Assembly: GCF_018771565.1 (NCBI RefSeq) | Contig: NZ_CP076326.1 | Coordinates: 1,550,001 to 1,614,000 of the forward strand | DNA length: 64,000 nt | Source of the DNA: Thermoflexus hugenholtzii | GTDB lineage: Bacteria > Chloroflexota > Anaerolineae > Thermoflexales > Thermoflexaceae | Reading direction: 5' to 3' | Shown here: positions 1 to 64,000 of the stretch, piece after piece | How positions within the stretch are numbered: position 1 is the first letter of the stretch | Layout: the number at the start of each line of letters is the position of its first letter | Position numbers and translations under genes: made by a program | The notes under the pieces: generated by a model | What the model was told of the DNA's origin: nothing | The model's input: only the letters and a program-made list of their open reading frames with translations | Database searches by the model: none

Positions 1-1
1 G

Positions 2-430
2 TTCCTGGTGGCCCCCGTCCGCTTCATCGGGGAAGAGGGCCGGCTGGTGGCCATCGAGTTCATCCGGATGACCCTGGGGGAGCCGGATGCCAGCGGCCGC
101 CGGCGCCCGGTGCCCATCCCCGGCTCGAACTTCACCGTGCCGGTGGACACCGCCGTCCTCGCCCTGGGCTTCCGGCCGGACCCCACGGTGGCCCAGACGA
201 CGAGCGGCCTGCAGATCTCCCGGTCCGGCCTCATTGTGACGGACGAAGCGGGTCGGACCTCCCGACCGGGGGTCTTCGCGGCAGGGGATGGCGTGACTGG
301 GCCGGACCTGGTGGTGACCGCCTCCGCGGCTGCCATGCGAGCCGCCCGGGCGATGCACGAATACCTGATGGCCCAGCCGCCGGCGGCCGAGCGGGAAGTT
401 TCCCTCCTCGCCGAGCCCGTGCCGGCGTAA
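2..430 (+). CDS. FAD/NAD(P)-dependent oxidoreductase, C-terminal part (GltD-like)
   Basis: The reading frame is already open at base 2, so this is the last 142 residues of a gene that begins upstream of the window. The visible part resembles the C-terminal half of glutamate synthase small subunit / related pyridine-nucleotide-disulphide oxidoreductases: a beta-rich segment with VDTAVLALGF, followed by the FAD-binding motif GVFAAGDGVTGPDLVV and a helical tail (ASAAAMRAARAMHEYL). In this family the GD motif contacts the FAD ribityl chain and the helix after it packs on the flavin. Whether it is true GltD, an NADPH donor subunit for another enzyme, or a fused ferredoxin-linked protein cannot be decided without the N-terminus. 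It ends 87 bases before the convergent MFS gene. Confidence 0.75.
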   Translation, partial: FLVAPVRFIGEEGRLVAIEFIRMTLGEPDASGRRRPVPIPGSNFTVPVDTAVLALGFRPDPTVAQTTSGLQISRSGLIVTDEAGRTSRPGVFAAGDGVTGPDLVVTASAAAMRAARAMHEYLMAQPPAAEREVSLLAEPVPA

Positions 431-516
431 AACCCATTGCGGGCGGGGGCGCAACCCAGGCCCCCGCCCGATGGTCACTCAAAGGAACGCCGATCCGCGC
501 CGGCGCCCCGACGTCT

Positions 517-1689
517 TCAGGCGGCTTCGCGCCTCAGCCTCAGGAAGGCAGCGACAGCGATCCCTTCCATCAGGAGAGCGAAGGCGATCACCCCTCCCAG
601 GGAGAGCTCGTAGATCCCTCCCATCGCGGCGCTGCCCAGGAACCAGGCCAGCCCGTAGACCCCGTTGAAGATCCCGTAGGCGGTGCCCCGCTCCTCCCGG
701 GTCACCAGCGATGGGATCGCAGCCCGCATGATCGTCTCCTGTCCACCGATCACCGCCCCCCACAGGCCCATCCCCAAAAGGAGCAGCAGGGCGTGCCCGG
801 AGAACACCAGTGGGGCGGCCAGGGCGCTGAAGAGGGGGATCCCGATCAGAACCCCCAGGCCCAGGCGATCGTAGAGGGCCCCAAAGGCCAGGCCGGCGGC
901 CGCGTCCACCAGCATGGCCGCGGCGAAGAGGGCGGGGATGGCGGGATCCGGCAACAAGCCGGAGCGCTTGAGATGGAAGGAGAGCAGCTGGAAGTGAACC
1001 AGCCCGGCCACGCTGAAGGCCACGAAAACCAGATAGCGCCGGAACCGGGGATGGGCGATCCCTCGGGGGATCGCCCCCTCCGGATTGTCCGCGATCGCCT
1101 CCAGCCGCTGGGGGACCGGATACAGGGCGCGGGCGGCGATCAGGAAGGCCAGGGTGATCAGGGCCGGGAGGGCGAGGACCCCGAAGGCCAGGTCGTAACG
1201 TCCGCTGAGCTGCAGGATCAGGGCCATCAGCAGGGGCCCTCCCACTGCGCCGATCTGATCCAGGGCCTCGTGGAGGCCGAAGCCTTTCCCGGGGCCCACC
1301 TCCTGGGCCGCGTGGGAGAGCATCGTGTCGCGGGCCGGGGTGCGGATCGCCTTCCCCAGCCGCTCGAGGAGGACGAGGAGGGCCGCCGCGGGCCACGCTC
1401 GGGTCAGGGCCAGCAAGGGGACGGCCAGAACGCTCATGGCATAGCCCGCGAAGGTGAGCCCCCAGGGCCGGCGCAGCCGGTCCGCCAGGTAACCCGAGAG
1501 AGGGCGCAGGCCGTAGCTCAGCAGCTCCCCGACGCCGCCGAGGGCCCCCACCAGGGCGGCGCTGGCCCCCAGCATGGCCAGATACGGCCCGATGAGGCTG
1601 CGGGCGCTCTCATAGGTGACATCGGCCATCAGGCTCACCAGGCCGAGGAGCACGATGAACCGCCATGCCTCCCGGGATCGGTCGCTCAT
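517..1689 (-). CDS. major facilitator superfamily transporter
   Basis: A 390-residue protein made almost entirely of hydrophobic helices, as expected for a 12-helix MFS permease of the inner membrane. The loop after helix 2 carries [12 protein letters not shown], a recognisable version of the MFS motif A (G-x-x-x-D-R-x-x-R/K). The frame stays open upstream, but the start chosen is the ATG at 1689 because it overlaps the trmFO stop by ATGA (4 bp), implying translational coupling. The substrate cannot be inferred; the family includes drug and sugar-phosphate exporters. It is the downstream gene of a two-gene minus-strand unit with trmFO. Confidence 0.85.
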
Positions 1690-3059
1690 GATGCCGCCTC
1701 CGAGGGTGGAAGGACGGTGTGTTCCGCCTCGCCGCTCTCCGCCCAGAAACGCTCCAGATCGGAGAGGGCGCGCCGGGCGTAGGCCAGGGCCCGCGCCCGC
1801 TTGTCCCGCACCGGCCGCTCCAGCGGCGGCAACAGCCCGAAGTTCGCCTTCATCGGCTGGAAGTCCCGCGGATCCGCCTGGGCCAGGTAATCGCACAGCG
1901 CCCCGATCATGGTGGTGACCGGGAAGACGAGGGGAGGCTTCCCCCGCAGCAGGCGGGCGGCGTTCACCCCCGCCACCAGCCCGGTCGCGATGTTGCCCAC
2001 ATAGCCCTCCGCCCCCGTGATCTGACCGGCGAAGAACAGGTCCGGACGCCCCCGGAACTGCATGGTCGGCTCCAGCAGGGCCGGCGCGTTGATGTAGGTG
2101 TTCCGGTGCATCTGGCCGTAGCGCAGGAACTCCGCGTTCTGCAACCCTGGGATCATCCGGAAGACCCGGCGCTGCTCCGGCCACTTCAGGTTGGTCTGGA
2201 AGCCCACCATGCTATACATCGTCCCCGCCCGGTTGTCCCGCCGCAGCTGGACCACCGCGTAGGGCGGCCGGCCGGTGCGCGGGTCGATGAGGCCGGTGGG
2301 CCGCAACGGCCCGTAGGCCAGGGCGTCCCGTCCCCGCCTGGCCAGCACCTCGATGGGCAGACAGGCCTCGAAGAAGCGCGGGTCCTCTTTCTCGAAGTCC
2401 CGCAGCTCAATGGTCTCCGCATGGATCAGGGCGTCGACGAAGGCCTCGTATTCCTCCTTCGTCATCGGGCAGTTGATGTAGTCCCCATCGGGATCCTGGC
2501 CCCGGCCGTAGCGGGAGCCCCGGAAGCAGATGGACATGTCGATCGAATCGGCGGCCACGATGGGGGAGATGGCGTCGTAGAAGTAAAGATACTCTTGTCC
2601 GGTGAGGCGCTGGATCGCGGCGGCCAGGGCGTCGGAGGTCAGGGGCCCGCTGGCGATGATGCATGGTCGATCCGGGATCTCCATGACCTCCTCCCGGATG
2701 ACCGTGATGAGGGGATGACGTTCGATGTGCTCGGTGACGCAGCGGGCGAACAGCTCCCGATCCACCGCCAGGGCCTTCCCGGCGGGCACGGCGGTGCGAT
2801 CGGCGCAGGCCATCAACAACGAGCCCAGGCGGCGCAGCTCCGCCTTGAGCAACCCCGAAGCGTTCTCCAGCTCATCCGATCCCAGGGAGTTCGAGCAGAT
2901 GATCTCCGCCAGCCAGGGGGTGGTGTGGGCCGGCGTGAAGCGCCGGGGCCGCATCTCATACAGCGCGACGCGGACCCCGCGCTGGGCCGCCTGCCAGGCC
3001 GCCTCCGAGCCCGCCAGCCCCCCGCCGATGACGATCAGCTCCGGCTCCACGGCTTCCAC
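1686..3059 (-). CDS. trmFO: methylenetetrahydrofolate--tRNA-(uracil-5-)-methyltransferase (FADH2-dependent)
   Basis: TrmFO makes 5-methyluridine at position 54 of the tRNA T-loop using methylene-tetrahydrofolate and FADH2, in the cytoplasm. The 457 residues match the usual length. The N-terminus carries the dinucleotide-binding motif [13 protein letters not shown] (about residues 10-22). Cys55 in [10 protein letters not shown] and Cys233 in FEACLP are at the positions of the two catalytic cysteines known from Thermus TrmFO. The C-terminal segment [19 protein letters not shown] is the family FAD motif. It is preceded by a degenerate palindromic repeat (3118-3145) and followed by an MFS gene coupled by a 4-bp overlap. 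Confidence 0.96.
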
Positions 3060-3117
3060 CTCTTCCCCTCAGAGATCCGAAGCGAGCATCGCCTCCCCAT
3101 ATGTTATCACTCCTTTT

Positions 3118-3145
3118 GTAGGGCAACTGCTCGCAGCTGCCCTAC
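3118..3145. repeat. palindromic repeat, degenerate copy of the 80-bp element
   Basis: Arms GTAGGGCAACTGC and GCAGCTGCCCTAC around a 2-base centre, with one mismatch. The bases after it (GATTTGGGGACATACCCCC) are a diverged form of the right end of the 80-bp element seen at 7217 and 62019. The left end is not recognisable here, so this is an old, decayed or partial copy. Confidence 0.75.
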
Positions 3146-3178
3146 GATTTGGGGACATACCCCCCCAGGGATCCCCCT

Positions 3179-3207
3179 TTGACATCCTTCCCAGCCCGGC
3201 CTATACT
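3179..3207 (+). promoter_or_regulatory. sigma-70-type promoter for leader RNA / SWIM gene
   Basis: TTGACA at 3179-3184, a 17-base spacer, then TATACT at 3202-3207. The -35 box is perfect and the -10 differs from consensus at one base. Transcription would begin near 3214, about 170 bases before the SWIM gene start, giving an unusually long leader. Confidence 0.75.
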
Positions 3208-3213
3208 AAAAAC

Positions 3214-3312
3214 AAAGATGCCAAGAGGGGGCCTCCCTTGCGGGCAGGAACCTGCATGTTCCGGCGCATCCGAACGGCACGCGGCCTGCGGGCTGGCGTG
3301 CCGTTTTGTTTT
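3214..3312 (+). ncRNA. structured RNA ending in an intrinsic terminator (unassigned)
   Basis: Starting just after a consensus promoter, about 100 bases fold into a compact structure. GATGC at 3217-3221 can pair with GCATC at 3266-3270, enclosing two hairpins: CAAG/CTTG (3222-3240) and GGAAC/GTTCC (within 3247-3262). This is followed by a classic intrinsic terminator: AACGGCACGC (3273-3282) pairing perfectly with GCGTGCCGTT (3296-3305), then TTGTTTT to 3312. The layout (promoter, closed multi-helix domain, terminator, then a coding gene) fits either a riboswitch/attenuator controlling the SWIM gene at 3384 or a free-standing small RNA. I could not match it to SRP RNA, 6S RNA or any riboswitch consensus I know. 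Confidence 0.55.
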
Positions 3313-3383
3313 CTCCCGGAGACATGGAGCGGCCGGTGAAGGGAAGGATGGAACCCCAACCCCTATCCCGATGAGGAGGTCCA

Positions 3384-3611
3384 ATGGTGGACTCGGCGCT
3401 GATCAGCAAGATCGAGAAGGCCCGGCGTTACGCGGAGGAGCGGGATCGCTTCCGCTTCCTCTCGTTCTCGGTCACCGTCCGCGGCGAGAACGACACCCAC
3501 CACGTCCGTTACCACGAAGGGAACTGGTCCTGCGATTGCGATTTCTTCCGCCATCGTGGGACCTGCGCCCACACCATGGCCCTGGAGCGGGTGCTGGAGG
3601 GGATGCTGTAA
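3384..3611 (+). CDS. small SWIM zinc-finger protein
   Basis: A 75-residue protein ending in the SWIM zinc-finger signature: Cys50-x-Cys52 in WSCDCDFF, then Cys60-x-His62 in RGTCAHTMAL, i.e. CxC-x(n)-CxH. SWIM fingers bind DNA or proteins and normally sit inside larger ATPases or transposases; here the finger is almost the whole protein, preceded by a basic helix (ISKIEKARRYAEERDRFRF) and a short beta segment. Ribosome site GAGGAGG lies about 5 bases before the ATG. It lies downstream of a strong promoter and a structured terminator-bearing leader, so its expression may be attenuated. The function is unknown; similar short SWIM proteins occur in Chloroflexota and archaea. Confidence 0.75.
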   Translation: MVDSALISKIEKARRYAEERDRFRFLSFSVTVRGENDTHHVRYHEGNWSCDCDFFRHRGTCAHTMALERVLEGML

Positions 3612-3737
3612 CCGGTCCCAGGACCCCCCTTCCGATCCGCCTGCGGGCCGGGATGGGAGCGAGCCCCCCGGGCCGGCTATCATTCTTATGGGGAGTTTTT
3701 CCTCCCCGGATTTCAGGGAATGCCGGAGGGCGGATCA

Positions 3738-4346
3738 ATGGCGCAGGAGGTCGGCCCGGGGGGGCGGGCCGGAGGCTCCCGCTGGGAGGCGGCGCGAGAG
3801 GCGGTGGTGCTGGCGGCCACCCTGGCCAGCTTTCTGGCCAGCGTCTGGCTCCTCCGGCGCCCGGCTCCCGCGCCCATCCGGATCATCCCTCCCCCGACCC
3901 CGGCCCCGACCCTGACCCCCACCCCGAAGTGGATCCAGGTCTATCTGACCGGCGCGGTGCAGGCGCCCGGGGTCTACACCGTCCCGCAAGGGCTTCGGAT
4001 CTGGACGCTTCTGGAGCAGGCAGGGGGAGCCCTGCCGTCGGCGGACCTGGAGCGGGTGAACCTGGCGGCGCCCCTCACGGATGGCATGCATCTGCATATC
4101 CCCCGGCGGGGAGAGGAGGCGTCGGCCTCCCCCACGCCGGAGCCTCTTCTGGACCTCAACACGGCCTCGGTGGAGGAGCTGGACCGGCTGCCGGGCATCG
4201 GGCCGCGGGCGGCCCAGGCCATCGTGGATTACCGGCTCAAGCACGGCCCCTTCCGCCGGCTGGAGGATCTCCTCAACGTCCCCGGGATCGGCCCGGCCAC
4301 CCTGGAGCGCATCCGCCCGTGGGTGACGGTCTCCCCCGCGCCGTAA
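3738..4346 (+). CDS. comEA: ComEA-like DNA-binding competence protein
   Basis: ComEA binds incoming double-stranded DNA at the outer face of the cytoplasmic membrane during transformation. The 202 residues show the family order: a membrane anchor near residues 20-40 (VVLAATLASFLASVWLL), a Pro/Thr-rich linker, a SLBB domain (IQVYLTGAVQAPGVYTVPQG onwards), and a C-terminal double helix-hairpin-helix domain with LNTASVEELDRLPGIG and LEDLLNVPGIG. The start at 3738 is preferred over an in-frame ATG at 3720 because GGAGGGCGG lies just upstream of it. No comEC is adjacent; the next gene is convergent. A TATCAT box at about 3677 may be its -10. Confidence 0.85.
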   Translation: MAQEVGPGGRAGGSRWEAAREAVVLAATLASFLASVWLLRRPAPAPIRIIPPPTPAPTLTPTPKWIQVYLTGAVQAPGVYTVPQGLRIWTLLEQAGGALPSADLERVNLAAPLTDGMHLHIPRRGEEASASPTPEPLLDLNTASVEELDRLPGIGPRAAQAIVDYRLKHGPFRRLEDLLNVPGIGPATLERIRPWVTVSPAP

Positions 4347-4398
4347 CGGGATCTTTCAGCTCCCGCGCAGGCTGGATCGCTTTCAAACAGAAATGAGG

Positions 4399-4417
4399 GG
4401 CCGAAATGATTTCGGCC
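4399..4417. terminator. palindrome between convergent genes
   Basis: GGCCGAAAT and ATTTCGGCC flank a single G, a perfect 9-bp inverted repeat in the 99-base gap between comEA and the convergent threonine synthase gene. No T-run follows, so termination is inferred from position only. A near-identical palindrome with a CC centre occurs at 35102-35121. Confidence 0.4.
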
Positions 4418-4445
4418 TACAACTCGGGAGCGAAGACGCGCGCTG

Positions 4446-6030
4446 CTATGAGGCGTGCAGAGCCGCCAGCATGTCCTCAATCAGGTTTTCGTCGGTGAAC
4501 ATCCCTTTCTCCAGCACGGCATACGCCTGCTGGCGCAGGCGAGCCTGCTCCTCCGGGGCCAGGCTCCGGGCGGTGATCACCAGGACCGGGATGCGACGCA
4601 GCCGCTCATCCGCTTTCAGGGCCTCCAGCACGGCGAAGCCGTCCATCCCCGGCATCATCAGATCCAGGAGGATCACATCGGGAGGATCCCTTCGGATCCG
4701 CTCCAGCGCCTCGTCGCCTCGATCCACCGCCTCCACGTAGAAGGTCCCCCGGGATTGCAGGATCCGCCGGATCAGCCGCACCGCATCCGGGTCGTCGTCC
4801 ACGATCAGCACCCGCCGGCTGCGCGGGTCCAGCTGGTCCAGGGCGATGAGGAACCCTTCCGAGGGGGCGGCGGGGGCTTCCAGCGTGTAAATCCATCCCT
4901 CCCCTAAGGCGAACTTCTCCACGGGGAAGGTGTGCCCGGAGGCGTTGATGACCACCGTCTCCTCCGGCCGGATGTGACCGGAGGCGATCAGCTTGAAGGC
5001 CCCGGCGAAGGCGGCGGCGGCCGCCGGCTCCATAGAGAGGCCTTCCATCTTGGCCAGCAGATGCATCGCCCGATAGGTCTCCTCATCGCTCACCGTCTCC
5101 ATGGCCCCCCCGGTCTCCTGAACGATGCGGCGCAGCACCGGATAAGCCGGGCCGGGGTCACCGGTGGCCAGAGTGGCGATCCGGGTGCGGGGCGTATGGA
5201 CGACCCGGGCCTGCTCCCGGCCCTCGCGGAAGGATTCCACGATGGGCGCGCAGCCCTCCGCCTGGATCACCCCGATGCGGGGGATCCGATCCACCAGGCC
5301 CATGGCCTTCAGCTCCTGGAACCCTTTCCACACGCCGATGGGCCCCATCCCCCCGCTGACGGCCTGGATATACCAGTCCGGCGCCCGCCAGCCCAGCTGC
5401 TCGGCGATCTCAAAGGCGATGGTCTTCATGCTCTCGCGGGCGGCCAGGCTCCGGATCCCCCGATCCAGGAACAGCCCGCGTCGCTCGGCGAACTGGGCCG
5501 CCACCTGCTTGGTCTGATCGTAGGTCCCTGTCACCTTGATGACCTCGGCCCCGTAAAGGGCCACCTCCCGCATCTTGTCGGCGGGGGCCGAGCTCACCAG
5601 GAAGGCCCACAGCTGGATGCCGGCCCGGGCGCAGTAGGCGGCATACGAGATCGCCACGTTCCCGGTGGAGGCGACCACCATCTCCTGCAGGCCCGCCTCC
5701 CGAGCCACGGAGATGGCCAGGGAGGCCTGTCGGTCCTTAAAGGAGCCCGTAGGGTTCTGGCGCTCATCTTTGATGTAAAGACGGGGTCGGCCCAGCATCA
5801 GCCCCAGGTTCTCCGCCCGCAGCAGCGGCGTGCCCCCCTCCTCCATCGTCACGATGTGAAGATCCTGGCGCAGGGGGAGGAGCTCCCGGTAGCGCCACAT
5901 GGTAAAGGGACGCTGCCGGAGCAGCCGATCCCACCGCTGGCGGACGGCCTCCAGATCGTAGACCACGTCCAGCCAGTCGCCTCCGCAACGCGGACAGCGG
6001 ACCTCAAAGCGAAGGTAAGGCCACTGATGA

Positions 6031-6056
<26 letters not shown>
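4446..6056 (-). CDS. threonine synthase-like PLP enzyme fused to a response-regulator receiver domain
   Basis: A 536-residue fusion. Residues 1-30 form a zinc ribbon (CAAC ... CPRCG), common in bacterial threonine synthases. Residues about 70-400 are a fold-type II PLP enzyme: [10 protein letters not shown] holds the Schiff-base lysine (Lys107) and [11 protein letters not shown] is the phosphate/substrate loop. The known reaction is O-phosphohomoserine to threonine. From residue 414 to the end lies a complete CheY-like receiver: acidic pocket VDDD, phospho-acceptor Asp465 in [12 protein letters not shown], Thr495 and Lys517, all present. The start ATG at 6056 opens the zinc ribbon and overlaps mtnA by 26 bp; upstream codons are unlike any enzyme. 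No stop or frameshift separates the two parts. What a receiver does here is unknown: phosphorylation-controlled threonine synthesis, or dimer control, are inferences. Confidence 0.85.
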
Positions 6057-7107
<1,051 letters not shown>

Positions 7108-7208
7108 GCAGAGCCTCCGATCGCGATGGAGGTTGAGAAAGCGCGATCCGCCCTGTGCTCCGGATCTTTACAGATTTTACCCTAAAGCGAGACGAAGATC
7201 TTCCGGAG

Positions 7209-7304
7209 GCGCAGGGGGGTGTGTCCCGATTTTGTCGGGCCTGGCCGCTTTGTAGGACAACTGCGAGCAGTTGTCCTACGATTTTGGGACACACCCGCGC
7301 AGGG
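7209..7304. mobile_element. 80-bp MITE-like element with 8-bp target duplication, copy 1
   Basis: The element proper is 7217-7296. Its ends are inverted repeats GGGTGTGTCCC (7217-7227) and GGGACACACCC (7286-7296). Inside is a perfect palindrome with arms GTAGGACAACTGC and GCAGTTGTCCTAC (7252-7279). It is flanked by the direct repeat GCGCAGGG at 7209-7216 and 7297-7304. Copy 2 at 62019-62098 differs at a single base and has a different 8-bp duplication. There is no coding capacity, so it must be moved by a transposase encoded elsewhere; 8-bp duplications are typical of families such as ISL3 and IS1595. Confidence 0.88.
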
Positions 7305-7312
7305 CCTTCCAG

Positions 7313-7341
7313 GTAGGGGTGACCCGCCGGGTCGCCCCTAC
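7313..7341. repeat. GTAGG...CCTAC palindrome
   Basis: Arms GTAGGGGTGACCC and GGGTCGCCCCTAC with a 3-base loop and one G-T pair. Sequence differs from the neighbouring 80-bp element's core but the ends are the same GTAGG/CCTAC, a pattern repeated in several palindromes of this window. Confidence 0.65.
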
Positions 7342-7364
7342 TATCCGATTCGCGGCAACAAGAA

Positions 7365-7392
7365 GGGCCGGACACCTCTCGATGTCCGGCCC
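7365..7392 (-). terminator. intrinsic terminator of pnp
   Basis: On the minus strand, GGGCCGGACA, an 8-base loop and TGTCCGGCCC form a perfect 10-bp stem followed by TTCTTGTT. It lies 33 bases after the pnp stop codon. Confidence 0.75.
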
Positions 7393-7424
7393 TGAGATCG
7401 GCGGAGCGCCCGGATGGGATGACG

Positions 7425-9650
7425 TCAGCGCTCGCCGGAAGCCCGCTTGACGATCTTCACACGGCCGGCCAGGGGACGCTCCTCGCCGGGCTTCCCCTTC
7501 CCTTTGGGCGCGGCCTTCGCGGCCAGCAGCCGATCCCGTTGCTGGGCCTCCTCCACCGAGAGCCCCTCCAGCACCGCCTGGCGGGAGAGGCGGATCTTGC
7601 CGTCCTCGTCGATGTGGGTGACCATCACCAGGATCTGGTCGCCCACGCGCACCACGTCCTCGATGCGGTTGACCTTCTGGTCGGCGATCTGGGAGATGTG
7701 GACCATCCCCACCTCGCCGGGGAGGATCTCCACGAAGGCCCCGAAGTCGGTGATGCGGATGACCTTCCCCAGGTAGATCTTGCCCACCTGGGGTTCCTCG
7801 GCGTAGGCCTCGATCTTGAGGCGGGCGCTCTCGGCGTCGGCCAGGCTGGTGGCGGCGATGTGGACCGTCCCGTCCTCCTCGATGTCGATCTGGGTATGGG
7901 TCTCCTCCTGGATCTTGCGGATGGTCTTCCCGCCCGGCCCGATGAGGGCGCCGATCTTCTCCACCGGAATATGGACGGTGAAGATGCGCGGGGCGTGCGG
8001 CTTGAGCTCCGGCCGCGGGGCGGGCAGGACCTCCAGCATCTTCTCCAGGATGTAAAGGCGAGCCTCGCGGGCCTGATGAAGGGCCTCGGCCAGCACGTGA
8101 TAGGGCAGCCCCCTGATCTTGACATCCATCTGCAGGGCGGTGATCCCATCCGCCGTGCCGGCCACCTTGAAGTCCATGTCCCCCAGGTGATCCTCCATCC
8201 CCTGGATGTCGGTGAGGATCACGTATTTCCGCCAGGTTTCATCGGCGGTCACCAGGCCCATGGCCACACCGGAGACCGGCTTGCGGATCGGGACCCCGGC
8301 GTCCATCAGGGCGAGGGTGGAGCCGCAGACGCTGGCCATGGAGGTGGAGCCGTTGGAGGAGAGCACCTCGCTCACCACCCGAATGGTGTAAGGGAACTCG
8401 TCCTCCGGCGGGATCACCGGCAGCAGCGCCCGCTCCGCCAGGGCCCCGTGCCCGATCTCCCGCCGGGAGGCCCCGCGCAGCACTCGCACCTCACCGGTGG
8501 AGAAGGGCGGGAAGTTGTAATGGTGGATATAGCGCTTGGTCTCCTCAGGGGCCAGCGTGTCCAGCTCCTGCTGCTCGGCCAGGGTGGCCAGGGTGGCCAC
8601 CGAGAGGACCTGGGTGTCGCCCCGGGTGAAGATGGCCGAGCCGTGGGCACGGGGCGCCACGTCTACCTCGCACCAGATGGGCCGGATGTCCTTCGGCCCG
8701 CGCCCGTCCGGCCGGCGGCCCTCCTCCAGGATGCGGCGGCGCACCTCCTCCCGCAGCGCCTCGTGGAAGCTCTCCTTCACCTGGGCCTGCTCATACTCGG
8801 AGAGGGCCTGGAGGATCTCCTCCTCCAGCTCGTCCAGCGCCTCGTTCCGCTTGTCCTTGTCGAAATACGTGTCCAGGATCTCCGCGATCTGGTGATCCAG
8901 GCGGGCGCGGACAGCCTGGCGCACCTCCTCGGAGATGGAGAAGGCCCTGTAGGTGGCCTTGGGCTTGCCGATGGAGGCCCGCATCTCCTCCTGGAGGGCG
9001 ATCAGCGGCTGCATGGCCTCGTGGCCCAGGCGGATCGCCTCCACCATCAGGTCCTCGGGGATCTCGTTGGCCCCCGCCTCGACCATGATCACCGCGTCCG
9101 CTGTGCCCGCGAGCCGCAGGTCCAGCCGGCTGTGCTCCATCTGGCTGACCGTGGGGTTGATCACGAACTGCCCGTCGATGTAGCCCACGCGCACCGCCCC
9201 CACCGGCCCGAACCAGGGGATGTCCGAGATGGTCAGGGCCGCCGAGGCCGCGATGATCGAAGGAATATCCAGGTGATATTCCGGATCCGCGGAGAGGCTG
9301 GTCAGGATGATCTGGACGTCATTGCGCAGGTCTTTGGGGAACAGGGGTCGGAGGGGGCGATCCACCAGGCGGGCGGTGAGGATGGCGTTCTCCGAGGGCT
9401 TGCCCTCCCGACGCTGGAAGCTGCCGGGGATGCGACCCGCCGCGTAGAGCCGTTCCTCGAAATCCACGCTCAGGGGGAAGAAATCGATGCCCTCCCGCGG
9501 CTCCTTCGCCATGGTGGCGGTGGCCAGGATCATCGTGTCGCCGACGCGGACGATCACTGCGCCGTTGGCCTGCCAGGCGAAGTAGCCGGTCTCGATGACG
9601 ATCTCCTTGTCGCCGACCATCGTTTTGAAAACATGCTTCTCTCGCCTCAT
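7425..9650 (-). CDS. pnp: polyribonucleotide nucleotidyltransferase (PNPase)
   Basis: PNPase degrades RNA phosphorolytically from the 3' end and forms a trimer, often as part of a degradosome. The 741 residues contain two RNase PH domains (first about 10-225, second about 310-540; GRRPDGRGPKDIRPI opens the second), an intervening helical domain, a KH domain (VEKIGALIGPGGKTIRKI, about 555-615) and a C-terminal S1 domain (GKVIRITDFGAFVEILPG, about 620-690), ending in a short basic tail. Catalytic-site residues of the second core are in ICEVD-like and GSTSMASVCG segments. It follows rpsO in the classic rpsO-pnp order, with a hairpin in the gap. Confidence 0.97.
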   Translation of the reverse strand: MRREKHVFKTMVGDKEIVIETGYFAWQANGAVIVRVGDTMILATATMAKEPREGIDFFPLSVDFEERLYAAGRIPGSFQRREGKPSENAILTARLVDRPLRPLFPKDLRNDVQIILTSLSADPEYHLDIPSIIAASAALTISDIPWFGPVGAVRVGYIDGQFVINPTVSQMEHSRLDLRLAGTADAVIMVEAGANEIPEDLMVEAIRLGHEAMQPLIALQEEMRASIGKPKATYRAFSISEEVRQAVRARLDHQIAEILDTYFDKDKRNEALDELEEEILQALSEYEQAQVKESFHEALREEVRRRILEEGRRPDGRGPKDIRPIWCEVDVAPRAHGSAIFTRGDTQVLSVATLATLAEQQELDTLAPEETKRYIHHYNFPPFSTGEVRVLRGASRREIGHGALAERALLPVIPPEDEFPYTIRVVSEVLSSNGSTSMASVCGSTLALMDAGVPIRKPVSGVAMGLVTADETWRKYVILTDIQGMEDHLGDMDFKVAGTADGITALQMDVKIRGLPYHVLAEALHQAREARLYILEKMLEVLPAPRPELKPHAPRIFTVHIPVEKIGALIGPGGKTIRKIQEETHTQIDIEEDGTVHIAATSLADAESARLKIEAYAEEPQVGKIYLGKVIRITDFGAFVEILPGEVGMVHISQIADQKVNRIEDVVRVGDQILVMVTHIDEDGKIRLSRQAVLEGLSVEEAQQRDRLLAAKAAPKGKGKPGEERPLAGRVKIVKRASGER

Positions 9651-9777
9651 GTCCGATCACACCCCTCCGGCTCGGATGCCATCATGGCCCTGTATCCCGG
9701 ATAAGAGCCCCGGCCCGGTCGATGACCCGGACGCCCGCCCCTGCCTCCGCAGGCGCCAGGCTCCTCTGTGAAACGCG

Positions 9778-9795
9778 GGGCGTCCTCCCACGCCC
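9778..9795 (-). terminator. hairpin between rpsO and pnp
   Basis: GGGCGT, a CCTCCC loop and ACGCCC form a 6-bp hairpin in the 155-base gap between rpsO and pnp. In enterobacteria an rpsO terminator and RNase III hairpin sit in the same place; here the T-run is missing, so a processing or attenuation role is only inferred from position. Confidence 0.35.
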
Positions 9796-9805
9796 GTCCG
9801 CCGGA

Positions 9806-10075
9806 TCATTTGCGCAGGCCCAGCCGCTCCAGGATCGCGCGATAGCGTTGGGGATCCACCCGGGCCAGGTAGCGAAGCTGACGCCGGCGCTTGCTGACCA
9901 GCTTCAGAAGGCCGACCCGGGAATGCTCATCGTGCTTATGCTGTTTGAGATGCTCGGTCAGGCGATTGATCCGCTCGGTCAGGATGGCGATCTGCACCTC
10001 CGGCGAACCGGTGTCCGACTCGTGGCGTCGGAACATCTCGATCAGCTGCTGCTTTTCCTCTTTCGACAGGCTCAC
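9806..10075 (-). CDS. rpsO: 30S ribosomal protein S15
   Basis: S15 binds the central domain of 16S rRNA. Starting at the GTG at 10075 the product is exactly 89 residues, the family's standard length, and begins (M)[14 protein letters not shown]. The upstream in-frame ATG at 10174 would add 33 unrelated residues and is rejected; GGGAGGGAAG lies about 6 bases before the GTG. The conserved [19 protein letters not shown] and the basic [10 protein letters not shown] rRNA-binding segment are present. It is followed by pnp on the same strand. Confidence 0.97.
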
Positions 10076-10118
10076 CGCGCTTCCCTCCCATCGGGGATTG
10101 AATGCGGGATCGTTTCCC

Positions 10119-10137
10119 AGATTACATATTGTAATCT
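10119..10137 (-). promoter_or_regulatory. palindrome overlapping the rpsO -10 region
   Basis: AGATTACA and TGTAATCT form a perfect 8-bp inverted repeat around TAT, about 44 bases before the rpsO start codon. On the minus strand it includes TACAAT, a good -10 box, with TTGCAG 17 bases further upstream as a weak -35. The overlap suggests an operator, but a leader hairpin is also possible. Confidence 0.45.
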
Positions 10138-10229
10138 GCGGGGAGGAGTTCTGCAAAACCGTCCGACATGACACGAAAAGCCGGAAGAGGCGCAGGATGG
10201 GAAGCCAGGACCTTCTCGGATCCCCGATC

Positions 10230-10259
10230 TTGACGGAGGTTCCCGGGATGTGGTATATT
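10230..10259 (+). promoter_or_regulatory. promoter of tRNA-Asp
   Basis: TTGACG (10230-10235), an 18-base spacer and TATATT (10254-10259). The mature tRNA starts 12 bases after the -10 box, the distance expected for a stable-RNA promoter. Confidence 0.75.
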
Positions 10260-10270
10260 CCGAGGTGGGT

Positions 10271-10346
10271 GGGCCCGTGGTGTAGCCTGGCCGAACACGC
10301 CGCCCTGTCAAGGCGGAGATCGCGGGTTCAAATCCCGTCGGGCCCG
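10271..10346 (+). tRNA. tRNA-Asp (anticodon GTC)
   Basis: A full cloverleaf can be drawn: acceptor stem GGGCCCG with CGGGCCC, D arm GTGT/ACAC, anticodon stem CCGCC/GGCGG with loop CTGTCAA (anticodon GTC), T arm GCGGG/CCCGT with TTCAAAT. The discriminator base is G, as is usual for tRNA-Asp. CCA is not encoded. It has its own promoter and terminator, so it is a monocistronic unit. Confidence 0.95.
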
Positions 10347-10354
10347 CTCAGAAA

Positions 10355-10389
10355 GGGGGAAGGCGGAGCTCCCGCCTTCCCCCTTTTTT
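10355..10389 (+). terminator. intrinsic terminator of tRNA-Asp
   Basis: GGGGGAAGGCGG (10355-10366) and CCGCCTTCCCCC (10372-10383) form a perfect 12-bp stem with a 5-base loop, followed by six T. Confidence 0.9.
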
Positions 10390-10421
10390 CGTGGACCCGC
10401 CGATCCTCCTCATCACCCGGG

Positions 10422-10946
10422 CTATAGGGTGGTCGCCCTGCGCCGGCGCAGCCCGTAGCCGATCCCCGCCAGCAACACCCCTGCTCCGGCCAGCAGCCAT
10501 CCGACCCACGCGGGAACCGCACGGGTCTCCCCGCCGGTGCGCGGGAGCGCCGCCCGGATCTCCCCGCACGAGACATAGACCGAGATCTCCTGAGCGGACT
10601 TGTGGACGTTAATGGCGAAGGGCTTGGCCAGCAGATCCGCCAGCTTGACGTTCACCACGGTGGTGGACTTCCCGTCCCGCACCGGCGTCAGGGGGAAGGC
10701 CGGCTTGGGGTTCAGGTTGGCGCAGGTGCCCTCATGGATGTGGGCAGGCTGATCCACGCCCGCCGGGCCCGGCCGGATGTCCAGGGTGACCTCCGTCTGA
10801 TCCCCCATGGCTTTAAGCGTCGCGGTGCCGGATTGCCCGGACTGATTCTGCTCGCGCATGGGAATGGTCACCGTCTCCTGGGCCGGCGCCGCCCCGATGA
10901 CCAGGAGCGCGAGCAGGACGCCGATGAGCCAGCGCATGCGGTTCAT
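10422..10946 (-). CDS. secreted protein with LPXTG-type sorting signal
   Basis: A 174-residue exported protein. Residues 1-23 are a signal peptide (MNRMRWLIGVLLALLVIGAAPAQ). The body (about 24-130) is a beta-rich domain with PAHIHEGTCANLNPKP and FAINVHKS, resembling the small CHRD/superoxide-dismutase-like domains of cell-surface proteins; the two Cys may form a disulphide. The C-terminus has all three parts of a sortase signal: LPRTG, a hydrophobic helix (VGWLLAGAGVLLAGIGYGL) and RRRR. A sortase would anchor it to the cell surface; otherwise the helix would simply hold it in the membrane. GGGAGGGG lies before the start. It is next to, and reads the same way as, a di-haem cytochrome. Confidence 0.7.
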   Translation of the reverse strand: MNRMRWLIGVLLALLVIGAAPAQETVTIPMREQNQSGQSGTATLKAMGDQTEVTLDIRPGPAGVDQPAHIHEGTCANLNPKPAFPLTPVRDGKSTTVVNVKLADLLAKPFAINVHKSAQEISVYVSCGEIRAALPRTGGETRAVPAWVGWLLAGAGVLLAGIGYGLRRRRATTL

Positions 10947-10998
10947 GGTCCCCTCCCGAAATTGGAGTTTGAAGAAAGGCCCGGCGGGGGATCCCCGC

Positions 10999-11703
10999 TC
11001 AAGGGCCTTCGCTTCCGATGGCCAGCGCGCTCAGATAGGCGATGAGGTCCGCCATCTCTTCTTCTGTGAGGTCCGCCCCGACGGCCGGCATCTGACCTCC
11101 GCCCTCCCGGATCTGCCGGGCGATGAAGGCCGGGGTGTGGCGCCGGACTTCGTCCACCAGCACGGGAGCCGGCGGCTCGAAGCCCAGGCCGGTCCCCGGC
11201 AAACGCCCGCCTTCGAGATGGCACGACGCGCAACGCTGCCGGAAAAGGGCCCGTCCCCGAGCCACCGCCCCCGGGTCCGGAGGAACGGGGGTCCGGGCGA
11301 AGGTCGGCTCCCCTTCCAGCGTCCTCAGGTAGCCGAGCAGGCGCTCGATCTCCTCCTCGCTCAGCCGGTCGCCAAAGCCCGGCATGTCCCCCCGCCCGTT
11401 GCGGATCTGCTGACGGATGAAATCCGCGGAGTGCCGATGAACGACGCCGCGCAGGGAGGGGCCCGCGCCCGGCGCATGGCCTCCCTGGGGATGGCAGGAC
11501 TCACAGAAGGCCGCGAAAAGCCCCGCCCCGGTCTCCGATCGGGTAGCGGTCGGAGAGGGGGAGGGAGCAGGCGCGACGGTCGGAAAGCGGGAGATCGCCG
11601 GAATCGACGGCGTCGCTCCCTCCGGCCGGGCCGCAGCCTGGCATCCGATCACCCCGGCCGTGAGAACCCATGGGATCCACCGGCGGCCCCTGCGGGCGGG
11701 CAC
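10999..11703 (-). CDS. di-haem c-type cytochrome lipoprotein
   Basis: A 234-residue protein with two haem c motifs, CESCH (residues about 67-71) and CASCH (about 157-161), each followed by a distal methionine candidate (DMPGFG and QMPAVG). The N-terminus VLTAGVIGCQA is a lipobox, so it is anchored outside the membrane by lipid, with a Pro/Ser/Thr linker before the first haem domain. Two tandem class I cytochrome domains of this size act as electron carriers to terminal oxidases or accept electrons from a dehydrogenase. The GTG at 11703 is preceded by GAGGAGG. It lies upstream of the LPXTG protein on the same strand. Confidence 0.88.
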   Translation of the reverse strand: MPARRGRRWIPWVLTAGVIGCQAAARPEGATPSIPAISRFPTVAPAPSPSPTATRSETGAGLFAAFCESCHPQGGHAPGAGPSLRGVVHRHSADFIRQQIRNGRGDMPGFGDRLSEEEIERLLGYLRTLEGEPTFARTPVPPDPGAVARGRALFRQRCASCHLEGGRLPGTGLGFEPPAPVLVDEVRRHTPAFIARQIREGGGQMPAVGADLTEEEMADLIAYLSALAIGSEGP

Positions 11704-11853
11704 GTTCCCTCCTCGTTGCGATGCCTTTCTGCTTCTTGATACGGATCCACCCTAACAGCGGTTCACGGGCGCAAACCGCCATCCGTGGCCTCAGGCCGCC
11801 AGCGGGTCGGGTTTCGGCTATCATAGGAGAAGATCCGCAGGAGGGAACCGTCG

Positions 11854-13530
11854 ATGGCACCGATCGGAGCGTTCACCTTCGTTCTCCACGCCCACATCCC
11901 CTATTGCCGGCGCGCCGGGCGCTGGCCCCACGGGGAGGAGTGGCTCCACGAGGCGATCGCCGAGACCTACCTCCCCTTGCTGGACGCCCTCTATGACCTG
12001 CACGAGGAGGGGGTCCCGGCCCGTCTGACCCTGAGCCTCACGCCGGTGCTGGCGGAGCAGCTGGCGGATCCGCTCATCCAGGAGCATTTCATCGAGTATG
12101 CGCAGGACCGGCGGAGTCGGGCGGAGCAGGATGTGGCCCGCTTCGAGGCCGAAGGGAATCCCCACCTGCGGGAGCTGGCGCGCTTCTACGTGGACTACTA
12201 CGATCGACGGCTGCGAAGTTTCATCCATCGTTACGGTCGGGATCTCATCGGAGCGTTCCGGCGTCTGCAGGAAGCCGGGGTGATCGAGCTGATCACCAGC
12301 GCGGCGACCCATGGCTATCTTCCCTTGCTCTCCCGGGATTCCTCCATCCGGGGCCAGCTGCGCACCGGCATCCAGACCTACCGGCGGTTCTTCGGGAGGG
12401 ATCCCTTCTCCATCTGGCTCCCGGAATGCGCTTACCGGCCCGCCTATCGCCTGCCGGACGGAACCATCCGGCCCGGCCTGGAATATTTCCTGGCCCGGGA
12501 GGGGCTCCGGCTGTTCTTCGCCGAGACCCACGCGGTGGAAGGAGGACGTCCGGTGGGGAAAGCGGCGGGCGACGCCATCGGCCCCTACGGCCAAATCGTG
12601 CGCCACTACGTGATCCCCTTCGAGGCCATCGAGGGCGTCCGGGGCACCACCTACCGTCCGTATTATGTGGCCCGCACAGACATCCCCGGCAGGGAACACT
12701 CCGGCGTGGCGGTGGTGGCCCGCAACAACCGCACGGGGATGCAGGTGTGGTCCGCTGACTGGGGTTACCCGGGCGACTTTGATTACCGGGAGTTCCACAA
12801 GAAGGACGGGCGCTCCGGCCTGCAATACTGGCGGGTGACCGGAAAAGTGGATCTGGGGGAGAAGGACTACTACCATCCGGAATGGGCGGCGGCCAAGGTG
12901 GAGCAACATGCGGGGCACTTCGTGGATCTGGTGCACGATCTGCTACGGGAGTTCCATCGGTCCACCGGGCAGGTCGGCTTGATCGCCTCGAATTACGATG
13001 CCGAGCTGTTCGGCCACTGGTGGTTCGAGGGCGTGGACTGGATCCGGGCGGTGTTGCGGCGCCTGGCGCAGAGCCAGGAGGTCTGGCTGACCACGGCCCG
13101 GGAGTTCCTGGAGGCCTATCCTCCGACGGAGGTGCTGGTGCTCCCGGAGTCCAGCTGGGGCCTGGGAGGGGGGCACTGGACGTGGGACAACCCGGAGACC
13201 CACTGGATGTGGGAGCCGATCCACGAGGCCGAGGCGCGGATGGAGCGGCTGGCCGCACGATATCCGGAGGCGGACGCGGAGATCGCCCGAGTGCTCAACC
13301 AGGCCGCCCGGGAGCTGTTGCTCCTTCAGGCCAGCGACTGGCCCTTCCTCGTCACCACCGGCCAGGCCCGCGCCTACGCCATTGAGCGTTTCACAACCCA
13401 CCTGGAGCGCTTCGAGGCCCTCTGCCGCTCGGTGGAGGCCGGACGACCGGACGGGGATCTGGCGGAGGCTTACTGGGAGCTGGACAAGGTGTTCCCGGAT
13501 TTGGATTACCGGTGGTGGGCCCCCGCATGA
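11854..13530 (+). CDS. GH57 1,4-alpha-glucan branching enzyme-type glycosidase
   Basis: The 558 residues fit the GH57/DUF1957 branching enzymes that introduce alpha-1,6 branches into glycogen-like glucans. GH57 motifs are visible in order: HAHIPYCRR (about 13-21), SAATHGYLPLL, WLPECAYRP with the nucleophile glutamate (about 189), SNYDAELFGHWWFEGVDW with the general-acid aspartate (about 379), and a C-terminal helical bundle with [21 protein letters not shown] precedes the ATG. It stands alone between divergent and convergent neighbours with a TATCAT box at about 11819. The assignment as branching enzyme rather than amylase rests on overall length and the HGYLPLL type motif. Confidence 0.88.
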   Translation: MAPIGAFTFVLHAHIPYCRRAGRWPHGEEWLHEAIAETYLPLLDALYDLHEEGVPARLTLSLTPVLAEQLADPLIQEHFIEYAQDRRSRAEQDVARFEAEGNPHLRELARFYVDYYDRRLRSFIHRYGRDLIGAFRRLQEAGVIELITSAATHGYLPLLSRDSSIRGQLRTGIQTYRRFFGRDPFSIWLPECAYRPAYRLPDGTIRPGLEYFLAREGLRLFFAETHAVEGGRPVGKAAGDAIGPYGQIVRHYVIPFEAIEGVRGTTYRPYYVARTDIPGREHSGVAVVARNNRTGMQVWSADWGYPGDFDYREFHKKDGRSGLQYWRVTGKVDLGEKDYYHPEWAAAKVEQHAGHFVDLVHDLLREFHRSTGQVGLIASNYDAELFGHWWFEGVDWIRAVLRRLAQSQEVWLTTAREFLEAYPPTEVLVLPESSWGLGGGHWTWDNPETHWMWEPIHEAEARMERLAARYPEADAEIARVLNQAARELLLLQASDWPFLVTTGQARAYAIERFTTHLERFEALCRSVEAGRPDGDLAEAYWELDKVFPDLDYRWWAPA

Positions 13531-13549
13531 CCGGCTCGCACGGGTCTGC

Positions 13550-14104
13550 TCACGGGCGGGGACTTCCCTGCAACCATCGCTGAATCGCCTCCTGGAGGAG
13601 AGCGCGGAGCTCCGGGTCCGGGACATCCCCCACGCGCTGGTAACGCTGCGTTCCGATGAGGATCCCCATGGTGCCGTCCGGGAGGGTTTCCAGGCGGACA
13701 GCCCGATAGGGCAGCTCGGGGTGTTCCCGGAGGAGTTCCTGGAGGATACGGTCCAGCTGCTCTGCAGGCGCAGGACCCTGTAGACGGGACTCCGCCGGCA
13801 GCGTGGGGGTGGATTCCCGGAGCATGGCCTGCAGAGCTTGCATCGCCTCGAGGACGAGCAGGGCCGCGCGGTGATCGTGGATCTCCCGCAGGTGGCGGTA
13901 ACGTTGCTTACCCACCTCGATCCGCCACGTGCCGTCAGGCTCCCGGATCATGGCCACACCGGTTTCGGTTCTGGGCGGAGGCGGCGCACCCGCGGGCTTC
14001 CCTCCCCGCCCGCCGCTTAGGGCGAACCCCAGGACGATCCCGAAGAGGAGGCCAACGATCAGCGCGACCCCGGCGAAATAGTAAACCAGCTCCAGAGAAA
14101 CCAC
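13550..14104 (-). CDS. membrane-anchored protein with an internal duplication, function unknown
   Basis: I do not recognise a family. The 184 residues begin with a single transmembrane helix (LVYYFAGVALIVGLLFGIVLGFAL), then a Pro-rich linker and two copies of a domain of about 55 residues: GTWRIEVGKQRYRHLREIHD followed by a helix, and GTMGILIGTQRYQRVGDVPD followed by a helix. The start is a GTG at 14104 preceded by GGGGAGGGG. Converges with the GH57 gene (19-base gap). An IS element sits 42 bases upstream of its start codon and may have separated it from its original promoter. Confidence 0.6.
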   Translation of the reverse strand: MVSLELVYYFAGVALIVGLLFGIVLGFALSGGRGGKPAGAPPPPRTETGVAMIREPDGTWRIEVGKQRYRHLREIHDHRAALLVLEAMQALQAMLRESTPTLPAESRLQGPAPAEQLDRILQELLREHPELPYRAVRLETLPDGTMGILIGTQRYQRVGDVPDPELRALLQEAIQRWLQGSPRP

Positions 14105-14137
14105 CGTTTCCCCTCCCCGAAAAAATTCCCCCCTGTG

Positions 14138-15279
14138 ACGCTCCCGGTAGTCACTCCTTTTGGTATTGATAATGCTTGAAGGTCAAGAACTCTTCCCAGG
14201 TCCAGATATGATCGGTCAACCCGATGGCCATCGCCGGCGTCCGCGGCCGATACCGCCGCCCCTCCGGCAGGCCCTCCCCCGCTTCCCGCAAGGCCCGATG
14301 GGGCCGCAGCCAGTTGTGCTCAAACAAACAGAGGATCACCAGCGCATCCCAGGTCCCTGTCGTCTTCGCAAAGGCATGGGTCTTACGCGTCAGCGCATTC
14401 AACCGATCGCGCAACATGCCATTCAACCGTTCCTCATGCACCGGATAGGGGCAATCCACCGCCTCCCCAGAACCTGACGCACCTCCACGCGCACCATCCG
14501 GCCCTGATGACGACGCTTGACCGCTTGCGTCAACCCCACCCCAGGCGTGAGCACCAGGGGCGGACGCCCCCGCTTTCCCGTCGGTTGCGCGTCCCGATAG
14601 ACCTGACGAACCGCCCGTCGGTAGACCGGCCGTCCATCGCTGATCCAGATCACGCCCCTCCTGCCAGATGTGCGCTGGCGGGTCTGCGCCACCACCTTCG
14701 GCGCGACCTCATCCTCCGAAGACCCAAAGCCCCACGCCACCACAAAACGAGTCGCCCGGTCCTGGCTCAAACATCCCCAACGCGGGCCCACCCCGCCCGC
14801 CGAGGCGTCTGGATCTCCAGCCTCTGGACACTTTTTTTGACAAACGACCAGAAAGCATCCACCTCGACCTCGCTCAAATGCAGGTCGTGGACCAGGACCT
14901 CGGTGAGGGCCTCAGCGTGTTGGGCGGCCATCCGGAGCCATCGGCCAATGGTTTCATATTTGTGGCCGGTGATCTCCTCAGCGGCGCTCAGGCTCCCCCG
15001 ACGCATCACCACCAGCAGGGTGCGCGCCACTTCCGCAGGGGTCACACGCAAGCGATACATCGCCGTGCCCAGGGTAGGCCCAAACGAGCGCCCGCAGTTC
15101 CGACAGACCCAACGGGGCCGCCCACCCTTACTGCCGTTCTTTACCACATGGGTGGCCCCACAGCGAGGGCAGGGGGGGTTCTGGGAATTGGGCTTTCGAT
15201 TCATCGGGCCCACCTCCGTCGGAATCTGGCCCCGATTATACCACCGAGCACTACTCAGGGGGGTGATTACCACGCTCCC
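14138..15279. mobile_element. IS1-family insertion sequence with intact target duplication
   Basis: The element proper is 14146-15271 (1126 bp). Its left end GGTAGTCACTCC matches the inverse of its right end (GGTAATCACCCC when read on the minus strand) with two differences in 12. It is flanked by the perfect direct repeat ACGCTCCC at 14138-14145 and 15272-15279; 8-9 bp duplications are normal for IS1. It carries one transposase gene on the minus strand, which is frameshifted. The intact duplication implies a recent insertion. Confidence 0.9.
14151..15204 (-). pseudogene. IS1-family transposase, frameshifted
   Basis: Three consecutive reading frames together make one IS1-type transposase. The first (start ATG 15204, GGAGG upstream) has the zinc ribbon CPRCGATHVVKNG ... 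CRNCGRSFGPT and the first catalytic Asp in VEVDAFWSFVKK. It passes over seven A (14832-14838 on the plus strand as T) into the -1 frame, giving LSQDRATRFVVAWGFG and the second Asp in ISDGRPVY. The third frame has the Glu region HEERLNGMLRDRLNALTRKTHAF and the C-terminus. The first shift sits on a slippery A-run and may be programmed, as in IS1 InsA-InsB'. The second needs one extra G at 14465-14468 to restore LGEAVDCPYPVHEE and looks like a real inactivating deletion. Confidence 0.85.
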
Positions 15280-16101
15280 CGATGGCTTCTATTATACCCA
15301 GCCGGCCCGCGCGGGCATCCCCCGACGCGCGGATGGAAGCGAGGTCCGTGGCGAAAGCCCCTCCTACAAAACCATCTTTCTTTTTGTAGGAGCGGCTTTC
15401 GCCGCGACCTTTGTGTCACCGAGAATCAGGGGCTCAGGGGTTGCCGGAGCCGCCTTCACCGCAACGACTCCGCCATCGAAGACGGATGTTCGAGGCGAAA
15501 GCCCCTCCTACAGAAAACCATCTTGGCTCTTCCCTTCCAATGATCGGAGATTGGGATACCGGTCGGCAGCCTGCAGTGGCTCTGCGTGAACCGATGGCCT
15601 AACGAGGGGAGAGAAAATCGATGTGGGAGGCATGGTTGTGTGGGAGCGTCTTTCGTCGCGATCCTTGCCTCATCGAAGACGGAGGTTCGGGGCGAAAGCC
15701 CCTCCTACAGAAACCATCTTTTTGTAGGAGCGGCTTCAGCCGCGACCTTTGTGTCATCGAGGATGGAGGTTTGAAACTGAAGCCCCTCTTACAAAACACG
15801 GGCCGTTGCCCGCTTGAACCGATCGTGCGACGAGAGAGGAGGTAGCCTCCACCCTTCTCCAATCATTCAGAGACATGAGCCACCATCTTTTCGTAGGAGC
15901 GGCTTTCGCCGCGACCATTGCGTCATCGAGAACCAGAGGTTCGGAGTCATCGAAGCGGCTCTCACTGTGACCCTTGCGTTATCGAAAACGAGGGTTCGGG
16001 GCTAAAGCCCCTCCTACTGGAGATATGGACATGGGCTGGGAGGAGGTGTTCCCAGCCCATGTCCCCACGGCCTCGAAAGGTCCTCGCCGTCGGATCTTCC
16101 T
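15280..16101. other. gene-free stretch filled by palindromic repeats
   Basis: Over 800 bases between the IS1 element and the binding-protein gene contain no credible protein gene. Short open frames here only reflect repeat units. The stretch is occupied by at least five units of the GTAGGAGCGGC-type repeat (15351-16017). Confidence 0.75.
15351..16017. repeat. cluster of GTAGGAGCGGC...GCCCCTCCTAC palindromic repeats
   Basis: Units lie at 15351-15367 (right half only), 15386-15511, 15640-15708, 15724-15792 and 15893-16017. Each starts with a form of GTAGGAGCGGCTTTCGCC and ends with its inverse GCGAAAGCCCCTCCTAC. Two sizes occur, about 69 bases and about 125 bases; the long ones contain a second degenerate pair of ends inside. 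Between the ends is a conserved centre with GTGTCATCGAGGA-type sequence. A single left half is also found at 35065-35087. Confidence 0.8.
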
Positions 16102-17040
16102 TCAGCGAACCTCCCGCACCAGACGCTCGTAGGGGATGTCCGCCTGCAGCAGGCCTTTCGCCCGGGCCCAGGCGATCACGTCCGCGAACTGCTCCCGGGT
16201 CGGCAGCGCTCGATCGGGATACGGAGGCAGCCGGTAGGTCCCCACCAAAGGCTGGGGCACCAGCTGCTTCTCCGCCAGGAGGCCCGCGTATTTCTCGGGG
16301 TTCGCCCGGATGGCCGCCACCGCCCGATCCCAGGCCTGGAGGAAGCGTCGCACCGCCTCCGGGTTCCGCTCCACCACCTCCGCCCGGAAGCTGAGCACGC
16401 TCAGGGAGATGGACCGCACCTCCCGGTCATCCGCCACCACCTTCGCGCCTTGCTGGATGGCCAGCGTGGCGAAAGGATCCGGGAGGGTGGCGGCCTTCAC
16501 TCGACCCTCCATCAGCGCCTGCAGCCGGTCCGGGATCCGCGGGATGTGAACGGTCTGATAATCCCCGGGCTTCAGGCCTGCCCGCTCCAGGATGCGATCG
16601 GTCATGTATTCGATGACCGTGCCCTGGGAGATGGCGATCTCTACGCCCTTGAGATCCTGAGGGCTCTGGATCCCGGCGTTGGGGTTGGCCAGGATGAAAT
16701 ACTGAGGGGCTTCGGGATATGCCTGACGGGCGATGCGGACCACGTAGATCTGAGCTTTCTCCTTGTTGTAGAAGAGGGTGGAGACGGTGTCGTTGACCAT
16801 GGCGTCGATGCGGCCGGCCTGCATCAGCTGATCCCGCTCGGCCGCCGAGGCGGCCGGGATCACCTCCACCTCCAGGCCCGCCTGGGCGAAATACCCTTCT
16901 GTCTGGGCCACATATACGGGCAACACGTCCAGGATGGGCAGCGCGCCGAACCGCACGGAGAGCGGACGGGCGCCCGCGGAGGGCTGACAGGCGACGAGCC
17001 CCACGCCGATGGCGATGCCGAGGAGAATCCGTCGCAGCAT
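16102..17040 (-). CDS. ABC-type periplasmic-binding lipoprotein, nitrate/sulfonate/thiamine-precursor family
   Basis: A 312-residue lipoprotein with lipobox GLVACQ (Cys about 18). The body matches SsuA/ThiY/NMT1-type solute-binding proteins: VRFGALPILDVLPVYVAQTEGYFAQAGLEVE at the start of lobe 1 is the family hallmark, followed by DLKGVEIAISQGTVIEYM and lobe-closing LPDPFATLAIQQGAKVV. The family binds nitrate, aliphatic sulfonates, taurine or thiamine pyrimidine precursors outside the cell and hands them to an ABC permease. No permease or ATPase gene is adjacent, so the ligand cannot be inferred. GGAGGGAGACG precedes the ATG. Confidence 0.85.
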   Translation of the reverse strand: MLRRILLGIAIGVGLVACQPSAGARPLSVRFGALPILDVLPVYVAQTEGYFAQAGLEVEVIPAASAAERDQLMQAGRIDAMVNDTVSTLFYNKEKAQIYVVRIARQAYPEAPQYFILANPNAGIQSPQDLKGVEIAISQGTVIEYMTDRILERAGLKPGDYQTVHIPRIPDRLQALMEGRVKAATLPDPFATLAIQQGAKVVADDREVRSISLSVLSFRAEVVERNPEAVRRFLQAWDRAVAAIRANPEKYAGLLAEKQLVPQPLVGTYRLPPYPDRALPTREQFADVIAWARAKGLLQADIPYERLVREVR

Positions 17041-17182
17041 CGTCTCCCTCCAAAATGAAAATCTTCACGAACTATGCCGCGAAAGCAGGATCCCGTCAAG
17101 GGGCTCCCTCGCCGATTTCGCTCCTTACTACACTACAATAAAAGGCGTGCGCGCTGGCGGAGGGGAGCGATCAGGAGGATCC

Positions 17183-17380
17183 CTGCTGGAGTTCGCGCTG
17201 GGGATCTCCTCGGGAGCCTGGGTGCCTTTCGTCGCCTGGGCCATGGGATGGATCCCGCTGTATGAGATCGCGTTGCTGGGGGCGGCCCTGATCGTTGCCG
17301 GCGCCACGATCGGGAGCGCCTCACGGATCCGGCGATGGCAGAAACTGCTACAATCGGAAAGTGCGCCTCCCTCCGGTTGA
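17183..17380 (+). CDS. small two-helix membrane protein, unassigned
   Basis: An open frame upstream of ahcY encodes about 65 residues with two hydrophobic helices (LEFALGISSGAWVPFVAWAMG and IALLGAALIVAGATIG) and a basic tail (RIRRWQKLL). The proposed start is a CTG at 17183 or 17186 because AGGAGG lies 4-7 bases before it; a GTG at 17147 is the alternative. Composition looks like a real membrane protein, but the non-standard start and lack of a known family leave doubt. It reads in the same direction as ahcY, 67 bases downstream. Confidence 0.4.
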   Translation: MLEFALGISSGAWVPFVAWAMGWIPLYEIALLGAALIVAGATIGSASRIRRWQKLLQSESAPPSG

Positions 17381-18715
<1,335 letters not shown>

Positions 18716-18766
18716 CACGAACATCCCTCCGCCCGCCTTCAGAGCCCCGCTGCGAGGAAGGAAACA

Positions 18767-18789
18767 GGGGCAGCCTCCCTGGCTGCCCC
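18767..18789. terminator. bidirectional hairpin between ahcY and the thioesterase gene
   Basis: GGGGCAGCC, a TCCCT loop and GGCTGCCCC, followed by TAC, lie between two convergent genes; the right arm touches the stop codon of the thioesterase gene. No T-run, so its role as terminator is positional inference. It is also one of the palindromes ending in CCCCTAC. Confidence 0.5.
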
Positions 18790-19172
18790 TACTCCGCAAA
18801 CCGGTGAACCCATCCGGTGAACACGGCCACCAGCTCGCCGTCCCGCCGCACCTCCACCCGGTAGAGGGCGGCCCGGCGGCCGCGATAGACCTCCTCGGCC
18901 ACCGCCTCCACCCGCTCCCCCGCCTGCACCGCCCGCAGGTATTCCATATGGGTGGAGAGGGCCACGGCGCGGACCCCATGGGAGTTCGAGGCCAGGGCGA
19001 AGGCGGCGTCCGCCAGCGTGTAGAGGAAGCCGCCGTGGGCGGTGCCGTGCAGATTCAGGTGCTCCGGGCGCACCACCCCCCATACCCGAGCCTGTCCGGG
19101 CCCCGGGATCTCCGCCTCCAGCCCCAGGGCCTTCATAAAGGGATCCCCCATCGCCGGGACGGAGCCGCTCAT
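18789..19172 (-). CDS. PaaI-type hotdog-fold acyl-CoA thioesterase
   Basis: A 127-residue hotdog protein. [25 protein letters not shown] (about 42-66) is the PaaI hallmark, with Asp55-region acid and HGG oxyanion loop. PaaI enzymes hydrolyse phenylacetyl-CoA or hydroxyphenylacetyl-CoA and release trapped CoA. The start ATG overlaps the paaK stop by 4 bp (ATGA), so it is coupled to paaK and is the last gene of the aromatic catabolic block. Its pairing with a phenylacetate-CoA ligase supports the same substrate class. Confidence 0.85.
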
Positions 19173-20536
19173 GCGTCCTTCGGCCGCATGTCCACCACCC
19201 GCCGGAGCTTCCCGCCTTCACTCCGGGGCAGGGTGTTGGGCGGGGTGAGGGTGACCTTCACGTGGATCCCCAGGGCTTCATCCAGCACCTGGTTCACCTT
19301 CTCCCGCAGGCCCTGAACAGCCTCGATGCTCTCGAATACCTCCCCGGCCAGCAGCTCCCCGCCCACCTCCCGGAAGAAGGCTTCGGTCACCTCCACCTTC
19401 ACCTCCAGCTGATCCAGCCGGCCCTCCCGGGTGACCACCAGCTGGTAGTGGGGCGCCACATGGGGCAGGCCCACCAGCGCCGCCTCCACCTGGGACGGGA
19501 ACACGTTCACCCCGCGGATGATCAGCATGTCATCCGTGCGCCCGAGCACCCGGGACATGCGCACGAAGGTCCGCCCGCAGACGCAGGGGGTCGGATCGAT
19601 GGAGGCCAGATCCCCGGTCCGGTAGCGGATCACCGGCAAGGCCTCCTTGGTCAGAGTGGTGAAGACCAGCTCCCCCACCGTCCCGGGCGGGACCGGCTCT
19701 CCGGTGGCCGGGTTGACGACCTCAACCAGGAAGTGATCTTCGAAGATATGGGAGCCGTTCTTGGCCTCGATGCATTCGTTGGCGACACCGGGGCCGATGA
19801 CCTCGCTCAGGCCGTAGATGTTGACCGCGTGGACCCCCAGCTTCTCCTCGATCTCCCGGCGCATGCCCTCCGTCCACGGTTCGGCGCCCAGGATGAAGAC
19901 CCGCAGGTTGAGGTCGCCCGGCCGGTAGCCGTTGGACAGGAGGGCGTCGGCGATGACCAGCGCGTAAGAGGGGGTGCACGCCATCACGTGGGTGCCGAAG
20001 TCCTTGAGGATCATCAGCTGACGGCTGGTGTTCCCCCCGGAGACCGGGACCACCACCATCCCCAGCTTCTCCGCCCCGTAGTGCATCCCCAGGCCGCCGG
20101 TGAAGAGACCATAGCCGTAGGCGTTCTGGAAGACCTCCCCCGGTCGGGCGCCGGAGAGCACCAGACAGCGGGCGCAGACCTCCGCCCACACCTCCAGATC
20201 GTTGCGGGTGTAGCCCACCACCGTCGGCTTCCCCGTAGTCCCCGAGGAGGCGTGGATGCGGATCACCTGGCTCAGGGGGACGGCGAACATGCCGAAGGGA
20301 TAGGTCTCCCGCAGATCCGCCTTGGAGGTGAAGGGAAGCTTTACGATGTCCTGCAGGTGCCGGATGTCCGACGGCTTCACCCCCGCCTCGTCCATCTTCC
20401 GCCGGTAGTGCGGGACCCGGTGGTAGACGTAATCCACGATGCGCTGGAGGCGCTCCAGCTGGAGTCGCTCCAGCCGGTCCCGCGGCATGGTCTCCATCTC
20501 CTCGTTCCAATACATCGGCTTCGCCTGCACCGCCAT
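19169..20536 (-). CDS. paaK: phenylacetate-CoA ligase
   Basis: PaaK activates phenylacetate to its CoA thioester with ATP, on the cytosolic side. The 455 residues match the family. The nucleotide motif [17 protein letters not shown] (about 93-109), [28 protein letters not shown] and the hinge [17 protein letters not shown] are all present, and the C-terminal domain has [18 protein letters not shown] lies before the ATG. A PaaI thioesterase is coupled downstream. No paaABCDE epoxidase genes are in the window, so the CoA route may be completed elsewhere or the ligase may act on another aryl acid. Confidence 0.93.
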
Positions 20537-20632
20537 AGGCCCCTCCTCATCAGGACATAGGTTTTTCCGTTCCTCGGGAGAGCCCGGAAGCCGCCTGATG
20601 CAGCTCCCGTCTCCCGGTTTCCGCGATACGCC

Positions 20633-21421
20633 TCACCGATGGGGGCGCGCCGATCCCCTCGAGATCCCCAGCGTGTCCCAGAAGGCGTGCACCGTCTCCA
20701 GGAAGGCCTCGGGGCGCTCCCGGATCAGGTCGTGGCCGGCCCCCGGGAAAACCACCAGGCGAGCCTGAGGGATCCAGCGGGCCATCTCCATCGTCTGCTC
20801 GATGGGCGTGATGAAGTCGTTTTCGCCGATCAGCAACAGGGTGGGGACGCGGATGGCCTGCAGATCCTCGGGCCGGAAGTCGGGCCGCCAGCGATCCTCC
20901 TCCTGCCAGCCACGCAGCAACGCCCGCACCCGCTCCTCCGAGCCGTGCCAGCGCACCATCGCCGCCCACCATGCCGGCTGCTCCCGACGGATCCGCTCCG
21001 GATCCCAGAAGCCGTCCCCACGGGTGCGCAGGTTCCGCACCGTGTAATGGCTGCCGATGAGGACCATCGAGCGGACCCGCGCAGGATGCCGGGTGACCAG
21101 ATAGAGGGCGGTGGAAGCGCCCCCGCTGAAGGCCATCAGATGGACCGAAGGGATCCCCAACCGGTCCAGCAGCCGCGCCATGTCATCGGCCATCTCCCGC
21201 AGGTCCAGGCGTCCCGTGGGGTTGGCGCTCTCCCCATGGCCCCGCAGGTCCGGGCCGATGAGGTAGAACCGCGCGGCCAGGGGCTCGGCCACCCGTCCCC
21301 ACGTGGCCCGGAAGGTGCTGCAGGCGTTGTGGAGCAGGAGCAGCGGCGGCCCCTCGCGCGCGCCCCCTTCCTCCCAGGCGATCACCAGCCCATCGCTCAG
21401 GGTTTCCTTCCGACGCACCAT
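20633..21421 (-). CDS. alpha/beta-fold hydrolase
   Basis: A 262-residue soluble hydrolase with the catalytic triad in view: nucleophile serine in LMAFSGGAST (about residue 103), Asp in LLIGENDFITP and His in FPGAGHDLI. The oxyanion segment LLLLHNACSTF follows strand 3 and LRGHGESANPTG is typical. The start is taken at ATG 21421, 23 bases after the stop of the dioxygenase gene; the in-frame sequence upstream is the dioxygenase shadow. In aromatic meta-cleavage clusters such enzymes hydrolyse ring-fission products or esters. Here the dehydrogenase HpaE handles the fission product, so its substrate is open. Confidence 0.8.
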   Translation of the reverse strand: MVRRKETLSDGLVIAWEEGGAREGPPLLLLHNACSTFRATWGRVAEPLAARFYLIGPDLRGHGESANPTGRLDLREMADDMARLLDRLGIPSVHLMAFSGGASTALYLVTRHPARVRSMVLIGSHYTVRNLRTRGDGFWDPERIRREQPAWWAAMVRWHGSEERVRALLRGWQEEDRWRPDFRPEDLQAIRVPTLLLIGENDFITPIEQTMEMARWIPQARLVVFPGAGHDLIRERPEAFLETVHAFWDTLGISRGSARPHR

Positions 21422-21444
21422 CGCCGCCCACTTCCGCAGTTCGA

Positions 21445-22437
21445 TCAGGTGACGAACACCGGGCGATCCACCAGCAGGGGCTCCCGCACCGGCATCCACT
21501 CCCCGGTGAGGATGTGGGCGACCCGGGAGGCCTCCTCGAACCAGGAGCGAGGCGGGATGTGCCCCCAGAAGGTGGCCCGGCGCGGGTCGTTGATGGACCA
21601 GCGGATGGGCTCCCAATCGGGGTCCGGGATGATGTAGTCGTTGGTGTAGAGCTCGATGCGGTTGCCGTCGGGATCCCGGAGATAGAGGAAGAAGGCGTTG
21701 CTTAAGCCGTGGCGGCCCGGCCCCCGTTCGATGGCCCCTCCCATCCCCCGGGCGGCCAGGATGTCGCACGCCCGCAGCACGCTCTGGGTGTCCGCCACCC
21801 AGAAGCCGATATGGTGGAGACGGGGGCCGATCCCGTTCATCAAGGCGATGTCATGGACGTTCTGCTTGCGGTGGAGCCATGCCGCCCACAGCCGGGGCGG
21901 GTCCTCGTCGGTCACCGTGTATTCCGAGCAGTAGAAGCCCAGCTTCCCGGTCCACCAGTCGTAGGCCTCCTGGACGTTGGGGACCTGGCAGTTGAAGTGA
22001 TCCAGGCGCATGATGTGGGCGCCCCGGTAGAGATCGAACCGCTGCAGCAACCGCTCCCGCCGGGCGATCTCGTGGAAGAACTCGACGGGAAGCCCGGTGG
22101 GGTCCTGGACGCGCAGCGCCCGCCCCTGGCCGGCCTCCTCCTCTTCGGGGGCCAGCCAGCGGACGGGACATCCGGCGCTTTCATACAGCGCGGCCAGGCG
22201 ATCGAGGTCCTCCGGATCGGCCACGCGGAAGGCCAGATGGGTCACCCCCGGGCTTGGCGCCTTCTTGAGGATCAGGCTGTAGCGATCGCGCTCCTCCAGG
22301 CCGCCCAGGTAGAGACGATCCTTCTCGCGAGCGACCTCCACGAACCCCAGGGCCTCCACGTAGAAATCCCGAGCCCGCTCCAGATCCGTCACGCAGAGCT
22401 CCGCATGTGCCGCGCGCGTGATGGAGAACCCGCCCAT
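21445..22437 (-). CDS. hpaD: 3,4-dihydroxyphenylacetate 2,3-dioxygenase (extradiol)
   Basis: This type I extradiol dioxygenase opens homoprotocatechuate between C2 and C3 with O2. The 330 residues hold two tandem vicinal-oxygen-chelate domains. Metal ligands match the Fe/Mn homoprotocatechuate enzymes: His147 in RLDHFNCQ, His208/209 in RLHHIGFW and Glu262 in RIELYTNDY. A flavin reductase, HpaB monooxygenase and HpaE dehydrogenase in the same block support the substrate. CAAAGGAGGG lies ahead of the ATG. Confidence 0.92.
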   Translation of the reverse strand: MGGFSITRAAHAELCVTDLERARDFYVEALGFVEVAREKDRLYLGGLEERDRYSLILKKAPSPGVTHLAFRVADPEDLDRLAALYESAGCPVRWLAPEEEEAGQGRALRVQDPTGLPVEFFHEIARRERLLQRFDLYRGAHIMRLDHFNCQVPNVQEAYDWWTGKLGFYCSEYTVTDEDPPRLWAAWLHRKQNVHDIALMNGIGPRLHHIGFWVADTQSVLRACDILAARGMGGAIERGPGRHGLSNAFFLYLRDPDGNRIELYTNDYIIPDPDWEPIRWSINDPRRATFWGHIPPRSWFEEASRVAHILTGEWMPVREPLLVDRPVFVT

Positions 22438-22507
22438 GGGATCCCTCCTTTGAAGGGTTTCCGGGCTCCGGGTGGTCTCCCGTCATCGCTCCGCCCGGCG
22501 CGTCCCA

Positions 22508-23989
22508 TCAAGGCCTCGCCTCCTCCGCCTGGGCGAAGGCCTCCTCCTTCATTTGCTTCAGGAACTCCCGGACCTTCTCCATATAGGGCGTGCGGTCGTG
22601 CTTCTGGAAGATGACGCCGGCGATGCGCACCGGATCCCCAAAGTAGAAGCGTTCATACTGGACCTGCCGGCCGGCGAAGGCGGAGAGGGCGGCGTCCCAG
22701 GCCAGGCGGAAGAGGGGGATGCGGTCGTAGGCCTCCGCCCGGGCCGCCTGGAAGTAGCGGCGGATGTCCTCGATGAGCTCGGGATTCTTCATGTCCTCCT
22801 CGGTGACCGTGGCGATGATGCCGCTGGCTGAGAGCTGCTGGATGATCTCCACGATGCGCGGATACCACCGCATATAGAGGTTGCGGGCCGCGTCCAGAGG
22901 CGGCCAGGCCGGCCGGAAGGCCCCGAAGGCGTCTTCATGGGCGTCCGCCTCCGCCGCCCGCAGCAGGGCCTTCATGGTCTCGAGGTAGATCCAGATCTCC
23001 GCCACCTTCTCCTGCACGTGCTGGAAGCCCTCGATGCCGATGGCGTCGACGATGAGGGAGGCCAGCCCCAGGAAGAACTCCGTCTTGGCGATGTTCTTCA
23101 CCACCACCTGATGGGCCATCCCCACGATGGCCCCGGTGGCCGCGTAGGCCTGGTTGGCCCGCTCCACGTCCCGGTAAATGAACACCCGCTCCCACGGGAC
23201 GAAGACATCGTGGAAGATCACCACGGCGTCGATCTCGTCGAAGCGCGATCCCAGCGGATGATCGAAGGGGGAGCGGCCGTAGTCCAGGGTCTCGCGGCAC
23301 AGGAAGCGCAACCCTGGCGTGTCGCAGGGGATGCCGACGGCGTAACAATATGGGGCGTCCTCCTCCGTGTTGCGCAACAGCGTCGAGGGGAAGACCATGA
23401 TCTCATCCACAGCGGGGAGCGTCGCCAGCATCCGCGCCCCACGCAGGACGATGCCCCCGTCGGTCTCCTTCACCACCCGGGCCGCCAGATAAGGATCCGC
23501 CTGCTTCGCGGGGCCCACCGCCCGGTTCGCTTGCGGGTGGATCAGGGTGTGGGTGAGGCAGAGATCGTTCTCCCGCAGGTATTCGTAATAGCGACGCATA
23601 TGCTCGGCGAAGGCCGGCTCCTTCTCGCCTAAGAAGTCCGCCCCCGAGGCGTAGTAAGCCATCGCCCGGTTCAGGTAATCCGGAGTGCGGCCCATGAAGC
23701 CGAAGTGGACATCGGCCCAGATCTTCATCATCCGGCTCACCCGCCGCACATCCTCCGCGGAGCGAGGGATCAGGAAGGAGAGGCCAACCTTCTGGCCACT
23801 GCTCGGCGAATCGTAAAGGCATTCGTCCGCCCGCTCCCACTGGAGGTCATACAGGCGGGCCATCGATCGAAGCCCGCGGGCGAAGGCCGGGTGCGTGGTG
23901 GGGTCCTCCACCCGTTCCCCGCGATGCCAGAGGTCCCGGGGGTGCTCCCGGATCCGCTGCAGGAACTGCGCGCCGGTTCGTGCGCCCAT
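22508..23989 (-). CDS. hpaB: 4-hydroxyphenylacetate 3-monooxygenase, oxygenase component
   Basis: HpaB uses FADH2 supplied by HpaC and O2 to hydroxylate 4-hydroxyphenylacetate to 3,4-dihydroxyphenylacetate. The 493 residues are close to the 481 of the Thermus enzyme. Conserved features include HPAFARGLRSMARLYDL near the N-terminus, LTHTLIHPQANR, GIVLRGARMLATLPAVDE, and the C-terminal NPELIEDIRRYFQ. Of two possible ATGs, 23989 is chosen because GGAGGG lies 6-7 bases upstream; the one at 23995 touches the ribosome site. It lies between hpaD and hpaE on the same strand. Confidence 0.93.
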   Translation of the reverse strand: MGARTGAQFLQRIREHPRDLWHRGERVEDPTTHPAFARGLRSMARLYDLQWERADECLYDSPSSGQKVGLSFLIPRSAEDVRRVSRMMKIWADVHFGFMGRTPDYLNRAMAYYASGADFLGEKEPAFAEHMRRYYEYLRENDLCLTHTLIHPQANRAVGPAKQADPYLAARVVKETDGGIVLRGARMLATLPAVDEIMVFPSTLLRNTEEDAPYCYAVGIPCDTPGLRFLCRETLDYGRSPFDHPLGSRFDEIDAVVIFHDVFVPWERVFIYRDVERANQAYAATGAIVGMAHQVVVKNIAKTEFFLGLASLIVDAIGIEGFQHVQEKVAEIWIYLETMKALLRAAEADAHEDAFGAFRPAWPPLDAARNLYMRWYPRIVEIIQQLSASGIIATVTEEDMKNPELIEDIRRYFQAARAEAYDRIPLFRLAWDAALSAFAGRQVQYERFYFGDPVRIAGVIFQKHDRTPYMEKVREFLKQMKEEAFAQAEEARP

Positions 23990-24029
23990 CCTCATCCCTC
24001 CTTTTGCCGGAGCTCCTCTATGGCGGGGA

Positions 24030-25523
24030 TCACCGCCCAGCGCCCAGCCGGGGGATGCGAGGCGGGGTCAGGGCCACGTGGATGGTCATGACTTCGGTGT
24101 AAAACTCGAAGCTGTAGAAGCCGCCCTCCCGGCCGATCCCGCTGTATTTCGCCCCGCCGAAGGGGGTGCGCAGATCCCGGACGTTGGGGGCGTTGATCCA
24201 CACCATGCCCACTTCCATCGCCTGGGCCACCCGATGGGCCCGGACCAGATCCCGGGTCCAGATGTAGGCGGCCAGCCCGTATTTCACCCCGTTCGCGATG
24301 CGGATGGCTTCTTCTTCGGTCTCAAAGGGGAGGACGACCAGGACCGGCCCGAAGATTTCCTCCTGGGCCACCCGCATCTTGGGGCGCACGTCCACGATGA
24401 CCGTGGGGGCGAAGTAGTTGCCCTCGGGGAGATGGGGCGGCCGATCGCCGCCCAGGGCGATGGTGGCCCCTTCCGCCCGGGCGACGTCCATGTAGTCCCG
24501 CACCCGCTGCCAGTGCTCCGGATGGATCAGGGGGCCGACTTCGGTTTGAGGATCGAAGGGATCGCCCACGCGGATGGCCGCCACCCGCTCCAGCAGATGG
24601 CCCAGGAACTCCTCGTAGATCGCCCGGTGGAGCAGCAGTCGAGAATTCGAGGTGCAGCGCTCCCCGTTGAGGGAAAAGGCCTGCCAGATCACCCCATCCA
24701 GGGCCTGCTCCAGGTCCGCGTCCGGGAAGACGATGGCCGCGTTCTTGCCCCCCAGCTCCATGGAGTAGCGCTTGAGGGTGGAAGCGCCGTTGCGCATGAT
24801 CTCCATCCCGGTGGTCGTCTCGCCGGTGAAGGAGATCAATTGCACCCCGGGGTGGGCGACCAGGGGGGCGCCCGCCCGCTCCCCGAAGCCGTGGACGACG
24901 TTGAAGACCCCCGGGGGGAGATCCGCCTCCTGGATGATCTCAGCCAGCATATTCGCCGAGAGAGGGGACCACTCCGCCGGCTTCAGGACGCAGGTGTTGC
25001 CGGCGGCCAGGCAGGGGGCCACCTTCCAGGTCTCCAGCATGAAGGGGGTGTTCCAGGGGGTGATCAGCCCGGCCACCCCCACCGGCTTGCGGATCGTGTA
25101 GTTGAGGAACTCGCCGTCTTTCGGGTAGGTCTCCCCGGTGATGCGGGTGGCCATCTCGGCGAAGAAGTAGAAATTCTCCGCCGCCCGGGGGATGGCGCCC
25201 TTGCCGGCCTGGGTGATGGGCATCCCGACGTCCAACACCTCCAGATAGGCGATCTCCTCGGCCCGCTTCAGGATGAGATCGCCGATGCGGCGGAGGTAGC
25301 GGGCCCGCTCGGCGGCCGGCATGCGCGGCCAGGGCCCCTCCTCGAAAGCCCGGCGGGCCGCCCGCACCGCTCGATCCACATCCGCCGCCGTCCCATCGGC
25401 CACGATCCCGATGGGACGATTGGTAGCCGGGTTCAGCGTCTCAAAGGTCCCCCCCTCGAGGGCATCCACAAAGGCGTTGTCGATAAAGTGGCGGACGATG
25501 TAAAGCCCGTCGCGCTGTTCCAT
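24030..25523 (-). CDS. hpaE: 5-carboxymethyl-2-hydroxymuconate semialdehyde dehydrogenase
   Basis: An aldehyde dehydrogenase of 497 residues that, given its neighbours, oxidises the ring-fission product of HpaD to the dicarboxylate with NAD+. ALDH signatures are clear: LITPWNTPFMLETWKVAPCLAAGN (about 156-179), the general-base glutamate in MELGGKNAAIV (about 264) and the catalytic cysteine in NGERCTSNSR (about 298). C-terminal NAPNVRDLRTPFGGAKYSG is typical of HpaE. GGAGGAGGCGG precedes the ATG. The specific name rests on context. Confidence 0.9.
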   Translation of the reverse strand: MEQRDGLYIVRHFIDNAFVDALEGGTFETLNPATNRPIGIVADGTAADVDRAVRAARRAFEEGPWPRMPAAERARYLRRIGDLILKRAEEIAYLEVLDVGMPITQAGKGAIPRAAENFYFFAEMATRITGETYPKDGEFLNYTIRKPVGVAGLITPWNTPFMLETWKVAPCLAAGNTCVLKPAEWSPLSANMLAEIIQEADLPPGVFNVVHGFGERAGAPLVAHPGVQLISFTGETTTGMEIMRNGASTLKRYSMELGGKNAAIVFPDADLEQALDGVIWQAFSLNGERCTSNSRLLLHRAIYEEFLGHLLERVAAIRVGDPFDPQTEVGPLIHPEHWQRVRDYMDVARAEGATIALGGDRPPHLPEGNYFAPTVIVDVRPKMRVAQEEIFGPVLVVLPFETEEEAIRIANGVKYGLAAYIWTRDLVRAHRVAQAMEVGMVWINAPNVRDLRTPFGGAKYSGIGREGGFYSFEFYTEVMTIHVALTPPRIPRLGAGR

Positions 25524-25582
25524 ACCGCCTCCTCCACCGATCGCGTCCAGCCGGAGACGAAACCGGCTGGCGGAAAAAGGAT

Positions 25583-25611
25583 TTGCTTCCCTCCACTGTC
25601 CGGGCTATGAT
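25583..25611 (+). promoter_or_regulatory. putative promoter of tumA-tumE
   Basis: TTGCTT (25583-25588), a 17-base spacer, and TATGAT (25606-25611), 38 bases before the tumA start codon, in the gap divergent from hpaE. Confidence 0.5.
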
Positions 25612-25649
25612 TCCCTTACCGATCATCTCTCCTCTGAGAGGCAGACGAC

Positions 25650-25940
25650 ATGTCCCAGCAAGTTCGGATCACCAGTCCGGCATCCGTCCCTCTGAGGCCG
25701 CTGATCGAAGCCGCCCTTCGAGACGAGGCGCGGCTTTTGGAACGGAGCATCCGCCGCACCCTGGAACGCCTCCGTCACTTCGAGACACGTTATGGAATGC
25801 CCTCGGAAGAGTTTGAACGACGCTTCCAGGCCGGTGAGCTGGACGACCATCCGGATTTCATCGAATGGTTCGGAGAATTGACTTTCTATCGCCTGCTTCT
25901 TGCACAACGAGACGCCCTTCTAGGAGCCGAGATCCAGTGA
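25650..25940 (+). CDS. antitoxin of a TumA/TumE-type module
   Basis: A 96-residue, mostly helical and charged protein (LERSIRRTLERLRHFETRYGMPSEEFERRFQAGELDDHPDFIEWFGEL). This pattern, ending in D-x-x-x-W-x-x-E-L, is typical of the small proteins encoded directly before TumE (DUF6516) toxins. Its stop overlaps the toxin start by GTGA (4 bp). It sits on the opposite strand to the aromatic catabolic block, between hpaE and hpaG. Identification as antitoxin comes mostly from the partner. Confidence 0.65.
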   Translation: MSQQVRITSPASVPLRPLIEAALRDEARLLERSIRRTLERLRHFETRYGMPSEEFERRFQAGELDDHPDFIEWFGELTFYRLLLAQRDALLGAEIQ

Positions 25941-26332
25941 ATCCTGACGAATATTTTCTTCAAATCACACAATTAATTGCCAGCTTTACCTTTGTGCATT
26001 CGTTTTCCATCGAGTTCGACAAACGAAGTCCCCAACTTGTCTTTGTGCGAGGATCTCTTTACTTTATCGATGAATCCGCATTATTTTTTAGAGAATTTAT
26101 TGTATTCGGTCCGGAAATAACACGAGTTTCTTATTCATATCACTATCAAGATAGAGACGGTAATTTAATTTTTCGGTATGATAACGCTCCACATTTCCCT
26201 CATCTTCCGAACTTCCCTCATCACAAACATGATGGTGTGCAGCGTCAGGTTGTGACATCCGATCCGCCAGATTTAGAGAAGATCTTAAAAGAGATCAATG
26301 AAAAGATTGGTTTTTCTCCGAAAACCGACTAA
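25937..26332 (+). CDS. TumE-family toxin (DUF6516)
   Basis: 131 residues from the GTG at 25937. The core YSYHYQDRDGNLIFRYDNAPH followed by FPHHKH is the DUF6516/TumE hallmark (dense His and aromatic residues, presumably the active site). The base composition is strikingly AT-rich compared with everything around it (runs such as ttattttttagagaattta), a sign of recent acquisition. It is coupled to the antitoxin by a 4-bp overlap and its stop codon overlaps the stop of the convergent hpaG gene by 4 bp. Molecular target is not evident from the sequence. Confidence 0.75.
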   Translation: MNPDEYFLQITQLIASFTFVHSFSIEFDKRSPQLVFVRGSLYFIDESALFFREFIVFGPEITRVSYSYHYQDRDGNLIFRYDNAPHFPHLPNFPHHKHDGVQRQVVTSDPPDLEKILKEINEKIGFSPKTD

Positions 26333-27078
26333 GATCCCTCCTCCACCACCGGGTTCTCCAGGACGCCGATGCCTTCGATCTCCAGGCGCATGACATCGCC
26401 GGGCTGCACCGGGACGATGCCGCGCGGGGTGCCAGTCCAGAGGGTGTCGCCCGGCTCCAGGGTCATAAACGAGCTGATATAGGCGATCAGCTCCGGGATG
26501 CGATGGATCATCCGCGAGGTGTGCCCCTCCTGGGCCAGACGTCCGTTCACGTAGAGTCGCATGGTCAGGTTGTGCGGGTTGGGGATCTCATCGGGGGTCA
26601 CCCGCCATGGCCCCATGGGGCCGAAGGTGTCCTGGCCCTTGGCCCGCACCGGCGGGCGGTAGAAATTCCCGACGAAGTCCCGGGCGGTGACGTCGTTGCC
26701 GATGGTGTAACCCGCGATCACCTCCCACGCCTCCTCAGGACGGATGTTGCGGCAGCGCCGGCCGATGATGACCACCAGCTCCACCTCCCCGTGCAATACC
26801 TTCACCCCTTTCGGGTAGCGCACCGGGGCGCGATGGCCGATCCAGGTGTTGGACGGCTTCAGGAAGAGGGCCGGCTCCTCGGGCGGGGCGACCTCCAGCT
26901 CCTCGGCATGCTCCCGGTAATTGAGGGCCAGGCCGATGGCCTTGCCTCCAGGCGGCACCGGCGGCAGCCAGACCACCCGCTCCGGATCAAAGGCCCGCCC
27001 GTCCGCCACCAGCCTCCCCTCCGGGGTGACCTCCCCCTCCCAGATCCGTCCCTCCGCCGCAAACCGCGCGATCCGCAT
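26329..27078 (-). CDS. hpaG: fumarylacetoacetate-hydrolase-family enzyme (HpaG-type decarboxylase/isomerase)
   Basis: 249 residues of the FAH family. Motifs KAIGLALNYREHAEE, PALFLKPSNTWIGH, HGEVELVVIIGRR and GYTIGNDVTARDF place the metal-binding Glu/Glu/Asp residues. In homoprotocatechuate pathways FAH proteins decarboxylate and isomerise the HpaE product; the E. coli HpaG has two FAH domains (about 430 residues), whereas this is a single domain. ATG 27078 is used: AGGAGG occupies the preceding bases, so the GTG at 27090 is excluded. It is isolated from the other hpa genes by toxin-antitoxin pairs on both sides. Confidence 0.88.
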   Translation of the reverse strand: MRIARFAAEGRIWEGEVTPEGRLVADGRAFDPERVVWLPPVPPGGKAIGLALNYREHAEELEVAPPEEPALFLKPSNTWIGHRAPVRYPKGVKVLHGEVELVVIIGRRCRNIRPEEAWEVIAGYTIGNDVTARDFVGNFYRPPVRAKGQDTFGPMGPWRVTPDEIPNPHNLTMRLYVNGRLAQEGHTSRMIHRIPELIAYISSFMTLEPGDTLWTGTPRGIVPVQPGDVMRLEIEGIGVLENPVVEEGS

Positions 27079-27106
27079 GGCCCTCCTCACAACCTGCCTC
27101 TCCGAG

Positions 27107-27136
27107 TTGCCCGATCGATCCGGTCCGTGCTATCTT
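27107..27136 (+). promoter_or_regulatory. putative promoter of the UPF0175/DUF3368 module
   Basis: TTGCCC (27107-27112), an 18-base spacer, and TATCTT (27131-27136), ahead of the antitoxin gene and just upstream of a tandem 14-bp repeat. Confidence 0.4.
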
Positions 27137-27140
27137 CATC

Positions 27141-27168
27141 TTTAGACGCCCGAATTTAGACGCCCGAA
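27141..27168 (+). repeat. tandem 14-bp repeat, possible autoregulatory operator
   Basis: TTTAGACGCCCGAA occurs twice head-to-tail (27141-27154 and 27155-27168), immediately downstream of the predicted -10 box and 41 bases before the antitoxin start. Tandem sites at that place are common operators for toxin-antitoxin autoregulation; the role is inferred. Confidence 0.5.
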
Positions 27169-27208
27169 CTCCCTACCATCCAGAGCCAAGCCGGATGCGG
27201 GAGGGAAC

Positions 27209-27472
27209 ATGTCCCGGATTACCCTCGTCCTGCCCGATGATCTCTCGACAGAGATCGAACCCTATCGGGATCGGCTGGATGAACTGCTTCGCCTTGGGCT
27301 TCGCGAATTGCGCAAGGCCGAAAGCCTGGTCTTGCTTCGGGCCGGAGCGGTCTCGATCGGAAAGGCCGCTCGCCTGGCCGGCGTTCCCCTCCGCGAGATG
27401 ATTCAATACGCCCTGGCCCATGGAGTCCGCCCCCCTATCGATGAAGAAATGATCCATGAGGAGCTGGCATGA
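27209..27472 (+). CDS. UPF0175-family antitoxin
   Basis: An 87-residue protein. The N-terminal ITLVLPDDLSTEIEP is the beta strand plus helix opening of UPF0175, and ELRKAESLVLLRAGAVSIGKAARLAGVPLREMIQYALAHGV is its helix-turn-helix-like C-terminal part. UPF0175 proteins are antitoxins and repressors of PIN-like DUF3368 toxins. GGGAGGGAAC precedes the ATG. It overlaps the toxin start by ATGA (4 bp). Confidence 0.8.
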   Translation: MSRITLVLPDDLSTEIEPYRDRLDELLRLGLRELRKAESLVLLRAGAVSIGKAARLAGVPLREMIQYALAHGVRPPIDEEMIHEELA

Positions 27473-27996
27473 ACGTCGTCAGCAACGCCGGCCCTCTGAT
27501 CACGTTGGGCAAATTGGGTCAGCTGGGATTGCTGCTCCGGCTTTATCAGGAAATCTTCATTTCGCAAGAAGTGTACGCCGAAGTTGTAGTGAAAGGCCTT
27601 GAGATTGGCGAGCCGGACGCAATCGCAACGGCCTTTCTTGCTAACCAAGGCTTGATCCGCGTTAGAAAGATAGAGCTTCCTTCCACCCTCCCCGAATGGT
27701 CCGTCGGGATCGATGAAGGAGAGATTTCTACAATCCTTTTGGCCCTTCATCTGCAGGCAGATTGGATATTGATGGATGATCTCCAGGCTCGTCGGGCCGC
27801 TCGGGCGGCCGGGCTTCGACCGAAAGGCTCGATTGGCGTTCTGTTGCAAGGTCTGCGAACAGGGCATCTCTCCCTGGCGGAGTTCGAGCTATTGATCCAT
27901 ATGATCCAGAGCCGTAGAGATCTATGGATCCATCCTCAGCTATGTGAGCTGGCCCTCCAGGAGGCCCGCCGCTTCGCCGGTCAAGGCCCTCCATGA
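27469..27996 (+). CDS. DUF3368 PIN-like toxin nuclease
   Basis: 175 residues. VVSNAGPLITLGKLGQL (first acidic position replaced by the N-G pattern typical for DUF3368), DEGEISTILLALHL with conserved acidic residues and ILMDDLQARRAARAAGL with the DD pair form the PIN-like active-site set. PIN-domain toxins are RNases that cut tRNA or mRNA. It is translationally coupled to the UPF0175 antitoxin. The pair lies on the plus strand between hpaG and the dapA-like gene. Confidence 0.8.
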   Translation: MNVVSNAGPLITLGKLGQLGLLLRLYQEIFISQEVYAEVVVKGLEIGEPDAIATAFLANQGLIRVRKIELPSTLPEWSVGIDEGEISTILLALHLQADWILMDDLQARRAARAAGLRPKGSIGVLLQGLRTGHLSLAEFELLIHMIQSRRDLWIHPQLCELALQEARRFAGQGPP

Positions 27997-28064
27997 GCGG
28001 CCCGCCTGAGAGCACCGCCCCGGACCATCGCCCAGGTATCCATGGGGCCCCTCCTGCCAGCCCC

Positions 28065-28958
28065 CTATGGGATCAGGCCATACGCGCGTAACACCTGGCG
28101 CAGCCGCTCCACGTTCTCCGGCCGCATGGGGGCCAGGGGGAGCCGGACCTCCGGGGAGATCTTCCCCATCATCCCCAGGGCGGTCTTGGCGGGCACCGGA
28201 TTGGTCTCGATGAAAAGGGCGTCGTTCAGGGGCAGCAGCTCATAGTGGAGATCCTGGGCCTCCCGCCAGCGATCCGCCGCCACCAGATCGTAGAGCCGGG
28301 CCACCCGGTCCGGCAGCACGTTCCCCGTGGCGCTGACATAGCCTGCCCCGCCGATGGCCAGCACCGGGAAGCACAGCAACTCGATCCCGGAGTAGACCCG
28401 GAAGTCCCGCCCCATCCGGTGCAGGAGCCGGTTGATGTGTTCGAAGTCTTTGTTCGCCTCCTTGATCCCGATGATGTTCGGGCAGGCCTCCCGCAGCCGG
28501 GCCACCGTGTCGATCTCCAGATGGACCGCCGTCCGCCCGGGGATGTTGTAAAGAATGATCGGGAGGTCGACCTGCTCGGCGACCCCTTTGAAGTAACGGA
28601 AGAGCCCTTCCTGGGAAGGCCGGACATAATAGGGGACCACCACCAGCAGGGCATCGACGCCGGCGGCCTGGGCGGCTCGGGAAAGCCGCACCGTCTCCTC
28701 GAAGTTGTTCGTGCCCGTCCCGGCGATGATCGGGACCCGGCCCCGGGCCACCTCCACGGCCAGGCGGTAGAGGCCGACCCGTTCCTCGAAGGTGAGGGCG
28801 CTGGGCTCCCCGGTGGTCCCGGTGATCACCAGGCCGTGGGAGCCCGAGGCGATCTGCCATTCGATCAGCCCGGCGAACCCCTCCCAGTCCACCGCCCCGT
28901 CCCGGAAGGGCGTGACCAGGGGGACCAGGGAGCCGCGCAGGCGCGCGATGTCGCTCAT
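28065..28958 (-). CDS. DHDPS/NAL-family aldolase (DapA-like)
   Basis: 297 residues of the dihydrodipicolinate synthase / N-acetylneuraminate lyase superfamily. TGTTGEPSAL (about 44-53) binds the carboxylate, ILYNIPGRTAVHL carries the catalytic Tyr and GIKEANKDFEH the Schiff-base lysine. It could be DapA for lysine, but its 4-bp ATGA overlap with hpaC and its place in the hpa/liv block suggest a catabolic aldolase, perhaps replacing HpaI (which belongs to a different, metal-dependent family). The start at 28958 is fixed by that overlap. Family membership is sure; the catabolic role is inferred. Confidence 0.85.
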   Translation of the reverse strand: MSDIARLRGSLVPLVTPFRDGAVDWEGFAGLIEWQIASGSHGLVITGTTGEPSALTFEERVGLYRLAVEVARGRVPIIAGTGTNNFEETVRLSRAAQAAGVDALLVVVPYYVRPSQEGLFRYFKGVAEQVDLPIILYNIPGRTAVHLEIDTVARLREACPNIIGIKEANKDFEHINRLLHRMGRDFRVYSGIELLCFPVLAIGGAGYVSATGNVLPDRVARLYDLVAADRWREAQDLHYELLPLNDALFIETNPVPAKTALGMMGKISPEVRLPLAPMRPENVERLRQVLRAYGLIP

Positions 28959-29458
28959 CCGGCTTCCCTCCCGTCCGGGATGGCCAGGCGCCGGTAGCTC
29001 CCCTCGAAGTAGAGCAACGGCGCCCCCTCCCGCAGGACCCCCGCGGCCTCCACCAGACCCAGGTAGATCGTGTGGTCGCCGCCCCAGTAAGCGCCGGCCA
29101 CCGTGCAGTCGAGGTAGGCCAGGGCCTGGGTCAGGATGGGGGCGCCGGTGACGGCCACCTGATACGGAACGCCCTCGAAGCGATCGGCGACCGGGATCCG
29201 TCCGGCGAACCGCTCGGAGAGCTCCCGCTGATCCTCCATCAGGAAGTTCACCGCGAAGCAACGCCCTTCCCGCAGCAGGGCGTCACTGCGGCTGTCGTTC
29301 TGGATGCAGACCAGCACCAGCGGCGGGTTCATCGAGACGCTGGTGAAGGCCGTGGCCGTGAGGCCGTGGATCTGCTCACCGGCCCGCATGGTCACGACCG
29401 TCACCGTGCTCGCCCACCGCCGCATCACCTGACGCAGCTGCTCGGGTGGGACGGGCAT
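28955..29458 (-). CDS. hpaC: flavin reductase component of 4-hydroxyphenylacetate 3-monooxygenase
   Basis: HpaC reduces FAD with NAD(P)H and supplies FADH2 to HpaB. The 167 residues show the flavin-reductase fold with WASTVTVVTMRAGEQIHGLTATAFTSVS (about 16-43), PPLVLVCIQNDSRSDALL and CTVAGAYWGGDHTIYLG. ATG 29458 lies 9 bases after GGAGG. Unusually, its first 83 bases lie inside the 3' end of livF. Its 3' end overlaps the DapA-like gene by 4 bp. Confidence 0.92.
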   Translation of the reverse strand: MPVPPEQLRQVMRRWASTVTVVTMRAGEQIHGLTATAFTSVSMNPPLVLVCIQNDSRSDALLREGRCFAVNFLMEDQRELSERFAGRIPVADRFEGVPYQVAVTGAPILTQALAYLDCTVAGAYWGGDHTIYLGLVEAAGVLREGAPLLYFEGSYRRLAIPDGREAG

Positions 29459-30218
29459 ATGAGGCAACCTCCGAAGGATGAGGCGCCGGGAGGGATGTGG
29501 GGGCGCCTCCCAGATACGCGACCTGGATGGCCGGGTCTTCCAGCAGGGCCGCCGCGGGCCCCTCTCGGACGACGCGTCCGGTCTCCATCACGTAGGCGCG
29601 ATCGGCGGTCCGCAGGGCCTGGCGGGCGTTCTGTTCCACCAGGAGCAGGGTAAGCCCCTGCCGGCGCAGATCGGCGATGATCCGGAAGAGCTCCTGGACC
29701 AGCAAGGGGGCCAGGCCCAGGGAAGGCTCGTCCAGGAGAAGGATGCGAGGGGAGGCCATCAGTCCGCGCCCGATGGCCAGCATCTGCTGCTCGCCGCCGC
29801 TGAGGGTCCCCGCCGTCTGCCGGCGCCGCTCCTTCAGCCGGGGGAAGAGGGCATACACCCGCTCCAGGTCCGCTTCCACGGCCTTCCGTTCGCCCCGGCG
29901 GAGCCGCAGATACGCGCCCAGGCGCAGGTTGTCCTCCACGCTCATGGAGGCGAACAGCTGCCGCCGCTCCGGGATCTGGATCACCCCAAGGGCCACGATC
30001 CGCTCCGGCGGCCATCCGGTGATCTCCTGTCCGTCCAGCCGGATTCGCCCGGCGCTCGGGCGCAGCAGCCCGCTGATGGCCCGCAGCAACGTGGTCTTGC
30101 CTGCGCCGTTGGCCCCGATCACCGCCACGATCTCCCCCGGCTCCACCCGCAGGGAGACCCCGTGGAGGGCCTTCACGGCGCCGTAGGCCACCTCCAGCCC
30201 CTCAACCTCGAGCGACAT
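29376..30218 (-). CDS. livF: branched-chain-type ABC transporter ATPase LivF
   Basis: Walker A GANGAGKTTLL (about 36-46), LSGGEQQMLAIGRGLM signature and Walker B ILLLDEPSLGL are intact. LivF is the second cytoplasmic ATPase of Liv-type importers. At 280 residues it is about 45 longer than usual LivF (about 235); the extra C-terminal tail (from about TSLPAPHP on) is low-complexity and overlaps the start of hpaC by 83 bp. A stop-codon loss that extended the gene is a plausible origin. Overlaps livG by 17 bp at its start (ATG 30218, GGAGGAG upstream). Confidence 0.93.
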   Translation of the reverse strand: MSLEVEGLEVAYGAVKALHGVSLRVEPGEIVAVIGANGAGKTTLLRAISGLLRPSAGRIRLDGQEITGWPPERIVALGVIQIPERRQLFASMSVEDNLRLGAYLRLRRGERKAVEADLERVYALFPRLKERRRQTAGTLSGGEQQMLAIGRGLMASPRILLLDEPSLGLAPLLVQELFRIIADLRRQGLTLLLVEQNARQALRTADRAYVMETGRVVREGPAAALLEDPAIQVAYLGGAPTSLPAPHPSEVASYARPTRAAASGDAAVGEHGDGRDHAGR

Positions 30219-31026
30219 GGGGCAGCTCCTCCTCACCCAGATAGGCCGCGATCACCCGGGGATCCTGCCGGATCGCCTCCGGGGGACCCTCGGCGATCAG
30301 CCGCCCGTAATCCAGCACCGCGATCTCCTCCGCCAGCCCCATCACCAGGCCCATGTCGTGTTCCACCAGGAGGATGGTGATCCCCTCCTGATTCAGCTGT
30401 CGGATCAGCGCCGCGAGGCGGGCTTTTTCGGAGGGGTTCAGCCCGGCGCCCGGCTCGTCCAGCAGCAGCAGCTGCGGGGTGGCGGCCAGCGCCCGGGCGA
30501 TCTCCAGGATCCGCTGCAGCCCCAGGGGCAGGCCCTCCGCCGGATGATCCGCCCACTCCGTCAGGCCCACCCGCTCCAGGATCTCCCAGGCCCGGGCCCG
30601 GGCGGCCTCCTCCTCCCGACGCATGCGGGGCGCCCGCAGGATCGCCTCAAGCATCCCGCTGCGGCCGTGCCGATGCCCTCCCACCAGCACGTGCTCCAGC
30701 ACCGTCATCCCCGGGAACAGCTGGACGTTCTGGAAGGTGCGGGCGATGCCCAGGGCCGCGATCCGATAAGGCGGGAGCCCCACGATGGATCGCCCCTGGA
30801 ACCGGATGTCCCCGGAGGTCGGACGCAGGGTCCCCGTGATCAGGTTGAACAGCGTGGTCTTGCCCGCGCCGTTCGGCCCGATGAGCCCTTTGATCTGCCC
30901 CGGCCGGACGCGGAGCGAGACCTCCATCAGGGCCATCAACCCTCCGAACGCCTTCGAGACCCGAAGGACCTCCAGAAGCGGCTGCGTCTCGCGCTCCCCT
31001 GTGCCGTTCCAGCTGATCCGAACCAT
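30202..31026 (-). CDS. livG: branched-chain-type ABC transporter ATPase LivG
   Basis: 274 residues: Walker A GPNGAGKTTLFNLI, the LivG-typical LGIARTFQNVQLFPGMTV after the Q-loop, signature LPLGLQRILEIARAL (GLQR variant usual for LivG) and Walker B LLLLDEPGAGLNP. The start is ATG 31026, giving a short N-terminal extension before PLLEVLRVSKAFGGL; the long in-frame region upstream is a shadow of livM. It is the first of the two ATPases of the importer. Confidence 0.94.
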   Translation of the reverse strand: MVRISWNGTGERETQPLLEVLRVSKAFGGLMALMEVSLRVRPGQIKGLIGPNGAGKTTLFNLITGTLRPTSGDIRFQGRSIVGLPPYRIAALGIARTFQNVQLFPGMTVLEHVLVGGHRHGRSGMLEAILRAPRMRREEEAARARAWEILERVGLTEWADHPAEGLPLGLQRILEIARALAATPQLLLLDEPGAGLNPSEKARLAALIRQLNQEGITILLVEHDMGLVMGLAEEIAVLDYGRLIAEGPPEAIRQDPRVIAAYLGEEELPHVARG

Positions 31027-31052
31027 CCTTCGCTTTCTTCTCCTTGTGGGAA

Positions 31053-32132
31053 TCAGCGTCCCGCCGGGGCGGCGCCGCGCGCCATCCGACGACCACGAAG
31101 CCGTCGGAGCCCCCAGACGGTGAGGCCTTCCGGCATAAAGAGCATGATCAGGACCAGGATGAGACCGAAGGCGATCAGCTCCAGCTCCCCCTGGGCCCCG
31201 GGGATCAGCCGGCGCAGCTGGGTGCGCAGGATCTCCTGGACCAGCAGCACCGTCAGCGCCCCGAAAGGAGCCCCCCAGATGCTGGCCATCCCCCCCACGG
31301 CGGACATCACCACCAGCTCCAGGGAGGGGCCGAACCCGAAGGTGGCCGGGATCACCGTGGTCTGGAAGTGGGCGTAGAGGCTGCCCGCCAGGGCGGCCAT
31401 CCCCGCGCTCAGGGCGAAGATCTGAGCTTTGTAATGGGGGACCTCCACCCCTACGCTCTCGGCGGCCATCTCGCTGCCGTGGATCGCCCGCAACGCCCGG
31501 CCCACCCGGGAGCGGACCACGTTGAGGCCAAGGGCGATGGCGCCGAAGGCGAAGAGCCAGACCAGGAAGTAATACCGCCAGGCCGGCCAGAGGGTCAGCG
31601 TCCCCAGCCGCAGCCGGGGGATCCCCTGCAGGCCATCGAATCCGCCGGTCAGGTTCAGATGGGGGAAGCCCAGGTTCTCCCGGAGCAGGATGTAAACGAC
31701 GACCCCCAGGCCCAGGGTGGCCATGGCCAGGTAGTGGCCCCGCAGCCGCAGGATCGGACGCCCGATCCCATATGCCAGCAGGCCAACCAGGAACGCGCCG
31801 CTGAACATCACCAGCCACGGCCACGCCCACCCCTCCGCCAGTTCCGGCGGGATCCCCAGGGCCCGGGCGCGCACCGTCAGGATGGCGGAGAAGAAAGCCC
31901 CCATCCCGTAAAAGGCCGCCTGTCCCAGGGAGACCTGGCCCGCGTAGCCCATCAGCAGGTTCAGCCCCACCAGGACGATGGTAAACAGGCCGGCCCGGAT
32001 CATCGTGTCCAGGGTCAGAAGGCCTCCGGTGAGGGCCGGCAGGGAAAGGCCCAGGGGCTGCCAGGCTTCCAGCAGCCCGATGGCCAGGATCAACGGGACG
32101 CCGATCACGAACCCGACCCAGGGCGAGCGCAT
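31053..32132 (-). CDS. livM: branched-chain-type ABC transporter permease LivM
   Basis: A 359-residue permease with about ten hydrophobic helices. Family signatures LLMGYAGQVSLGQAAFYGMGAF (about 60-81) and SRVGRALRAIHGSEMAAESVGVEV (cytoplasmic coupling loop with the EAA-like glycine) are clear, as is GGMASIWGAPFGALTVL. Forms the membrane channel with LivH. Located between livH (13-base gap) and livG (26-base gap). Confidence 0.95.
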   Translation of the reverse strand: MRSPWVGFVIGVPLILAIGLLEAWQPLGLSLPALTGGLLTLDTMIRAGLFTIVLVGLNLLMGYAGQVSLGQAAFYGMGAFFSAILTVRARALGIPPELAEGWAWPWLVMFSGAFLVGLLAYGIGRPILRLRGHYLAMATLGLGVVVYILLRENLGFPHLNLTGGFDGLQGIPRLRLGTLTLWPAWRYYFLVWLFAFGAIALGLNVVRSRVGRALRAIHGSEMAAESVGVEVPHYKAQIFALSAGMAALAGSLYAHFQTTVIPATFGFGPSLELVVMSAVGGMASIWGAPFGALTVLLVQEILRTQLRRLIPGAQGELELIAFGLILVLIMLFMPEGLTVWGLRRLRGRRMARGAAPAGR

Positions 32133-32145
32133 CGCCAGCCTCCCC

Positions 32146-33180
32146 TCACGCGCGCTCCACCTCTGCCTCCGATCCGGCGAAGCCCTGCGGGTGGATCAGG
32201 AGGACGAGGATCAGAATGATGAAAGCGAAGAGATCCTTGAACCCGGCCACCGTCACCCCGGCCCACAGGTTCTCCAGGGCGCCCAGCAACAGCCCCCCCA
32301 GCACCGCTCCCGGGAAACTCACCAGCCCGCCCATGATGGCGGCCACGAATCCTTTCAGGCCCAGCTCCAGCCCCAGCTCATATGTCGGCCGGGTGGCGGG
32401 CCCCAGCACGATGCCGGCCAGCGCCCCCAGGGCGGCGGCCAGGCCGAAGGCCAGCGTGCTCATGGTGTCCACCCGGATCCCCATCAGCTGGGCGGCCAGG
32501 CGGTTGACGGCGCAGGCCCGCATCGCCTTGCCCAGGGTGGTGCGCCCGAAAAACAGCGCCAGGGTTAGGAGGGAGATCCCCAGGGTCCCCCAGATCCACA
32601 GGCTCTGGGCCTTGATCCGAAGCTCCCCGAAGCGGAGGGTGGGATCGGCCAGGCTCAGCGTGGTGAAGGAGGGGATCATCTTCGCATACGGACCCCAGAG
32701 CAGCAGCGCGGCGCCCTCCAGGATCAGATACACGCCGACGGTGATGATGATGCGGGTGAGGGGGGAAGCCCGCCGGGCCGGATAAAGGGCCCAGCGCTCG
32801 ACGGCTACCCCGATCCCGGCAACGATGCCAATCGAGAGGAGGGCGGCGAGGGCCAGGCGGAGGCCCGGGGCGGGAGGCCAGCCCCGCTCATAAAAGGAGG
32901 CGGTGAGCATGGGCCCCAGCATCACGAAGGCCCCCTGGGCGAAGTTGATCACCCCCGTCACCCGGTAGACCAGCACGAAGCCCAGGGCCACCAGGGCGTA
33001 GATGCTGCCCCCCCGCAGCCCATCCAGGAGGAACTGGAGATATTCCGGCGCCCCGAACCCGTGCCGCCGGCCCAGGAGGACCAGCAAAGCCAGCATCCCC
33101 AGCGCGGCGAGGACCACCCCTCCGCGCCAGGTGCCTTCCTTCGTCCATGTCCGCTCGCCCCAGCGCCATCCCCGGACCAT
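32146..33180 (-). CDS. livH: branched-chain-type ABC transporter permease LivH
   Basis: 344 residues with about eight helices. GLRGGSIYALVALGFVLVYRVTGVINFAQGAFVMLG is the classic LivH N-terminal signature; KAMRACAVNRLAAQLMGIRVD is the ATPase-coupling loop. ATG 33180 has GGGAGGGCGG before it and is preferred over 33195. A non-family N-terminal stretch of about 25 residues precedes the first helix. Second permease subunit of the importer. Confidence 0.95.
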   Translation of the reverse strand: MVRGWRWGERTWTKEGTWRGGVVLAALGMLALLVLLGRRHGFGAPEYLQFLLDGLRGGSIYALVALGFVLVYRVTGVINFAQGAFVMLGPMLTASFYERGWPPAPGLRLALAALLSIGIVAGIGVAVERWALYPARRASPLTRIIITVGVYLILEGAALLLWGPYAKMIPSFTTLSLADPTLRFGELRIKAQSLWIWGTLGISLLTLALFFGRTTLGKAMRACAVNRLAAQLMGIRVDTMSTLAFGLAAALGALAGIVLGPATRPTYELGLELGLKGFVAAIMGGLVSFPGAVLGGLLLGALENLWAGVTVAGFKDLFAFIILILVLLIHPQGFAGSEAEVERA

Positions 33181-33216
33181 CGCCGCCCTCCCCATGACGG
33201 GCCCGCGGATCCGCCG

Positions 33217-34494
33217 TTACTTCCACTGATCGCGGGGCAGGATCTGGAACTTCCCGTCCTTCACGGCCACCATCACGAAGTCGGTGTAGTTGAAGCCCAG
33301 ATGGTCGTCCGGGCTCAGGTTGAAGATCCCGTGGGTGCCCGGGAAGTTGCGCAAGCCCTCCAGGGCCTCGCGGACCTTCGCCCGCTGCTCGGCCAGGGAG
33401 AGGCCGTCGGGCAGCGTCTTCAGGGCCGCGATCGCCCACTGCAGGGCATCATAAGCGTGGCCGGCGAAGGTGCTGATGGGCTCGCCCTTCGTGAAGTCCT
33501 GGTAGGCCTTCACGAAATCCAGGTTGAGCTTCTTCACCGGGTCCGTGTCCGGCAGCTGGTCGGCGACCAGGATCTTGCCGCAGGGCATCACCGTGCCTTC
33601 GGCGGCCGCCCCGGCGTTCTTGACCAGATCCGGGCTGCAGGAGCCGTGGCCGTGGACGATGCGGACCTCGGGCAGGGCGTCCCGCACCGCCACGTTCACC
33701 AGGGCGGAGGCGGGCGGGATGGAGCCGATAACCACCGCCTGGCACCCGCTGGCCTTCACCTTCTCCACCTGCGGGAACTCCGTGGCGGTGCGCTCAAAGG
33801 CGTCCCCGTAGACGATCTCGATGCCGGCCTTCGGGAAGACGGCCTGGGCGCTGGCGAAGGTGTCCTTCCCGTAAGCGGTGTTCTCGTAGAGATGGCAAAC
33901 CTTCGTCACGCCCACCGCCTTCAGGTAGTCCGCCTGCATCTGGGCGGAGTGGAGGTTCTCGGGGACCGGCTTGAAGATCCACTCGCGCTCCTTCTTGGTC
34001 TCGGGGTCCTCGATGATGGAGCGGGCGGAGGCCATGGAGATCATGGGCACCTTCGCCTCCGTGGCGATGGGGACCATAGCCAGGCTGGGCCCGCTGAGGG
34101 TGCCGGCCACCAGGACCACCACGCCCTCCTGCTCGATCAGGCGCCGGGCCACGGTGGCCGCCGTGTCGTTCTTGCTCTCGTCGTCGAAGATGAGGATCTG
34201 CACCTCGTGACGGACCCCGTCCGGCCCCACGATGCCGCCCTGGGCTTTGAGCTGCTCCTGGACCATCTGGGCGACGTTGCGCTCCGGGACGCCCAGGCTG
34301 GCCCCGGGACCGGTGATGGAGGCGATGAAGCCGATCTTATAAGGGGCGCCGACCTTCGGAGCCGGCGTGGGGGTGGGCGGCGCAGCGGGCGCAACCGTTG
34401 GCGTGGCGGCCGGTGGAGCGGGAGTGGGGGTCGCACAGGCCGCCAGCAGCACCGCGATCAGAGCCACAACGGAACCGATCCGCAGACGACACAT
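33217..34494 (-). CDS. livK: Liv-type ABC transporter substrate-binding lipoprotein
   Basis: 425 residues. The signal peptide ends in the lipobox LLAACA (Cys about 20), followed by an Ala/Pro/Thr linker of about 25 residues. The mature part YKIGFIASITGPGASLGVPERN, LVAGTLSGPSLAMVPIATEAKVPMISM and FAGHAYDALQWAIAAL are typical of LivJ/LivK-type type I binding proteins. In Chloroflexota and proteobacteria such proteins also bind aromatic acids; lying at the head of an hpa/paa block, this one is likely to bind (hydroxy)phenylacetate or a relative. First gene after a consensus promoter (34616-34644). Confidence 0.93.
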   Translation of the reverse strand: MCRLRIGSVVALIAVLLAACATPTPAPPAATPTVAPAAPPTPTPAPKVGAPYKIGFIASITGPGASLGVPERNVAQMVQEQLKAQGGIVGPDGVRHEVQILIFDDESKNDTAATVARRLIEQEGVVVLVAGTLSGPSLAMVPIATEAKVPMISMASARSIIEDPETKKEREWIFKPVPENLHSAQMQADYLKAVGVTKVCHLYENTAYGKDTFASAQAVFPKAGIEIVYGDAFERTATEFPQVEKVKASGCQAVVIGSIPPASALVNVAVRDALPEVRIVHGHGSCSPDLVKNAGAAAEGTVMPCGKILVADQLPDTDPVKKLNLDFVKAYQDFTKGEPISTFAGHAYDALQWAIAALKTLPDGLSLAEQRAKVREALEGLRNFPGTHGIFNLSPDDHLGFNYTDFVMVAVKDGKFQILPRDQWK

Positions 34495-34615
34495 AGGCCC
34501 CTCCTCTCCTCCGGGATTATGGGGCCGGCCGCCCCGCCGGGCGGGCCCGGTCCCTCCTCGAAGGGCAGCCGGACAGGCGGATAGCAAACGTTCGTTCTTC
34601 CGCCCTTCGCCAATT

Positions 34616-34644
34616 TTTATAATCTGCCTGATCGAAAATGTCAA
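34616..34644 (-). promoter_or_regulatory. consensus promoter in front of livK
   Basis: On the minus strand: TTGACA (34644-34639), a 17-base spacer and TATAAA (34621-34616). Transcription would start near 34609, about 115 bases before the livK start. This is the likely promoter of the liv-hpaC-aldolase transcription unit. Confidence 0.8.
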
Positions 34645-34689
34645 GGGAGATGGCCCCGCGCTCGGGGACCCCGGGATCGGCCTCCGGGC

Positions 34690-34695
34690 TATAAT
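34690..34695 (+). promoter_or_regulatory. -10 box for the Cys-rich protein gene
   Basis: TATAAT preceded by GGGC, 26 bases before the GTG start codon. No good -35 box at the right distance is seen. Confidence 0.4.
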
Positions 34696-34721
34696 GGGGA
34701 AAGACGGACGGGGAGGGATGG

Positions 34722-35054
34722 GTGCGCACGCCATATGGGGAGGAATGCCCCTTCTACTATGCGGATTACTACCGCGGACGGGAGACGCAGGCCTGTCGCC
34801 TGATCGAGCGGACCCCCGGCGGGGGCACGTGGAAGCCTTTTCTCTGCGCCACGTGTCCGGTCCCGCGGATCGTTCAGGCCAACGCCTGTCCGCATCTGGC
34901 CCTGGAGGCCCGGGTGACGAAGACCTGGCTCGGCCTCCGGGAGCAGGTGCGGGTCTACGCGGTCTGCACGCTGCGCCTGATGGAGGTCGAGCGGCCCGAG
35001 ATCGGCTGTGGCGAGTGCCATCTCCACCGCCCCCTCCCGCCCGGTTCGGGGTGA
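34722..35054 (+). CDS. small Cys-rich protein, probable metal-binding
   Basis: 110 residues with eight cysteines, arranged as ECPFYY ... QACRLIE ... FLCATCPVPRIVQANACPHLALEA ... VYAVCTLR ... IGCGECHLH. The CxxC and CGEC pairs suggest a zinc or iron-sulphur site. I know no function; similar short proteins appear as conserved hypotheticals in Chloroflexota. The GTG start at 34722 is supported by GGGGAGGG 4-6 bases upstream. It is divergent from livK and upstream of two membrane-anchored proteins. Confidence 0.6.
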   Translation: MRTPYGEECPFYYADYYRGRETQACRLIERTPGGGTWKPFLCATCPVPRIVQANACPHLALEARVTKTWLGLREQVRVYAVCTLRLMEVERPEIGCGECHLHRPLPPGSG

Positions 35055-35064
35055 AGGAAACCGT

Positions 35065-35121
35065 GTAGGAGCGGCTTCCGCCGCGACCCCTCGCCTCTGC
35101 AGGCCGAAATCCATTTCGGCC
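35065..35121. repeat. half repeat plus palindrome
   Basis: 35065-35087 is a left half of the GTAGGAGCGGC-type repeat seen at 15.4-16.0 kb. It is followed at 35102-35121 by GGCCGAAAT-CC-ATTTCGGCC, nearly the same palindrome as 4399-4417. Together they fill the gap after the Cys-rich gene and may end its transcript. Confidence 0.6.
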
Positions 35122-35162
35122 GCAAACGAGTGGATCCTTCTTCCGAACAGCATGGAGGGATC

Positions 35163-35525
35163 GTGAAAAGCGGGAGAGCGGTCCTCCTGATCGGACTCCT
35201 GGGGATCGGGATCGGCCTGGTGGCAGGGTTCCTCCTGGGCCGGCATGTGTGGCCGGTCCGCTATGTGGATGTAGCCCCTGCGGACCTCCGCCCGGAGTGG
35301 CAGGCGGAGTATGTGCGGATGGTGGCCCTGGCATACATCCGGGAACAGGATCCAGACCTCGCCCGGGCCCGCCTGGCCCTCCTCGGGGATCCGGTGGCGG
35401 TGCTGCGCGGGCCGCTCACCGCGGGCTCGCCTCCCCTGTCGCCCGCCGCCCGCGCGGCCATCGCGGAGCTGCTCCGGGCGCTGGAAGGCGCCAGCGGGCA
35501 GACCCCTGCCGGAGGTCCGCCGTGA
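35163..35525 (+). CDS. membrane-anchored protein, tandem paralogue 1
   Basis: 120 residues from GTG 35163 (GGAGGG just before). One N-terminal helix (AVLLIGLLGIGIGLVAGFLLG) then W-P-V ... VAPADLRPEWQAEYVRMVALAYIREQDPDLARARLALLGDP. The segment PADLxPxxQxxx(V)xxxAxxY..D...A..RL..LG recurs in the next gene. Function unknown; the topology puts the helical domain outside the membrane. Stop overlaps the next start by GTGA (4 bp). Confidence 0.65.
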   Translation: MKSGRAVLLIGLLGIGIGLVAGFLLGRHVWPVRYVDVAPADLRPEWQAEYVRMVALAYIREQDPDLARARLALLGDPVAVLRGPLTAGSPPLSPAARAAIAELLRALEGASGQTPAGGPP

Positions 35526-36373
35526 GGGGGCCGAGGATCCTGACCTTCACGCTGGGCCTCCTGATCGGCCTGGGCGGAGGGCTTCTCCTGGCCTGGGAGG
35601 TCTTCCCACCGCCCCCGGGAAACGCCACGCCGGCCGACCTGGCCCCCGCCTATCAGGACCTGTGGATCGTCCTCGCCGCCCAGGCGGATCTTGTGGAGGG
35701 GGATGCGGCCGCCTCCCGCCGGCGTCTGGAGGCCCTGGGGCTGCCGGACCTGCCGGATCGGGTGCGGGCGCTGGCGGAGCGGGGCCTGTTTGAGAACTGG
35801 CCCCTTTCCACCGTCCAGGCCCTGGCGCGCCTCGCCCAGGCCCTGGGGGCGCGCTCCCCCGCGCTCGTGGTGATCCTGGCCACGCCGGTCCCCACCCGCA
35901 TCCCGCTGTCCCCCACCCTGATCCCAACCGCCACGCCTTCCCCGACTCCATCCCCTTCTCCCTCGCCCTCGCCGATGCCCAGCCCCACGCCCCTGCCCAC
36001 TCCCTTACCCACCCCCACGGAGGAGGCGACCGCCACGCCTCCCGCGCCGAACGGGCCGACGCTCCTCGAATCCCAGACGCGTTGCGAGACCTCGCCGCTT
36101 CTCCGCATCTACGTCTTCGACGCCGAAGGACGGCCCCGGGCGGGGGTTCGCCTGTGGGTGAGCGGGCCGCAGGGGACAGAGACGTTGCTCACCGGCCTGA
36201 AGCCGGGGATGGCGGAAGGCTACGCCGACGTGCAGATGGCTCCGCAGGGGACCTACCGGCTCGGGGTGGAGCGCCCGGAGCCGACCGTGGCCGAACTGGC
36301 CGCCCGCCCGTGCGTGGACGCCGCCGGCCAGGCCGGCTGGACCGGATGGGAGGTTCGGGTGCGCCTGCCGTAG
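35522..36373 (+). CDS. membrane-anchored protein with Pro/Ser/Thr linker and beta domain, tandem paralogue 2
   Basis: 283 residues from GTG 35522. The first 120 residues repeat the plan of the previous gene (helix, then ATPADLAPAYQDLWIVLAAQADLVEGDAAASRRRLEALGLP). Then comes a Pro/Ser/Thr linker of about 45 residues and a C-terminal beta domain (LLRIYVFDAEGRPRAGVRLWVSG ... GTYRLGVERP) resembling carboxypeptidase-regulatory/CARDB-type surface domains; Cys residues may form a disulphide. Likely extracytoplasmic. The 4-bp overlap with the paralogue implies one transcript. Function not known. Confidence 0.65.
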   Translation: MRGPRILTFTLGLLIGLGGGLLLAWEVFPPPPGNATPADLAPAYQDLWIVLAAQADLVEGDAAASRRRLEALGLPDLPDRVRALAERGLFENWPLSTVQALARLAQALGARSPALVVILATPVPTRIPLSPTLIPTATPSPTPSPSPSPSPMPSPTPLPTPLPTPTEEATATPPAPNGPTLLESQTRCETSPLLRIYVFDAEGRPRAGVRLWVSGPQGTETLLTGLKPGMAEGYADVQMAPQGTYRLGVERPEPTVAELAARPCVDAAGQAGWTGWEVRVRLP

Positions 36374-36438
36374 CCGTGGCGCCGCTTCTCCGCCGGATGG
36401 CCATGAGGCAAGGAAAGGAGAGGAAAGGAGGGGACACG

Positions 36439-37338
36439 ATGTCCGGAGGATCGCAAGATGGCAAGGCGCTTCGAGCCGTGCGACGAGCCCTCCAGGCCTC
36501 CTCCCCCGCCGAGGCCCTCTGGTGGACAGCGCAGGCCTATCGGGCCGCCCCGACCCATCCGGCCGTCCGGGCGCTGGTGCGGCGGATGCGGCGTCGATAC
36601 CCGAACGCCCGGGGGCACCCGCCCATCCGCTGGCCCCGCTTCGTCCTGGCCGGCTACGCCCTCCTGAGCGCCATCGCCCTGATCCTGATCCTCTACGGGC
36701 TGCGGCCGGGCCACCCGCTCGAGCCCCCAGCGGCTGCGGATCCCCCTGTGGGGATGGCGGAGGAAGCCGGGACGATGAGGAAGGGTCAGGAAGAGGAGCC
36801 CACCCCGGAAGGCGTGACGCCGTCCCCTGCCCCCCCAAGTCCGACGCCGACCGCCGCCTTGATCCCCCCAACGCCGACCGCGCGCCCTTCGCCCACGGCC
36901 TCGCCGACGCGGCGGCCCGCGCCCACCGCAACGCCCCGGCCGCGCCCAACGGCCTCTCCCTCCCCCATGCCCGGCCCGCCCTTCCCCGGGCGCTGGATCC
37001 TGGTGGATCTCAGCGATCAGGAGCTCATCGCCTACGAAGGGGAGACTCCGATCCTGCGGACGAAGGTCTCCACCGGGCGGGCCCGCACGCCCACCGTGGT
37101 GGGGGTCTTCCACATCTATCTCAAGCTGCGATCGCAGACGATGCGCGGCCCGGACTACTACCTGCCGAACGTCCCTTATGTGATGTATTTCCACCAGGGC
37201 TACGCCCTGCACGGCACTTACTGGCACAACCGCTTCGGCCAGCCGATGAGCCACGGCTGCGTCAACCTGCCCACGCCGATCGCGGAGCAGTTGTATCAGT
37301 GGGCGGACATCGGGACGCCGGTGGTGGTGCAGCCGTGA
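36439..37338 (+). CDS. membrane-anchored L,D-transpeptidase (YkuD domain)
   Basis: 299 residues. A cytoplasmic helical N-terminus (about 1-65, TPR-like), one transmembrane helix (about 70-92), a Pro/Thr/Ser linker with PTPTARPSPTASPT (about 120-180), then a YkuD domain with the catalytic motif HGTYWHNRFGQPMSHGCVNL (His, then Ser-His-Gly-Cys). YkuD enzymes cross-link peptidoglycan or attach proteins to it. ATG 36439 follows GGAGGGG. It follows the two membrane-anchored proteins on the same strand, pointing to a cell-surface theme. A perfect palindrome (37400-37427) lies downstream. Confidence 0.9.
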   Translation: MSGGSQDGKALRAVRRALQASSPAEALWWTAQAYRAAPTHPAVRALVRRMRRRYPNARGHPPIRWPRFVLAGYALLSAIALILILYGLRPGHPLEPPAAADPPVGMAEEAGTMRKGQEEEPTPEGVTPSPAPPSPTPTAALIPPTPTARPSPTASPTRRPAPTATPRPRPTASPSPMPGPPFPGRWILVDLSDQELIAYEGETPILRTKVSTGRARTPTVVGVFHIYLKLRSQTMRGPDYYLPNVPYVMYFHQGYALHGTYWHNRFGQPMSHGCVNLPTPIAEQLYQWADIGTPVVVQP

Positions 37339-37399
37339 GGGCTCCGGAGCGGGGAGCCATCCAGGCAGGCCGTTCGCTGAAGCAGTGCGGCGGGCTGCT

Positions 37400-37427
37400 G
37401 TAGGGCAACTGCTCGCAGTTGCCCTAC
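37400..37427. repeat. perfect 28-bp GTAGG...CCTAC palindrome
   Basis: Arms GTAGGGCAACTGC and GCAGTTGCCCTAC, 13 bp, around TC. Same core as the 80-bp element's internal palindrome but without its outer ends. Lies between the L,D-transpeptidase and folE genes and could act as a hairpin at the end of the former's transcript. Confidence 0.75.
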
Positions 37428-37508
37428 ATGATCCCGGCGTGGGTTTTTGTCTGCTTCCGCCCCGGCGGATTAAGATGGATAAGATGCTCACGGGAGAGGA
37501 AGAGGCGC

Positions 37509-38135
37509 ATGGAGCCGCAGGTGTGGAGGACGTGGGCGGAAACCCGAACGTCAGCGCCGGATTCGGACCGGCTGGCGGAGGCGGTGGAGGCGCTGCTGCG
37601 GGCGCTGGGAGAGGATCCGGATCGCGAAGGGCTGCGCCGCACCCCGGCCCGGGTGGCGGCCATGCTCCAGGAGGTGCTGGCCGGCTACTGGATGGACCCG
37701 GCCGAGCTGATCAATGGGGCGATCTTCGAGGCCGAGGACAACGACCTGGTCCTGGTGCGGGACATCGAGTTCTACAGCATGTGCGAGCATCACCTGCTGC
37801 CGTTCTACGGCCGGGTCCACGTGGCCTATATCCCCGATGGCCGGATCATCGGCCTCTCCAAGATCCCCCGCATCGTGGAGCTGTTCGCCCGCCGCCTGCA
37901 GGTTCAGGAGCGCATGACGCGACAGATCGCGGACTTCCTGGAGCGGGTGCTGCAGCCCCGGGGCGTGGCGGTCATCGTGGAGGCCGCCCACCTGTGCACC
38001 ATGATGCGCGGCGTGCGCAAGTCCGGCGCCCGCATGGTCACCCAGGCCCTCACCGGCGTCTTCCGCACCGACCCCCGGCTCCGCAGCGAGCTCCGCATCC
38101 ACCTGCGCCACCCGGACCGCGATGCGGCGGGATGA
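37509..38135 (+). CDS. folE: GTP cyclohydrolase I
   Basis: FolE converts GTP to dihydroneopterin triphosphate, the first step of folate synthesis. 208 residues from ATG 37509; sequence between 37419 and 37508 that is open in frame is unlike the family. Zinc ligands are visible: Cys in [12 protein letters not shown], the following His, and the second Cys in [41 protein letters not shown] is the other conserved block. It converges with the YfhO-like gene (19-base gap). Confidence 0.96.
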
Positions 38136-38154
38136 CCCGCTCATCACAACCAGA

Positions 38155-40854
38155 TCAATCGACGCTCCCACGGGTCCGGCCGACGAGGAGAGGTCTCAGG
38201 ACCCCCAAGCTGAACCCCGCCACACCGAGCAGCGTGACGATCCCGCCTGCGATCAGGCTGGATGGGAAATACACCCAGCGCACCCGATGGACCCCCGCCG
38301 GAACGGCGATGGCCTGGAAGAGGCCGTTGGCCGGATAAACGGGAACCGCCCGCCCGTCCACCCACGCTCGCCACCCGGGATCGTAAGACTCCAGGAGCAC
38401 CAGCCACCCCGCCCGCTCCAGACGGACCTCCGCCTCCCGGGCCTCCGGGGTGAAGTGGATCCAGCGGACCTCCCCACGACACGGGCCTTCCTCCGGCCCC
38501 GCCCCCCTTTCCCCTTCGCCTTCGATCACCACACGCCGCGCGGGATCGAAGGCGGGATCCGTCAGGCGAGCCATCGCCGCTTCTTCCCCACGGACGAAAT
38601 CGGCCGCGCACACGCCATACAGCCGCGGGAGCGCCCGTCGGAACTCGTAGATCTTGACGTCCCCGGCATACCGCAGGGCGAAGGCGCCTCCCGGGCTCAG
38701 CACCAGCGCCTGGAACGCCCCCGTCCGTCCGTCCACCAGCGCCCCGCCCGTCACCCGCCATCCACCTCGGGCGCAGGCCTCCGGATCCGAGCGCAACACC
38801 ACGGAGACCACCCGGCGGGGAGCCTCCCAGCGAACGATGGAGGGCCGCCCGGCCTCCCCCGCCGCCACCGGAAGCCGGAGGACCTCCCCATCGGCCAGCT
38901 CCAGCTCGGCGGTCCCGAACCGGGCGCCGGGAGGGAACGAGGACGCCATCCGCAAGCGAAGCTCCGTGGCCTCAAACGGGGAGAATGGCCCCGCCGCGAT
39001 GGCCTCCGGGCCGCAGGCGTCCGCGGTCAGGCCGCCGTCGTAGAACACGCCGTCCACCCACTCGTCCCGCAGGCGATCCGTCACGATCCAGCGCACGCCC
39101 AGCACCTGCAGCCAGCGGGGCTCCGGGATCCCGGGCAAGCTCTCCCAGAGCCGCCCGTCCCGGAGCAGGCGGTCCGCCGGGACGAAGCGCTGGGCCAGGG
39201 CGATGAACCGCCGCAACGGCAACACGCCGCCGTCGTAGCCATCCACCGTCGGAAGGCCCCACGCCATGGGCAGGTTGGGGATCAGGGCCTCCCGCTGCTT
39301 CAGCGCCACCAGGAACTCCTCGAAGGCCTCGGGCGGAAGCCGATCTCCGAAGAGGCTCCGCCACTCCCCCAGATCCCCGGGGTCGAACCGCAGGTCCACC
39401 ACGCTCAGGATCCGCCCCGCCCCCGGCCCCTCCGTCCGCACGAGGTCCTCCATCACATAAGCCGGGAGACGGGGAAAGGACCAGGCCTCCGGGGGGACGA
39501 GGCGGTTGAGGGGCCGCCCCCACGCGGCGCCGATGAGCTCCGCCGCCCACAACCCCAGCCACAGGGCCCGGGGCGCCCGACGCCCGACGAGGAGCAGTCC
39601 GAGGCCGGCCAGGGCGATCCACCCGATCAGCCGCCCGCCCTCCACCGGCCCCAGGGGGCCGGTCATCCCGGCGGGGCGCAGCGGGGCCGCCGCCACGGCG
39701 AGGCCGATCAGGGCGAGCACCCCCAGCGCCCACATCCCCGCCCGCCGGATCGAGAGCCCCCGAAGGCCGCCATCGAACCCCTCCCCGATCCCCAGGGCGG
39801 CCCCGAAGGCCCAGAGGGCCAGCCAGCGGGCCGGGACCCGGAAGGCGCGCAGCGGCGGCAACGCCCCGACCAGCCCGACGTAGAGCGGGTTATAGGCACC
39901 CCAGGCGAAGAACAGCCCGACCCCGGCGATCACCGGCCACCGCCCCCGGCCGAGGCCGGCGGCCAGGGCCAGCAGCCCCAGGACCCCCACATCGGCCGTG
40001 AACTCGGTGAAGGCCGGCGCCTCCCGACCGGGGAGAATGGATCGACCCAGCCAGAGCGGCGAAAGCGAAAAGGAAAGGGCTTCGTTCAGGGGGAGGCCGC
40101 CGGCGCGGATGGAGCGCCCGGCCAGCTCCAGGGCCGGGACCCACTGGACGGCGCTCAGGGCCAGCGCCAGCGCCCCGCCCAGCCCCCCGGGCCCCCAGGC
40201 GTGGAGCCAGGCCCTTCCCGATCGCGCCTCCCGCCACGGCGGCGCGAAGAGGAAGGCCAGCGCCGTCCAGCTCAGGAACACCGTCTGGGCGTGGCCGCAC
40301 AGCCACTGCATCGCCCCGGCCAGCCCCAGAGCCAGCGGGCACCGGGCCGCCCAGGCCCATCCCATCCAGGGCAGCCAGGCCAGGGCCTGAAACTGATTGA
40401 TGTGCTCCGCCTGGGCCAGCACATACCCGCCCATCGCGTAGGCCAGGGCAGCGGCCAGCGCCCCGCCGGGCCGGGCGCCCCGCCGGCGCATGAGCCCATA
40501 CATCCCCCAGGCGGCCCACAGGGCGTGCAACAGGATCGAGCCCTTCAGGGCCTGGGGAGCTGGCATCCCCGAGAGGAGCCGGTTGGGCGGGTAGAAAAAG
40601 CCGACCTGCGGGTTGGCCAGGAACGGAGCTCCGGCGAAGAGATCGGGGTTCCACAGGGGGAGACGGCCCTCCCGGGTGGCGCGGGCGGCGGCCTCCCAGT
40701 AAGGGTAGAAATACAGGGCCACATCCCCCCGCATCAGGATGCCCGGGGAAACGAGCAGCGGGGCCAGGGCCAGCAGAAGAAAGGCGGTGATCAGCCCCCA
40801 CGCCGCCACGTCTTGAAGCCATCGATTCATCGACATGCGTCGATCGATCTTCAT
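38155..40854 (-). CDS. YfhO-like large membrane protein
   Basis: 899 residues: about 12-14 membrane helices in the first two thirds, then a large extracytoplasmic beta-rich part and a final helix (SSLIAGGIVTLLGVAGFSLGVL). MRGDVALYFYPYWEAAARATREGRLPLWNPDLFAGAPFLANPQVGFFYPPN is the conserved loop of YfhO/GT-C-like proteins (acidic residues, W-N-P). YfhO proteins take part in glycosylation of envelope polymers in Firmicutes. The ATG at 40854 lacks a good ribosome site; ATG 40830 (MNRWLQDVAAWG) is an alternative. Last gene of a hisS-sugar dehydrogenase-VTT-YfhO unit. Confidence 0.8.
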   Translation of the reverse strand: MKIDRRMSMNRWLQDVAAWGLITAFLLLALAPLLVSPGILMRGDVALYFYPYWEAAARATREGRLPLWNPDLFAGAPFLANPQVGFFYPPNRLLSGMPAPQALKGSILLHALWAAWGMYGLMRRRGARPGGALAAALAYAMGGYVLAQAEHINQFQALAWLPWMGWAWAARCPLALGLAGAMQWLCGHAQTVFLSWTALAFLFAPPWREARSGRAWLHAWGPGGLGGALALALSAVQWVPALELAGRSIRAGGLPLNEALSFSLSPLWLGRSILPGREAPAFTEFTADVGVLGLLALAAGLGRGRWPVIAGVGLFFAWGAYNPLYVGLVGALPPLRAFRVPARWLALWAFGAALGIGEGFDGGLRGLSIRRAGMWALGVLALIGLAVAAAPLRPAGMTGPLGPVEGGRLIGWIALAGLGLLLVGRRAPRALWLGLWAAELIGAAWGRPLNRLVPPEAWSFPRLPAYVMEDLVRTEGPGAGRILSVVDLRFDPGDLGEWRSLFGDRLPPEAFEEFLVALKQREALIPNLPMAWGLPTVDGYDGGVLPLRRFIALAQRFVPADRLLRDGRLWESLPGIPEPRWLQVLGVRWIVTDRLRDEWVDGVFYDGGLTADACGPEAIAAGPFSPFEATELRLRMASSFPPGARFGTAELELADGEVLRLPVAAGEAGRPSIVRWEAPRRVVSVVLRSDPEACARGGWRVTGGALVDGRTGAFQALVLSPGGAFALRYAGDVKIYEFRRALPRLYGVCAADFVRGEEAAMARLTDPAFDPARRVVIEGEGERGAGPEEGPCRGEVRWIHFTPEAREAEVRLERAGWLVLLESYDPGWRAWVDGRAVPVYPANGLFQAIAVPAGVHRVRWVYFPSSLIAGGIVTLLGVAGFSLGVLRPLLVGRTRGSVD

Positions 40855-40879
40855 CGAAGGCGTTCGCAGGGATCTGTGC

Positions 40880-41449
40880 TCATCCGCCGAACCATCGCTG
40901 CAGGAGCTCGATCCCGTAAAAGCCCGCCCAGGCGGCGATCCAGTTCTTCAGGATCTTCCCCGTCGCACACGGGATGAAAAACAGAAGGAGGGGCATGCGG
41001 GTGGAGCCGGCCACGATCCCGGCGACGTCGAAGAGGGGGTTGGGGACCAGGGCCAGGATGAAGATCACGGCGGGGCCGTAGCGGCGCATCCAGCGGGCGA
41101 TCTGCTCGTAGCGGGGGAGCTCCTCCGCCAGAGTCTGGCCGCTATAGCCGGCCAGATAGCCGCTGAGCTCGCCCACCGCCTGCCCCAGCCCGGCCACCAC
41201 CCCCACGATCCACGGGTTGAACATCCCGCCCGCCAGGGTGGTCACCGCCAGGCCCGGGAGGGGGAGGATCAGCGTGGCGTTGGTCAGGGCGCTGATCAGG
41301 AAGATGGCCGGGTATCCGAAGCGCGCCCATTCGGAGAAGCGATCTCGATAACGAACGGTGAACCATACGGCGCCGATCAGGATGAGGACCACCGCAACGC
41401 GCGCCGCCCACAGGCGCCTTCGAGAGATCGTCGAGGTTCGGGCTTCCAC
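40880..41449 (-). CDS. VTT/SNARE-associated domain membrane protein (DedA-like)
   Basis: 189 residues with four to five helices. The re-entrant VTT core LILPLPGLAVTTLAGGMFNPWIVGVVAGLGQAVGELSGYLAG, the following helix with RRYGPAVIFILALVPNPLFDVAGIVAGSTRMPLL and the FIPCATGKILKNWI segment are typical of YqaA/DedA-type proteins, which are thought to flip lipids such as undecaprenyl phosphate. Start GTG 41449 lies 10 bases after AAGGAGG. It is 18 bases downstream of the nucleotide-sugar dehydrogenase. Confidence 0.85.
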   Translation of the reverse strand: MEARTSTISRRRLWAARVAVVLILIGAVWFTVRYRDRFSEWARFGYPAIFLISALTNATLILPLPGLAVTTLAGGMFNPWIVGVVAGLGQAVGELSGYLAGYSGQTLAEELPRYEQIARWMRRYGPAVIFILALVPNPLFDVAGIVAGSTRMPLLLFFIPCATGKILKNWIAAWAGFYGIELLQRWFGG

Positions 41450-41467
41450 GGGATCTCATCCTCCTTT

Positions 41468-42793
41468 TCAACGGGCGTCCGGCCAGGGGGCGCCCAGGCG
41501 GACGATACGGGCGGAGCCGGAGGGGATCCCCGCCGTGGCGTTGCAGGTGTCTACCACCAGCCGCGCCGTCGCCACCACCTTCGGATAGTCCACCGCCCGG
41601 TGCCCGGTCACGATCACCACCACATCCGCCCAGCGCAGCCACCCCTCCTCCAGCGGCACCGACTCCCACTCGACGATCTCCCGGTAGAACCGGCTCCCCC
41701 CTGCCCGGAACCGCGGCACATACGGATCGTGATAGGCCACCTCTGCCCCTCGCGCCAGCAAGAGCTCCATGATCCGCTCCGCCGGGCTGTTGCGGGCGTC
41801 ATCCACCTCCCGCTTGAAGGCCACCCCCAGCACCAGCACCCGCGCCCCCCGCAACCCCCGCCTCTCATATCGGTCCAGGGCCTCCTCCACTTTCTCCACC
41901 ACGTGGAAGGGCATCCCCTGGTTCACCTCGGCCGCCAGCTCGATGAACTTCGTGTAAAAGTCATATTCCCGGGCCTTCCACGACAGATAATAGGGATCCA
42001 CCGGGATGCAGTGGCCTCCCACCCCGGGGCCCGGATAGAAGGCCATAAAGCCGAAGGGCTTGGTCTTCGCCGCTTCGATCACCTCCCAGATGTCGATCCC
42101 CATCCGCTCGCACAGCAGTGCCAGCTCGTTGACCAGGGCGATGTTCACGCTGCGGAAGATGTTCTCCAGGAGCTTGCTCATCTCCGCCACCCGCGGCGAG
42201 GACACCCGATGCACCGGCGCCCCCAGCCGCTCCAGGAGCGCCGCCGCCCGGGCCGTGCTGCGTGCCGTGATCCCGCCCACCACCTTCGGGGTGTTGCGCA
42301 CCGTCCACTCCCGGTTCCCCGGATCGATGCGCTCCGGGGAGAAGGCCAGGTCGAAATCCTCCCCGGCTCGCAGGCCGCTGCGCTCCAGGATCGGCCGCAC
42401 CACCTCCTCCGTCGTCCCCGGATAGGTCGTGCTCTGGAGGATCACCAGGTGCCCCCGCCGCAGGTGCGGGACCAGCCCCTCCGCCGCCGCCCGCACATAC
42501 GAGAGATCCGGCGCCCGCATGGCGTCGTAAGGCGTGGGCACGCAGATCAAAACCGCCTCCACCTCCGCCAGCGCCCCGTAATCCGTCGTCGCGCGGAACC
42601 GCCCGCTCTCCAGGGCCGCCCGCAGCGCCTCCTCCGGCACGTCCCGGATCGGGCTGCGCCCGGCCATCAGCGCCGCCACCTTGCCCGCGTCCACATCCAC
42701 CCCGATCACTTCCAGCCCGACCTCCGCAAAGGCCACCGCCAGCGGCAGCCCCACATACCCCAGCCCGATCACGCCCACCCGCTCATCGGCCAT
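41468..42793 (-). CDS. UDP-N-acetyl-hexosamine 6-dehydrogenase-type nucleotide sugar dehydrogenase
   Basis: 441 residues of the UDP-glucose/GDP-mannose dehydrogenase family. GVIGLGYVGLPLAVAFAEVGLEVIGVD is the NAD site; VILQSTTYPGTTEEVV, FSPERIDPGNREWTVRNTPKVVGG and the catalytic cysteine in GPGVGGHCIPVDPYYL follow; the C-terminal half has VLGVAFKREVDDARNSPAERI. The ERIDPGN and IPVDPYYL forms are those of WbpA/WecC-like enzymes making UDP-N-acetyl-hexosaminuronic acids for surface polysaccharide. ATG 42793 overlaps the hisS end by 11 bp; the open frame upstream is a hisS shadow. Confidence 0.9.
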   Translation of the reverse strand: MADERVGVIGLGYVGLPLAVAFAEVGLEVIGVDVDAGKVAALMAGRSPIRDVPEEALRAALESGRFRATTDYGALAEVEAVLICVPTPYDAMRAPDLSYVRAAAEGLVPHLRRGHLVILQSTTYPGTTEEVVRPILERSGLRAGEDFDLAFSPERIDPGNREWTVRNTPKVVGGITARSTARAAALLERLGAPVHRVSSPRVAEMSKLLENIFRSVNIALVNELALLCERMGIDIWEVIEAAKTKPFGFMAFYPGPGVGGHCIPVDPYYLSWKAREYDFYTKFIELAAEVNQGMPFHVVEKVEEALDRYERRGLRGARVLVLGVAFKREVDDARNSPAERIMELLLARGAEVAYHDPYVPRFRAGGSRFYREIVEWESVPLEEGWLRWADVVVIVTGHRAVDYPKVVATARLVVDTCNATAGIPSGSARIVRLGAPWPDAR

Positions 42794-44120
42794 CGCCCTT
42801 CCCTCCCAGGCTCTGCCGGATCCAGCGGGCTGCCTCCTCGGGAGGCAACGTCCGCTGTTCCCCGCTCCCCATGTCCCGGACGGTGACCACGCCCCGGGCT
42901 TCCTCGTCCGGGCCGAGGATGGCCACGAAGGGGATGCCCTTCTGATGGGCATAGCGCAGCTGGGCCTCCAGGCGGCGGGGTTCGAAATAGAGCATCACCT
43001 TCAGCCCCGCCCGGCGGAAGGCCTGGGCGAGGGCGATGGAGGCCCCCATGCGGGTCTCATCGAAGACGGTCACCAGGACCTGCACCGGCGTGCGGGGCAG
43101 GTCCGGCGGGGCCATCCCCAGCTCCTGGATCACATCGATGATCCGCTCGATGCCGAAGCTGGTCCCGGTCATCGGCACGCTCTGCCTGGCGAACAGGCCC
43201 ACCAGGCCGTCGTAGCGGCCGCCCCCGGTGATGGAGCCGATCTTCGGCTCCGTGACCACCGTCTCGAAGATGGGGCCGGTGTAATACTCCAGGCCCCGCA
43301 CCATGGTGAAGGAGATCCGGTAGCGCTCTGAAGGCACCCCCATGGCCTCCACGAACCGAAGCAACGCCTCCAGTTCCCGAATCCCCTCCAGGCCTTCCGG
43401 GATCTCCGCCGCCTGCATCCGGCGGGACAGCTCCCCCAGGATCTCCGCGTGATCCCCCTCGATGCGGAGCAGCTCCAGCATGCGGGCGATGGCTTCCTCC
43501 GGGATCCCATACCGGCGCATCTCCTCCTGCACGCCCTCCAGACCCAGGCGATCGAACTTGTCGATGGCCCGGTAGAGGCTCCCCAGCAAGGGCTCCGGGA
43601 CCCCGGAGTAGCGGCCGAGGCCGGTCAGCAGCTTGCGGTCGTTGAGCAGGATGACGAAGTTCCGGAAGCCCAGGCGGGTGAGGGCCTCGTGGATCAGGGA
43701 GATGATCTCGGCGTCCGCGGCCATCGAGGAGGTGCCCACGATGTCGGCGTCGCACTGGTAGAACTCCCGGTAACGTCCCTTCTGGGGGCGCTCCGCCCGC
43801 CACACCGGGGCGATCTGGTAGCGCTTGAAGGGCCGGGGGAGGTTCGGATACATGGCCACCACCCGGGCCAGGGGGACCGAGAGGTCGTAGCGCAGGCTGA
43901 GCTCCTCCTTGCCCTCCCGGTGGCGGGCGTCGTAGATCAGCTTCTCCGCGTCCGGCCCGTATTTGCCCATCAGCGTCTCGCGCAGCTCCAGGGCCGGGGT
44001 CTGGAGCGGCTCGAAGCCGTAGGCTTCGAAGATCTCCTCGAAGGCCCGGATCACATACCGGCGCAACATCATCTGCTCGGGAAGGATGTCCCGCATCCCG
44101 CGGGGTAAGCGGGGCTCCAT
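42783..44120 (-). CDS. hisS: histidyl-tRNA synthetase
   Basis: Class II synthetase charging tRNA-His. 445 residues: motif 1 region GMRDILPEQMMLRRYVIRAFEEIFEAYGFE, motif 2 YQIAPVWRAERPQKGRYREFYQCDAD, the histidine-specific RGLEYYTGPIFE and GGGRYDGLVG, motif 3 GTSFGIERI and a C-terminal anticodon domain (VQVLVTVFDE onwards). GGTGGAGGC precedes the ATG. It heads a minus-strand run with envelope genes and overlaps the sugar dehydrogenase by 11 bp. Confidence 0.97.
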   Translation of the reverse strand: MEPRLPRGMRDILPEQMMLRRYVIRAFEEIFEAYGFEPLQTPALELRETLMGKYGPDAEKLIYDARHREGKEELSLRYDLSVPLARVVAMYPNLPRPFKRYQIAPVWRAERPQKGRYREFYQCDADIVGTSSMAADAEIISLIHEALTRLGFRNFVILLNDRKLLTGLGRYSGVPEPLLGSLYRAIDKFDRLGLEGVQEEMRRYGIPEEAIARMLELLRIEGDHAEILGELSRRMQAAEIPEGLEGIRELEALLRFVEAMGVPSERYRISFTMVRGLEYYTGPIFETVVTEPKIGSITGGGRYDGLVGLFARQSVPMTGTSFGIERIIDVIQELGMAPPDLPRTPVQVLVTVFDETRMGASIALAQAFRRAGLKVMLYFEPRRLEAQLRYAHQKGIPFVAILGPDEEARGVVTVRDMGSGEQRTLPPEEAARWIRQSLGGKGDGR

Positions 44121-44165
44121 GCCTCCACCTCTTCGCCCGGATTCTTAAACCATCGATTATCATAA

Positions 44166-44180
44166 CTCAGGTCACCTGAG
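44166..44180 (-). promoter_or_regulatory. palindrome near the hisS start, possible operator
   Basis: CTCAGGT-C-ACCTGAG is a perfect 7-bp inverted repeat. On the minus strand it is followed directly by TTATGATAAT, a plausible -10 box, about 40 bases before the hisS start codon. Confidence 0.35.
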
Positions 44181-44407
44181 GGCGAAGATCCGCCTGCGAA
44201 CAAGGGCCGCTCACAAATGGGAGCACGAACACACGATTGGAGTAAGCCGGGATTCATTCCGGTTTGCATCCTGCCGTCAACGGGGAAAGATGAGGTCCTC
44301 CTCACCCTGCCTCAGGTCCAGCCTGCACCGTAAAACCGCACAGATTGCAGGTGCGATTGGTGCGGGCCGTTGCGCCGGCTGGCCTCTCAAAGAGTCAAAG
44401 AGAATGA

Positions 44408-44441
44408 AGCCGGGCGGGGCCCAAAGAGGCCCCGCCCGGCT
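44408..44441 (-). terminator. strong hairpin after the methyltransferase gene
   Basis: GCCGGGCGGGGCC (44409-44421) and GGCCCCGCCCGGC (44428-44440) form a perfect 13-bp stem with a 6-base loop, extended by an A-T pair. On the minus strand a pyrimidine-rich tail TTCATTCTCTTT follows. Confidence 0.75.
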
Positions 44442-44551
44442 CCTGAAGCCTTCCCCAGGAAACATCCGGCGATGGGAACGCCTGAGATCGCCTGTCCTGT
44501 TGAAGGCCGGCCGAAGAGATCCCTACCGCCCTCGCTCCAGGCCCCCAGGCC

Positions 44552-45409
44552 TTAACTTCGGGCGTCCGGCTTGCGGCCTACCGCCGTCCAGATCATCAGG
44601 CTGGCCCGAAAGCAGCCTTCCGCGTCCAACGCCTGCAGCTCCGCCGCCAGGGCCTCCGCCTCCTCCATGGGCAGCACGCCTGCGCCCACAAACAGAGGCA
44701 GCTGATCCACCAGGAAAGCTCGCCAGAAGGGCGGGGTCTCCAGGCGTTCTCCCTCCGCCACGTAGACGCGGGTACGCACATCCTGGAGCCCGGCCTTCTT
44801 GAAGTAATAGGCCAGGGAAGGCGCGGCCAGGTAGTTGTAAACCGCATGGCGCAGCAAACCGTTCCAGCGGGCCTCGAGCTCCGGGCGGGTGCAGCTCAGA
44901 GCAAAATGCGGCTGCCATTCCAGCGCCCCAATCCGCCCTCCGGGTCGGACGACCCGCGCCAGCTCCGTTAGCGCGACCCCGGCAGGGCCTACGTGGAGGA
45001 GGACCTTCTCGCAGAAGGCGGCGTCGAAGAAGTGATCCGGATAAGGGATCCCCCGGATGTCCCCGGGTCGGTATTCGGCGTGGGCAACCCCCAGCCCCTG
45101 GGCGCGCTGTCGGGCCGCCTCGAGGAAAGCCTCCGTGGGATCGACGCCATATACCCGCACTGAAGGCCCCGCGATCTCCACCAGATCAGGAAGCGCCACT
45201 CCCGTCCCACAGCCGGCTTCCAGGATCCGCGCCCCAGGGGTCAGTTCGAGCGCGCGGAGCATCTCCCGCCGGGCCGCCCGGAAGGCGGGCTCGCTTCCCA
45301 TCGCTTCCAGCACGTGGATGAGGAGCCCAATTGGCTCCGGCGGCATCTGATTCAGGGTGCCGAAGAAATCCGCCCCCCACTCCGGGGATGTCTGGATCTG
45401 CTCCTCCAT
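44552..45409 (-). CDS. SAM-dependent methyltransferase (class I)
   Basis: 285 residues with a Rossmann methyltransferase core: motif I ILEAGCGTGVALPDLVE (about 63-79), VYGVDPTEAFLEAAR (acidic ribose contact), GDIRGIPYPDHFFDAAF and VVRPGGRIGALEWQP. The C-terminal 100 residues form a helical cap with PFWRAFLVDQLPLFVGAGVLP. Resembles UbiE/arsenite-type small-molecule methyltransferases; substrate unknown. ATG 45409 is chosen because GGAGGAGG lies just before it. Monocistronic, ending in a strong terminator. Confidence 0.85.
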   Translation of the reverse strand: MEEQIQTSPEWGADFFGTLNQMPPEPIGLLIHVLEAMGSEPAFRAARREMLRALELTPGARILEAGCGTGVALPDLVEIAGPSVRVYGVDPTEAFLEAARQRAQGLGVAHAEYRPGDIRGIPYPDHFFDAAFCEKVLLHVGPAGVALTELARVVRPGGRIGALEWQPHFALSCTRPELEARWNGLLRHAVYNYLAAPSLAYYFKKAGLQDVRTRVYVAEGERLETPPFWRAFLVDQLPLFVGAGVLPMEEAEALAAELQALDAEGCFRASLMIWTAVGRKPDARS

Positions 45410-45452
45410 CGCAACCTCCTCCGTCAAAAGTGGATCCTTCCCATGTCCGTTC

Positions 45453-45803
45453 TCATTCGCTTGGCCCGCGCAAAGCGAACAGGGCTTCTTGCGTTCGGTT
45501 CAGATCCACCTGATCGGCTCGGACCACCACGCCCCGCCGGCCGTTATCCACCATAAGGGTCCAGTGACCTCCGCAATACAGCCAGCCGTTCTGAGGGCGC
45601 CAGGGTGAACTCCCCGCCCCCTCCAGGCTGTCGGCCAGCAGCTCGAACATGTGGCTGATCCCCGCCGCCAGGCGAGCCATCCGTTCCGCCTCCTGCCGGG
45701 CGATGCCCGGCTGGGCGGCATAGCGCACCAGCCGGCCGTCAGGGGCGAACTCAAAAGCGACGCGACTGCCCTCGATTTCCAGCAACTTCTCAAGATCCGA
45801 CAT
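45453..45803 (-). CDS. DUF2173-family protein
   Basis: 116 residues: SDLEKLLEIEGSRVAFEFAPDGRLVRYAA, then helices and NGWLYCGGHWTLMVDNGRRGVVVRADQVDLNRTQEAL. This order (L-x-x-L...G-x-x-A..EF-PDG-LV-Y, then W-x-P...GW...G...V....GV.V....VD.N) matches DUF2173, small cytosolic proteins seen near sulfur-oxidation and respiratory genes in other bacteria. The biochemical role is unknown. ATG 45803 follows AGGAGG. Same strand as its neighbours: 43 bases upstream of the methyltransferase and downstream of a small membrane protein. Confidence 0.7.
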   Translation of the reverse strand: MSDLEKLLEIEGSRVAFEFAPDGRLVRYAAQPGIARQEAERMARLAAGISHMFELLADSLEGAGSSPWRPQNGWLYCGGHWTLMVDNGRRGVVVRADQVDLNRTQEALFALRGPSE

Positions 45804-45865
45804 GGCATTCCTCCTGTTGTGAGATCGCTCCTCCTGGATGACGCAGGCCTTCCGGATACACGGGA

Positions 45866-46396
45866 TCACGGCAGATAGCGGGCCACGGCCATCAGGACGA
45901 TGGCGCTGAAAACCAGGAGGGCGCCGATCCGGCTGAGATGATGGAGCCGGGCCTCCCCCAAAGCGACGGCTTCAGGAAGCTTCGATTCGGAGGGAGCGTT
46001 GAGACGCTGAGCGGCTTGGGTGGCCCATTTCTCCGCCGCCGGGCGGATCAGGAAACTCCCCACGATCAGGGCGCAGACCCCCAGGCTGCCCCCGGCCAGG
46101 AACCCGAGGCCAGAGGGGCTCCAGGCCCAGGCCGGGTTGAAGCCCGTCGGGGGAAGCAAGCCTGCGTCCATCAGGTAGAGCCCCAGTCCGGACAGAACGG
46201 TGAGCATCGATGCCCCGGCCATGAAACGGGAAGTGCGACCTCCCGGCTTGAACAGTTCCGCCATGAAACGGGTTCCCGAAGAGCCCAGGGTCGCGGCAGC
46301 AGGCTCCAGCAACAGGGCGATCCCGATGGCGGACCCGAACCAGAAGGCCCCGCTCAACACATGGATGAGGCGTAAGGCGATCCGCACCGCGAGCAT
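45866..46396 (-). CDS. four-helix integral membrane protein (DUF2269/CopD-like)
   Basis: 176 residues with four hydrophobic helices: IALRLIHVLSGAFWFGSAIGIALLL, ASMLTVLSGLGLYLMDAG, GFLAGGSLGVCALIVGSFLI and GALLVFSAIVLMAVARYL. Opening RLIHVLSGAFWFGS resembles the histidine-bearing first helix of CopD/DUF2269-type membrane proteins, in which the His may bind haem or copper. ATG 46396 follows GGGAGGCGCCC. Two genes upstream of DUF2173 on the same strand, possibly co-transcribed. Function unknown. Confidence 0.65.
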   Translation of the reverse strand: MLAVRIALRLIHVLSGAFWFGSAIGIALLLEPAAATLGSSGTRFMAELFKPGGRTSRFMAGASMLTVLSGLGLYLMDAGLLPPTGFNPAWAWSPSGLGFLAGGSLGVCALIVGSFLIRPAAEKWATQAAQRLNAPSESKLPEAVALGEARLHHLSRIGALLVFSAIVLMAVARYLP

Positions 46397-46547
46397 GGGC
46401 GCCTCCCAGAAGGTGCTTTCGCCTCCGAGCATAGCGGGGAAAGGCCTCCGCCACATCGTAGGATCTATGGATTTTTGGGGGATGGGATGCGTAAAAACGG
46501 AGCGTTCGGAGGGAGAAGGCGGAGAAAGTCGAAAGGGGGGAAGACGC

Positions 46548-49541
46548 TTAACGCTCGGAGGGGGATGCCAGGCCCTTCTCCACAGCCCATGCGGCGATCT
46601 GGGCCCGGGAATGGAACCCCAGTTTGTCCAGGATATGGCTCACATGGGTGGTGACCGTGCGCTCGCTGACCACGAGGAGGTCGGCGATCTCCCGATTGGA
46701 GAAGCCCTGGGCGATCAGCCGGGCCACCTCCCGTTCCCGGGCCGAGAGACCCCCGAACTGCCGACGGAGGACCTGGTTGGGGGTTGGAGGGCGCGCCCGG
46801 GGCAGATACCGCCCCGCCGTCTGGAGGAACGCCGTTTGAAGCGCCTGCGCTTCGATCGTCCCCGCCAGATCCTCGATCCGATGGCGGGCCTCTTCCAGCC
46901 AGCGCCGGGCTTCCCGTCGATGTCCCATGCGCTGGTGGACCCGCGCGAGGAGGATCTGGATGGACCAGAGCCAGGCGAGCTCCCCCCGCTGGCGCGTGCC
47001 CCGCTCCGCCCGCTCCAGGGCCTCCTGGGCTTCCTCCCAGCGGCGCAGGGCCATGAGGGCTTCCCCCTTCAACCGAAGGAGGATCGGGATGGGCTGGGCG
47101 GACCCTGTCGGCAGCGCGCTCTTCAGCAGGTTCTCGGCGATCCCCAGAGCCCGGTGGGGATTCCCCTGAGCCAGGGCCGCCTCCCCGGCGGCCCATGCGA
47201 TCCGCCTCTCGGATAAATTCCGGGGATCCTCGGGGCGGCAGGGGGCTTGAGAGAGAACCTGCGCCGCCCCATCCAGATCTCCAGCGAGCCGGTAGCCCAG
47301 GGCCAGGCAGACGGTGAAGTTGTTCTGCCACCACGCTGAGCCGAGCTCCCGGGCGATGTCCATCCCGGCGACGGCATGGCGCACCGCCGCCTCCGGCTGG
47401 AGCAGGAGGAGATGAAGGAAGCTCTGGGCATACAGGGCGCCTGCCATCCACTGGCGATGTCCGATCTCGCTGGCGATCCGCCATCCTTCCCGGGCGTTAT
47501 AGAGGGCGATCCCCAGCGCGCCCCGCGTGCCCAGGGTGCAGGAGGTGCCCCACAACAAGTTCGCCAGCCCCGCGCGCCAGCGGATGCGCCGCGCCAGGTC
47601 GATCGCCGCCTCCGCCTCCCGTTGGATCTCCTCCAGACTCCGCAAGGGGATGGGCACGGTTTCCCCGAACCCCGGGTTGGTCACCATGGCAGCATGGCCG
47701 GAGATCATGCGGCGCGGGTCGTGCAAGGCCTCGAAAAGGGGGGCTGCCTCTGCGAAGAAGCGGGCGGAGGCAAAGAGATCCCCGTGAAGCGCGCTGGCGA
47801 TGATCAGCAGATCCAGCGCCTCCGCCATGCCCGCCACATCCCCTTCCGCGCGGAAAAGGGCCAGGGCTTCCTGGTGAGCCTGCAGGGCCTGGGCGGTCTC
47901 CCCGATGTTGGCCAGCCAGTTACCCAGGGCATTCCAGCTCCGGGCTTGCAGGGCGGGGCGATCCATGGTTCGGGCGAGATCCAGCGCCTGACGGAAATAT
48001 TCCCCGGTCCGGTTGTAATCCCGGGAGGCCCACAGGCGGCCCAGGCTCAGCAGGGCCTGCCACTCCTCCCCCGTATCTCCCGCCCGGCGGGCAGCCTGGA
48101 GAGCCGTCTCATAATCCGTCCCCGCGCGCTCGAAGGCCCCCAGCATCTCAAAGGCCTGCCCCCGGATCCGATAAAGGGAAGCCTGGGGAGGTGGGGCGGA
48201 CAGGCGACGGGCGGCCTCCAGGGCACGGGTGAAATACTGGATCGCCTCATAGGGGGCACTCAGCGCCCAGGCCTGCTCCCCAGCGCGGACGGCATATTGG
48301 AACGCCTTATCCCAGATCTCCGCCGCGTAGAAATGCTCCGCGAGATCTCCCGCATGGGCTTCCGGGCGGAGCCCCGCCCGCTCCAGGGCTTCGCCGATCA
48401 CCCGATGGAGCTTCCGACGGGTTCGCTGCAGCATCGAGGCGTAGACCGCTTCGCGGATCAGGCTATGTCGGAAGGCGAATCGATCGGCGGACTCCTCCAT
48501 CACCAGCCCGGAGGCCATCAGCTCCTGGAGATCCGCGGTCAGGGCCTCTTCCTCCATTCCGGTCAGCACTCCCAGCAGGGCGAAGTCGAAGTGACGGCCG
48601 ATGGTGGCGGCGACCAGGGCCAGCCGGCGCGCGGACGCACGAAGTCCCAGAAGACGCCGTCGCACGATCTCCTGAAGGCTGCGGGGGACCTCCCACCGTT
48701 CCCCCGGTTGACACACCCACGCGTCCCCGGTGAAGCGAAGCCAGCCGGAGGCGATCATGGATCCCAGCGCCTCCTCCAGGAAGAACGGATTCCCATCCGT
48801 CAGCCGGTAAAGCAAATCAGGCAGGAGGGGATCCACCCGCCCTTCCGATCGCAGGAGCAGCCGGATCATCTCCTCGGTCTCCGCCTCGGTCAGCGGCGGG
48901 AGCATCAGCGGCTGAGCCGCTCCCTCCCGCTCCAGACGAGCCAGCACCTGGAGGAGGAGGGTCGAAGCCTCCTCCGGACGATAACTCAACGCCAGCAGAA
49001 TGGATTGATCGGCGAGTCGGCCGGCGAAAAACTTTAGGAACTCCAGTGTGGACGGATCGCCCCAGTGGAGATCCTCCAGAACCAGGAGGACAGGGGCGCG
49101 GCGGGACAGGCATTCGAAGAATCGAGCCAGGGCTTCCAGGCGATAGCGGCTTTCCACCTCCGGCCCTCGGAGCAGCCCTGAGGATGAACTCGGGAAGGCT
49201 TGGGCCAGCTCCGGCAGGAGCACGCTCAGGCCCATCGCATAGGGACCCAGCATCTCCGTGAGCTCGGAAAGCCGGTATCGACGGGTGGATTCACGCAAAG
49301 CGGCGATCAGAGGGGCATAGGGATAGAAGCGATCCAGCTCCCAGCATGTCCCCCACAGCGTATAGAAGCCCATCCCCTCGGCCCGGCGACGGAGATCCTG
49401 CAGCAGGCGCGTCTTGCCGATCCCGGCCTCTCCCGCGATCACCCAGCATCCTCCGACGCCGGCCTGAGCGGAGCGCAGGGCTTCCTCCAGGATCGCCTGT
49501 TCGGTCTTCCGCCCGATCAAGGCGGGAGTCTGCATTCGCAT
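46548..49541 (-). CDS. LuxR-family transcriptional regulator with AAA/NACHT-like ATPase and TPR repeats (LAL/MalT-type)
   Basis: 997 residues. N-terminal ATPase: [15 protein letters not shown], Walker [13 protein letters not shown] (about 36-47), Walker [14 protein letters not shown] (about 150). The middle (about 330-900) is a long helical TPR region with repeated A-x-x-x-L-x-x-A. The last 65 residues are a LuxR helix-turn-helix: [45 protein letters not shown]. Such large regulators sense ligands through TPRs and need ATP. ATG 49541 is chosen because GVTGREK-type LIGRKTE starts the domain and GAGAGGGCG lies just before. No target gene can be named. Confidence 0.92.
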
Positions 49542-49685
49542 CGCCCTCTCTATGGGGGACCGTCCCGGCCTCCAGAACCGGGCAATCCCCAAAACGTTTC
49601 GGCGCCTGGACTTCGACACCCTGCAAGCAGGCCGATGGGCGCCAAATCTCCATCTCCGTCCCATTCGATCCCTTTCATGCCGAAG

Positions 49686-49715
49686 AGTATAGCCGGCCTC
49701 CAACTGGATCGCCAA
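49686..49715 (-). promoter_or_regulatory. promoter of the LuxR/AAA regulator
   Basis: On the minus strand: TTGGCG (49715-49710), an 18-base spacer ending in GGC, and TATACT (49691-49686). The leader would be about 138 bases. Confidence 0.55.
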
Positions 49716-49916
49716 CGCCACAGCCCATGGGTTCCTTCGTCGATCTTCACTAACCCTCCTGAACACGAGAAAGGCCATCGGTTTACCATGCCTCAGCATT
49801 GCGAAAGAGCTTCTCACCCCGCTCCTCGGGCAAAAGGGTCTCAATGGCTCTTCCGTCGGGTCAGGAAAAACCAGCCCGAGGAGGCAATGAGCTTCAGATC
49901 CCCCTAAGACGAATCC

Positions 49917-50282
49917 CTACCGTCCATCCACCCAATGCTCGGGCGTAAAACCCCGCTCCTTGGCCTTCTACCGCATATCCTGAAAGGGCTCGTTTGGGGT
50001 CTTCCCCGCCTGCGGCGTGTCATACGCCCGTAAGCTACAGGGGATGGGGGATTTCCTCCCCGCCCAGAGCAAGGGCAAAAGCCCGATCCCTTTGACCACC
50101 CGATGGCGCGGGCCGCTCCAATTGCGTCGTACCCTCCAGGACCGGAAGCCCCTTCCGAAGGGTTCACGAAGGCCTTCTCCCCTGCCCCCACCCCTCCGTG
50201 TCGGGAGGCTGTCGTGGAAGCAGGCGGATGAAGGCCTCGTGGGCCACAGGGCCCTCCCCCCTTCGGGCGCCCATCGGGCCAC
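49917..50282 (-). pseudogene. decayed IS701/IS4-superfamily transposase fragment
   Basis: The minus-strand frame reads RHRVVKGIGLLPLLWAG, then AYDTPQAGKTPNEPFQDMR, an in-frame TAG (49968-49970), and KAKERGFTPEHWVDGR. This is the segment between the first catalytic region and the YVLFDSWY region of IS701/IS4-type transposases (G-K-T-K-N-D-x-F-x-x-M ... A-K-E-R-G-F-x-P). Neither catalytic residue nor both element ends can be found, so it is a dead remnant. The upstream part of the frame (to 50282) is not recognisable. Confidence 0.55.
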
Positions 50283-50472
50283 CTCGGTGCAGGTGAAGAC
50301 TTTCTGGGCGCCATCAGGAAGTGGATGTCATCCAGATCATCGCACTAGGATGGATTCATGGGTCTCGCCTCCTTTGGCCGGAGTGGGATAGGCCGGCTAT
50401 CATGATGGCTTGGAAAGAAAAGCATGGCCAACCACGTAACTCCTAAATGTAATAATGAAGATGGGCAACGAT

Positions 50473-50500
50473 CCCGCGAAGCGATGCGGGCCTTTATCTT
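50473..50500 (+). promoter_or_regulatory. leader hairpin with T-rich tail ahead of the ubiquitin-like gene
   Basis: CCCGC, an 8-base loop and GCGGG (50473-50490) are followed by CCTTTATCTTTT, between a TATCAT box (50398) and the gene start at 50523. It has the form of a weak attenuator; the stem is only 5 bp. Confidence 0.35.
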
Positions 50501-50522
50501 TTGGTATCCCAGGGGAGGTGGG

Positions 50523-50720
50523 ATGGTTCGCCTGATCTATCGCAACCAGGTGTTCGAGGTGCCGGCCGGCCTGACCGTCCGGGAGGCCATGAAGCAGGTA
50601 GGCCTCAACCCCGAGATCACGCTGGCCGTCCGGGAGGGGAAGCTGCTGCACGAGAACACCGTTCTGCAGGACGGAGATGAGGTCCGGCTGGTCGCCGTGA
50701 TCTCCGGGGGCGGGAACTGA
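50523..50720 (+). CDS. ThiS/MoaD-like sulfur-carrier protein
   Basis: 65 residues with the beta-grasp pattern: VRLIYRNQVFEVPAGLTVREAMKQVGLNPEITLAVREGKLLHENTVLQDGDEVRLVAVISGGGN. The VAVISGGG C-terminus is the family tail, in which the terminal glycine becomes a thiocarboxylate; here an Asn follows the glycines and might need removal. Such proteins donate sulfur for thiamine, molybdopterin or tRNA thiolation. ATG 50523 has GGGGAGGTGGG before it; an in-frame ATG at 50424 would add unrelated residues. No E1-like partner is adjacent. Confidence 0.85.
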   Translation: MVRLIYRNQVFEVPAGLTVREAMKQVGLNPEITLAVREGKLLHENTVLQDGDEVRLVAVISGGGN

Positions 50721-50778
50721 GGATCACCGTCCCTCCATCACGGCTCCCCGTCCATCCCCGGATCGTGGGGAGGCTCCC

Positions 50779-51363
50779 ATGCTAGCGGTCTTATTGACAG
50801 CTTACCTGCTCGGATCGATCCCAACGGCGTATCTGGTGGCCCGGGGGGTGGCCGGGCTGGACATCCGGACGGTGGGGGATGGGAACCCCGGTGCGCGCAA
50901 CGTGTGGCTCCACCTGGGGTGGCGCTGGGGGATCCTGGTGGCCATCCTGGATATGCTCAAAGGCTACGCGGCGGTGCGCTGGGCCCAGGCCATGGGCTTC
51001 GCGGAACCCTATGCCTTCCTGGCGGGCGCGGCCGCGGTGCTGGGGCACGACACCTCGCCCTTCCTGCGGTTCCGCGGGGGACAGGGGATGGCCACCACTT
51101 TGGGGGTGATGCTGGCCCTGCTGCCGGGGGAGACCCTCTTCGCCATCGCGGTGTTCCTGCTGGCCTATCGCCTGACCCACCGCTGGGATGAAAGCCTGCT
51201 CGCCGGGATGATCTGGCTGCCGCTTCTGCCGCTCGTGCAGGGACGCGAGCTCCGATACGCGCTCTATCCGGTCCTTCTGCTCCCCACGGTGGGCATCAAG
51301 AAGGGGCTCGACACGCTCCGGCGCTCCGGGGGCCTCCGACGGATCCTCCACCTCCATCGCTGA
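50779..51363 (+). CDS. plsY: glycerol-3-phosphate acyltransferase PlsY
   Basis: PlsY transfers the acyl group from acyl-phosphate to glycerol-3-phosphate in the membrane, the first step of phospholipid synthesis. 194 residues with five to six helices. All three conserved loops are present: [13 protein letters not shown] (about 10-22), [11 protein letters not shown] (about 33-43) and [21 protein letters not shown] (about 90-110). Downstream of the ubiquitin-like gene and just upstream of the DUF4126 gene (18-base gap). Confidence 0.93.
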
Positions 51364-51381
51364 GAAAGCGGAGCTCGCGGA

Positions 51382-51957
51382 ATGGATGCCGCCTATATGG
51401 TCCTTTCGGCCTTCGGGCTGGCGGCGGCCGCCGGCCTGAACGCTTATGTTCCGTTGCTCGTCGTGGCCCTGCTGGCCCGCTTCACCGACTGGGTCCGGCT
51501 CGCGCCGCCCTATGACACGCTGACCCATCCGGCGATCATCGGCCTGCTTCTCGCTCTGGCCCTCATCGAGTTCCTGGCCGATAAGATCCCGGCCGTGGAC
51601 GCCGCCAACGATCTCCTGCAGACGGCGATCCGTCCGGCCGCGGGGGCGATCCTCTTTGGAGCGCAGACCGGAGCGATCCGCGAGCTGCACCCGGCCCTGG
51701 CGCTGGCCTGCGGCCTGCTGATCGCCGGGGGGATCCATGGGCTGAAGGCCACCCTCCGGCGGGCCGTGCAGGTGGGCGCCCCGCCCCTGGCTCCGCTGAC
51801 CACGCCGCTCCTCAGCCTCCTGGAGGATCTGGCGGCGCTGGCCCTCAGCCTGATCGCCCTCCTGGCAGCGTGGCTGATCCTCGCCGGGGCGATCCTGATC
51901 GCGGCCGTGGCGCTCCGGCGCATTCACGGCTTTTGCAACCTGAGACGCCGGCGATAG
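51382..51957 (+). CDS. DUF4126 membrane protein
   Basis: 191 residues with about five helices: AAYMVLSAFGLAAAAGLNAYVPLLVVALLARF at the N-terminus and PAIIGLLLALALIEFLADKIPAVDAANDLLQTAIRPAAGAIL are the DUF4126 hallmark (G-L-N-A-Y ... E-F-x-A-D-K-I-P-x-x-D). Function unknown. Follows plsY by 18 bases, so probably co-transcribed. Confidence 0.8.
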   Translation: MDAAYMVLSAFGLAAAAGLNAYVPLLVVALLARFTDWVRLAPPYDTLTHPAIIGLLLALALIEFLADKIPAVDAANDLLQTAIRPAAGAILFGAQTGAIRELHPALALACGLLIAGGIHGLKATLRRAVQVGAPPLAPLTTPLLSLLEDLAALALSLIALLAAWLILAGAILIAAVALRRIHGFCNLRRRR

Positions 51958-52141
51958 GCTGCCGGAATGGCGCAAGCGGTTCCAGCAGGGCGGCGACAAG
52001 CTGCAGGTGGAGAACGGCCTGTTTAAGCCAGCGATGGGGCTTCGCGAGGGGAGCGATTCGCGAATCCACGAAGCCTCCCTTCCGCGCTCCGTCAGCGGAT
52101 CCCGAATCCACCGGAGAGTTCCCCCTCCTTCCCCCCGGTGC

Positions 52142-52147
52142 TATAAT
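52142..52147 (+). promoter_or_regulatory. -10 box of the sdh operon
   Basis: TATAAT, 31 bases before the sdhC start and followed by AAAGGAG. A good -35 is not seen (TTCCCC at the right distance). Confidence 0.5.
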
Positions 52148-52178
52148 TCAAGTGAAAACTTTCCCAAAGGAGCCGGCC

Positions 52179-52664
52179 ATGGCGGGCTCAGAGACGGTCC
52201 TTCCGAAGGGAACGCGGAACCGATGGCGGACCCTGGAATGGGCGTGGGCGCCGGCATCTGGGCTGAGCGCGGTGGTTCGGGAGATCCCGCAGTATCGGGG
52301 CCGGATCCACCAGTGGGCCTGGGTGGCCAACCGGGTGGCCGGGCTGGGAACCCTCCTCTTCCTCACGATCCACGTCCTGGACACCTCCCTCGTCTATTTC
52401 GCCCCCACCTGGTATGAGCACGCCCTTGCCCTGTATCGGCATCCGATCTTCGGCCTGGGCGAGCTGATCCTGGTGGGCTGCGTCCTCTGGCATGGCCTGA
52501 ACGGCCTGCGCATCGCGATCAGCGACTTCCGGCCCCGCCTGTGGGCCGCGGAGACCCAGGCCCGGCTGATCCTGTGGACCCTCATCGCCTTCCTCGTCCT
52601 CTACATCCCCACTTTCTTCATCATGGGCAACGTCATCCTGCAAAAAGGCATCCTGGGGAGGTAA
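52179..52664 (+). CDS. sdhC: succinate dehydrogenase cytochrome b subunit
   Basis: 161 residues. RIHQWAWVANRVAGLGTLLFLTIHVLDTSLV (about 45-75) has the Arg-His region and helix 1 of SdhC; LILVGCVLWHGLNGLRIAISDF carries the helix-2 haem-ligand His and HGLNGLR motif. With SdhD it anchors the complex to the membrane and passes electrons to quinone. ATG 52179 follows AAAGGAG. First gene of the operon; 3 bases separate it from sdhD. Confidence 0.9.
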   Translation: MAGSETVLPKGTRNRWRTLEWAWAPASGLSAVVREIPQYRGRIHQWAWVANRVAGLGTLLFLTIHVLDTSLVYFAPTWYEHALALYRHPIFGLGELILVGCVLWHGLNGLRIAISDFRPRLWAAETQARLILWTLIAFLVLYIPTFFIMGNVILQKGILGR

Positions 52665-52667
52665 GCC

Positions 52668-53093
52668 ATGGCGGCCATCCCGAAAGCCGTCCCGCGGACC
52701 GTCCCGGCGATCCGCCCCCGCCTGGAGGTTTGGCTGTGGGCTTTCATGCGGATCTCCGGCGTGTTGCTGATCCCGCTGGCCTTCGGCCACCTGGCGATCA
52801 TGCACATCATCAACAACGTCCACGATATCAACGCCTGCTTTGTGTATTATCGATGGAATGTTCTTTTCTGGTGGCGCGTCTATGATGCGCTCCTTCTCTT
52901 CCTGGCCTACATCCACGGCCTGAATGGCCTGCGCCATGTGATCGATGACTACGTGCATCACCAGGGTTGGAACCGGGCTCTGAAGTGGATCGCGTTCATC
53001 GGAGGATCGCTGGTGATCCTGGTGGGAGCCATCGCCCTCATCGGCGGGGTGCGGGTCACCGCCCTGCCTCAGGGATGCCCGCCGATCTCTTAG
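52668..53093 (+). CDS. sdhD: succinate dehydrogenase membrane anchor subunit
   Basis: 141 residues with three helices: FMRISGVLLIPLAFGHLAIMHIINNVHDINACFV, YDALLLFLAYIHGLNGLRHVIDDYVHH (haem/quinone site) and WIAFIGGSLVILVGAIALIGG. The conserved RISG, H-x-x-x-M-H and HGLNGLR pattern matches SdhD/SdhC-like anchors in Thermus-type complex II. Located between sdhC and a protease-like gene, 9 bases upstream of the latter. Confidence 0.9.
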   Translation: MAAIPKAVPRTVPAIRPRLEVWLWAFMRISGVLLIPLAFGHLAIMHIINNVHDINACFVYYRWNVLFWWRVYDALLLFLAYIHGLNGLRHVIDDYVHHQGWNRALKWIAFIGGSLVILVGAIALIGGVRVTALPQGCPPIS

Positions 53094-53102
53094 GAGGCGC
53101 GG

Positions 53103-53456
53103 ATGGGATTGACCTACATTGAGGGGATCGTAACCGGTCCAACAGGGAAACAGGCCTCTGTTCGCTTTCTCGTGGACAGCGGGGCCACCTATACCTTGCT
53201 TCCCCATGAAGTCTGGCAGGCCATCGAGCTGAAGCCGAAACGCTCGGCCACGTTCGTCCTGGCGGACGGCACAACCATCGAGCGTCAGATCTCCGAATGC
53301 CACATCGCCCTGCCCCAAGGGGAAGGGCATACCCCGGTCATCCTCGGGGAGCCCGGGGACGAGGTCGTGCTGGGGGTGGTGACCCTGAAGACCCTGGGGC
53401 TGGTGCTCAATCCGTTCACCCGCACCCTCCAGCCCATGCGAACGCTGCTGGTGTGA
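53103..53456 (+). CDS. clan AA retroviral-type aspartic protease-like protein
   Basis: 117 residues. [18 protein letters not shown] (about 20-37) contains the D-S-G-A triad of single-domain retropepsin-like proteases; [18 protein letters not shown] and [31 protein letters not shown] are the flap and the second psi-loop (LG..TL). It would work as a dimer. AGGAGGCGG precedes the ATG. It sits between sdhD and sdhA in the same direction. Role in the complex, if any, is unknown. Confidence 0.8.
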
Positions 53457-53532
53457 GAGAAATGCGGCGAAGCGAGGTCCAGGGTCCTCGCTCGCCCGAA
53501 CTTGCGATGTCAGGCCAGAAAGGAGTTCTCCG

Positions 53533-55308
53533 ATGAAGGTCCATCGGCATCAATTCGACGCGGTGGTGGTGGGCGCGGGAGGGGCCGGCCTGATGGCCGC
53601 CCTCTACGCCTCCAAGCAGGTTAAGACCGCGGTCCTCAGCAAGCTCTACCCCACCCGTTCCCACACCGGGACGGCCCAGGGGGGCATCGCCGCGCCCCTG
53701 GGGAACATGGAGGAGGACCGGCCGGAGTGGTATGCCTACGACACGGTGAAGGGCGGGGACTGGCTGGTGGACCAGGACGCGGCGGAGATCCTGGCCTATG
53801 AGTCCATCGAGGCCATCATCGAGCTGGAGCACATGGGCCTGCCCTTCGACCGGACGCCCGACGGCAAGATCGCCCAGCGCCGGTTCGGCGGGCACACGCG
53901 CAACTTCGGCGAGGCACCGGTCATGCGGGCCTGCCACTCCGCTGACCGCACCGGCCACATGATCCTCCAGACCCTCTATCAGCAGTGTATCAAGCACAAC
54001 GTCAACTTCTTCGACGAGTTCTTCGTCACCGACCTGATCCTGGAGGACGGGGTGGTTCGCGGGGTGGTGGCCATCGAGATCGCCACCGGGGACATCCACG
54101 TCTTCCACAGCAAGGCGGTGCTCTTCGCCACGGGGGGCGCCGGGCGGATCTTCAAGGTGACCTCCAACGCCCACTCCCTCACCGGCGACGGGATGGCCAT
54201 CGTGTGGCGCCGCGGGCTCCCCCTGGAGGACATGGAGTTCTTCCAGTTCCACCCGACCGGCATCTACAAGCTGGGGATCCTGCTGAGCGAGGCCGCCCGG
54301 GGCGAGGGGGCGGTGCTGATCAACGATAAAGGCGAGCGCTTCATGGAGCGCTACGCCCCCACCCTGAAGGACCTGGCCAGCCGCGACGTGATCTCCCGGG
54401 CCATCTATATGGAGATCCGGGAGGGCCGCGGCATCGGCGGAAAGGATTACGTCTATCTGGACATGCGGCCGGAGACCATCAACCGCTTCAAGAGCGCGCC
54501 GGGCGGCCGGGAGGTCACGCCGGAATACCTGGAGCAGAAGCTCCCGGACATCATCGAGTTCGTCCGCGTCTACCTGGGCATCGACCCCATGCGGGAGCCG
54601 GTCCCCATCCAGCCTACCGCCCACTACGCCATGGGCGGCATCCCCACCGACGTGGACGGCCGGGTGATCCGCGATGAGCGCAACACCCCGGTCCCGGGCC
54701 TCTACGCCGCCGGGGAGGTCGCCTGCGTCTCCGTGCACGGGGCCAACCGCCTGGGGACGAACTCCCTGGTCGACCTGGTGGTCTTCGGCCGGCGGGCGGG
54801 CCGCCACATGGCGGAATACTGCAAGCAGGCGGACTTCGCCCCGCTCCCGCCGGAGCCGGAGGCCTTCACGGTGGAGATGGTGGAGCGCATCCGCAACGGG
54901 ACGGGCGAGGAGCGCGTGCCCATCATCCGGAACGAGCTCCAGGAGACCATGCAGACCTATGTGAGCGTGTTCCGGGAGGCCAGCGGCCTGGAGACCGCCA
55001 TCGAGAAGATCCGGGAGCTGCAGGAACGCTACCGCCACATCCGTATCGACGATAAGGGCGAGCGCTTCAACACCGACCTCCTGGAGGCCATCGAGCTGGG
55101 CTTCCTGCTGGATGTGGCGGAGGCCACCGCCTTCAGCGCCCTGAACCGCACCGAAAGCCGGGGCGCCCACTACCGGGAGGACTACCCGAAGCGGGACGAC
55201 GAGAACTGGCTGAAGCACACCCTGATCTGGCGCCAGGATGGCCGGGTGACCTTCGCCTACAAGCCGGTGATCATCACCAAGTGGCCGCCGAAGGAGCGGA
55301 AGTATTGA
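53533..55308 (+). CDS. sdhA: succinate dehydrogenase flavoprotein subunit
   Basis: SdhA oxidises succinate to fumarate with covalent FAD. 591 residues: [20 protein letters not shown] (about 8-27), [16 protein letters not shown] with the FAD-linking His (about 44), [32 protein letters not shown], and catalytic-Arg region [22 protein letters not shown] (about 402-423). [15 protein letters not shown] is present. Stop TGA overlaps the HEPN gene's ATG by one base (TGATG). Confidence 0.97.
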
Positions 55309-55715
55309 TGCCCTCCCGTCACCAGGACTGGCTGGCCCAGGGGTTGCGGGATCTGCAGGCTGCCCGCTCGATGCTGGAGGGAGGTTTCTACGAGTGGGCA
55401 GCCTTCCAGGCCCATCAGGCGGCCGAGAAGGGTTTGAAGGCGCTGCTTCGTTTCCATCATCGGGAGTATCGAGGACACCGCCTGGTCGCCATGCTCGAGG
55501 AGCCCTCACAAAAGCCGCCGATCCCTGAAGAGCTGTTCGAGGCAGCCCGGGAGCTGGACTTGCATGATATGGGCTCGCGTTATCCGAACCACTTCGCTGA
55601 GGGCTATCCGGCTCAATACGATGATCGGAAAATCGCCCAGCGGTATGTGGAACATGCCGGGCGGATCATGGGGTTCGTGCAGCAAAACCTGGGAGAACAG
55701 CCCCCAGGCCCATGA
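55308..55715 (+). CDS. HEPN-domain toxin
   Basis: 135 residues, helical. AFQAHQAAEKGLKALLRFHHREYRGHRLVAML includes the HEPN core and the REYRGH segment, an R-x4-H motif that forms the RNase active site in HEPN toxins. HEPN-MNT pairs are type II/VII toxin-antitoxin systems in which the nucleotidyltransferase modifies a Tyr next to this motif. The start ATG overlaps the sdhA stop (TGATG), so it is translated by coupling to sdhA. Its stop overlaps the region in which the MNT gene begins. Confidence 0.85.
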   Translation: MPSRHQDWLAQGLRDLQAARSMLEGGFYEWAAFQAHQAAEKGLKALLRFHHREYRGHRLVAMLEEPSQKPPIPEELFEAARELDLHDMGSRYPNHFAEGYPAQYDDRKIAQRYVEHAGRIMGFVQQNLGEQPPGP

Positions 55716-56118
55716 CATCCGCACCTTTCTGGACCGCCTGAGGGAACTGGAGCCGGAGGCGGTTTTCCTGTTCGGTTCGCTGGCGCGGGGCGACTATCTG
55801 GATACCAGCGATGTGGACCTGCTGGTCCTGTTCTCCCGGCCGGTGCCCTATGGGGAAGTGGATCGACGGGCCCGTGGGAACTTCCACATCCTGGTGGAGA
55901 CCTGGGAGAAGGTGTGGCGGCAGGTCCGGGAGGGCGAGCCGTTTTATCTGGAGATCGTGCTGGAGGGATGCCTGCTGGAGGAACGGGAGGGACGGGGCCG
56001 GGCCCTCATCGAGGTGGCGCAGGAAACCGCCCGCGCGATGAGGTTCCGGCGCACCCCGGGAGGATGGGCCTGGTCCCCCTCCGCTCAAACTCAGACCGCA
56101 TCGGAGGAGACGCCATGA
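55645..56118 (+). CDS. MNT-type minimal nucleotidyltransferase antitoxin
   Basis: The core VFLFGSLARGDYLDTSDVDLLV is GS-x10-DxD, the MNT signature with both metal aspartates; RTFLDRLRELEPEA comes just before it. MNT antitoxins add AMP to HEPN toxins. The start is uncertain: in-frame ATGs are at 55645 and 55654, inside the HEPN gene, adding about 25 odd residues. An ATG at 55712, where a family-like N-terminus would start, is one frame off. The gene ends in ATGA, shared with the sdhB start. Confidence is high for the domain, low for the start. Confidence 0.75.
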   Translation: MWNMPGGSWGSCSKTWENSPQAHDIRTFLDRLRELEPEAVFLFGSLARGDYLDTSDVDLLVLFSRPVPYGEVDRRARGNFHILVETWEKVWRQVREGEPFYLEIVLEGCLLEEREGRGRALIEVAQETARAMRFRRTPGGWAWSPSAQTQTASEETP

Positions 56119-56828
56119 AGGTCCGGCTGCGCATCCAGCGGTTCAACCCGGAGAAGGACCGCAAACCGTGGTGGGGGGAATACGAGGTCGAAGCGGAGCC
56201 GGTGGATCGGGTGCTGGACGCCCTCCACTACGTTAAGTGGTATATCGATGGCACCCTGACCCTCCGACGTTCCTGCGCCCACGGCATCTGCGGCTCCGAC
56301 GCCATGCGCATCAACGGCCGCAACCGCCTGGCCTGCAAGGTCCTGGTGCGGGAAGCCCTCGCCGAAGGGCGCGGGGTGATCACCGTCCAGCCTCTGCCCG
56401 GCCTCCCGGTGATCAAGGACCTGGTCGTCGACATGGAGCCCTTCTTCGCCAAATACCGGATGATCATGCCGTATCTCGTCAACAACGATCCGCCGCCGGA
56501 GCGGGAGCGCCTGCAGACGCCGGAGGAGCGCGAGCGCTACGATGACACCACCAAGTGCATCCTGTGCGCGGCGTGCACCACGTCCTGTCCGTCCTTCTGG
56601 GCCAACCGGGAATACATCGGGCCGGCGGCCATCGTCCAGGCCCACCGTTTCATCTTCGACAGCCGGGACCAGGCGGCGGCGGAGCGGCTGCGCATCCTCA
56701 ACGAGTGGTTCGGGGTCTGGCGCTGCCGCACCATCTTCAACTGCGTGGAGGCCTGCCCGCGGGGCATCCAGATCACGCGGGCCATCGAGGAGGTCAAGCA
56801 GGCGATCTTAACCGGGCGGCTGGATTGA
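56115..56828 (+). CDS. sdhB: succinate dehydrogenase iron-sulfur subunit
   Basis: 237 residues carrying three clusters: 2Fe-2S site SCAHGICGSDAMRINGRNRLAC (third position Asp, as in E. coli), 4Fe-4S site CILCAACTTSCP and 3Fe-4S site CRTIFNCVEACPRGI. Passes electrons from SdhA to quinone. ATG 56115 overlaps the MNT stop by 4 bp (ATGA). Operon order is sdhC-sdhD-protease-sdhA-HEPN-MNT-sdhB, ending at a hairpin. Confidence 0.96.
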   Translation: MKVRLRIQRFNPEKDRKPWWGEYEVEAEPVDRVLDALHYVKWYIDGTLTLRRSCAHGICGSDAMRINGRNRLACKVLVREALAEGRGVITVQPLPGLPVIKDLVVDMEPFFAKYRMIMPYLVNNDPPPERERLQTPEERERYDDTTKCILCAACTTSCPSFWANREYIGPAAIVQAHRFIFDSRDQAAAERLRILNEWFGVWRCRTIFNCVEACPRGIQITRAIEEVKQAILTGRLD

Positions 56829-56848
56829 TCCCATCGCAGGAGCGCAGC

Positions 56849-56873
56849 GGGGGCGCAGCGACGCTGCGCCCCC
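56849..56873. terminator. hairpin after sdhB
   Basis: GGGGGCGCAGC (56849-56859), a GAC loop and GCTGCGCCCCC (56863-56873), followed by TAC. An 11-bp perfect stem between convergent genes; no T-run. It also has the CCCCTAC end of the palindrome class. Confidence 0.6.
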
Positions 56874-56881
56874 TACAATGC

Positions 56882-57307
56882 CTATGATGTCCGGCGATCC
56901 AGACGGCGCAACCGCTGGTAGCGGGGGATCCCCTGGAGCTCCTGCCAGCGGGCCTCCGCATCCCCCCAGCGCCATTCGTAGGTCACCCGCCCCTCCCCGT
57001 CCAGATACGCAAAGCGGGGCCCTGCCCCCAGGGAACGCTGGAGCGCTTCCACAACTTTGGGCAGATCCTGGTCCATGCGCAGGATCACATAACGGCGGGG
57101 CTCGAACTCGATCTCGAAGGCATGCCCGCGCCAGTAACCCCGATACCGGAAGGGCGGATCCTTTTGAAGCGGATCCACCGGCGAGACCCATGCCTCCTGC
57201 AGGCGCGCGAACCAGAGGCTCTGGCGGAGCTGCTCCGCCACCGCGCCCGCGCTGGGGCGCTTCTCCGCGTAGAACCAGTGGACCTCAGGGGGCACACCCG
57301 CAGTCAT
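56882..57307 (-). CDS. conserved hypothetical protein
   Basis: 141 residues from ATG 57307 (GGAAGG upstream). Opening VPPEVHWFYAEKRPSAGAVAEQLRQSLWFARLQEAWVSPVDPLQ, then RYVILRMDQDLPKVVEALQRSLGAGPRF and a C-terminal basic tail. No motifs I know; mixed alpha/beta, soluble, with a pattern of aromatic residues. The open frame upstream of 57307 lies in intergenic sequence. Downstream of the GT4 gene on the same strand. Confidence 0.55.
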   Translation of the reverse strand: MTAGVPPEVHWFYAEKRPSAGAVAEQLRQSLWFARLQEAWVSPVDPLQKDPPFRYRGYWRGHAFEIEFEPRRYVILRMDQDLPKVVEALQRSLGAGPRFAYLDGEGRVTYEWRWGDAEARWQELQGIPRYQRLRRLDRRTS

Positions 57308-57375
57308 CCTTCCTTCCCTCCGATTGAAGATGAAGTGGGGATGCGGCGGCGCTGCGTCCCTTACCGCCGCACCGT

Positions 57376-58674
57376 TCATCCCGCCCAGGCCGGCCCGCGC
57401 CGGTAACAGATCAGGCGCTGGGATCGAGCCCGATGGGCCTTCAGGACCTCCTGGTAAAGCCCCAGAATGCGATCGGCGATGAGGGGCCAGGCGAACTCCT
57501 GGGCCCAGCGGCGGCCGCTCTCCCCCATCCGCCGCCGCAACCCCTCATCCCGCAACAGGCGGTCCAGAGCCCGGGCCAGGGCGATGGGCTGGCGCCGGGG
57601 GACCCGCAGGCCGGTCTCCCCGTGGCGGACCAGATAGACCAGCCCGCCGACCTCCGAGGCGATGACCGGCGTGCCGCAGGCCATGGCCTCCAGGGCCACC
57701 AGGCCGAAGGACTCGTAGTCCGAGGGCATCACCACCACATCCGCCGCGTTGTAATAATACGGCAGGGTCTCCTGGGCCTTCGCCCCCAGGAAGGTCACCA
57801 GATCCGAGACCCCCAGATCCTCCCGCAGCTGCTGCAGGCGGTGCATCTCCGCATCCGCAGGGGCGTCGGGATCGCCGCCGATGATCACCACCGCGAAATC
57901 CCGCGTCCAGGTCGGGCACTCCTGGGCCAGGATCGCCACCGCCCGCATCAGCGTCTCCAGCCCCTTCAACGGCTCGATCCGCCCCACGAAGAGGACGTAG
58001 CGTCGGTCCGGAGGGAACCCCAGCACCCGCCGCGCTTCCTCTTTGGGAAGCGGGCGGAACCGCTCGAGATCCACCCCCGGCGGGATCACGGAGATGTGGG
58101 AGGGCGTGGCGCCATACAGCCAGACCAGCTGGGCCTTCTCCACGGGAGTGGCGGCCACCAGCCGATCGACCTCCTGAACGATCCGCCGCTCCGCCTCCAG
58201 ACGCTGGGGAGGCTCCTGCTCCTCCGGCCGCCGGGCGACCCGGTTCTTCATCCGACCCAGCGTGTGGAACATGTGGATCACCGGCGCGCGCCAGGCTGCC
58301 CGCAAAGACAGGGCCGCCAGGCCGGAGAGCCAGTAATGGCTGTGGATCACATCGTACGTGAGGCCCTCCCGCTCCGCGAAGCGCCGAACCCACTCGACGA
58401 ACTCCGGCAGGTGCGGAAGGATGCGGGCCTTCTCCAGAGGGGCCTCCGGCCCGGCCGGGACGTGGATCACCCGTCCGCCGGGGCCCAGATCATGGACGAT
58501 ATGGGGGAGATGCGGGTTCTGGGAGCGGGTGAACACATCCACCGCGATGCCCCGGCGGGCCAGCTCCCGGGTCAGCTCCCGCACGTAAACGTTCATACCC
58601 CCGGTGTCCTTGCCGCCCAGGGTCGCCAGGGGACAGGTGTGCACACTGAGCATGGCCACGCGGCGCACCGCCAT
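57376..58674 (-). CDS. GT4 family glycosyltransferase
   Basis: 432 residues. GT-B fold: N-terminal GGMNVYVRELTRELARRGIAVDVFTRS (about 25-51) and HSHYWLSGLAAL, C-terminal ISVIPPGVDLERFRPL, YVLFVGRIEPLKGLETLMRAV (about 228-248) and the nucleotide-sugar EX7E motif ESFGLVALEAMACGTPVIAS. Resembles MshA/sucrose-phosphate-synthase-like transferases. Product may be a sugar-phosphate, thiol precursor or envelope glycan. Overall direction is minus, 12 bases after the methyltransferase gene. Confidence 0.92.
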   Translation of the reverse strand: MAVRRVAMLSVHTCPLATLGGKDTGGMNVYVRELTRELARRGIAVDVFTRSQNPHLPHIVHDLGPGGRVIHVPAGPEAPLEKARILPHLPEFVEWVRRFAEREGLTYDVIHSHYWLSGLAALSLRAAWRAPVIHMFHTLGRMKNRVARRPEEQEPPQRLEAERRIVQEVDRLVAATPVEKAQLVWLYGATPSHISVIPPGVDLERFRPLPKEEARRVLGFPPDRRYVLFVGRIEPLKGLETLMRAVAILAQECPTWTRDFAVVIIGGDPDAPADAEMHRLQQLREDLGVSDLVTFLGAKAQETLPYYYNAADVVVMPSDYESFGLVALEAMACGTPVIASEVGGLVYLVRHGETGLRVPRRQPIALARALDRLLRDEGLRRRMGESGRRWAQEFAWPLIADRILGLYQEVLKAHRARSQRLICYRRGPAWAG

Positions 58675-58686
58675 CCCATCGCCTCC

Positions 58687-59514
58687 CTATGCGTGGACTT
58701 CGGCGGAAGCGGAAACCGGAGCCGCCCGGAGCGGCTCCGGGGAGCGAGCCTTGCGGGCCAGGAAGAACGTCACCTTGGCGTCCACCTCCAGCCCCCCCAG
58801 CTCCCGGATGCGGGGCTCAAAGCGGGCCCAGACGGCCCGCCAGTCCGGCTTGTTCCGCCATCCGTAGGCGCGCTCCAGCCAGTCGCACTCGAACTGGATG
58901 AAGGCCTTCGCCTCATCCGGATCCAGGTTCACCCCGGTGGGGTAGAACTCCACCTGCTCCACCTGAAACCCCATCCGCTCCAGGGCAGCCCGGATCTCCG
59001 CTTTGGTGAAGAACCCGGCCCGGATGTATTGATAGATCTCGAGGGCGAGCCGCTGGGAGGGCGTCTCCGCGTCCTCCGGGGTGGTGGTGGCCAGGGCCAG
59101 CCATCCTCCCGGCTTCAGGACCCGACGGATCTCCCCGAAGAAACGGTGCAGGCTCGGGAGATCCAGGCAGATGTCCTGGAGCGCCAGGAACGTCCCCACC
59201 CCATCGAACGTCTCGCTGGGAAAGGCCAGCCGGTAGGCGTCCATTTGAACGAAGGCGCTGGAGCGGGATGAGAGATCCCGGGCGTGCTGTCGGGCCAGCT
59301 CCACCTCGCAGCGGGCCAGATCGATCCCCACCACCATCCCCGGGGATCCGGCCTTCTCGATCTCCAGCGCGAACCATCCATCCCCGGTCCCGACGTCCAG
59401 CCAGCGCTCCCCAGGGGCGATGGGGATCCGCTGGACGATCGCCCGACGCACCCCGTTGAGATCATCGTAGTAGCTCTGGAACTCCCGGATCACACGCAGG
59501 CCGCGCTCCCCCAT
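58687..59514 (-). CDS. SAM-dependent methyltransferase
   Basis: 275 residues with WLDVGTGDGWFALEIEKAG (motif I, about 38-56), VVGIDLARCEVELARQHA (acidic ribose contact), FQ/GTFLALQDICLDLPS and LKPGGWLALATTTPEDAE. Differs from the methyltransferase at 44.5 kb; closer to UbiE-like enzymes. The substrate is unknown; it sits directly upstream of a GT4 transferase with which it may be co-transcribed. GGAGGGAGCGATCG precedes the ATG. Confidence 0.85.
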   Translation of the reverse strand: MGERGLRVIREFQSYYDDLNGVRRAIVQRIPIAPGERWLDVGTGDGWFALEIEKAGSPGMVVGIDLARCEVELARQHARDLSSRSSAFVQMDAYRLAFPSETFDGVGTFLALQDICLDLPSLHRFFGEIRRVLKPGGWLALATTTPEDAETPSQRLALEIYQYIRAGFFTKAEIRAALERMGFQVEQVEFYPTGVNLDPDEAKAFIQFECDWLERAYGWRNKPDWRAVWARFEPRIRELGGLEVDAKVTFFLARKARSPEPLRAAPVSASAEVHA

Positions 59515-59658
59515 CGATCGCTCCCTCCGCTGAGATTCAGACGTGGCGGATCTCCTCCGCCTTCTTCCTGTGCCGGCGCCTCCGGGCGATCAAAGGCGGG
59601 TGGAGCGGAGACGCCCCACCCGCCCGGATCCATCGGCGCCCATGCCGACGCAGGCCCT

Positions 59659-61074
59659 TCATCCTCCGCCGGACATCCCGGCCACGAAGCCGCCTTCGGT
59701 CATCTTCCGCACGTCCAGGACCTCATCGAGCTTCTCGGGCGGCATCAGGCCCATCTCCAGGACCACCTCCCGGATGGTGCGGTTCTCCGCCATCGCCTTC
59801 TTGACCACCTCCGCCGCCCGGTCGTAGCCGATGTAGGGCGTGAGGGCGGTGGCCAGGATGGCGTTCTTGTGCACCAGGGTCTCCATGTGCTCCCGGTTGG
59901 GCACGATGCCGCAGATGCATTTATCGGCCAGGACGGTGGCGGCGCTCGCCAGGATGTGGATGGATTGCAGCAGGTTGTGGGCGATCACCGGAAGGGCCAC
60001 GTTGAGCTCGAAGTTCCCTGAGGCCCCGGCCATGTTGATGACCACATCGTTGCCCATCACCTGCATGCAGACCATCATCACCGCCTCGGGGATCACCGGG
60101 TTGATCTTCCCGGGCATGATCGAAGAGCCCGGCTGCAGGGCGGGGAGGCGGATCTCCGCCAGGCCCGCCTGAGGGCCCGAGTTCATCCAGCGCAGGTCGT
60201 TGGCGATCTTATAGAGCGAGACCGCCACCGTCTTCAGCTGCCCGCTGAGCTCCACCGCCGCGTCCTGGGCCGCCTGGGCCTCGAAGTGGTTCTCCGCCTC
60301 GCGGAACGGCAGGCCGGTCTCCTCGCGCAACGCCGCCGCGATGCGCTGACCGAACTCCGGATGGGTGTTGATGCCGGTCCCCACCGCCGTCCCGCCCAGA
60401 GCCAGCTCCGCCATGTGCGGCAGGGCCGCCTCAATGCGCCGGATGCCATGTTCGATCTGGCTGGCGTAGCCCGAGAACTCCTGCCCCAGGCGGACCGGCA
60501 TGGCGTCCATCAGGTGCGTGCGGCCGGTCTTGACGATGTCGTCGAACTCCCGGGCCTTATCCGCCAGCACCTCGTGGAGATGCCGCAGGGCCGGGAGCAG
60601 CCGCTCATGGACGGCCAGGTAGGCCGAGATGTGGATGGCGGCCGGGATGACGTCGTTGGAGGACTGGCCCAGGTTCACATGGTCGTTGGGATGCACCTCC
60701 TTCGAGCCGATGGCCCCGCCCAGGATCTGGATCGCCCGGTTGGCGATGACCTCGTTGGCGTTCATGTTGGTCGAGGTCCCTGAGCCGGTCTGGAAGATGT
60801 CCAGCGGGAAGTGATCATCCAGCTTCCCCTCGATGACCTCCCGGGCCGCCTGCATGATCGCGTTCGCCCGGCGCTCATCCAGCAGGCCCAGATCCCGGTT
60901 GACCCGCGCGGCGCAGTATTTGATCAGCCCCAGGGCGCGGATGAAATCCCGGTGGAACCGGATCCCGCTGATGGGGAAGTTCTCGATGGCCCGCTGGGTC
61001 TGCGCCCCCCACAGGGCATGGGCGGGGACTCGCACCTCGCCCAGCGAATCCCGCTCAATCCGGAACGCCTCCAT
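59659..61074 (-). CDS. fumC: fumarate hydratase, class II
   Basis: Converts fumarate to malate. 471 residues with [53 protein letters not shown] and the superfamily signature [12 protein letters not shown] (about 316-327). [18 protein letters not shown] carries the catalytic His region. ATG 61074 starts the family sequence and is preceded by AGGAGGTCGCC. Works with SdhCDAB (2.8 kb away) in the TCA cycle. Confidence 0.97.
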
Positions 61075-61120
61075 GGCGACCTCCTGCGGATGGGTGTCGC
61101 CATCGCCGCCCATGCGCCCC

Positions 61121-61348
61121 TCACCGCCAGAGTCGGAAAACCAGGTTCAGCACCAGCGTGAGCAGCAAGCTCAACAGGATCGAGGTGGCCAGCGGGAAGA
61201 AGAACACGAAATTCCCCCTCTGGATCAGGATGTCCCCCGGCAGCCGGCCCAGGCCGGGGACCCGACCGATGAGAAGGAACAGGAAGCCGAAAGCCAGGAA
61301 GAAAAGGCCGATCAGGATGAACCAGCGTCCGAACTCCTGGAACGGCAT
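61121..61348 (-). CDS. DUF2905 small membrane protein
   Basis: 75 residues: [69 protein letters not shown]. The [13 protein letters not shown] loop between two helices is the DUF2905 hallmark. ATG 61348 has GGAGGGGG at the right distance. Function unknown. Follows the HNH gene by 25 bases and precedes fumC. Confidence 0.88.
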
Positions 61349-61373
61349 CCGCATCCCCCTCCGAACGCCGAGC

Positions 61374-61913
61374 TTACCAGCCCTCGAGGTATTTCCGCCA
61401 TTCCGCATACTCCCGCAGGTAGGCCCCGAAGAGATAGCGGATCGTGGGGACCGGCTCGAAGGGCGGACGGAGCAGGGTCATGTGAGCCTCCGCCGGCGTG
61501 CGGTTTCCCTTGCGACGGTTGCATGCCGGGCAGGCCGCCACCAGGTTCTCCCAGGTGTGCCCCCCGCCCCGATGCCGCGGGATCACGTGATCCACCGTGA
61601 GATACGGGGAGGACCGCCCGCAATACTGGCAGGTATACTGATCCCGCCGGAGGATCTCCCGCTTGGTCAGACGGAGCCGGCGAGGCGGCCGGCGCACCAC
61701 ATAGCGCAGACGGATCACCGAGGGGCGGGGGAAAACCCGGGAGGGCGTGCGCACCTCGCCCCGGCCGTTCTCCAGGATCTCCGCCTTCCCGCTGAGCACC
61801 AGGGCGATCGCCCGGCGGAGGGAGCAAACGTTTAACGGCTCGAAGTTGGCGTTCAGCACCAACACCGGCTCTCGAAGCGGCGATAGGGATGAGAACCTCC
61901 TTGAGGCCTCCAT
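61374..61913 (-). CDS. HNH endonuclease
   Basis: 179 residues. N-terminal [29 protein letters not shown] is typical of chromosomal HNH proteins; the nuclease has [48 protein letters not shown] with two CxxC zinc pairs and the HV/N/H catalytic set. A housekeeping, non-mobile type common in Chloroflexota and cyanobacteria, function unclear. Minus strand, 25 bases upstream of DUF2905. Confidence 0.93.
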
Positions 61914-62010
61914 GGCTTCAACCTTCCTGCCGCTGGCTTCTCCGGGCGGATCGGGAGATCTCGAACGCGCTCTCGCCCTCCATTATAAACACAGGAAGCC
62001 GGATCCGCCA

Positions 62011-62106
62011 GCCGGCGGGGGTGTGTCCCAATTTTGTCGGGCCTGGCCGCTTTGTAGGACAACTGCGAGCAGTTGTCCTACGATTTTGGGACACACCCGC
62101 CGGCGG
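62011..62106. mobile_element. 80-bp MITE-like element with 8-bp target duplication, copy 2
   Basis: Element 62019-62098, ends GGGTGTGTCCC and GGGACACACCC, internal palindrome GTAGGACAACTGC/GCAGTTGTCCTAC. It differs from the copy at 7217 only at base 12 (A instead of G). It is flanked by the direct repeat GCCGGCGG at 62011-62018 and 62099-62106. The different duplications at the two loci prove independent insertion events. Confidence 0.9.
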
Positions 62107-62145
62107 GGCGAGGAATCCGGGGACACGGGTGTGACCCTTGTGGCC

Positions 62146-63300
62146 TCAGGGGAGGGAAGCCTCGGGCCCTTCGCCGGGGGCGCCGCCCAGGGCCCGGAGC
62201 TCGTGGTGAAGGCGCCGGGCCAGGAGCCGACGTTCCTCCGGGCTCAGGAAGGCCGCCTCGATCCCGTTCTCCAGGATCCGGAGCAGGTCGGGCCACTGCA
62301 ACCCCATCCCGGCCATAGCGAACAGATACTCATCCGTCAGGGTGGTGTCGCTGATGCTGGGATCGTCCGTGTTCAGGGTGACCTTCAGGCCCAGGCGGTA
62401 GAGATCCGGGAGGGGGTGTCGGTGGAACCCGGCCACCGCCCCGGTGTGCAGGTTGCTGGTTGGGCAGACCTCGAGGGGGATGCCTCGCTCGTGCAGCAGC
62501 TGGAGCACCTGCACATCATGCACCGCCTGGATCCCGTGGCCGATGCGATGGGCGCCCAGGACCAGGATCGCCTGGCGGATGTTCGCCGGAGGGCCTACCT
62601 CCCCGGCGTGGACGGTGAGGAAGAGCCCCTGCTCCCGGGCCCACCGGAAGACCGGCAGAAGCGATTCCGGCCCGTAGCGGGCCTCGTCTCCGGCCAGATC
62701 CAGGCCCACCACTCCATCCCGGCGATGGGCCACCGCCAGGCGGGCGATCCGCCAGGCCATCTCGGGATCCTCCCCCCGCACGATGGTCATGATGAGGCGC
62801 ACCATGATATCGAAATCGCCCTCGGCCCGGCGCACTCCCTCCAGCACCCACTCGGTCACCTCCTCCAACCGGAACCCCTGGGCCTGGGCCAGGGCCGCGG
62901 GATTGAAGCGCAGCTCCAGATAGCGCACGCCATCGGCGGCCGCGTCGGCCACCGCCTCGTACGCCATGCGCCGGATGGCCTCCTCGCTGGTGTAGAAGCG
63001 ACGGAGGATCTGAAACCGGGCGAGGAAGCGCTGGAAATCGGCGGGCTCGCTCGCCGTGACCCGCAACAACGGCTCCAGGGTCGCCGGGGTCGGATCCAGC
63101 CCCAGAGGGAGTTTGTGGCGCCGGGCGATCTCCAGCAGCGTGCTCAGGCGGAGGGAGCCTTCCAGATGCCGGTGCAGGTCCACCTTGGGGAGGCGCTGCA
63201 ACCAGGCCCGCCAGGCCCGGGCCGCCGGCCCATGCCGCAGGCGCATCCGGTCCCGCTCCGGGGATCGCAGCTCCACGTTCTCCACATCCCGGCGGATCAT
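62146..63300 (-). CDS. add: adenosine deaminase
   Basis: Deaminates adenosine to inosine using Zn. 384 residues. LPKVDLHRHLEGSLRLSTL (about 37-55) holds the HxH zinc ligands; VHAGEVGPPANI contains the third His and catalytic Glu; RIGHGIQA and CPTSNLHTGAV follow; LNTDDPSISDTTLTDEY has the DD pair with the zinc-ligand Asp. It could serve purine salvage and, together with AhcY, adenosine clearance. GAGGGG lies before the ATG. Confidence 0.93.
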   Translation of the reverse strand: MIRRDVENVELRSPERDRMRLRHGPAARAWRAWLQRLPKVDLHRHLEGSLRLSTLLEIARRHKLPLGLDPTPATLEPLLRVTASEPADFQRFLARFQILRRFYTSEEAIRRMAYEAVADAAADGVRYLELRFNPAALAQAQGFRLEEVTEWVLEGVRRAEGDFDIMVRLIMTIVRGEDPEMAWRIARLAVAHRRDGVVGLDLAGDEARYGPESLLPVFRWAREQGLFLTVHAGEVGPPANIRQAILVLGAHRIGHGIQAVHDVQVLQLLHERGIPLEVCPTSNLHTGAVAGFHRHPLPDLYRLGLKVTLNTDDPSISDTTLTDEYLFAMAGMGLQWPDLLRILENGIEAAFLSPEERRLLARRLHHELRALGGAPGEGPEASLP

Positions 63301-63368
63301 TGCCCCTCGCCTCGATCGGTCCCTGCCAGAGACACCCGCGCGAGCGGATTCGATCGGACGGCTATGGC

Positions 63369-64000
63369 CTACGACTCCCCGAAGAGGAATTCGAGCAGCT
63401 CGTCAGAGATCGCAGACGGCGGCTTGGGGATCGTGAAGTAGAAAGTGCTCCCCTTGCCGAGCTCGCTCTCCGCCCAGACCCGTCCCCCGTGGGCCTCCAC
63501 GATCCGCTTGACGATGGCCAGCCCCAGGCCCATCCCGCCGAACCGCCGCCGGGTGGAGCCATCCACCTGATAAAACCGCTCGAAGATCCGATCCAGTTTA
63601 TCCGGCGGGATGCCGATCCCGGTGTCCTGGACGGAGACCTCCGCGTGATCTCCGCGATCCACCACCCGCACGGTGATGCGCCCCCCGTTGGGGCTGAACT
63701 TCACCGCGTTGTGCAACAGGTTGTCCAGGACCTGGGAGAGCCGCTCCCGATCGCCCCACACCAGGAGCGGCCCGCCGGGGTCCTCCAGGGTGATCTCCAG
63801 GCCGGACTGGGTGGCGGTGAGCTGGAAGCCCTGGACGGAGATGCGGGCCAGGCCCACGATGTCCACCGCCTCAAAGGCCAGCGTCCCCCGATCGATCCGC
63901 TGCAGGGTGACGATGTCCCCCACCAGCCGGTTGAGGAGATTGGTCTTCTCCGCGATGATCCCCAGGGCCTCCCGCTGGGCCTCCGTCAGCGGGCCCATGG
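63369..64000 (-). CDS. sensor histidine kinase, C-terminal part
   Basis: The last 209 residues of a histidine kinase running off the right edge. It starts within the second helix of the HisKA dimer domain ([28 protein letters not shown]), followed by an intact HATPase: N box [16 protein letters not shown]1 [25 protein letters not shown] and G2 [19 protein letters not shown]. The phospho-acceptor His lies beyond the window. The ATG at 63998 is internal, not a start. Partner regulator unseen. Confidence 0.93.

Follow-up and report, generated by a model that had tools for sequence, protein, structure and literature searches.

The origin of a short repeat

Two nearly identical 80-bp repeats lie in the stretch of Thermoflexus DNA analysed here (64,000 bp, hereafter the window; positions 1,550,001-1,614,000 of a genome assembled as a single contig of 3,316,678 bp). 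A first-pass annotation, made from the letters of the window, had described a small non-autonomous mobile element. Its description of the two copies was confirmed by direct comparison of positions 7217-7296 and 62019-62098, which are identical at 79 of 80 positions. Both copies are bounded by a perfect 11-bp terminal inverted repeat (TIR; GGGTGTGTCCC/GGGACACACCC), contain the inner perfect palindrome GTAGGACAACTGC-GA-GCAGTTGTCCTAC, and are flanked each by an exact 8-bp direct repeat of their own (Table 1). Of the two partial relatives that had also been listed, the one at 3118 is indeed a truncated copy, whereas the one at 37400 is the inner hairpin only. Around this solo hairpin, the alignment with the same-genus genome G001 is broken at window positions 37375-37441, the two sides matching different G001 contigs; this may be a point of rearrangement or of assembly.

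Table 1. Features of the window, with positions counted from its first nucleotide
Feature	Position	Strand	Remarks
MITE copy 1, 80 bp	7217-7296	+	100% match to genome copy 1753921-1754000; 79/80 identical to copy 2
Copy 1, left 8-bp target duplication GCGCAGGG	7209-7216		Direct repeat; single target copy in G001 empty site
Copy 1, right 8-bp target duplication GCGCAGGG	7297-7304		Direct repeat
Copy 1, left TIR GGGTGTGTCCC	7217-7227	+	Same end as ISKra4-type IS L207
Copy 1, right TIR GGGTGTGTCCC	7286-7296	-
Copy 1, inner 28-bp perfect palindrome	7252-7279		Separately dispersed REP-like repeat
-10-like TAAAAT near copy 1	7174-7179	-	37 bp from left MITE end, towards mtnA; no clear -35
mtnA (S-methyl-5-thioribose-1-phosphate isomerase), adjoins copy 1	6031-7107	-	TIGR00512, 456.9 bits (cut-off 279)
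MITE copy 2, 80 bp	62019-62098	+	100% match to genome copy 2038641-2038720
Copy 2, left 8-bp target duplication GCCGGCGG	62011-62018		Direct repeat; single target copy in G001 empty site
Copy 2, right 8-bp target duplication GCCGGCGG	62099-62106		Direct repeat
Copy 2, inner 28-bp palindrome	62054-62081
-10-like TATAAT near copy 2	61982-61987	-	31 bp from left MITE end, off-peak, towards HNH-type gene
HNH-nuclease-type gene, adjoins copy 2	61374-61913	-	Family matches all below cut-off
Truncated old copy: hairpin and degraded right end	3118-3162	+	Also present in G001
Solo hairpin, 28 bp	37400-37427		Related module, not a MITE copy; no TIRs, no duplication

Copy number and target duplications

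The 3.32-Mb genome contains the TIR 11-mer GGGTGTGTCCC 87 times and its reversed control not once, so chance does not account for it. A genome-wide count, which the first-pass annotation had proposed as a check, located about 50 copies bounded by TIRs. Their length is 78-80 bp in most cases, with variants of 50, 63 and 116 bp, and 37 of the 38 compared copies of exactly 80 bp differ from the consensus at 0-7 bases. Exact 8-bp flanking repeats were found at 24 of 50 copies, and repeats with at most one mismatch at 36 of 50; re-paired flanks lead one to expect 0.49 and 0.85, respectively. The duplication reads as 7 or 9 bp at some copies. The repeat is thus short, TIR-bounded, devoid of coding capacity and present in many copies, and it has both target-site duplications and empty sites, which supports its assignment as a MITE family, a tiny mobile element without genes. 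A pair at 2329257-2330534 that was considered as a 1.28-kb IS is really two separate copies flanking an ordinary gene. No match to the 80-mer was found in the plasmid collection searched.

Empty sites and age of the insertions

Empty sites were sought by comparing the joined flanks of 12 copies with eight genomes of the same genus. For both window insertions, G001 has an empty site with a single target copy (GGAGGCCCAGGG/CCTTCC, L290; GCCAGCCGGCGG/GTTGAGG, L266), within flanking DNA that is about 93-98% identical; because of these empty sites, both insertions are lineage-specific. Five further insertions gave empty or near-empty sites in G001 or G004: the copy at 3133912 aligns as a clean single-target site, that at 2091774 as an empty or near-empty site in G001, those at 368138 and 571854 likewise in G004, and that at 2038641 also in G004 with more divergence. 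Other copies are common to several species, for example at four loci shared with G001 or G004. The movement had been presumed recent. This holds for the two window copies, which post-date the split from G001, but not for the many copies that species have in common. Since some sites are empty and other copies are shared, the family has been active for a long time.

Spacing to predicted promoters

The flanks were searched for -10 boxes, defined as TATAAT with at most one mismatch; all promoters mentioned here are consensus matches. With distance windows (12-18 and 35-44 bp) that were chosen after inspection of the flanks and with prior knowledge of the published figure of 13-17 bp, 23 of 49 copies were found to have a -10 box at 35-44 bp from one end (shuffles: 0.7 expected, maximum 4), and full -35/-10 pairs with the -35 starting 12-18 bp from the end were found in nine flanks on the right and two on the left (0.09 in shuffles). 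Clear -35 boxes start about 14-17 bp from the MITE end. Elsewhere in these flanks, 10-bp windows contain 0-3 -10 boxes each. The peak is sharp, at 36-41 bp, with empty neighbouring distances, and the box is on the right only in 14 copies, on the left only in 8 and on both sides in one. At least one match (L016) is probably due to chance, given its position next to the 3' end of a tRNA gene, and about half of the copies, including window copy 2, have no recognizable promoter at the peak distance. Neither window copy is among the clearest cases: copy 1 has its -10-like box at 37 bp with no clear -35, and that of copy 2 lies at 31 bp. In the empty-site alignments the promoter sequence pre-dates the insertion, an example being the TTGACA...TATAAT that G004 has at the 571854 site. 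Among 15 copies in relatives for which no shared G000 site was found, the signal is similar but broader, with eight -10 matches at 30-49 bp and two elsewhere. In five copies of G001 and G004, a -10-like box lies at 45-47 bp and not at 36-41 bp, an outward shift of about one duplication length.

Several ISKra4-group members have been reported to insert 13-17 bp upstream of sigma-A promoters, on both sides if their ends are symmetric (PMC3942029). The spacing of the MITE to its predicted promoters matches this published targeting.

It could be argued that the association results from selection and not from targeting, copies persisting near promoters because they serve as insulators or terminators. 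The whole 80-mer is indeed predicted to fold into a very stable branched structure with paired TIRs (-47.5 kcal/mol, z -7.3), the hairpin is followed by GATTTT in one orientation, and tRNA genes follow directly downstream of six copies. However, selection of this kind is very unlikely, given the sharpness of the 36-41 bp peak, the occurrence of promoters on either side and the same spacing at the IS loci described below; moreover, the inner hairpin was not flagged by a terminator scan.

Source of the transposase

The NCBI ISKra4 model was run over eleven genomes. It returned no match in the genome that carries the window, where the family therefore looks orphaned. In G007, of the same genus, the remnant of an ISKra4-type transposase lies just inside an end, GGGTGTGTCCCAAGTTTGTCGGG, that is nearly the left end of the MITE. 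When this fragment was used as a query over 396 genomes of the class, a complete IS of 1419 bp was found in another genus (L207), with GGGTGTGTCCCAA at both ends and a 9-bp duplication (ATTGACCTA). An IS with the same ends, which the first-pass annotation had suggested looking for, thus exists. The L207 transposase is matched best by far by model NF033572 (E 7e-48), at 163.7 bits; as this is below the curated ISKra4 cut-off of 205, it is called ISKra4-type and not a confirmed member. The MITE and L207 resemble each other only over the first 13-16 bp. The 8-bp duplications of the MITE, like the 9 bp at L207, are of the length known for ISKra4-derived elements. From these ends, which L207 and the G007 remnant share with the MITE, an L207-type IS is the likely donor of the ends, and the MITE appears to have been mobilized by an ISKra4-type enzyme from another source. 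In its own genome the family is probably inactive now, unless the enzyme arrives by transfer.

That the mover belongs to another transposase family with 8-9 bp duplications, such as ISLre2 or IS256, and that the 13-bp likeness to L207 is a coincidence, is a very improbable reading. Short ends can converge, and the L207 transposase also matches the ISLre2 model as its next best, far more weakly (E 8e-21). Against this, two independent ISKra4-type loci, L207 and the G007 remnant, have the same ends as the MITE and a -10 box in one flank each, both at 39 bp; and IS256 insertion is reported to be random (PMC3942029).

No intact IS with the MITE ends (GGGTGTGTCCCAANTTTGTCGG) was found in the genus Thermoflexus. 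A scan of the genome collection for IS ends returned longer related MITEs and no complete IS, and IS-end patterns derived from contig ends of G004 matched only those contig ends. Several other candidates were discarded. A 501-bp region in L085, considered as an IS deletion product, is filled with unrelated GTAGGAGCGGC repeats, and a search with it was uninformative. Locus L190 of G020 has an IS-like end without a transposase, the ISKra4 copy in G003:C8 is a different IS with ends AGGTGCATTTCAGTTT, and G004:C244 1263-2929 consists of two short hairpin-less copies flanking chromosomal genes.

A nested 28-bp hairpin

The inner 28-bp palindrome is a repeat of its own, of REP-like type, so that the 80-mer is composite: the hairpin is dispersed alone in sister genomes, where it has no target duplications. 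Dozens of solo hairpins with unrelated flanks occur in G003 and G007, and a direct duplication was found at none of the 34 loci analysed in these genomes. At nine of the 34, site-specific inverted extensions add at least four further paired bases to the stem (1.2 expected, maximum 5 in 2000). Conversely, the MITE exists without the hairpin. A 48-bp hairpin-less copy in G004 has a perfect duplication (GACGGCGC), and one and the same insertion is a 50-bp hairpin-less copy in G000 and the 80-bp form in G001. Loss of the hairpin is the simpler reading of such copies. Elements of about 244 bp with closely related ends were also observed in Thermoflexus sp. RSWP15 (L183, 3342-3585) and in a Chloroflexi MAG (L184, 584-827). 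Their interior is different but includes the same GTAGGACAACTGC hairpin, which is therefore not restricted to a single type of MITE.

Y1 enzymes are not known to produce 8-bp duplications such as those of the 80-mer. The proposal that the 80-mer is a REP/REPIN mobilized by a RAYT (Y1 tyrosine transposase), with incidental outer repeats, can draw on the GTAGG start and CCTAC end of the inner hairpin, as in GTAG-type REPs (PMC3733652), and on the Y1 transposases and GTAGGAGCGGC repeats of the genome, but it is largely refuted for the 80-mer, the solo hairpin excepted, and is highly improbable: besides the duplications, hairpin-less copies exist with intact ends and duplications, GTAG is paired with CTAC inside the stem instead of standing unpaired at its foot, the array at the Y1 gene of L159 belongs to another repeat family, and neither repeat occurs at the remaining Y1 loci that were examined. 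Among these loci, no Y1 gene flanked by the MITE hairpin was found; at L159 the flanking repeats are GTAGGAGCGGC, and the hairpin occurs only within a MITE copy.

Another family of repeats, GTAGGAGCGGCTT...GCCCCTCCTAC, is arrayed at window positions 15341-16022 and also occurs at 35065. Repeats of this type lie on both sides of the Y1 tyrosine transposase gene at L159 (529-2125), an arrangement that looks like a REPtron.

The solo hairpins pose a further question, that of a palindrome spread without target duplications. A search for Y1 transposases gave no match in G003 or G007, both draft assemblies. On account of this, of the inverted extensions and of the missing target duplications, we tentatively raise the possibility, itself rather unlikely, that the hairpin is a mobile unit of an undescribed kind. 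If so, the 80-mer would be one mobile element nested in another, promoter-targeting one.

A model for movement and insertion

The 80-bp repeat is very probably a MITE of the ISKra4 kind (prokaryotic Mutator-like, p-MULT 4), moved in trans and targeted upstream of sigma-A promoters. This reading draws on features of the sequence, namely the ends, the duplications, the empty sites, the promoter spacing and the IS with matching ends; the action of an ISKra4-type enzyme on the MITE, and targeting through the transcription machinery, are what we infer from them. The 80-mer would retain only the inverted ends recognized by the transposase, which would be supplied in trans by an IS no longer seen in the genome that carries the MITE. 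The most likely course is that an ISKra4-type transposase binds the near-symmetric ends and then excises or copies the element, which would be joined to promoter-adjacent DNA with duplication of 8 bp, sometimes 9. The transposase may steer insertion towards pre-existing sigma-A promoters, to a point that lies upstream of the -35 box by about 14-17 bp and of the -10 box by 35-44 bp. The near-symmetry of the two ends would allow the promoter to lie on either side. For TnGBS, targeting by interaction with a subunit of RNA polymerase has been proposed (PMC3942029). The interior 28-bp REP-like hairpin is a separate repeat that can be absent while the ends remain.

Insertion at a fixed distance from promoters is reported for ISKra4-group and TnGBS/ISLre2 transposases and is unusual among those of prokaryotes. 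An 80-bp passenger that behaves in the same way suggests that short ends and the enzyme suffice, and would provide a minimal substrate for the study of promoter-targeted insertion. In addition, the approximately 50 copies serve as pointers to probable promoters in a thermophile that has received little study; six of them immediately precede tRNA genes.

Comparison with known systems

MITEs as such, and insertion of ISKra4-group elements upstream of promoters, are well known. The repeat resembles bacterial MITEs such as RUP, Nezha and ERIC (PMC3733652) in being short, non-coding, TIR-bounded, multi-copy and stably folded. In the open-access papers searched, no report was found of a MITE that targets promoters at a fixed distance, or of one that has a REP-like hairpin nested in it. 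The inner hairpin is short, palindromic and dispersed and starts with GTAGG, like GTAG-tagged REPs, which have been reported from Chloroflexi (PMC3733652). It differs from them in that GTAG is paired in the stem, the solo copies have inverted flank extensions, and no hairpin array adjoins the Y1 genes examined.

TnGBS and ISLre2 (p-MULT 3) also insert 15-17 bp upstream of sigma-A promoters (PMC3942029). They are large ICEs or ISs, however, and are oriented with IRr towards the promoter, whereas either end of the MITE may face it. With the ISKra4 family (p-MULT 4 ISKra4 group; Guerillot et al. 2014, PMC3942029), the repeat shares the ends of the ISKra4-type ISs found here, duplications of 8-9 bp, and insertion about 13-17 bp upstream of the sigma-A -35 box, on both sides where the ends are nearly complementary. 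Unlike members of that group, it has no transposase, measures 80 bp instead of about 1.4 kb, and has an unrelated hairpin as its interior.

Follow-up and report, generated by a model that had tools for sequence, protein, structure and literature searches.

The locus described here raises a question about partners: what does a secreted protein that ends in a complete LPXTG-type sorting signal do beside a lipid-anchored di-haem cytochrome c in a member of the Chloroflexota? The two genes lie in a 64,000-nucleotide stretch of Thermoflexus DNA (the window, whose coordinates are used below unless the genome is named), taken from a genome assembled as a single 3.32-Mb contig. Both are encoded on the minus strand, the gene for the sorting-signal protein, which resembles superoxide dismutases (SODs), lying downstream of the cytochrome gene. 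The pair has the following features:

10999–11703, minus strand: di-haem cytochrome c lipoprotein, 234 aa, GTG start (open reading frame; PF13442 in two stretches)
11641–11652, minus strand: lipobox VIGC, residues 18–21 (sequence reading)
11491–11505, minus strand: haem motif 1, CESCH, residues 67–71 (sequence reading)
11218–11232, minus strand: haem motif 2, CASCH, residues 158–162 (sequence reading)
10947–10998, minus strand: intergenic gap of the pair, 52 bp (the scanner lists no terminator-like site in 10200–11900)
10422–10946, minus strand: SOD/CHRD-like secreted protein with a C-terminal sorting signal, 174 aa (open reading frame, translation, CHRD score and fold)
10881–10946, minus strand: N-terminal Sec-type signal peptide, MNRMRWLIGVLLALLVIGAAPA (sequence reading; predicted cleavage at APA/QE)
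10533–10547, minus strand: LPRTG sortase motif, residues 134–138 (sequence; NCBIfam LPXTG anchor model)
10449–10517, minus strand: hydrophobic helix of the sorting signal, residues 144–166 (sequence; the structural model has a helix at 146–173)
10437–10448, minus strand: RRRR stop-transfer tail, residues 167–170 (sequence; four residues then the stop)

An initial annotation of this DNA had read a full sortase signal 52 bases after, and on the same strand as, the gene for a lipid-anchored di-haem cytochrome. Translation confirms each part of the signal, and the gap, the lipobox and the two CxxCH motifs are as it described. A promoter and terminator scan of positions 10200–11900 returned a single promoter-like site, on the plus strand, and none for the pair. 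Between the end of the SOD-like gene and a plus-strand tRNA-Asp gene (10271–10347), a 12-bp perfect inverted repeat followed by six T can be read by eye (10355–10389); it is absent from the scanner output and is probably a terminator. On the other side of the pair, minus-strand open reading frames at 14151–15273 contain transposase-like pieces by eye (a zinc-ribbon InsA-like start and a catalytic remnant), the marks of a decayed insertion sequence.

The combination of LPxTG, hydrophobic helix and Arg/Lys tail occurs in one of the 581 window open reading frames of at least 60 aa, the gene at 10422–10946, and in none of the 31,081 frames of 40 simulated windows (second-order Markov chain). The NCBIfam LPXTG model scores the protein, together with neighbouring frame pieces, at 18.9 bits against a cut-off of 15.9; because it also finds matches at E ≤ 10 in all 14 control genomes (above cut-off in nine), it is unspecific by itself. 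Within its own genome the model gives 14 weak matches, three of them C-terminal sorting signals by eye, a tally that may miss further sortase substrates. The search for other LPXTG proteins that the initial annotation had proposed thus yields two, whose tails carry LPRTG and LPQTG; one scores above the model's cut-off. They are encoded at about 2633444 and 1884964 of the genome, the nearest sortase being about 13 kb away. A genome-wide tally of the LPxTG pattern in DNA was dropped, as the pattern showed no enrichment over its reversed control (73 + 71 versus 86 + 76 occurrences).

Had the genome no sortase, the initial annotation reasoned, the tail would be an ordinary membrane anchor. Three sortase domains (PF04203) score above the Pfam cut-off in this genome, and their translations show by eye the His, TLxTC and Arg elements, to which we assign the roles they presumably have in other sortases. 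The class E assignment suggested at the outset fares less well: class E (NF033747) is the best-scoring NCBIfam class for all three, at 101.9, 61.7 and 49.2 bits, yet none reaches its curated cut-off of 160 or that of any other class. With TIGR01076, which models sortases in general and has a cut-off of 39.35, the scores are 92, 41 and 30.2 bits, so that two of the three pass. No sortase gene lies beside the pair in Thermoflexus. Relatives have six sortases in the vicinity of family genes, and each of these is closer to the sortase at 629384 of the genome than to the other two, which makes that sortase the likeliest enzyme for the LPRTG protein. The initial annotation had also thought a sorting signal remarkable in this phylum, which it is not: 291 of the 400 Chloroflexota genomes drawn have a sortase. 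A 2006 paper knew of a single sortase-like Chloroflexus protein and, in the section that mentions it, offers no evidence of sortase action (PMC1586193); the present pair adds evidence, at the genome level, that Chloroflexota possess functional sortase substrates.

Relatives of the SOD-like protein (hereafter the family, E ≤ 1e-6) are encoded by 51 of the 400 Chloroflexota genomes, and 60 regions around family genes were retrieved, with a short fragment (G100:C25) left out. An xPx(T/S)G sorting signal is present in 44 of 66 called family genes versus 6 of 604 other genes, and a strict LPxTG in 17 of 66 versus 5 of 604; the type of signal varies by lineage (LPxTG, APATG, VPATG, MPATG, LPKSG). 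At five loci (L105 and L112–L115), all from family group f93 and four of them from one genus, a same-strand sortase gene directly follows the family gene, and at another (L093, G251:C527) a sortase lies about 1.1 kb from the family gene on the opposite strand. Over the 400 genomes, which by their matching handles are the same set in the sortase and the family search, a sortase accompanies the family in 48 of its 51 genomes and is present in 243 of the 349 others (Fisher p = 8e-5, with no correction for kinship). No sortase was found in three family genomes: G397 (98% complete), whose family protein has a lipobox instead of a sorting signal; G148 (83% complete), whose copy has no signal and holds a stop; and G112 (57% complete), which keeps the signal.

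These counts bear on whether the tail is an ordinary membrane anchor that is never processed by a sortase. That reading would accommodate the many relatives with xPATG or LPKSG, strict LPxTG being confined to 17 of the 66, and the pair's position in Thermoflexus away from any sortase gene. It becomes highly unlikely in the face of three sortases in the genome, an LPRTG motif common to the window copy and the three intact relatives, sortases directly downstream in five other relatives, and sortase-less family genomes of which two have no signal (one copy being stop-broken) and the third is barely more than half complete. With high confidence we predict that the 174-aa protein is a sortase-anchored SOD-like protein. 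It shares with LPXTG sortase substrates at large a complete signal, sortases in the genome and, in some relatives, an adjoining sortase gene, and differs in its phylum and in the several lineages where xPATG replaces LPxTG. A widespread Chloroflexota family of unknown function, whose T. roseum member is annotated just as a CHRD domain-containing protein, is now tied to a predicted cell-wall location. Two genomes each carry three tandem family genes (L090 at 5911–9020 and L091 at 5617–8823), with long Asp-rich linkers of DDAV type preceding a VPATG sorting signal.

The initial annotation overlooked the SOD/CHRD-like nature of the LPXTG protein, which emerges from CHRD and Sod_Cu matches and from the fold. 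The CHRD model (PF07452, cut-off 24.1) scores 24.2 bits for the window domain alone and 23.1 bits for the whole protein, and a search of the genome with this model did not list the gene at 10422–10946. (A clear CHRD-domain protein, at 84.5 bits, is encoded elsewhere in the genome, at 979263–979619; its start resembles a signal sequence, and inspection by eye showed no sorting signal.) At E ≤ 0.01, Pfam searches of 74 aligned Chloroflexota domains give CHRD matches for 56 and Sod_Cu (PF00080) matches for 11; the window domain has no Sod_Cu match at that threshold. A profile of the 74 rows ranked Cu/Zn SODs best in the PDB (E = 0.0053), with the Deinococcus radiodurans protein DR_0644 at E = 0.072, antibodies lower in the list and nothing at E ≤ 0.001. 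Searched alone against solved structures, the window domain gave as its best match an unrelated enzyme (E = 0.77), and a six-row alignment gave no direct sequence match.

AlphaFold models built from six sequences had a mean pLDDT of 67 for the protein and 77 for the domain. In fold comparison the first 21 matches of the full model (best Z 5.7, rmsd 3.2, 93 residues aligned) and the first 43 of the domain model (best Z 5.8, rmsd 3.5, 95 aligned) were SODs or SOD copper chaperones. The SOD-type matches span Z 3.7–5.8 over 86–116 residues, and the best non-SOD matches reach Z 3.5 (full) and 3.7 (domain); as all Z values lie below 8 and the PDB is rich in SOD entries, the ranking may reflect merely a common arrangement. 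Foldseek by itself found no match at E ≤ 0.001 for either model. Z values of this moderate size do not carry the fold assignment by themselves; it depends on sequence, profile and model pointing the same way, and we assign the LPXTG protein with moderate confidence to the CHRD/SOD-like beta-sandwiches.

Conserved positions of the domain suggest a metal site:

10734–10742, minus strand: HxH motif, His69 and His71, candidate copper ligands (H in 68/74 and 69/74)
10722–10724, minus strand: Cys75, invariant (C in 74/74 aligned domains)
10602–10604, minus strand: His115, candidate third copper ligand (H in 71/74)
10566–10568, minus strand: Cys127, invariant (C in 74/74), presumed disulfide partner of Cys75 by analogy with SOD

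The order common to the 74 aligned domains is HxH...C...H...C, with the zinc loop absent, and we take it to correspond to His46, His48, Cys57, His120 and Cys146 of SOD1. Cu/Zn SODs have four copper ligands, one of them a His that bridges to zinc; this scheme, with its bridging His and zinc loop, is not seen in the aligned domains. The family resembles Cu/Zn SODs (PF00080) in its fold, HxH, C-terminal His and Cys pair, and differs in having neither a zinc loop nor what we take to be counterparts of the SOD1 ligand His63 and catalytic Arg143. Between alignment positions Cys53 and His93 there is no His column except position 88 (20/74). A second metal site formed by His 44 and 88 was considered and dropped, since each is present in 20 of 74 domains and both in just nine. 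At the position of the SOD Arg the commonest residue is Tyr (49/74), so that, with no Arg143 counterpart, dismutation may be weak.

The CHRD domains of human chordin share the SOD-like fold and have lost the metal site; the portion of the report that describes them saw no metal in them and judges SOD activity unlikely (PMC13382577). By analogy the family could be a metal-free scaffold for binding or display, and six of the 74 members do miss one or more of the three His. Unlike chordin, the family keeps its metal-site His, each of the three in 92–96% of the domains, which makes a metal-free role very unlikely.

The partner gene encodes a cytochrome whose Pfam scores are 109.9 (Cytochrome_CBB3, PF13442) and 65 bits (PF00034). 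A Met lies downstream of each CxxCH (in DMPGF and QMPAV), and a low-complexity linker of Pro, Ser and Thr follows the lipobox, which was recognised by the usual lipobox rule. The lipobox is standard in the window copy and an atypical WAGC in two Thermoflexus relatives; in the cytochrome of another (L030) none was seen.

Within the genus, the two genes are kept or lost together. The SOD-like gene is found in four of nine Thermoflexus genomes, the same four hold a close cytochrome (at least 68% identity), and the other five, three of which are <90% complete, have neither. One of these five (G001) has a weaker cytochrome match, 40% over about 90 residues, which we take to be another cytochrome. 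Ca. T. sinensis carries the pair in two copies, with LPRTG in each. In G004 (L039, G004:C75, about 7900–9110) neither gene is intact: a Cys is missing from haem motif 1 of the cytochrome, which also has a 1-base deletion, and a 265-base out-of-frame deletion has removed the His site of the SOD-like gene, whose remaining tail reads LPPTG. The small changes could be assembly error, the 265-base deletion less easily. Such joint decay is what would be expected of a working pair.

Electron carriers also adjoin the family gene outside Thermoflexus. In 69 same-strand adjacent genes, cupredoxin was the commonest Pfam family (10 genes), ahead of sortase and cytochrome c with 5 each; no other family exceeded 3. 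In 100 genes lying at a distance of three or four positions, none of the three ranked among the 25 commonest families. The latter scan covers 100 of 197 non-adjacent genes, of which one (at L105) is a cupredoxin by our own HMM. Neither the genes missed by the gene caller nor the window's own neighbours are part of the 69-gene scan; the caller missed the family gene itself in six of 67 regions (L082, L084, L085, L123, L124 and L128), as well as the L077 cupredoxin and the L031 and L092 cytochromes. All ten adjacent cupredoxins come from the f89/Thermomicrobium lineage, with one locus counted twice (as L034 and L071). With cupredoxins and sortases each from one lineage, the neighbour counts are not independent and represent few events.

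Eight of the ten f89 genomes drawn have the cupredoxin neighbour, as does Thermomicrobium roseum, and 10 of 11 adjacent cupredoxin frames have a lipobox. Four groups have a cytochrome c gene next to the family gene and on its strand: Thermoflexus (f1), three f83 genomes, one f87 and one f115. Pfam supports those outside Thermoflexus (L083, L084, L088, L092 and L098); those at L084, L088 and L098 have a lipobox and a long linker, and that at L083 has membrane helices. A first cytochrome HMM was set aside as circular, having been seeded partly on neighbours. One seeded on Thermoflexus only retrieved seven CxxCH proteins in 68 regions, all of them adjacent; four are the seeds, a fifth is the damaged G004 copy, and L083 and L092 alone lie outside the genus, the model missing the f115 cytochrome (L084) and two of the three from f83. 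In two proteins (L081 and L083) a Pfam-confirmed cupredoxin shares one polypeptide with the SOD-like domain; the L083 protein joins three SOD-like domains to a cupredoxin and adjoins a cytochrome c. A third candidate fusion (L122), called by our own HMM, was unconfirmed by Pfam and is not counted as a fusion. Overall, a carrier is adjacent or fused in 23 of 68 regions, a count that includes L122 and the L034/L071 duplicate, and none is present in the other 45. In a tree of 63 domains (without the last 11 of the 74 rows, and with some low supports), the Thermoflexus copies lie amid cupredoxin-linked members, and cytochrome-linked members occupy separate places, a placement that fits a swap of carrier between lineages. 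The family is thereby tied, in several lineages, to an electron carrier as well as to the wall.

The use of other carriers by relatives suggests, at the level of gene content, a surface redox module. The initial annotation had proposed a cell-surface electron-transfer or copper/redox module, and this idea gains comparative support from the predicted SOD-like fold, the conserved His and the cytochrome c, cupredoxin and sortase genes beside relatives. We propose that the pair forms an extracytoplasmic redox module made of a wall-anchored copper-only-SOD-like protein and a lineage-specific electron carrier, a proposal that could equally prove right or wrong as a whole; that the SOD-like protein has a working partnership with its carrier is a part of it towards which we lean. 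The 174-aa protein would be secreted, cut at LPRTG by sortase and fixed to peptidoglycan. Its SOD-like domain would carry a three-histidine site, most likely for a single copper, with no zinc loop, and its Cys pair would probably form a disulfide. The di-haem cytochrome, tethered to the membrane by lipid and a flexible linker, would pass electrons to or from the copper site, a role that would fall to a cupredoxin in another lineage. The most likely use would be surface scavenging of superoxide or a similar one-electron donor, the electrons passing to the cytochrome and then to a respiratory oxidase. Superoxide itself is a tentative choice of substrate, which we consider somewhat less likely than not.

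The same arrangement can be read as copper handling, in which the domain holds copper or passes it to a cupredoxin or oxidase and the cytochrome keeps the copper reduced. A SOD copper chaperone does appear among the fold matches of the full model (at ranks 7 and 11), cupredoxins are neighbours or fusion partners in relatives, and a site of just three ligands is compatible with exchange. A chaperone bound covalently to the wall would nonetheless be poorly suited to carrying copper, a cytochrome c has no need of the metal, and no copper transporter or oxidase assembly family is found among the 25 commonest of 110 neighbour families; we consider copper handling unlikely.

The protein might instead be a wall-anchored copper-only SOD that dismutates alone, its adjoining carrier merely co-regulated with it under aerobic or oxidative stress. 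A search of the genome for two SOD families returned one Fe/Mn enzyme, in whose frame no signal sequence can be seen by eye, and no Sod_Cu (PF00080) place above cut-off; as far as these two families go, a scavenger of superoxide at the surface would thus supply something that the genome otherwise lacks. The closest function that we found is that of DR_0644, a Cu-only SOD in an S-layer complex of D. radiodurans (PDB 8ACA). According to the parts of that report concerned with DR_0644, the complex cut pyrogallol auto-oxidation by about 85%, and copper, unseen in the map, is predicted at a three-His site (His74/76/182) (PMC9823218). DR_0644 and the window protein are alike as envelope proteins with a SOD-like beta-sandwich, an HxH with a distant His, and no zinc; DR_0644 differs in being held by the S-layer rather than by sortase, in its Thr-rich central stretch and in the weakness of the sequence match given above. 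The 45 regions without an adjoining carrier would also suit a lone SOD. Against it, carriers adjacent or fused in several lineages and the joint decay in G004 point to a working partner, and the SOD Arg position has no Arg. Lone dismutation is therefore, in our judgement, rather unlikely.

A bolder version of the redox module can be stated, in which the sortase-anchored three-His copper SOD-like enzyme oxidises superoxide or another one-electron donor and hands the electron to its dedicated carrier, with no dismutation. Escherichia coli offers a comparison of mechanism only: its superoxide oxidase CybB, a membrane cytochrome b that reduces quinone, likewise takes the electron of superoxide into the respiratory chain, with no copper and no SOD fold. 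We regard this version as quite unlikely, but if true, detoxification would feed the respiratory chain via cytochrome c or cupredoxin, by lineage. The pair is in any case a compact two-gene system for testing directly the role of those bacterial SOD-like domains in which the copper histidines are retained.

Searches of open-access full text found nothing pairing a CHRD domain with sortase or a CHRD domain-containing protein with a cytochrome; SOD, LPXTG, copper, sortase and cytochrome c together returned just unrelated diphtheria work. The main text of the Thermoflexus genome paper mentions neither sortase, superoxide nor copper (PMC8129789). The parts are thus known and the combination was found nowhere in the open-access literature, an earlier description elsewhere being possible. 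One relative extends the architecture in another direction: at L088 (3525–6227) a 900-aa frame joins a SOD-like domain to kelch repeats and a C-terminal protein kinase (Pkinase, 156.9 bits), with a cytochrome c gene and another family member coming after it, and this protein is possibly a surface redox sensor kinase.
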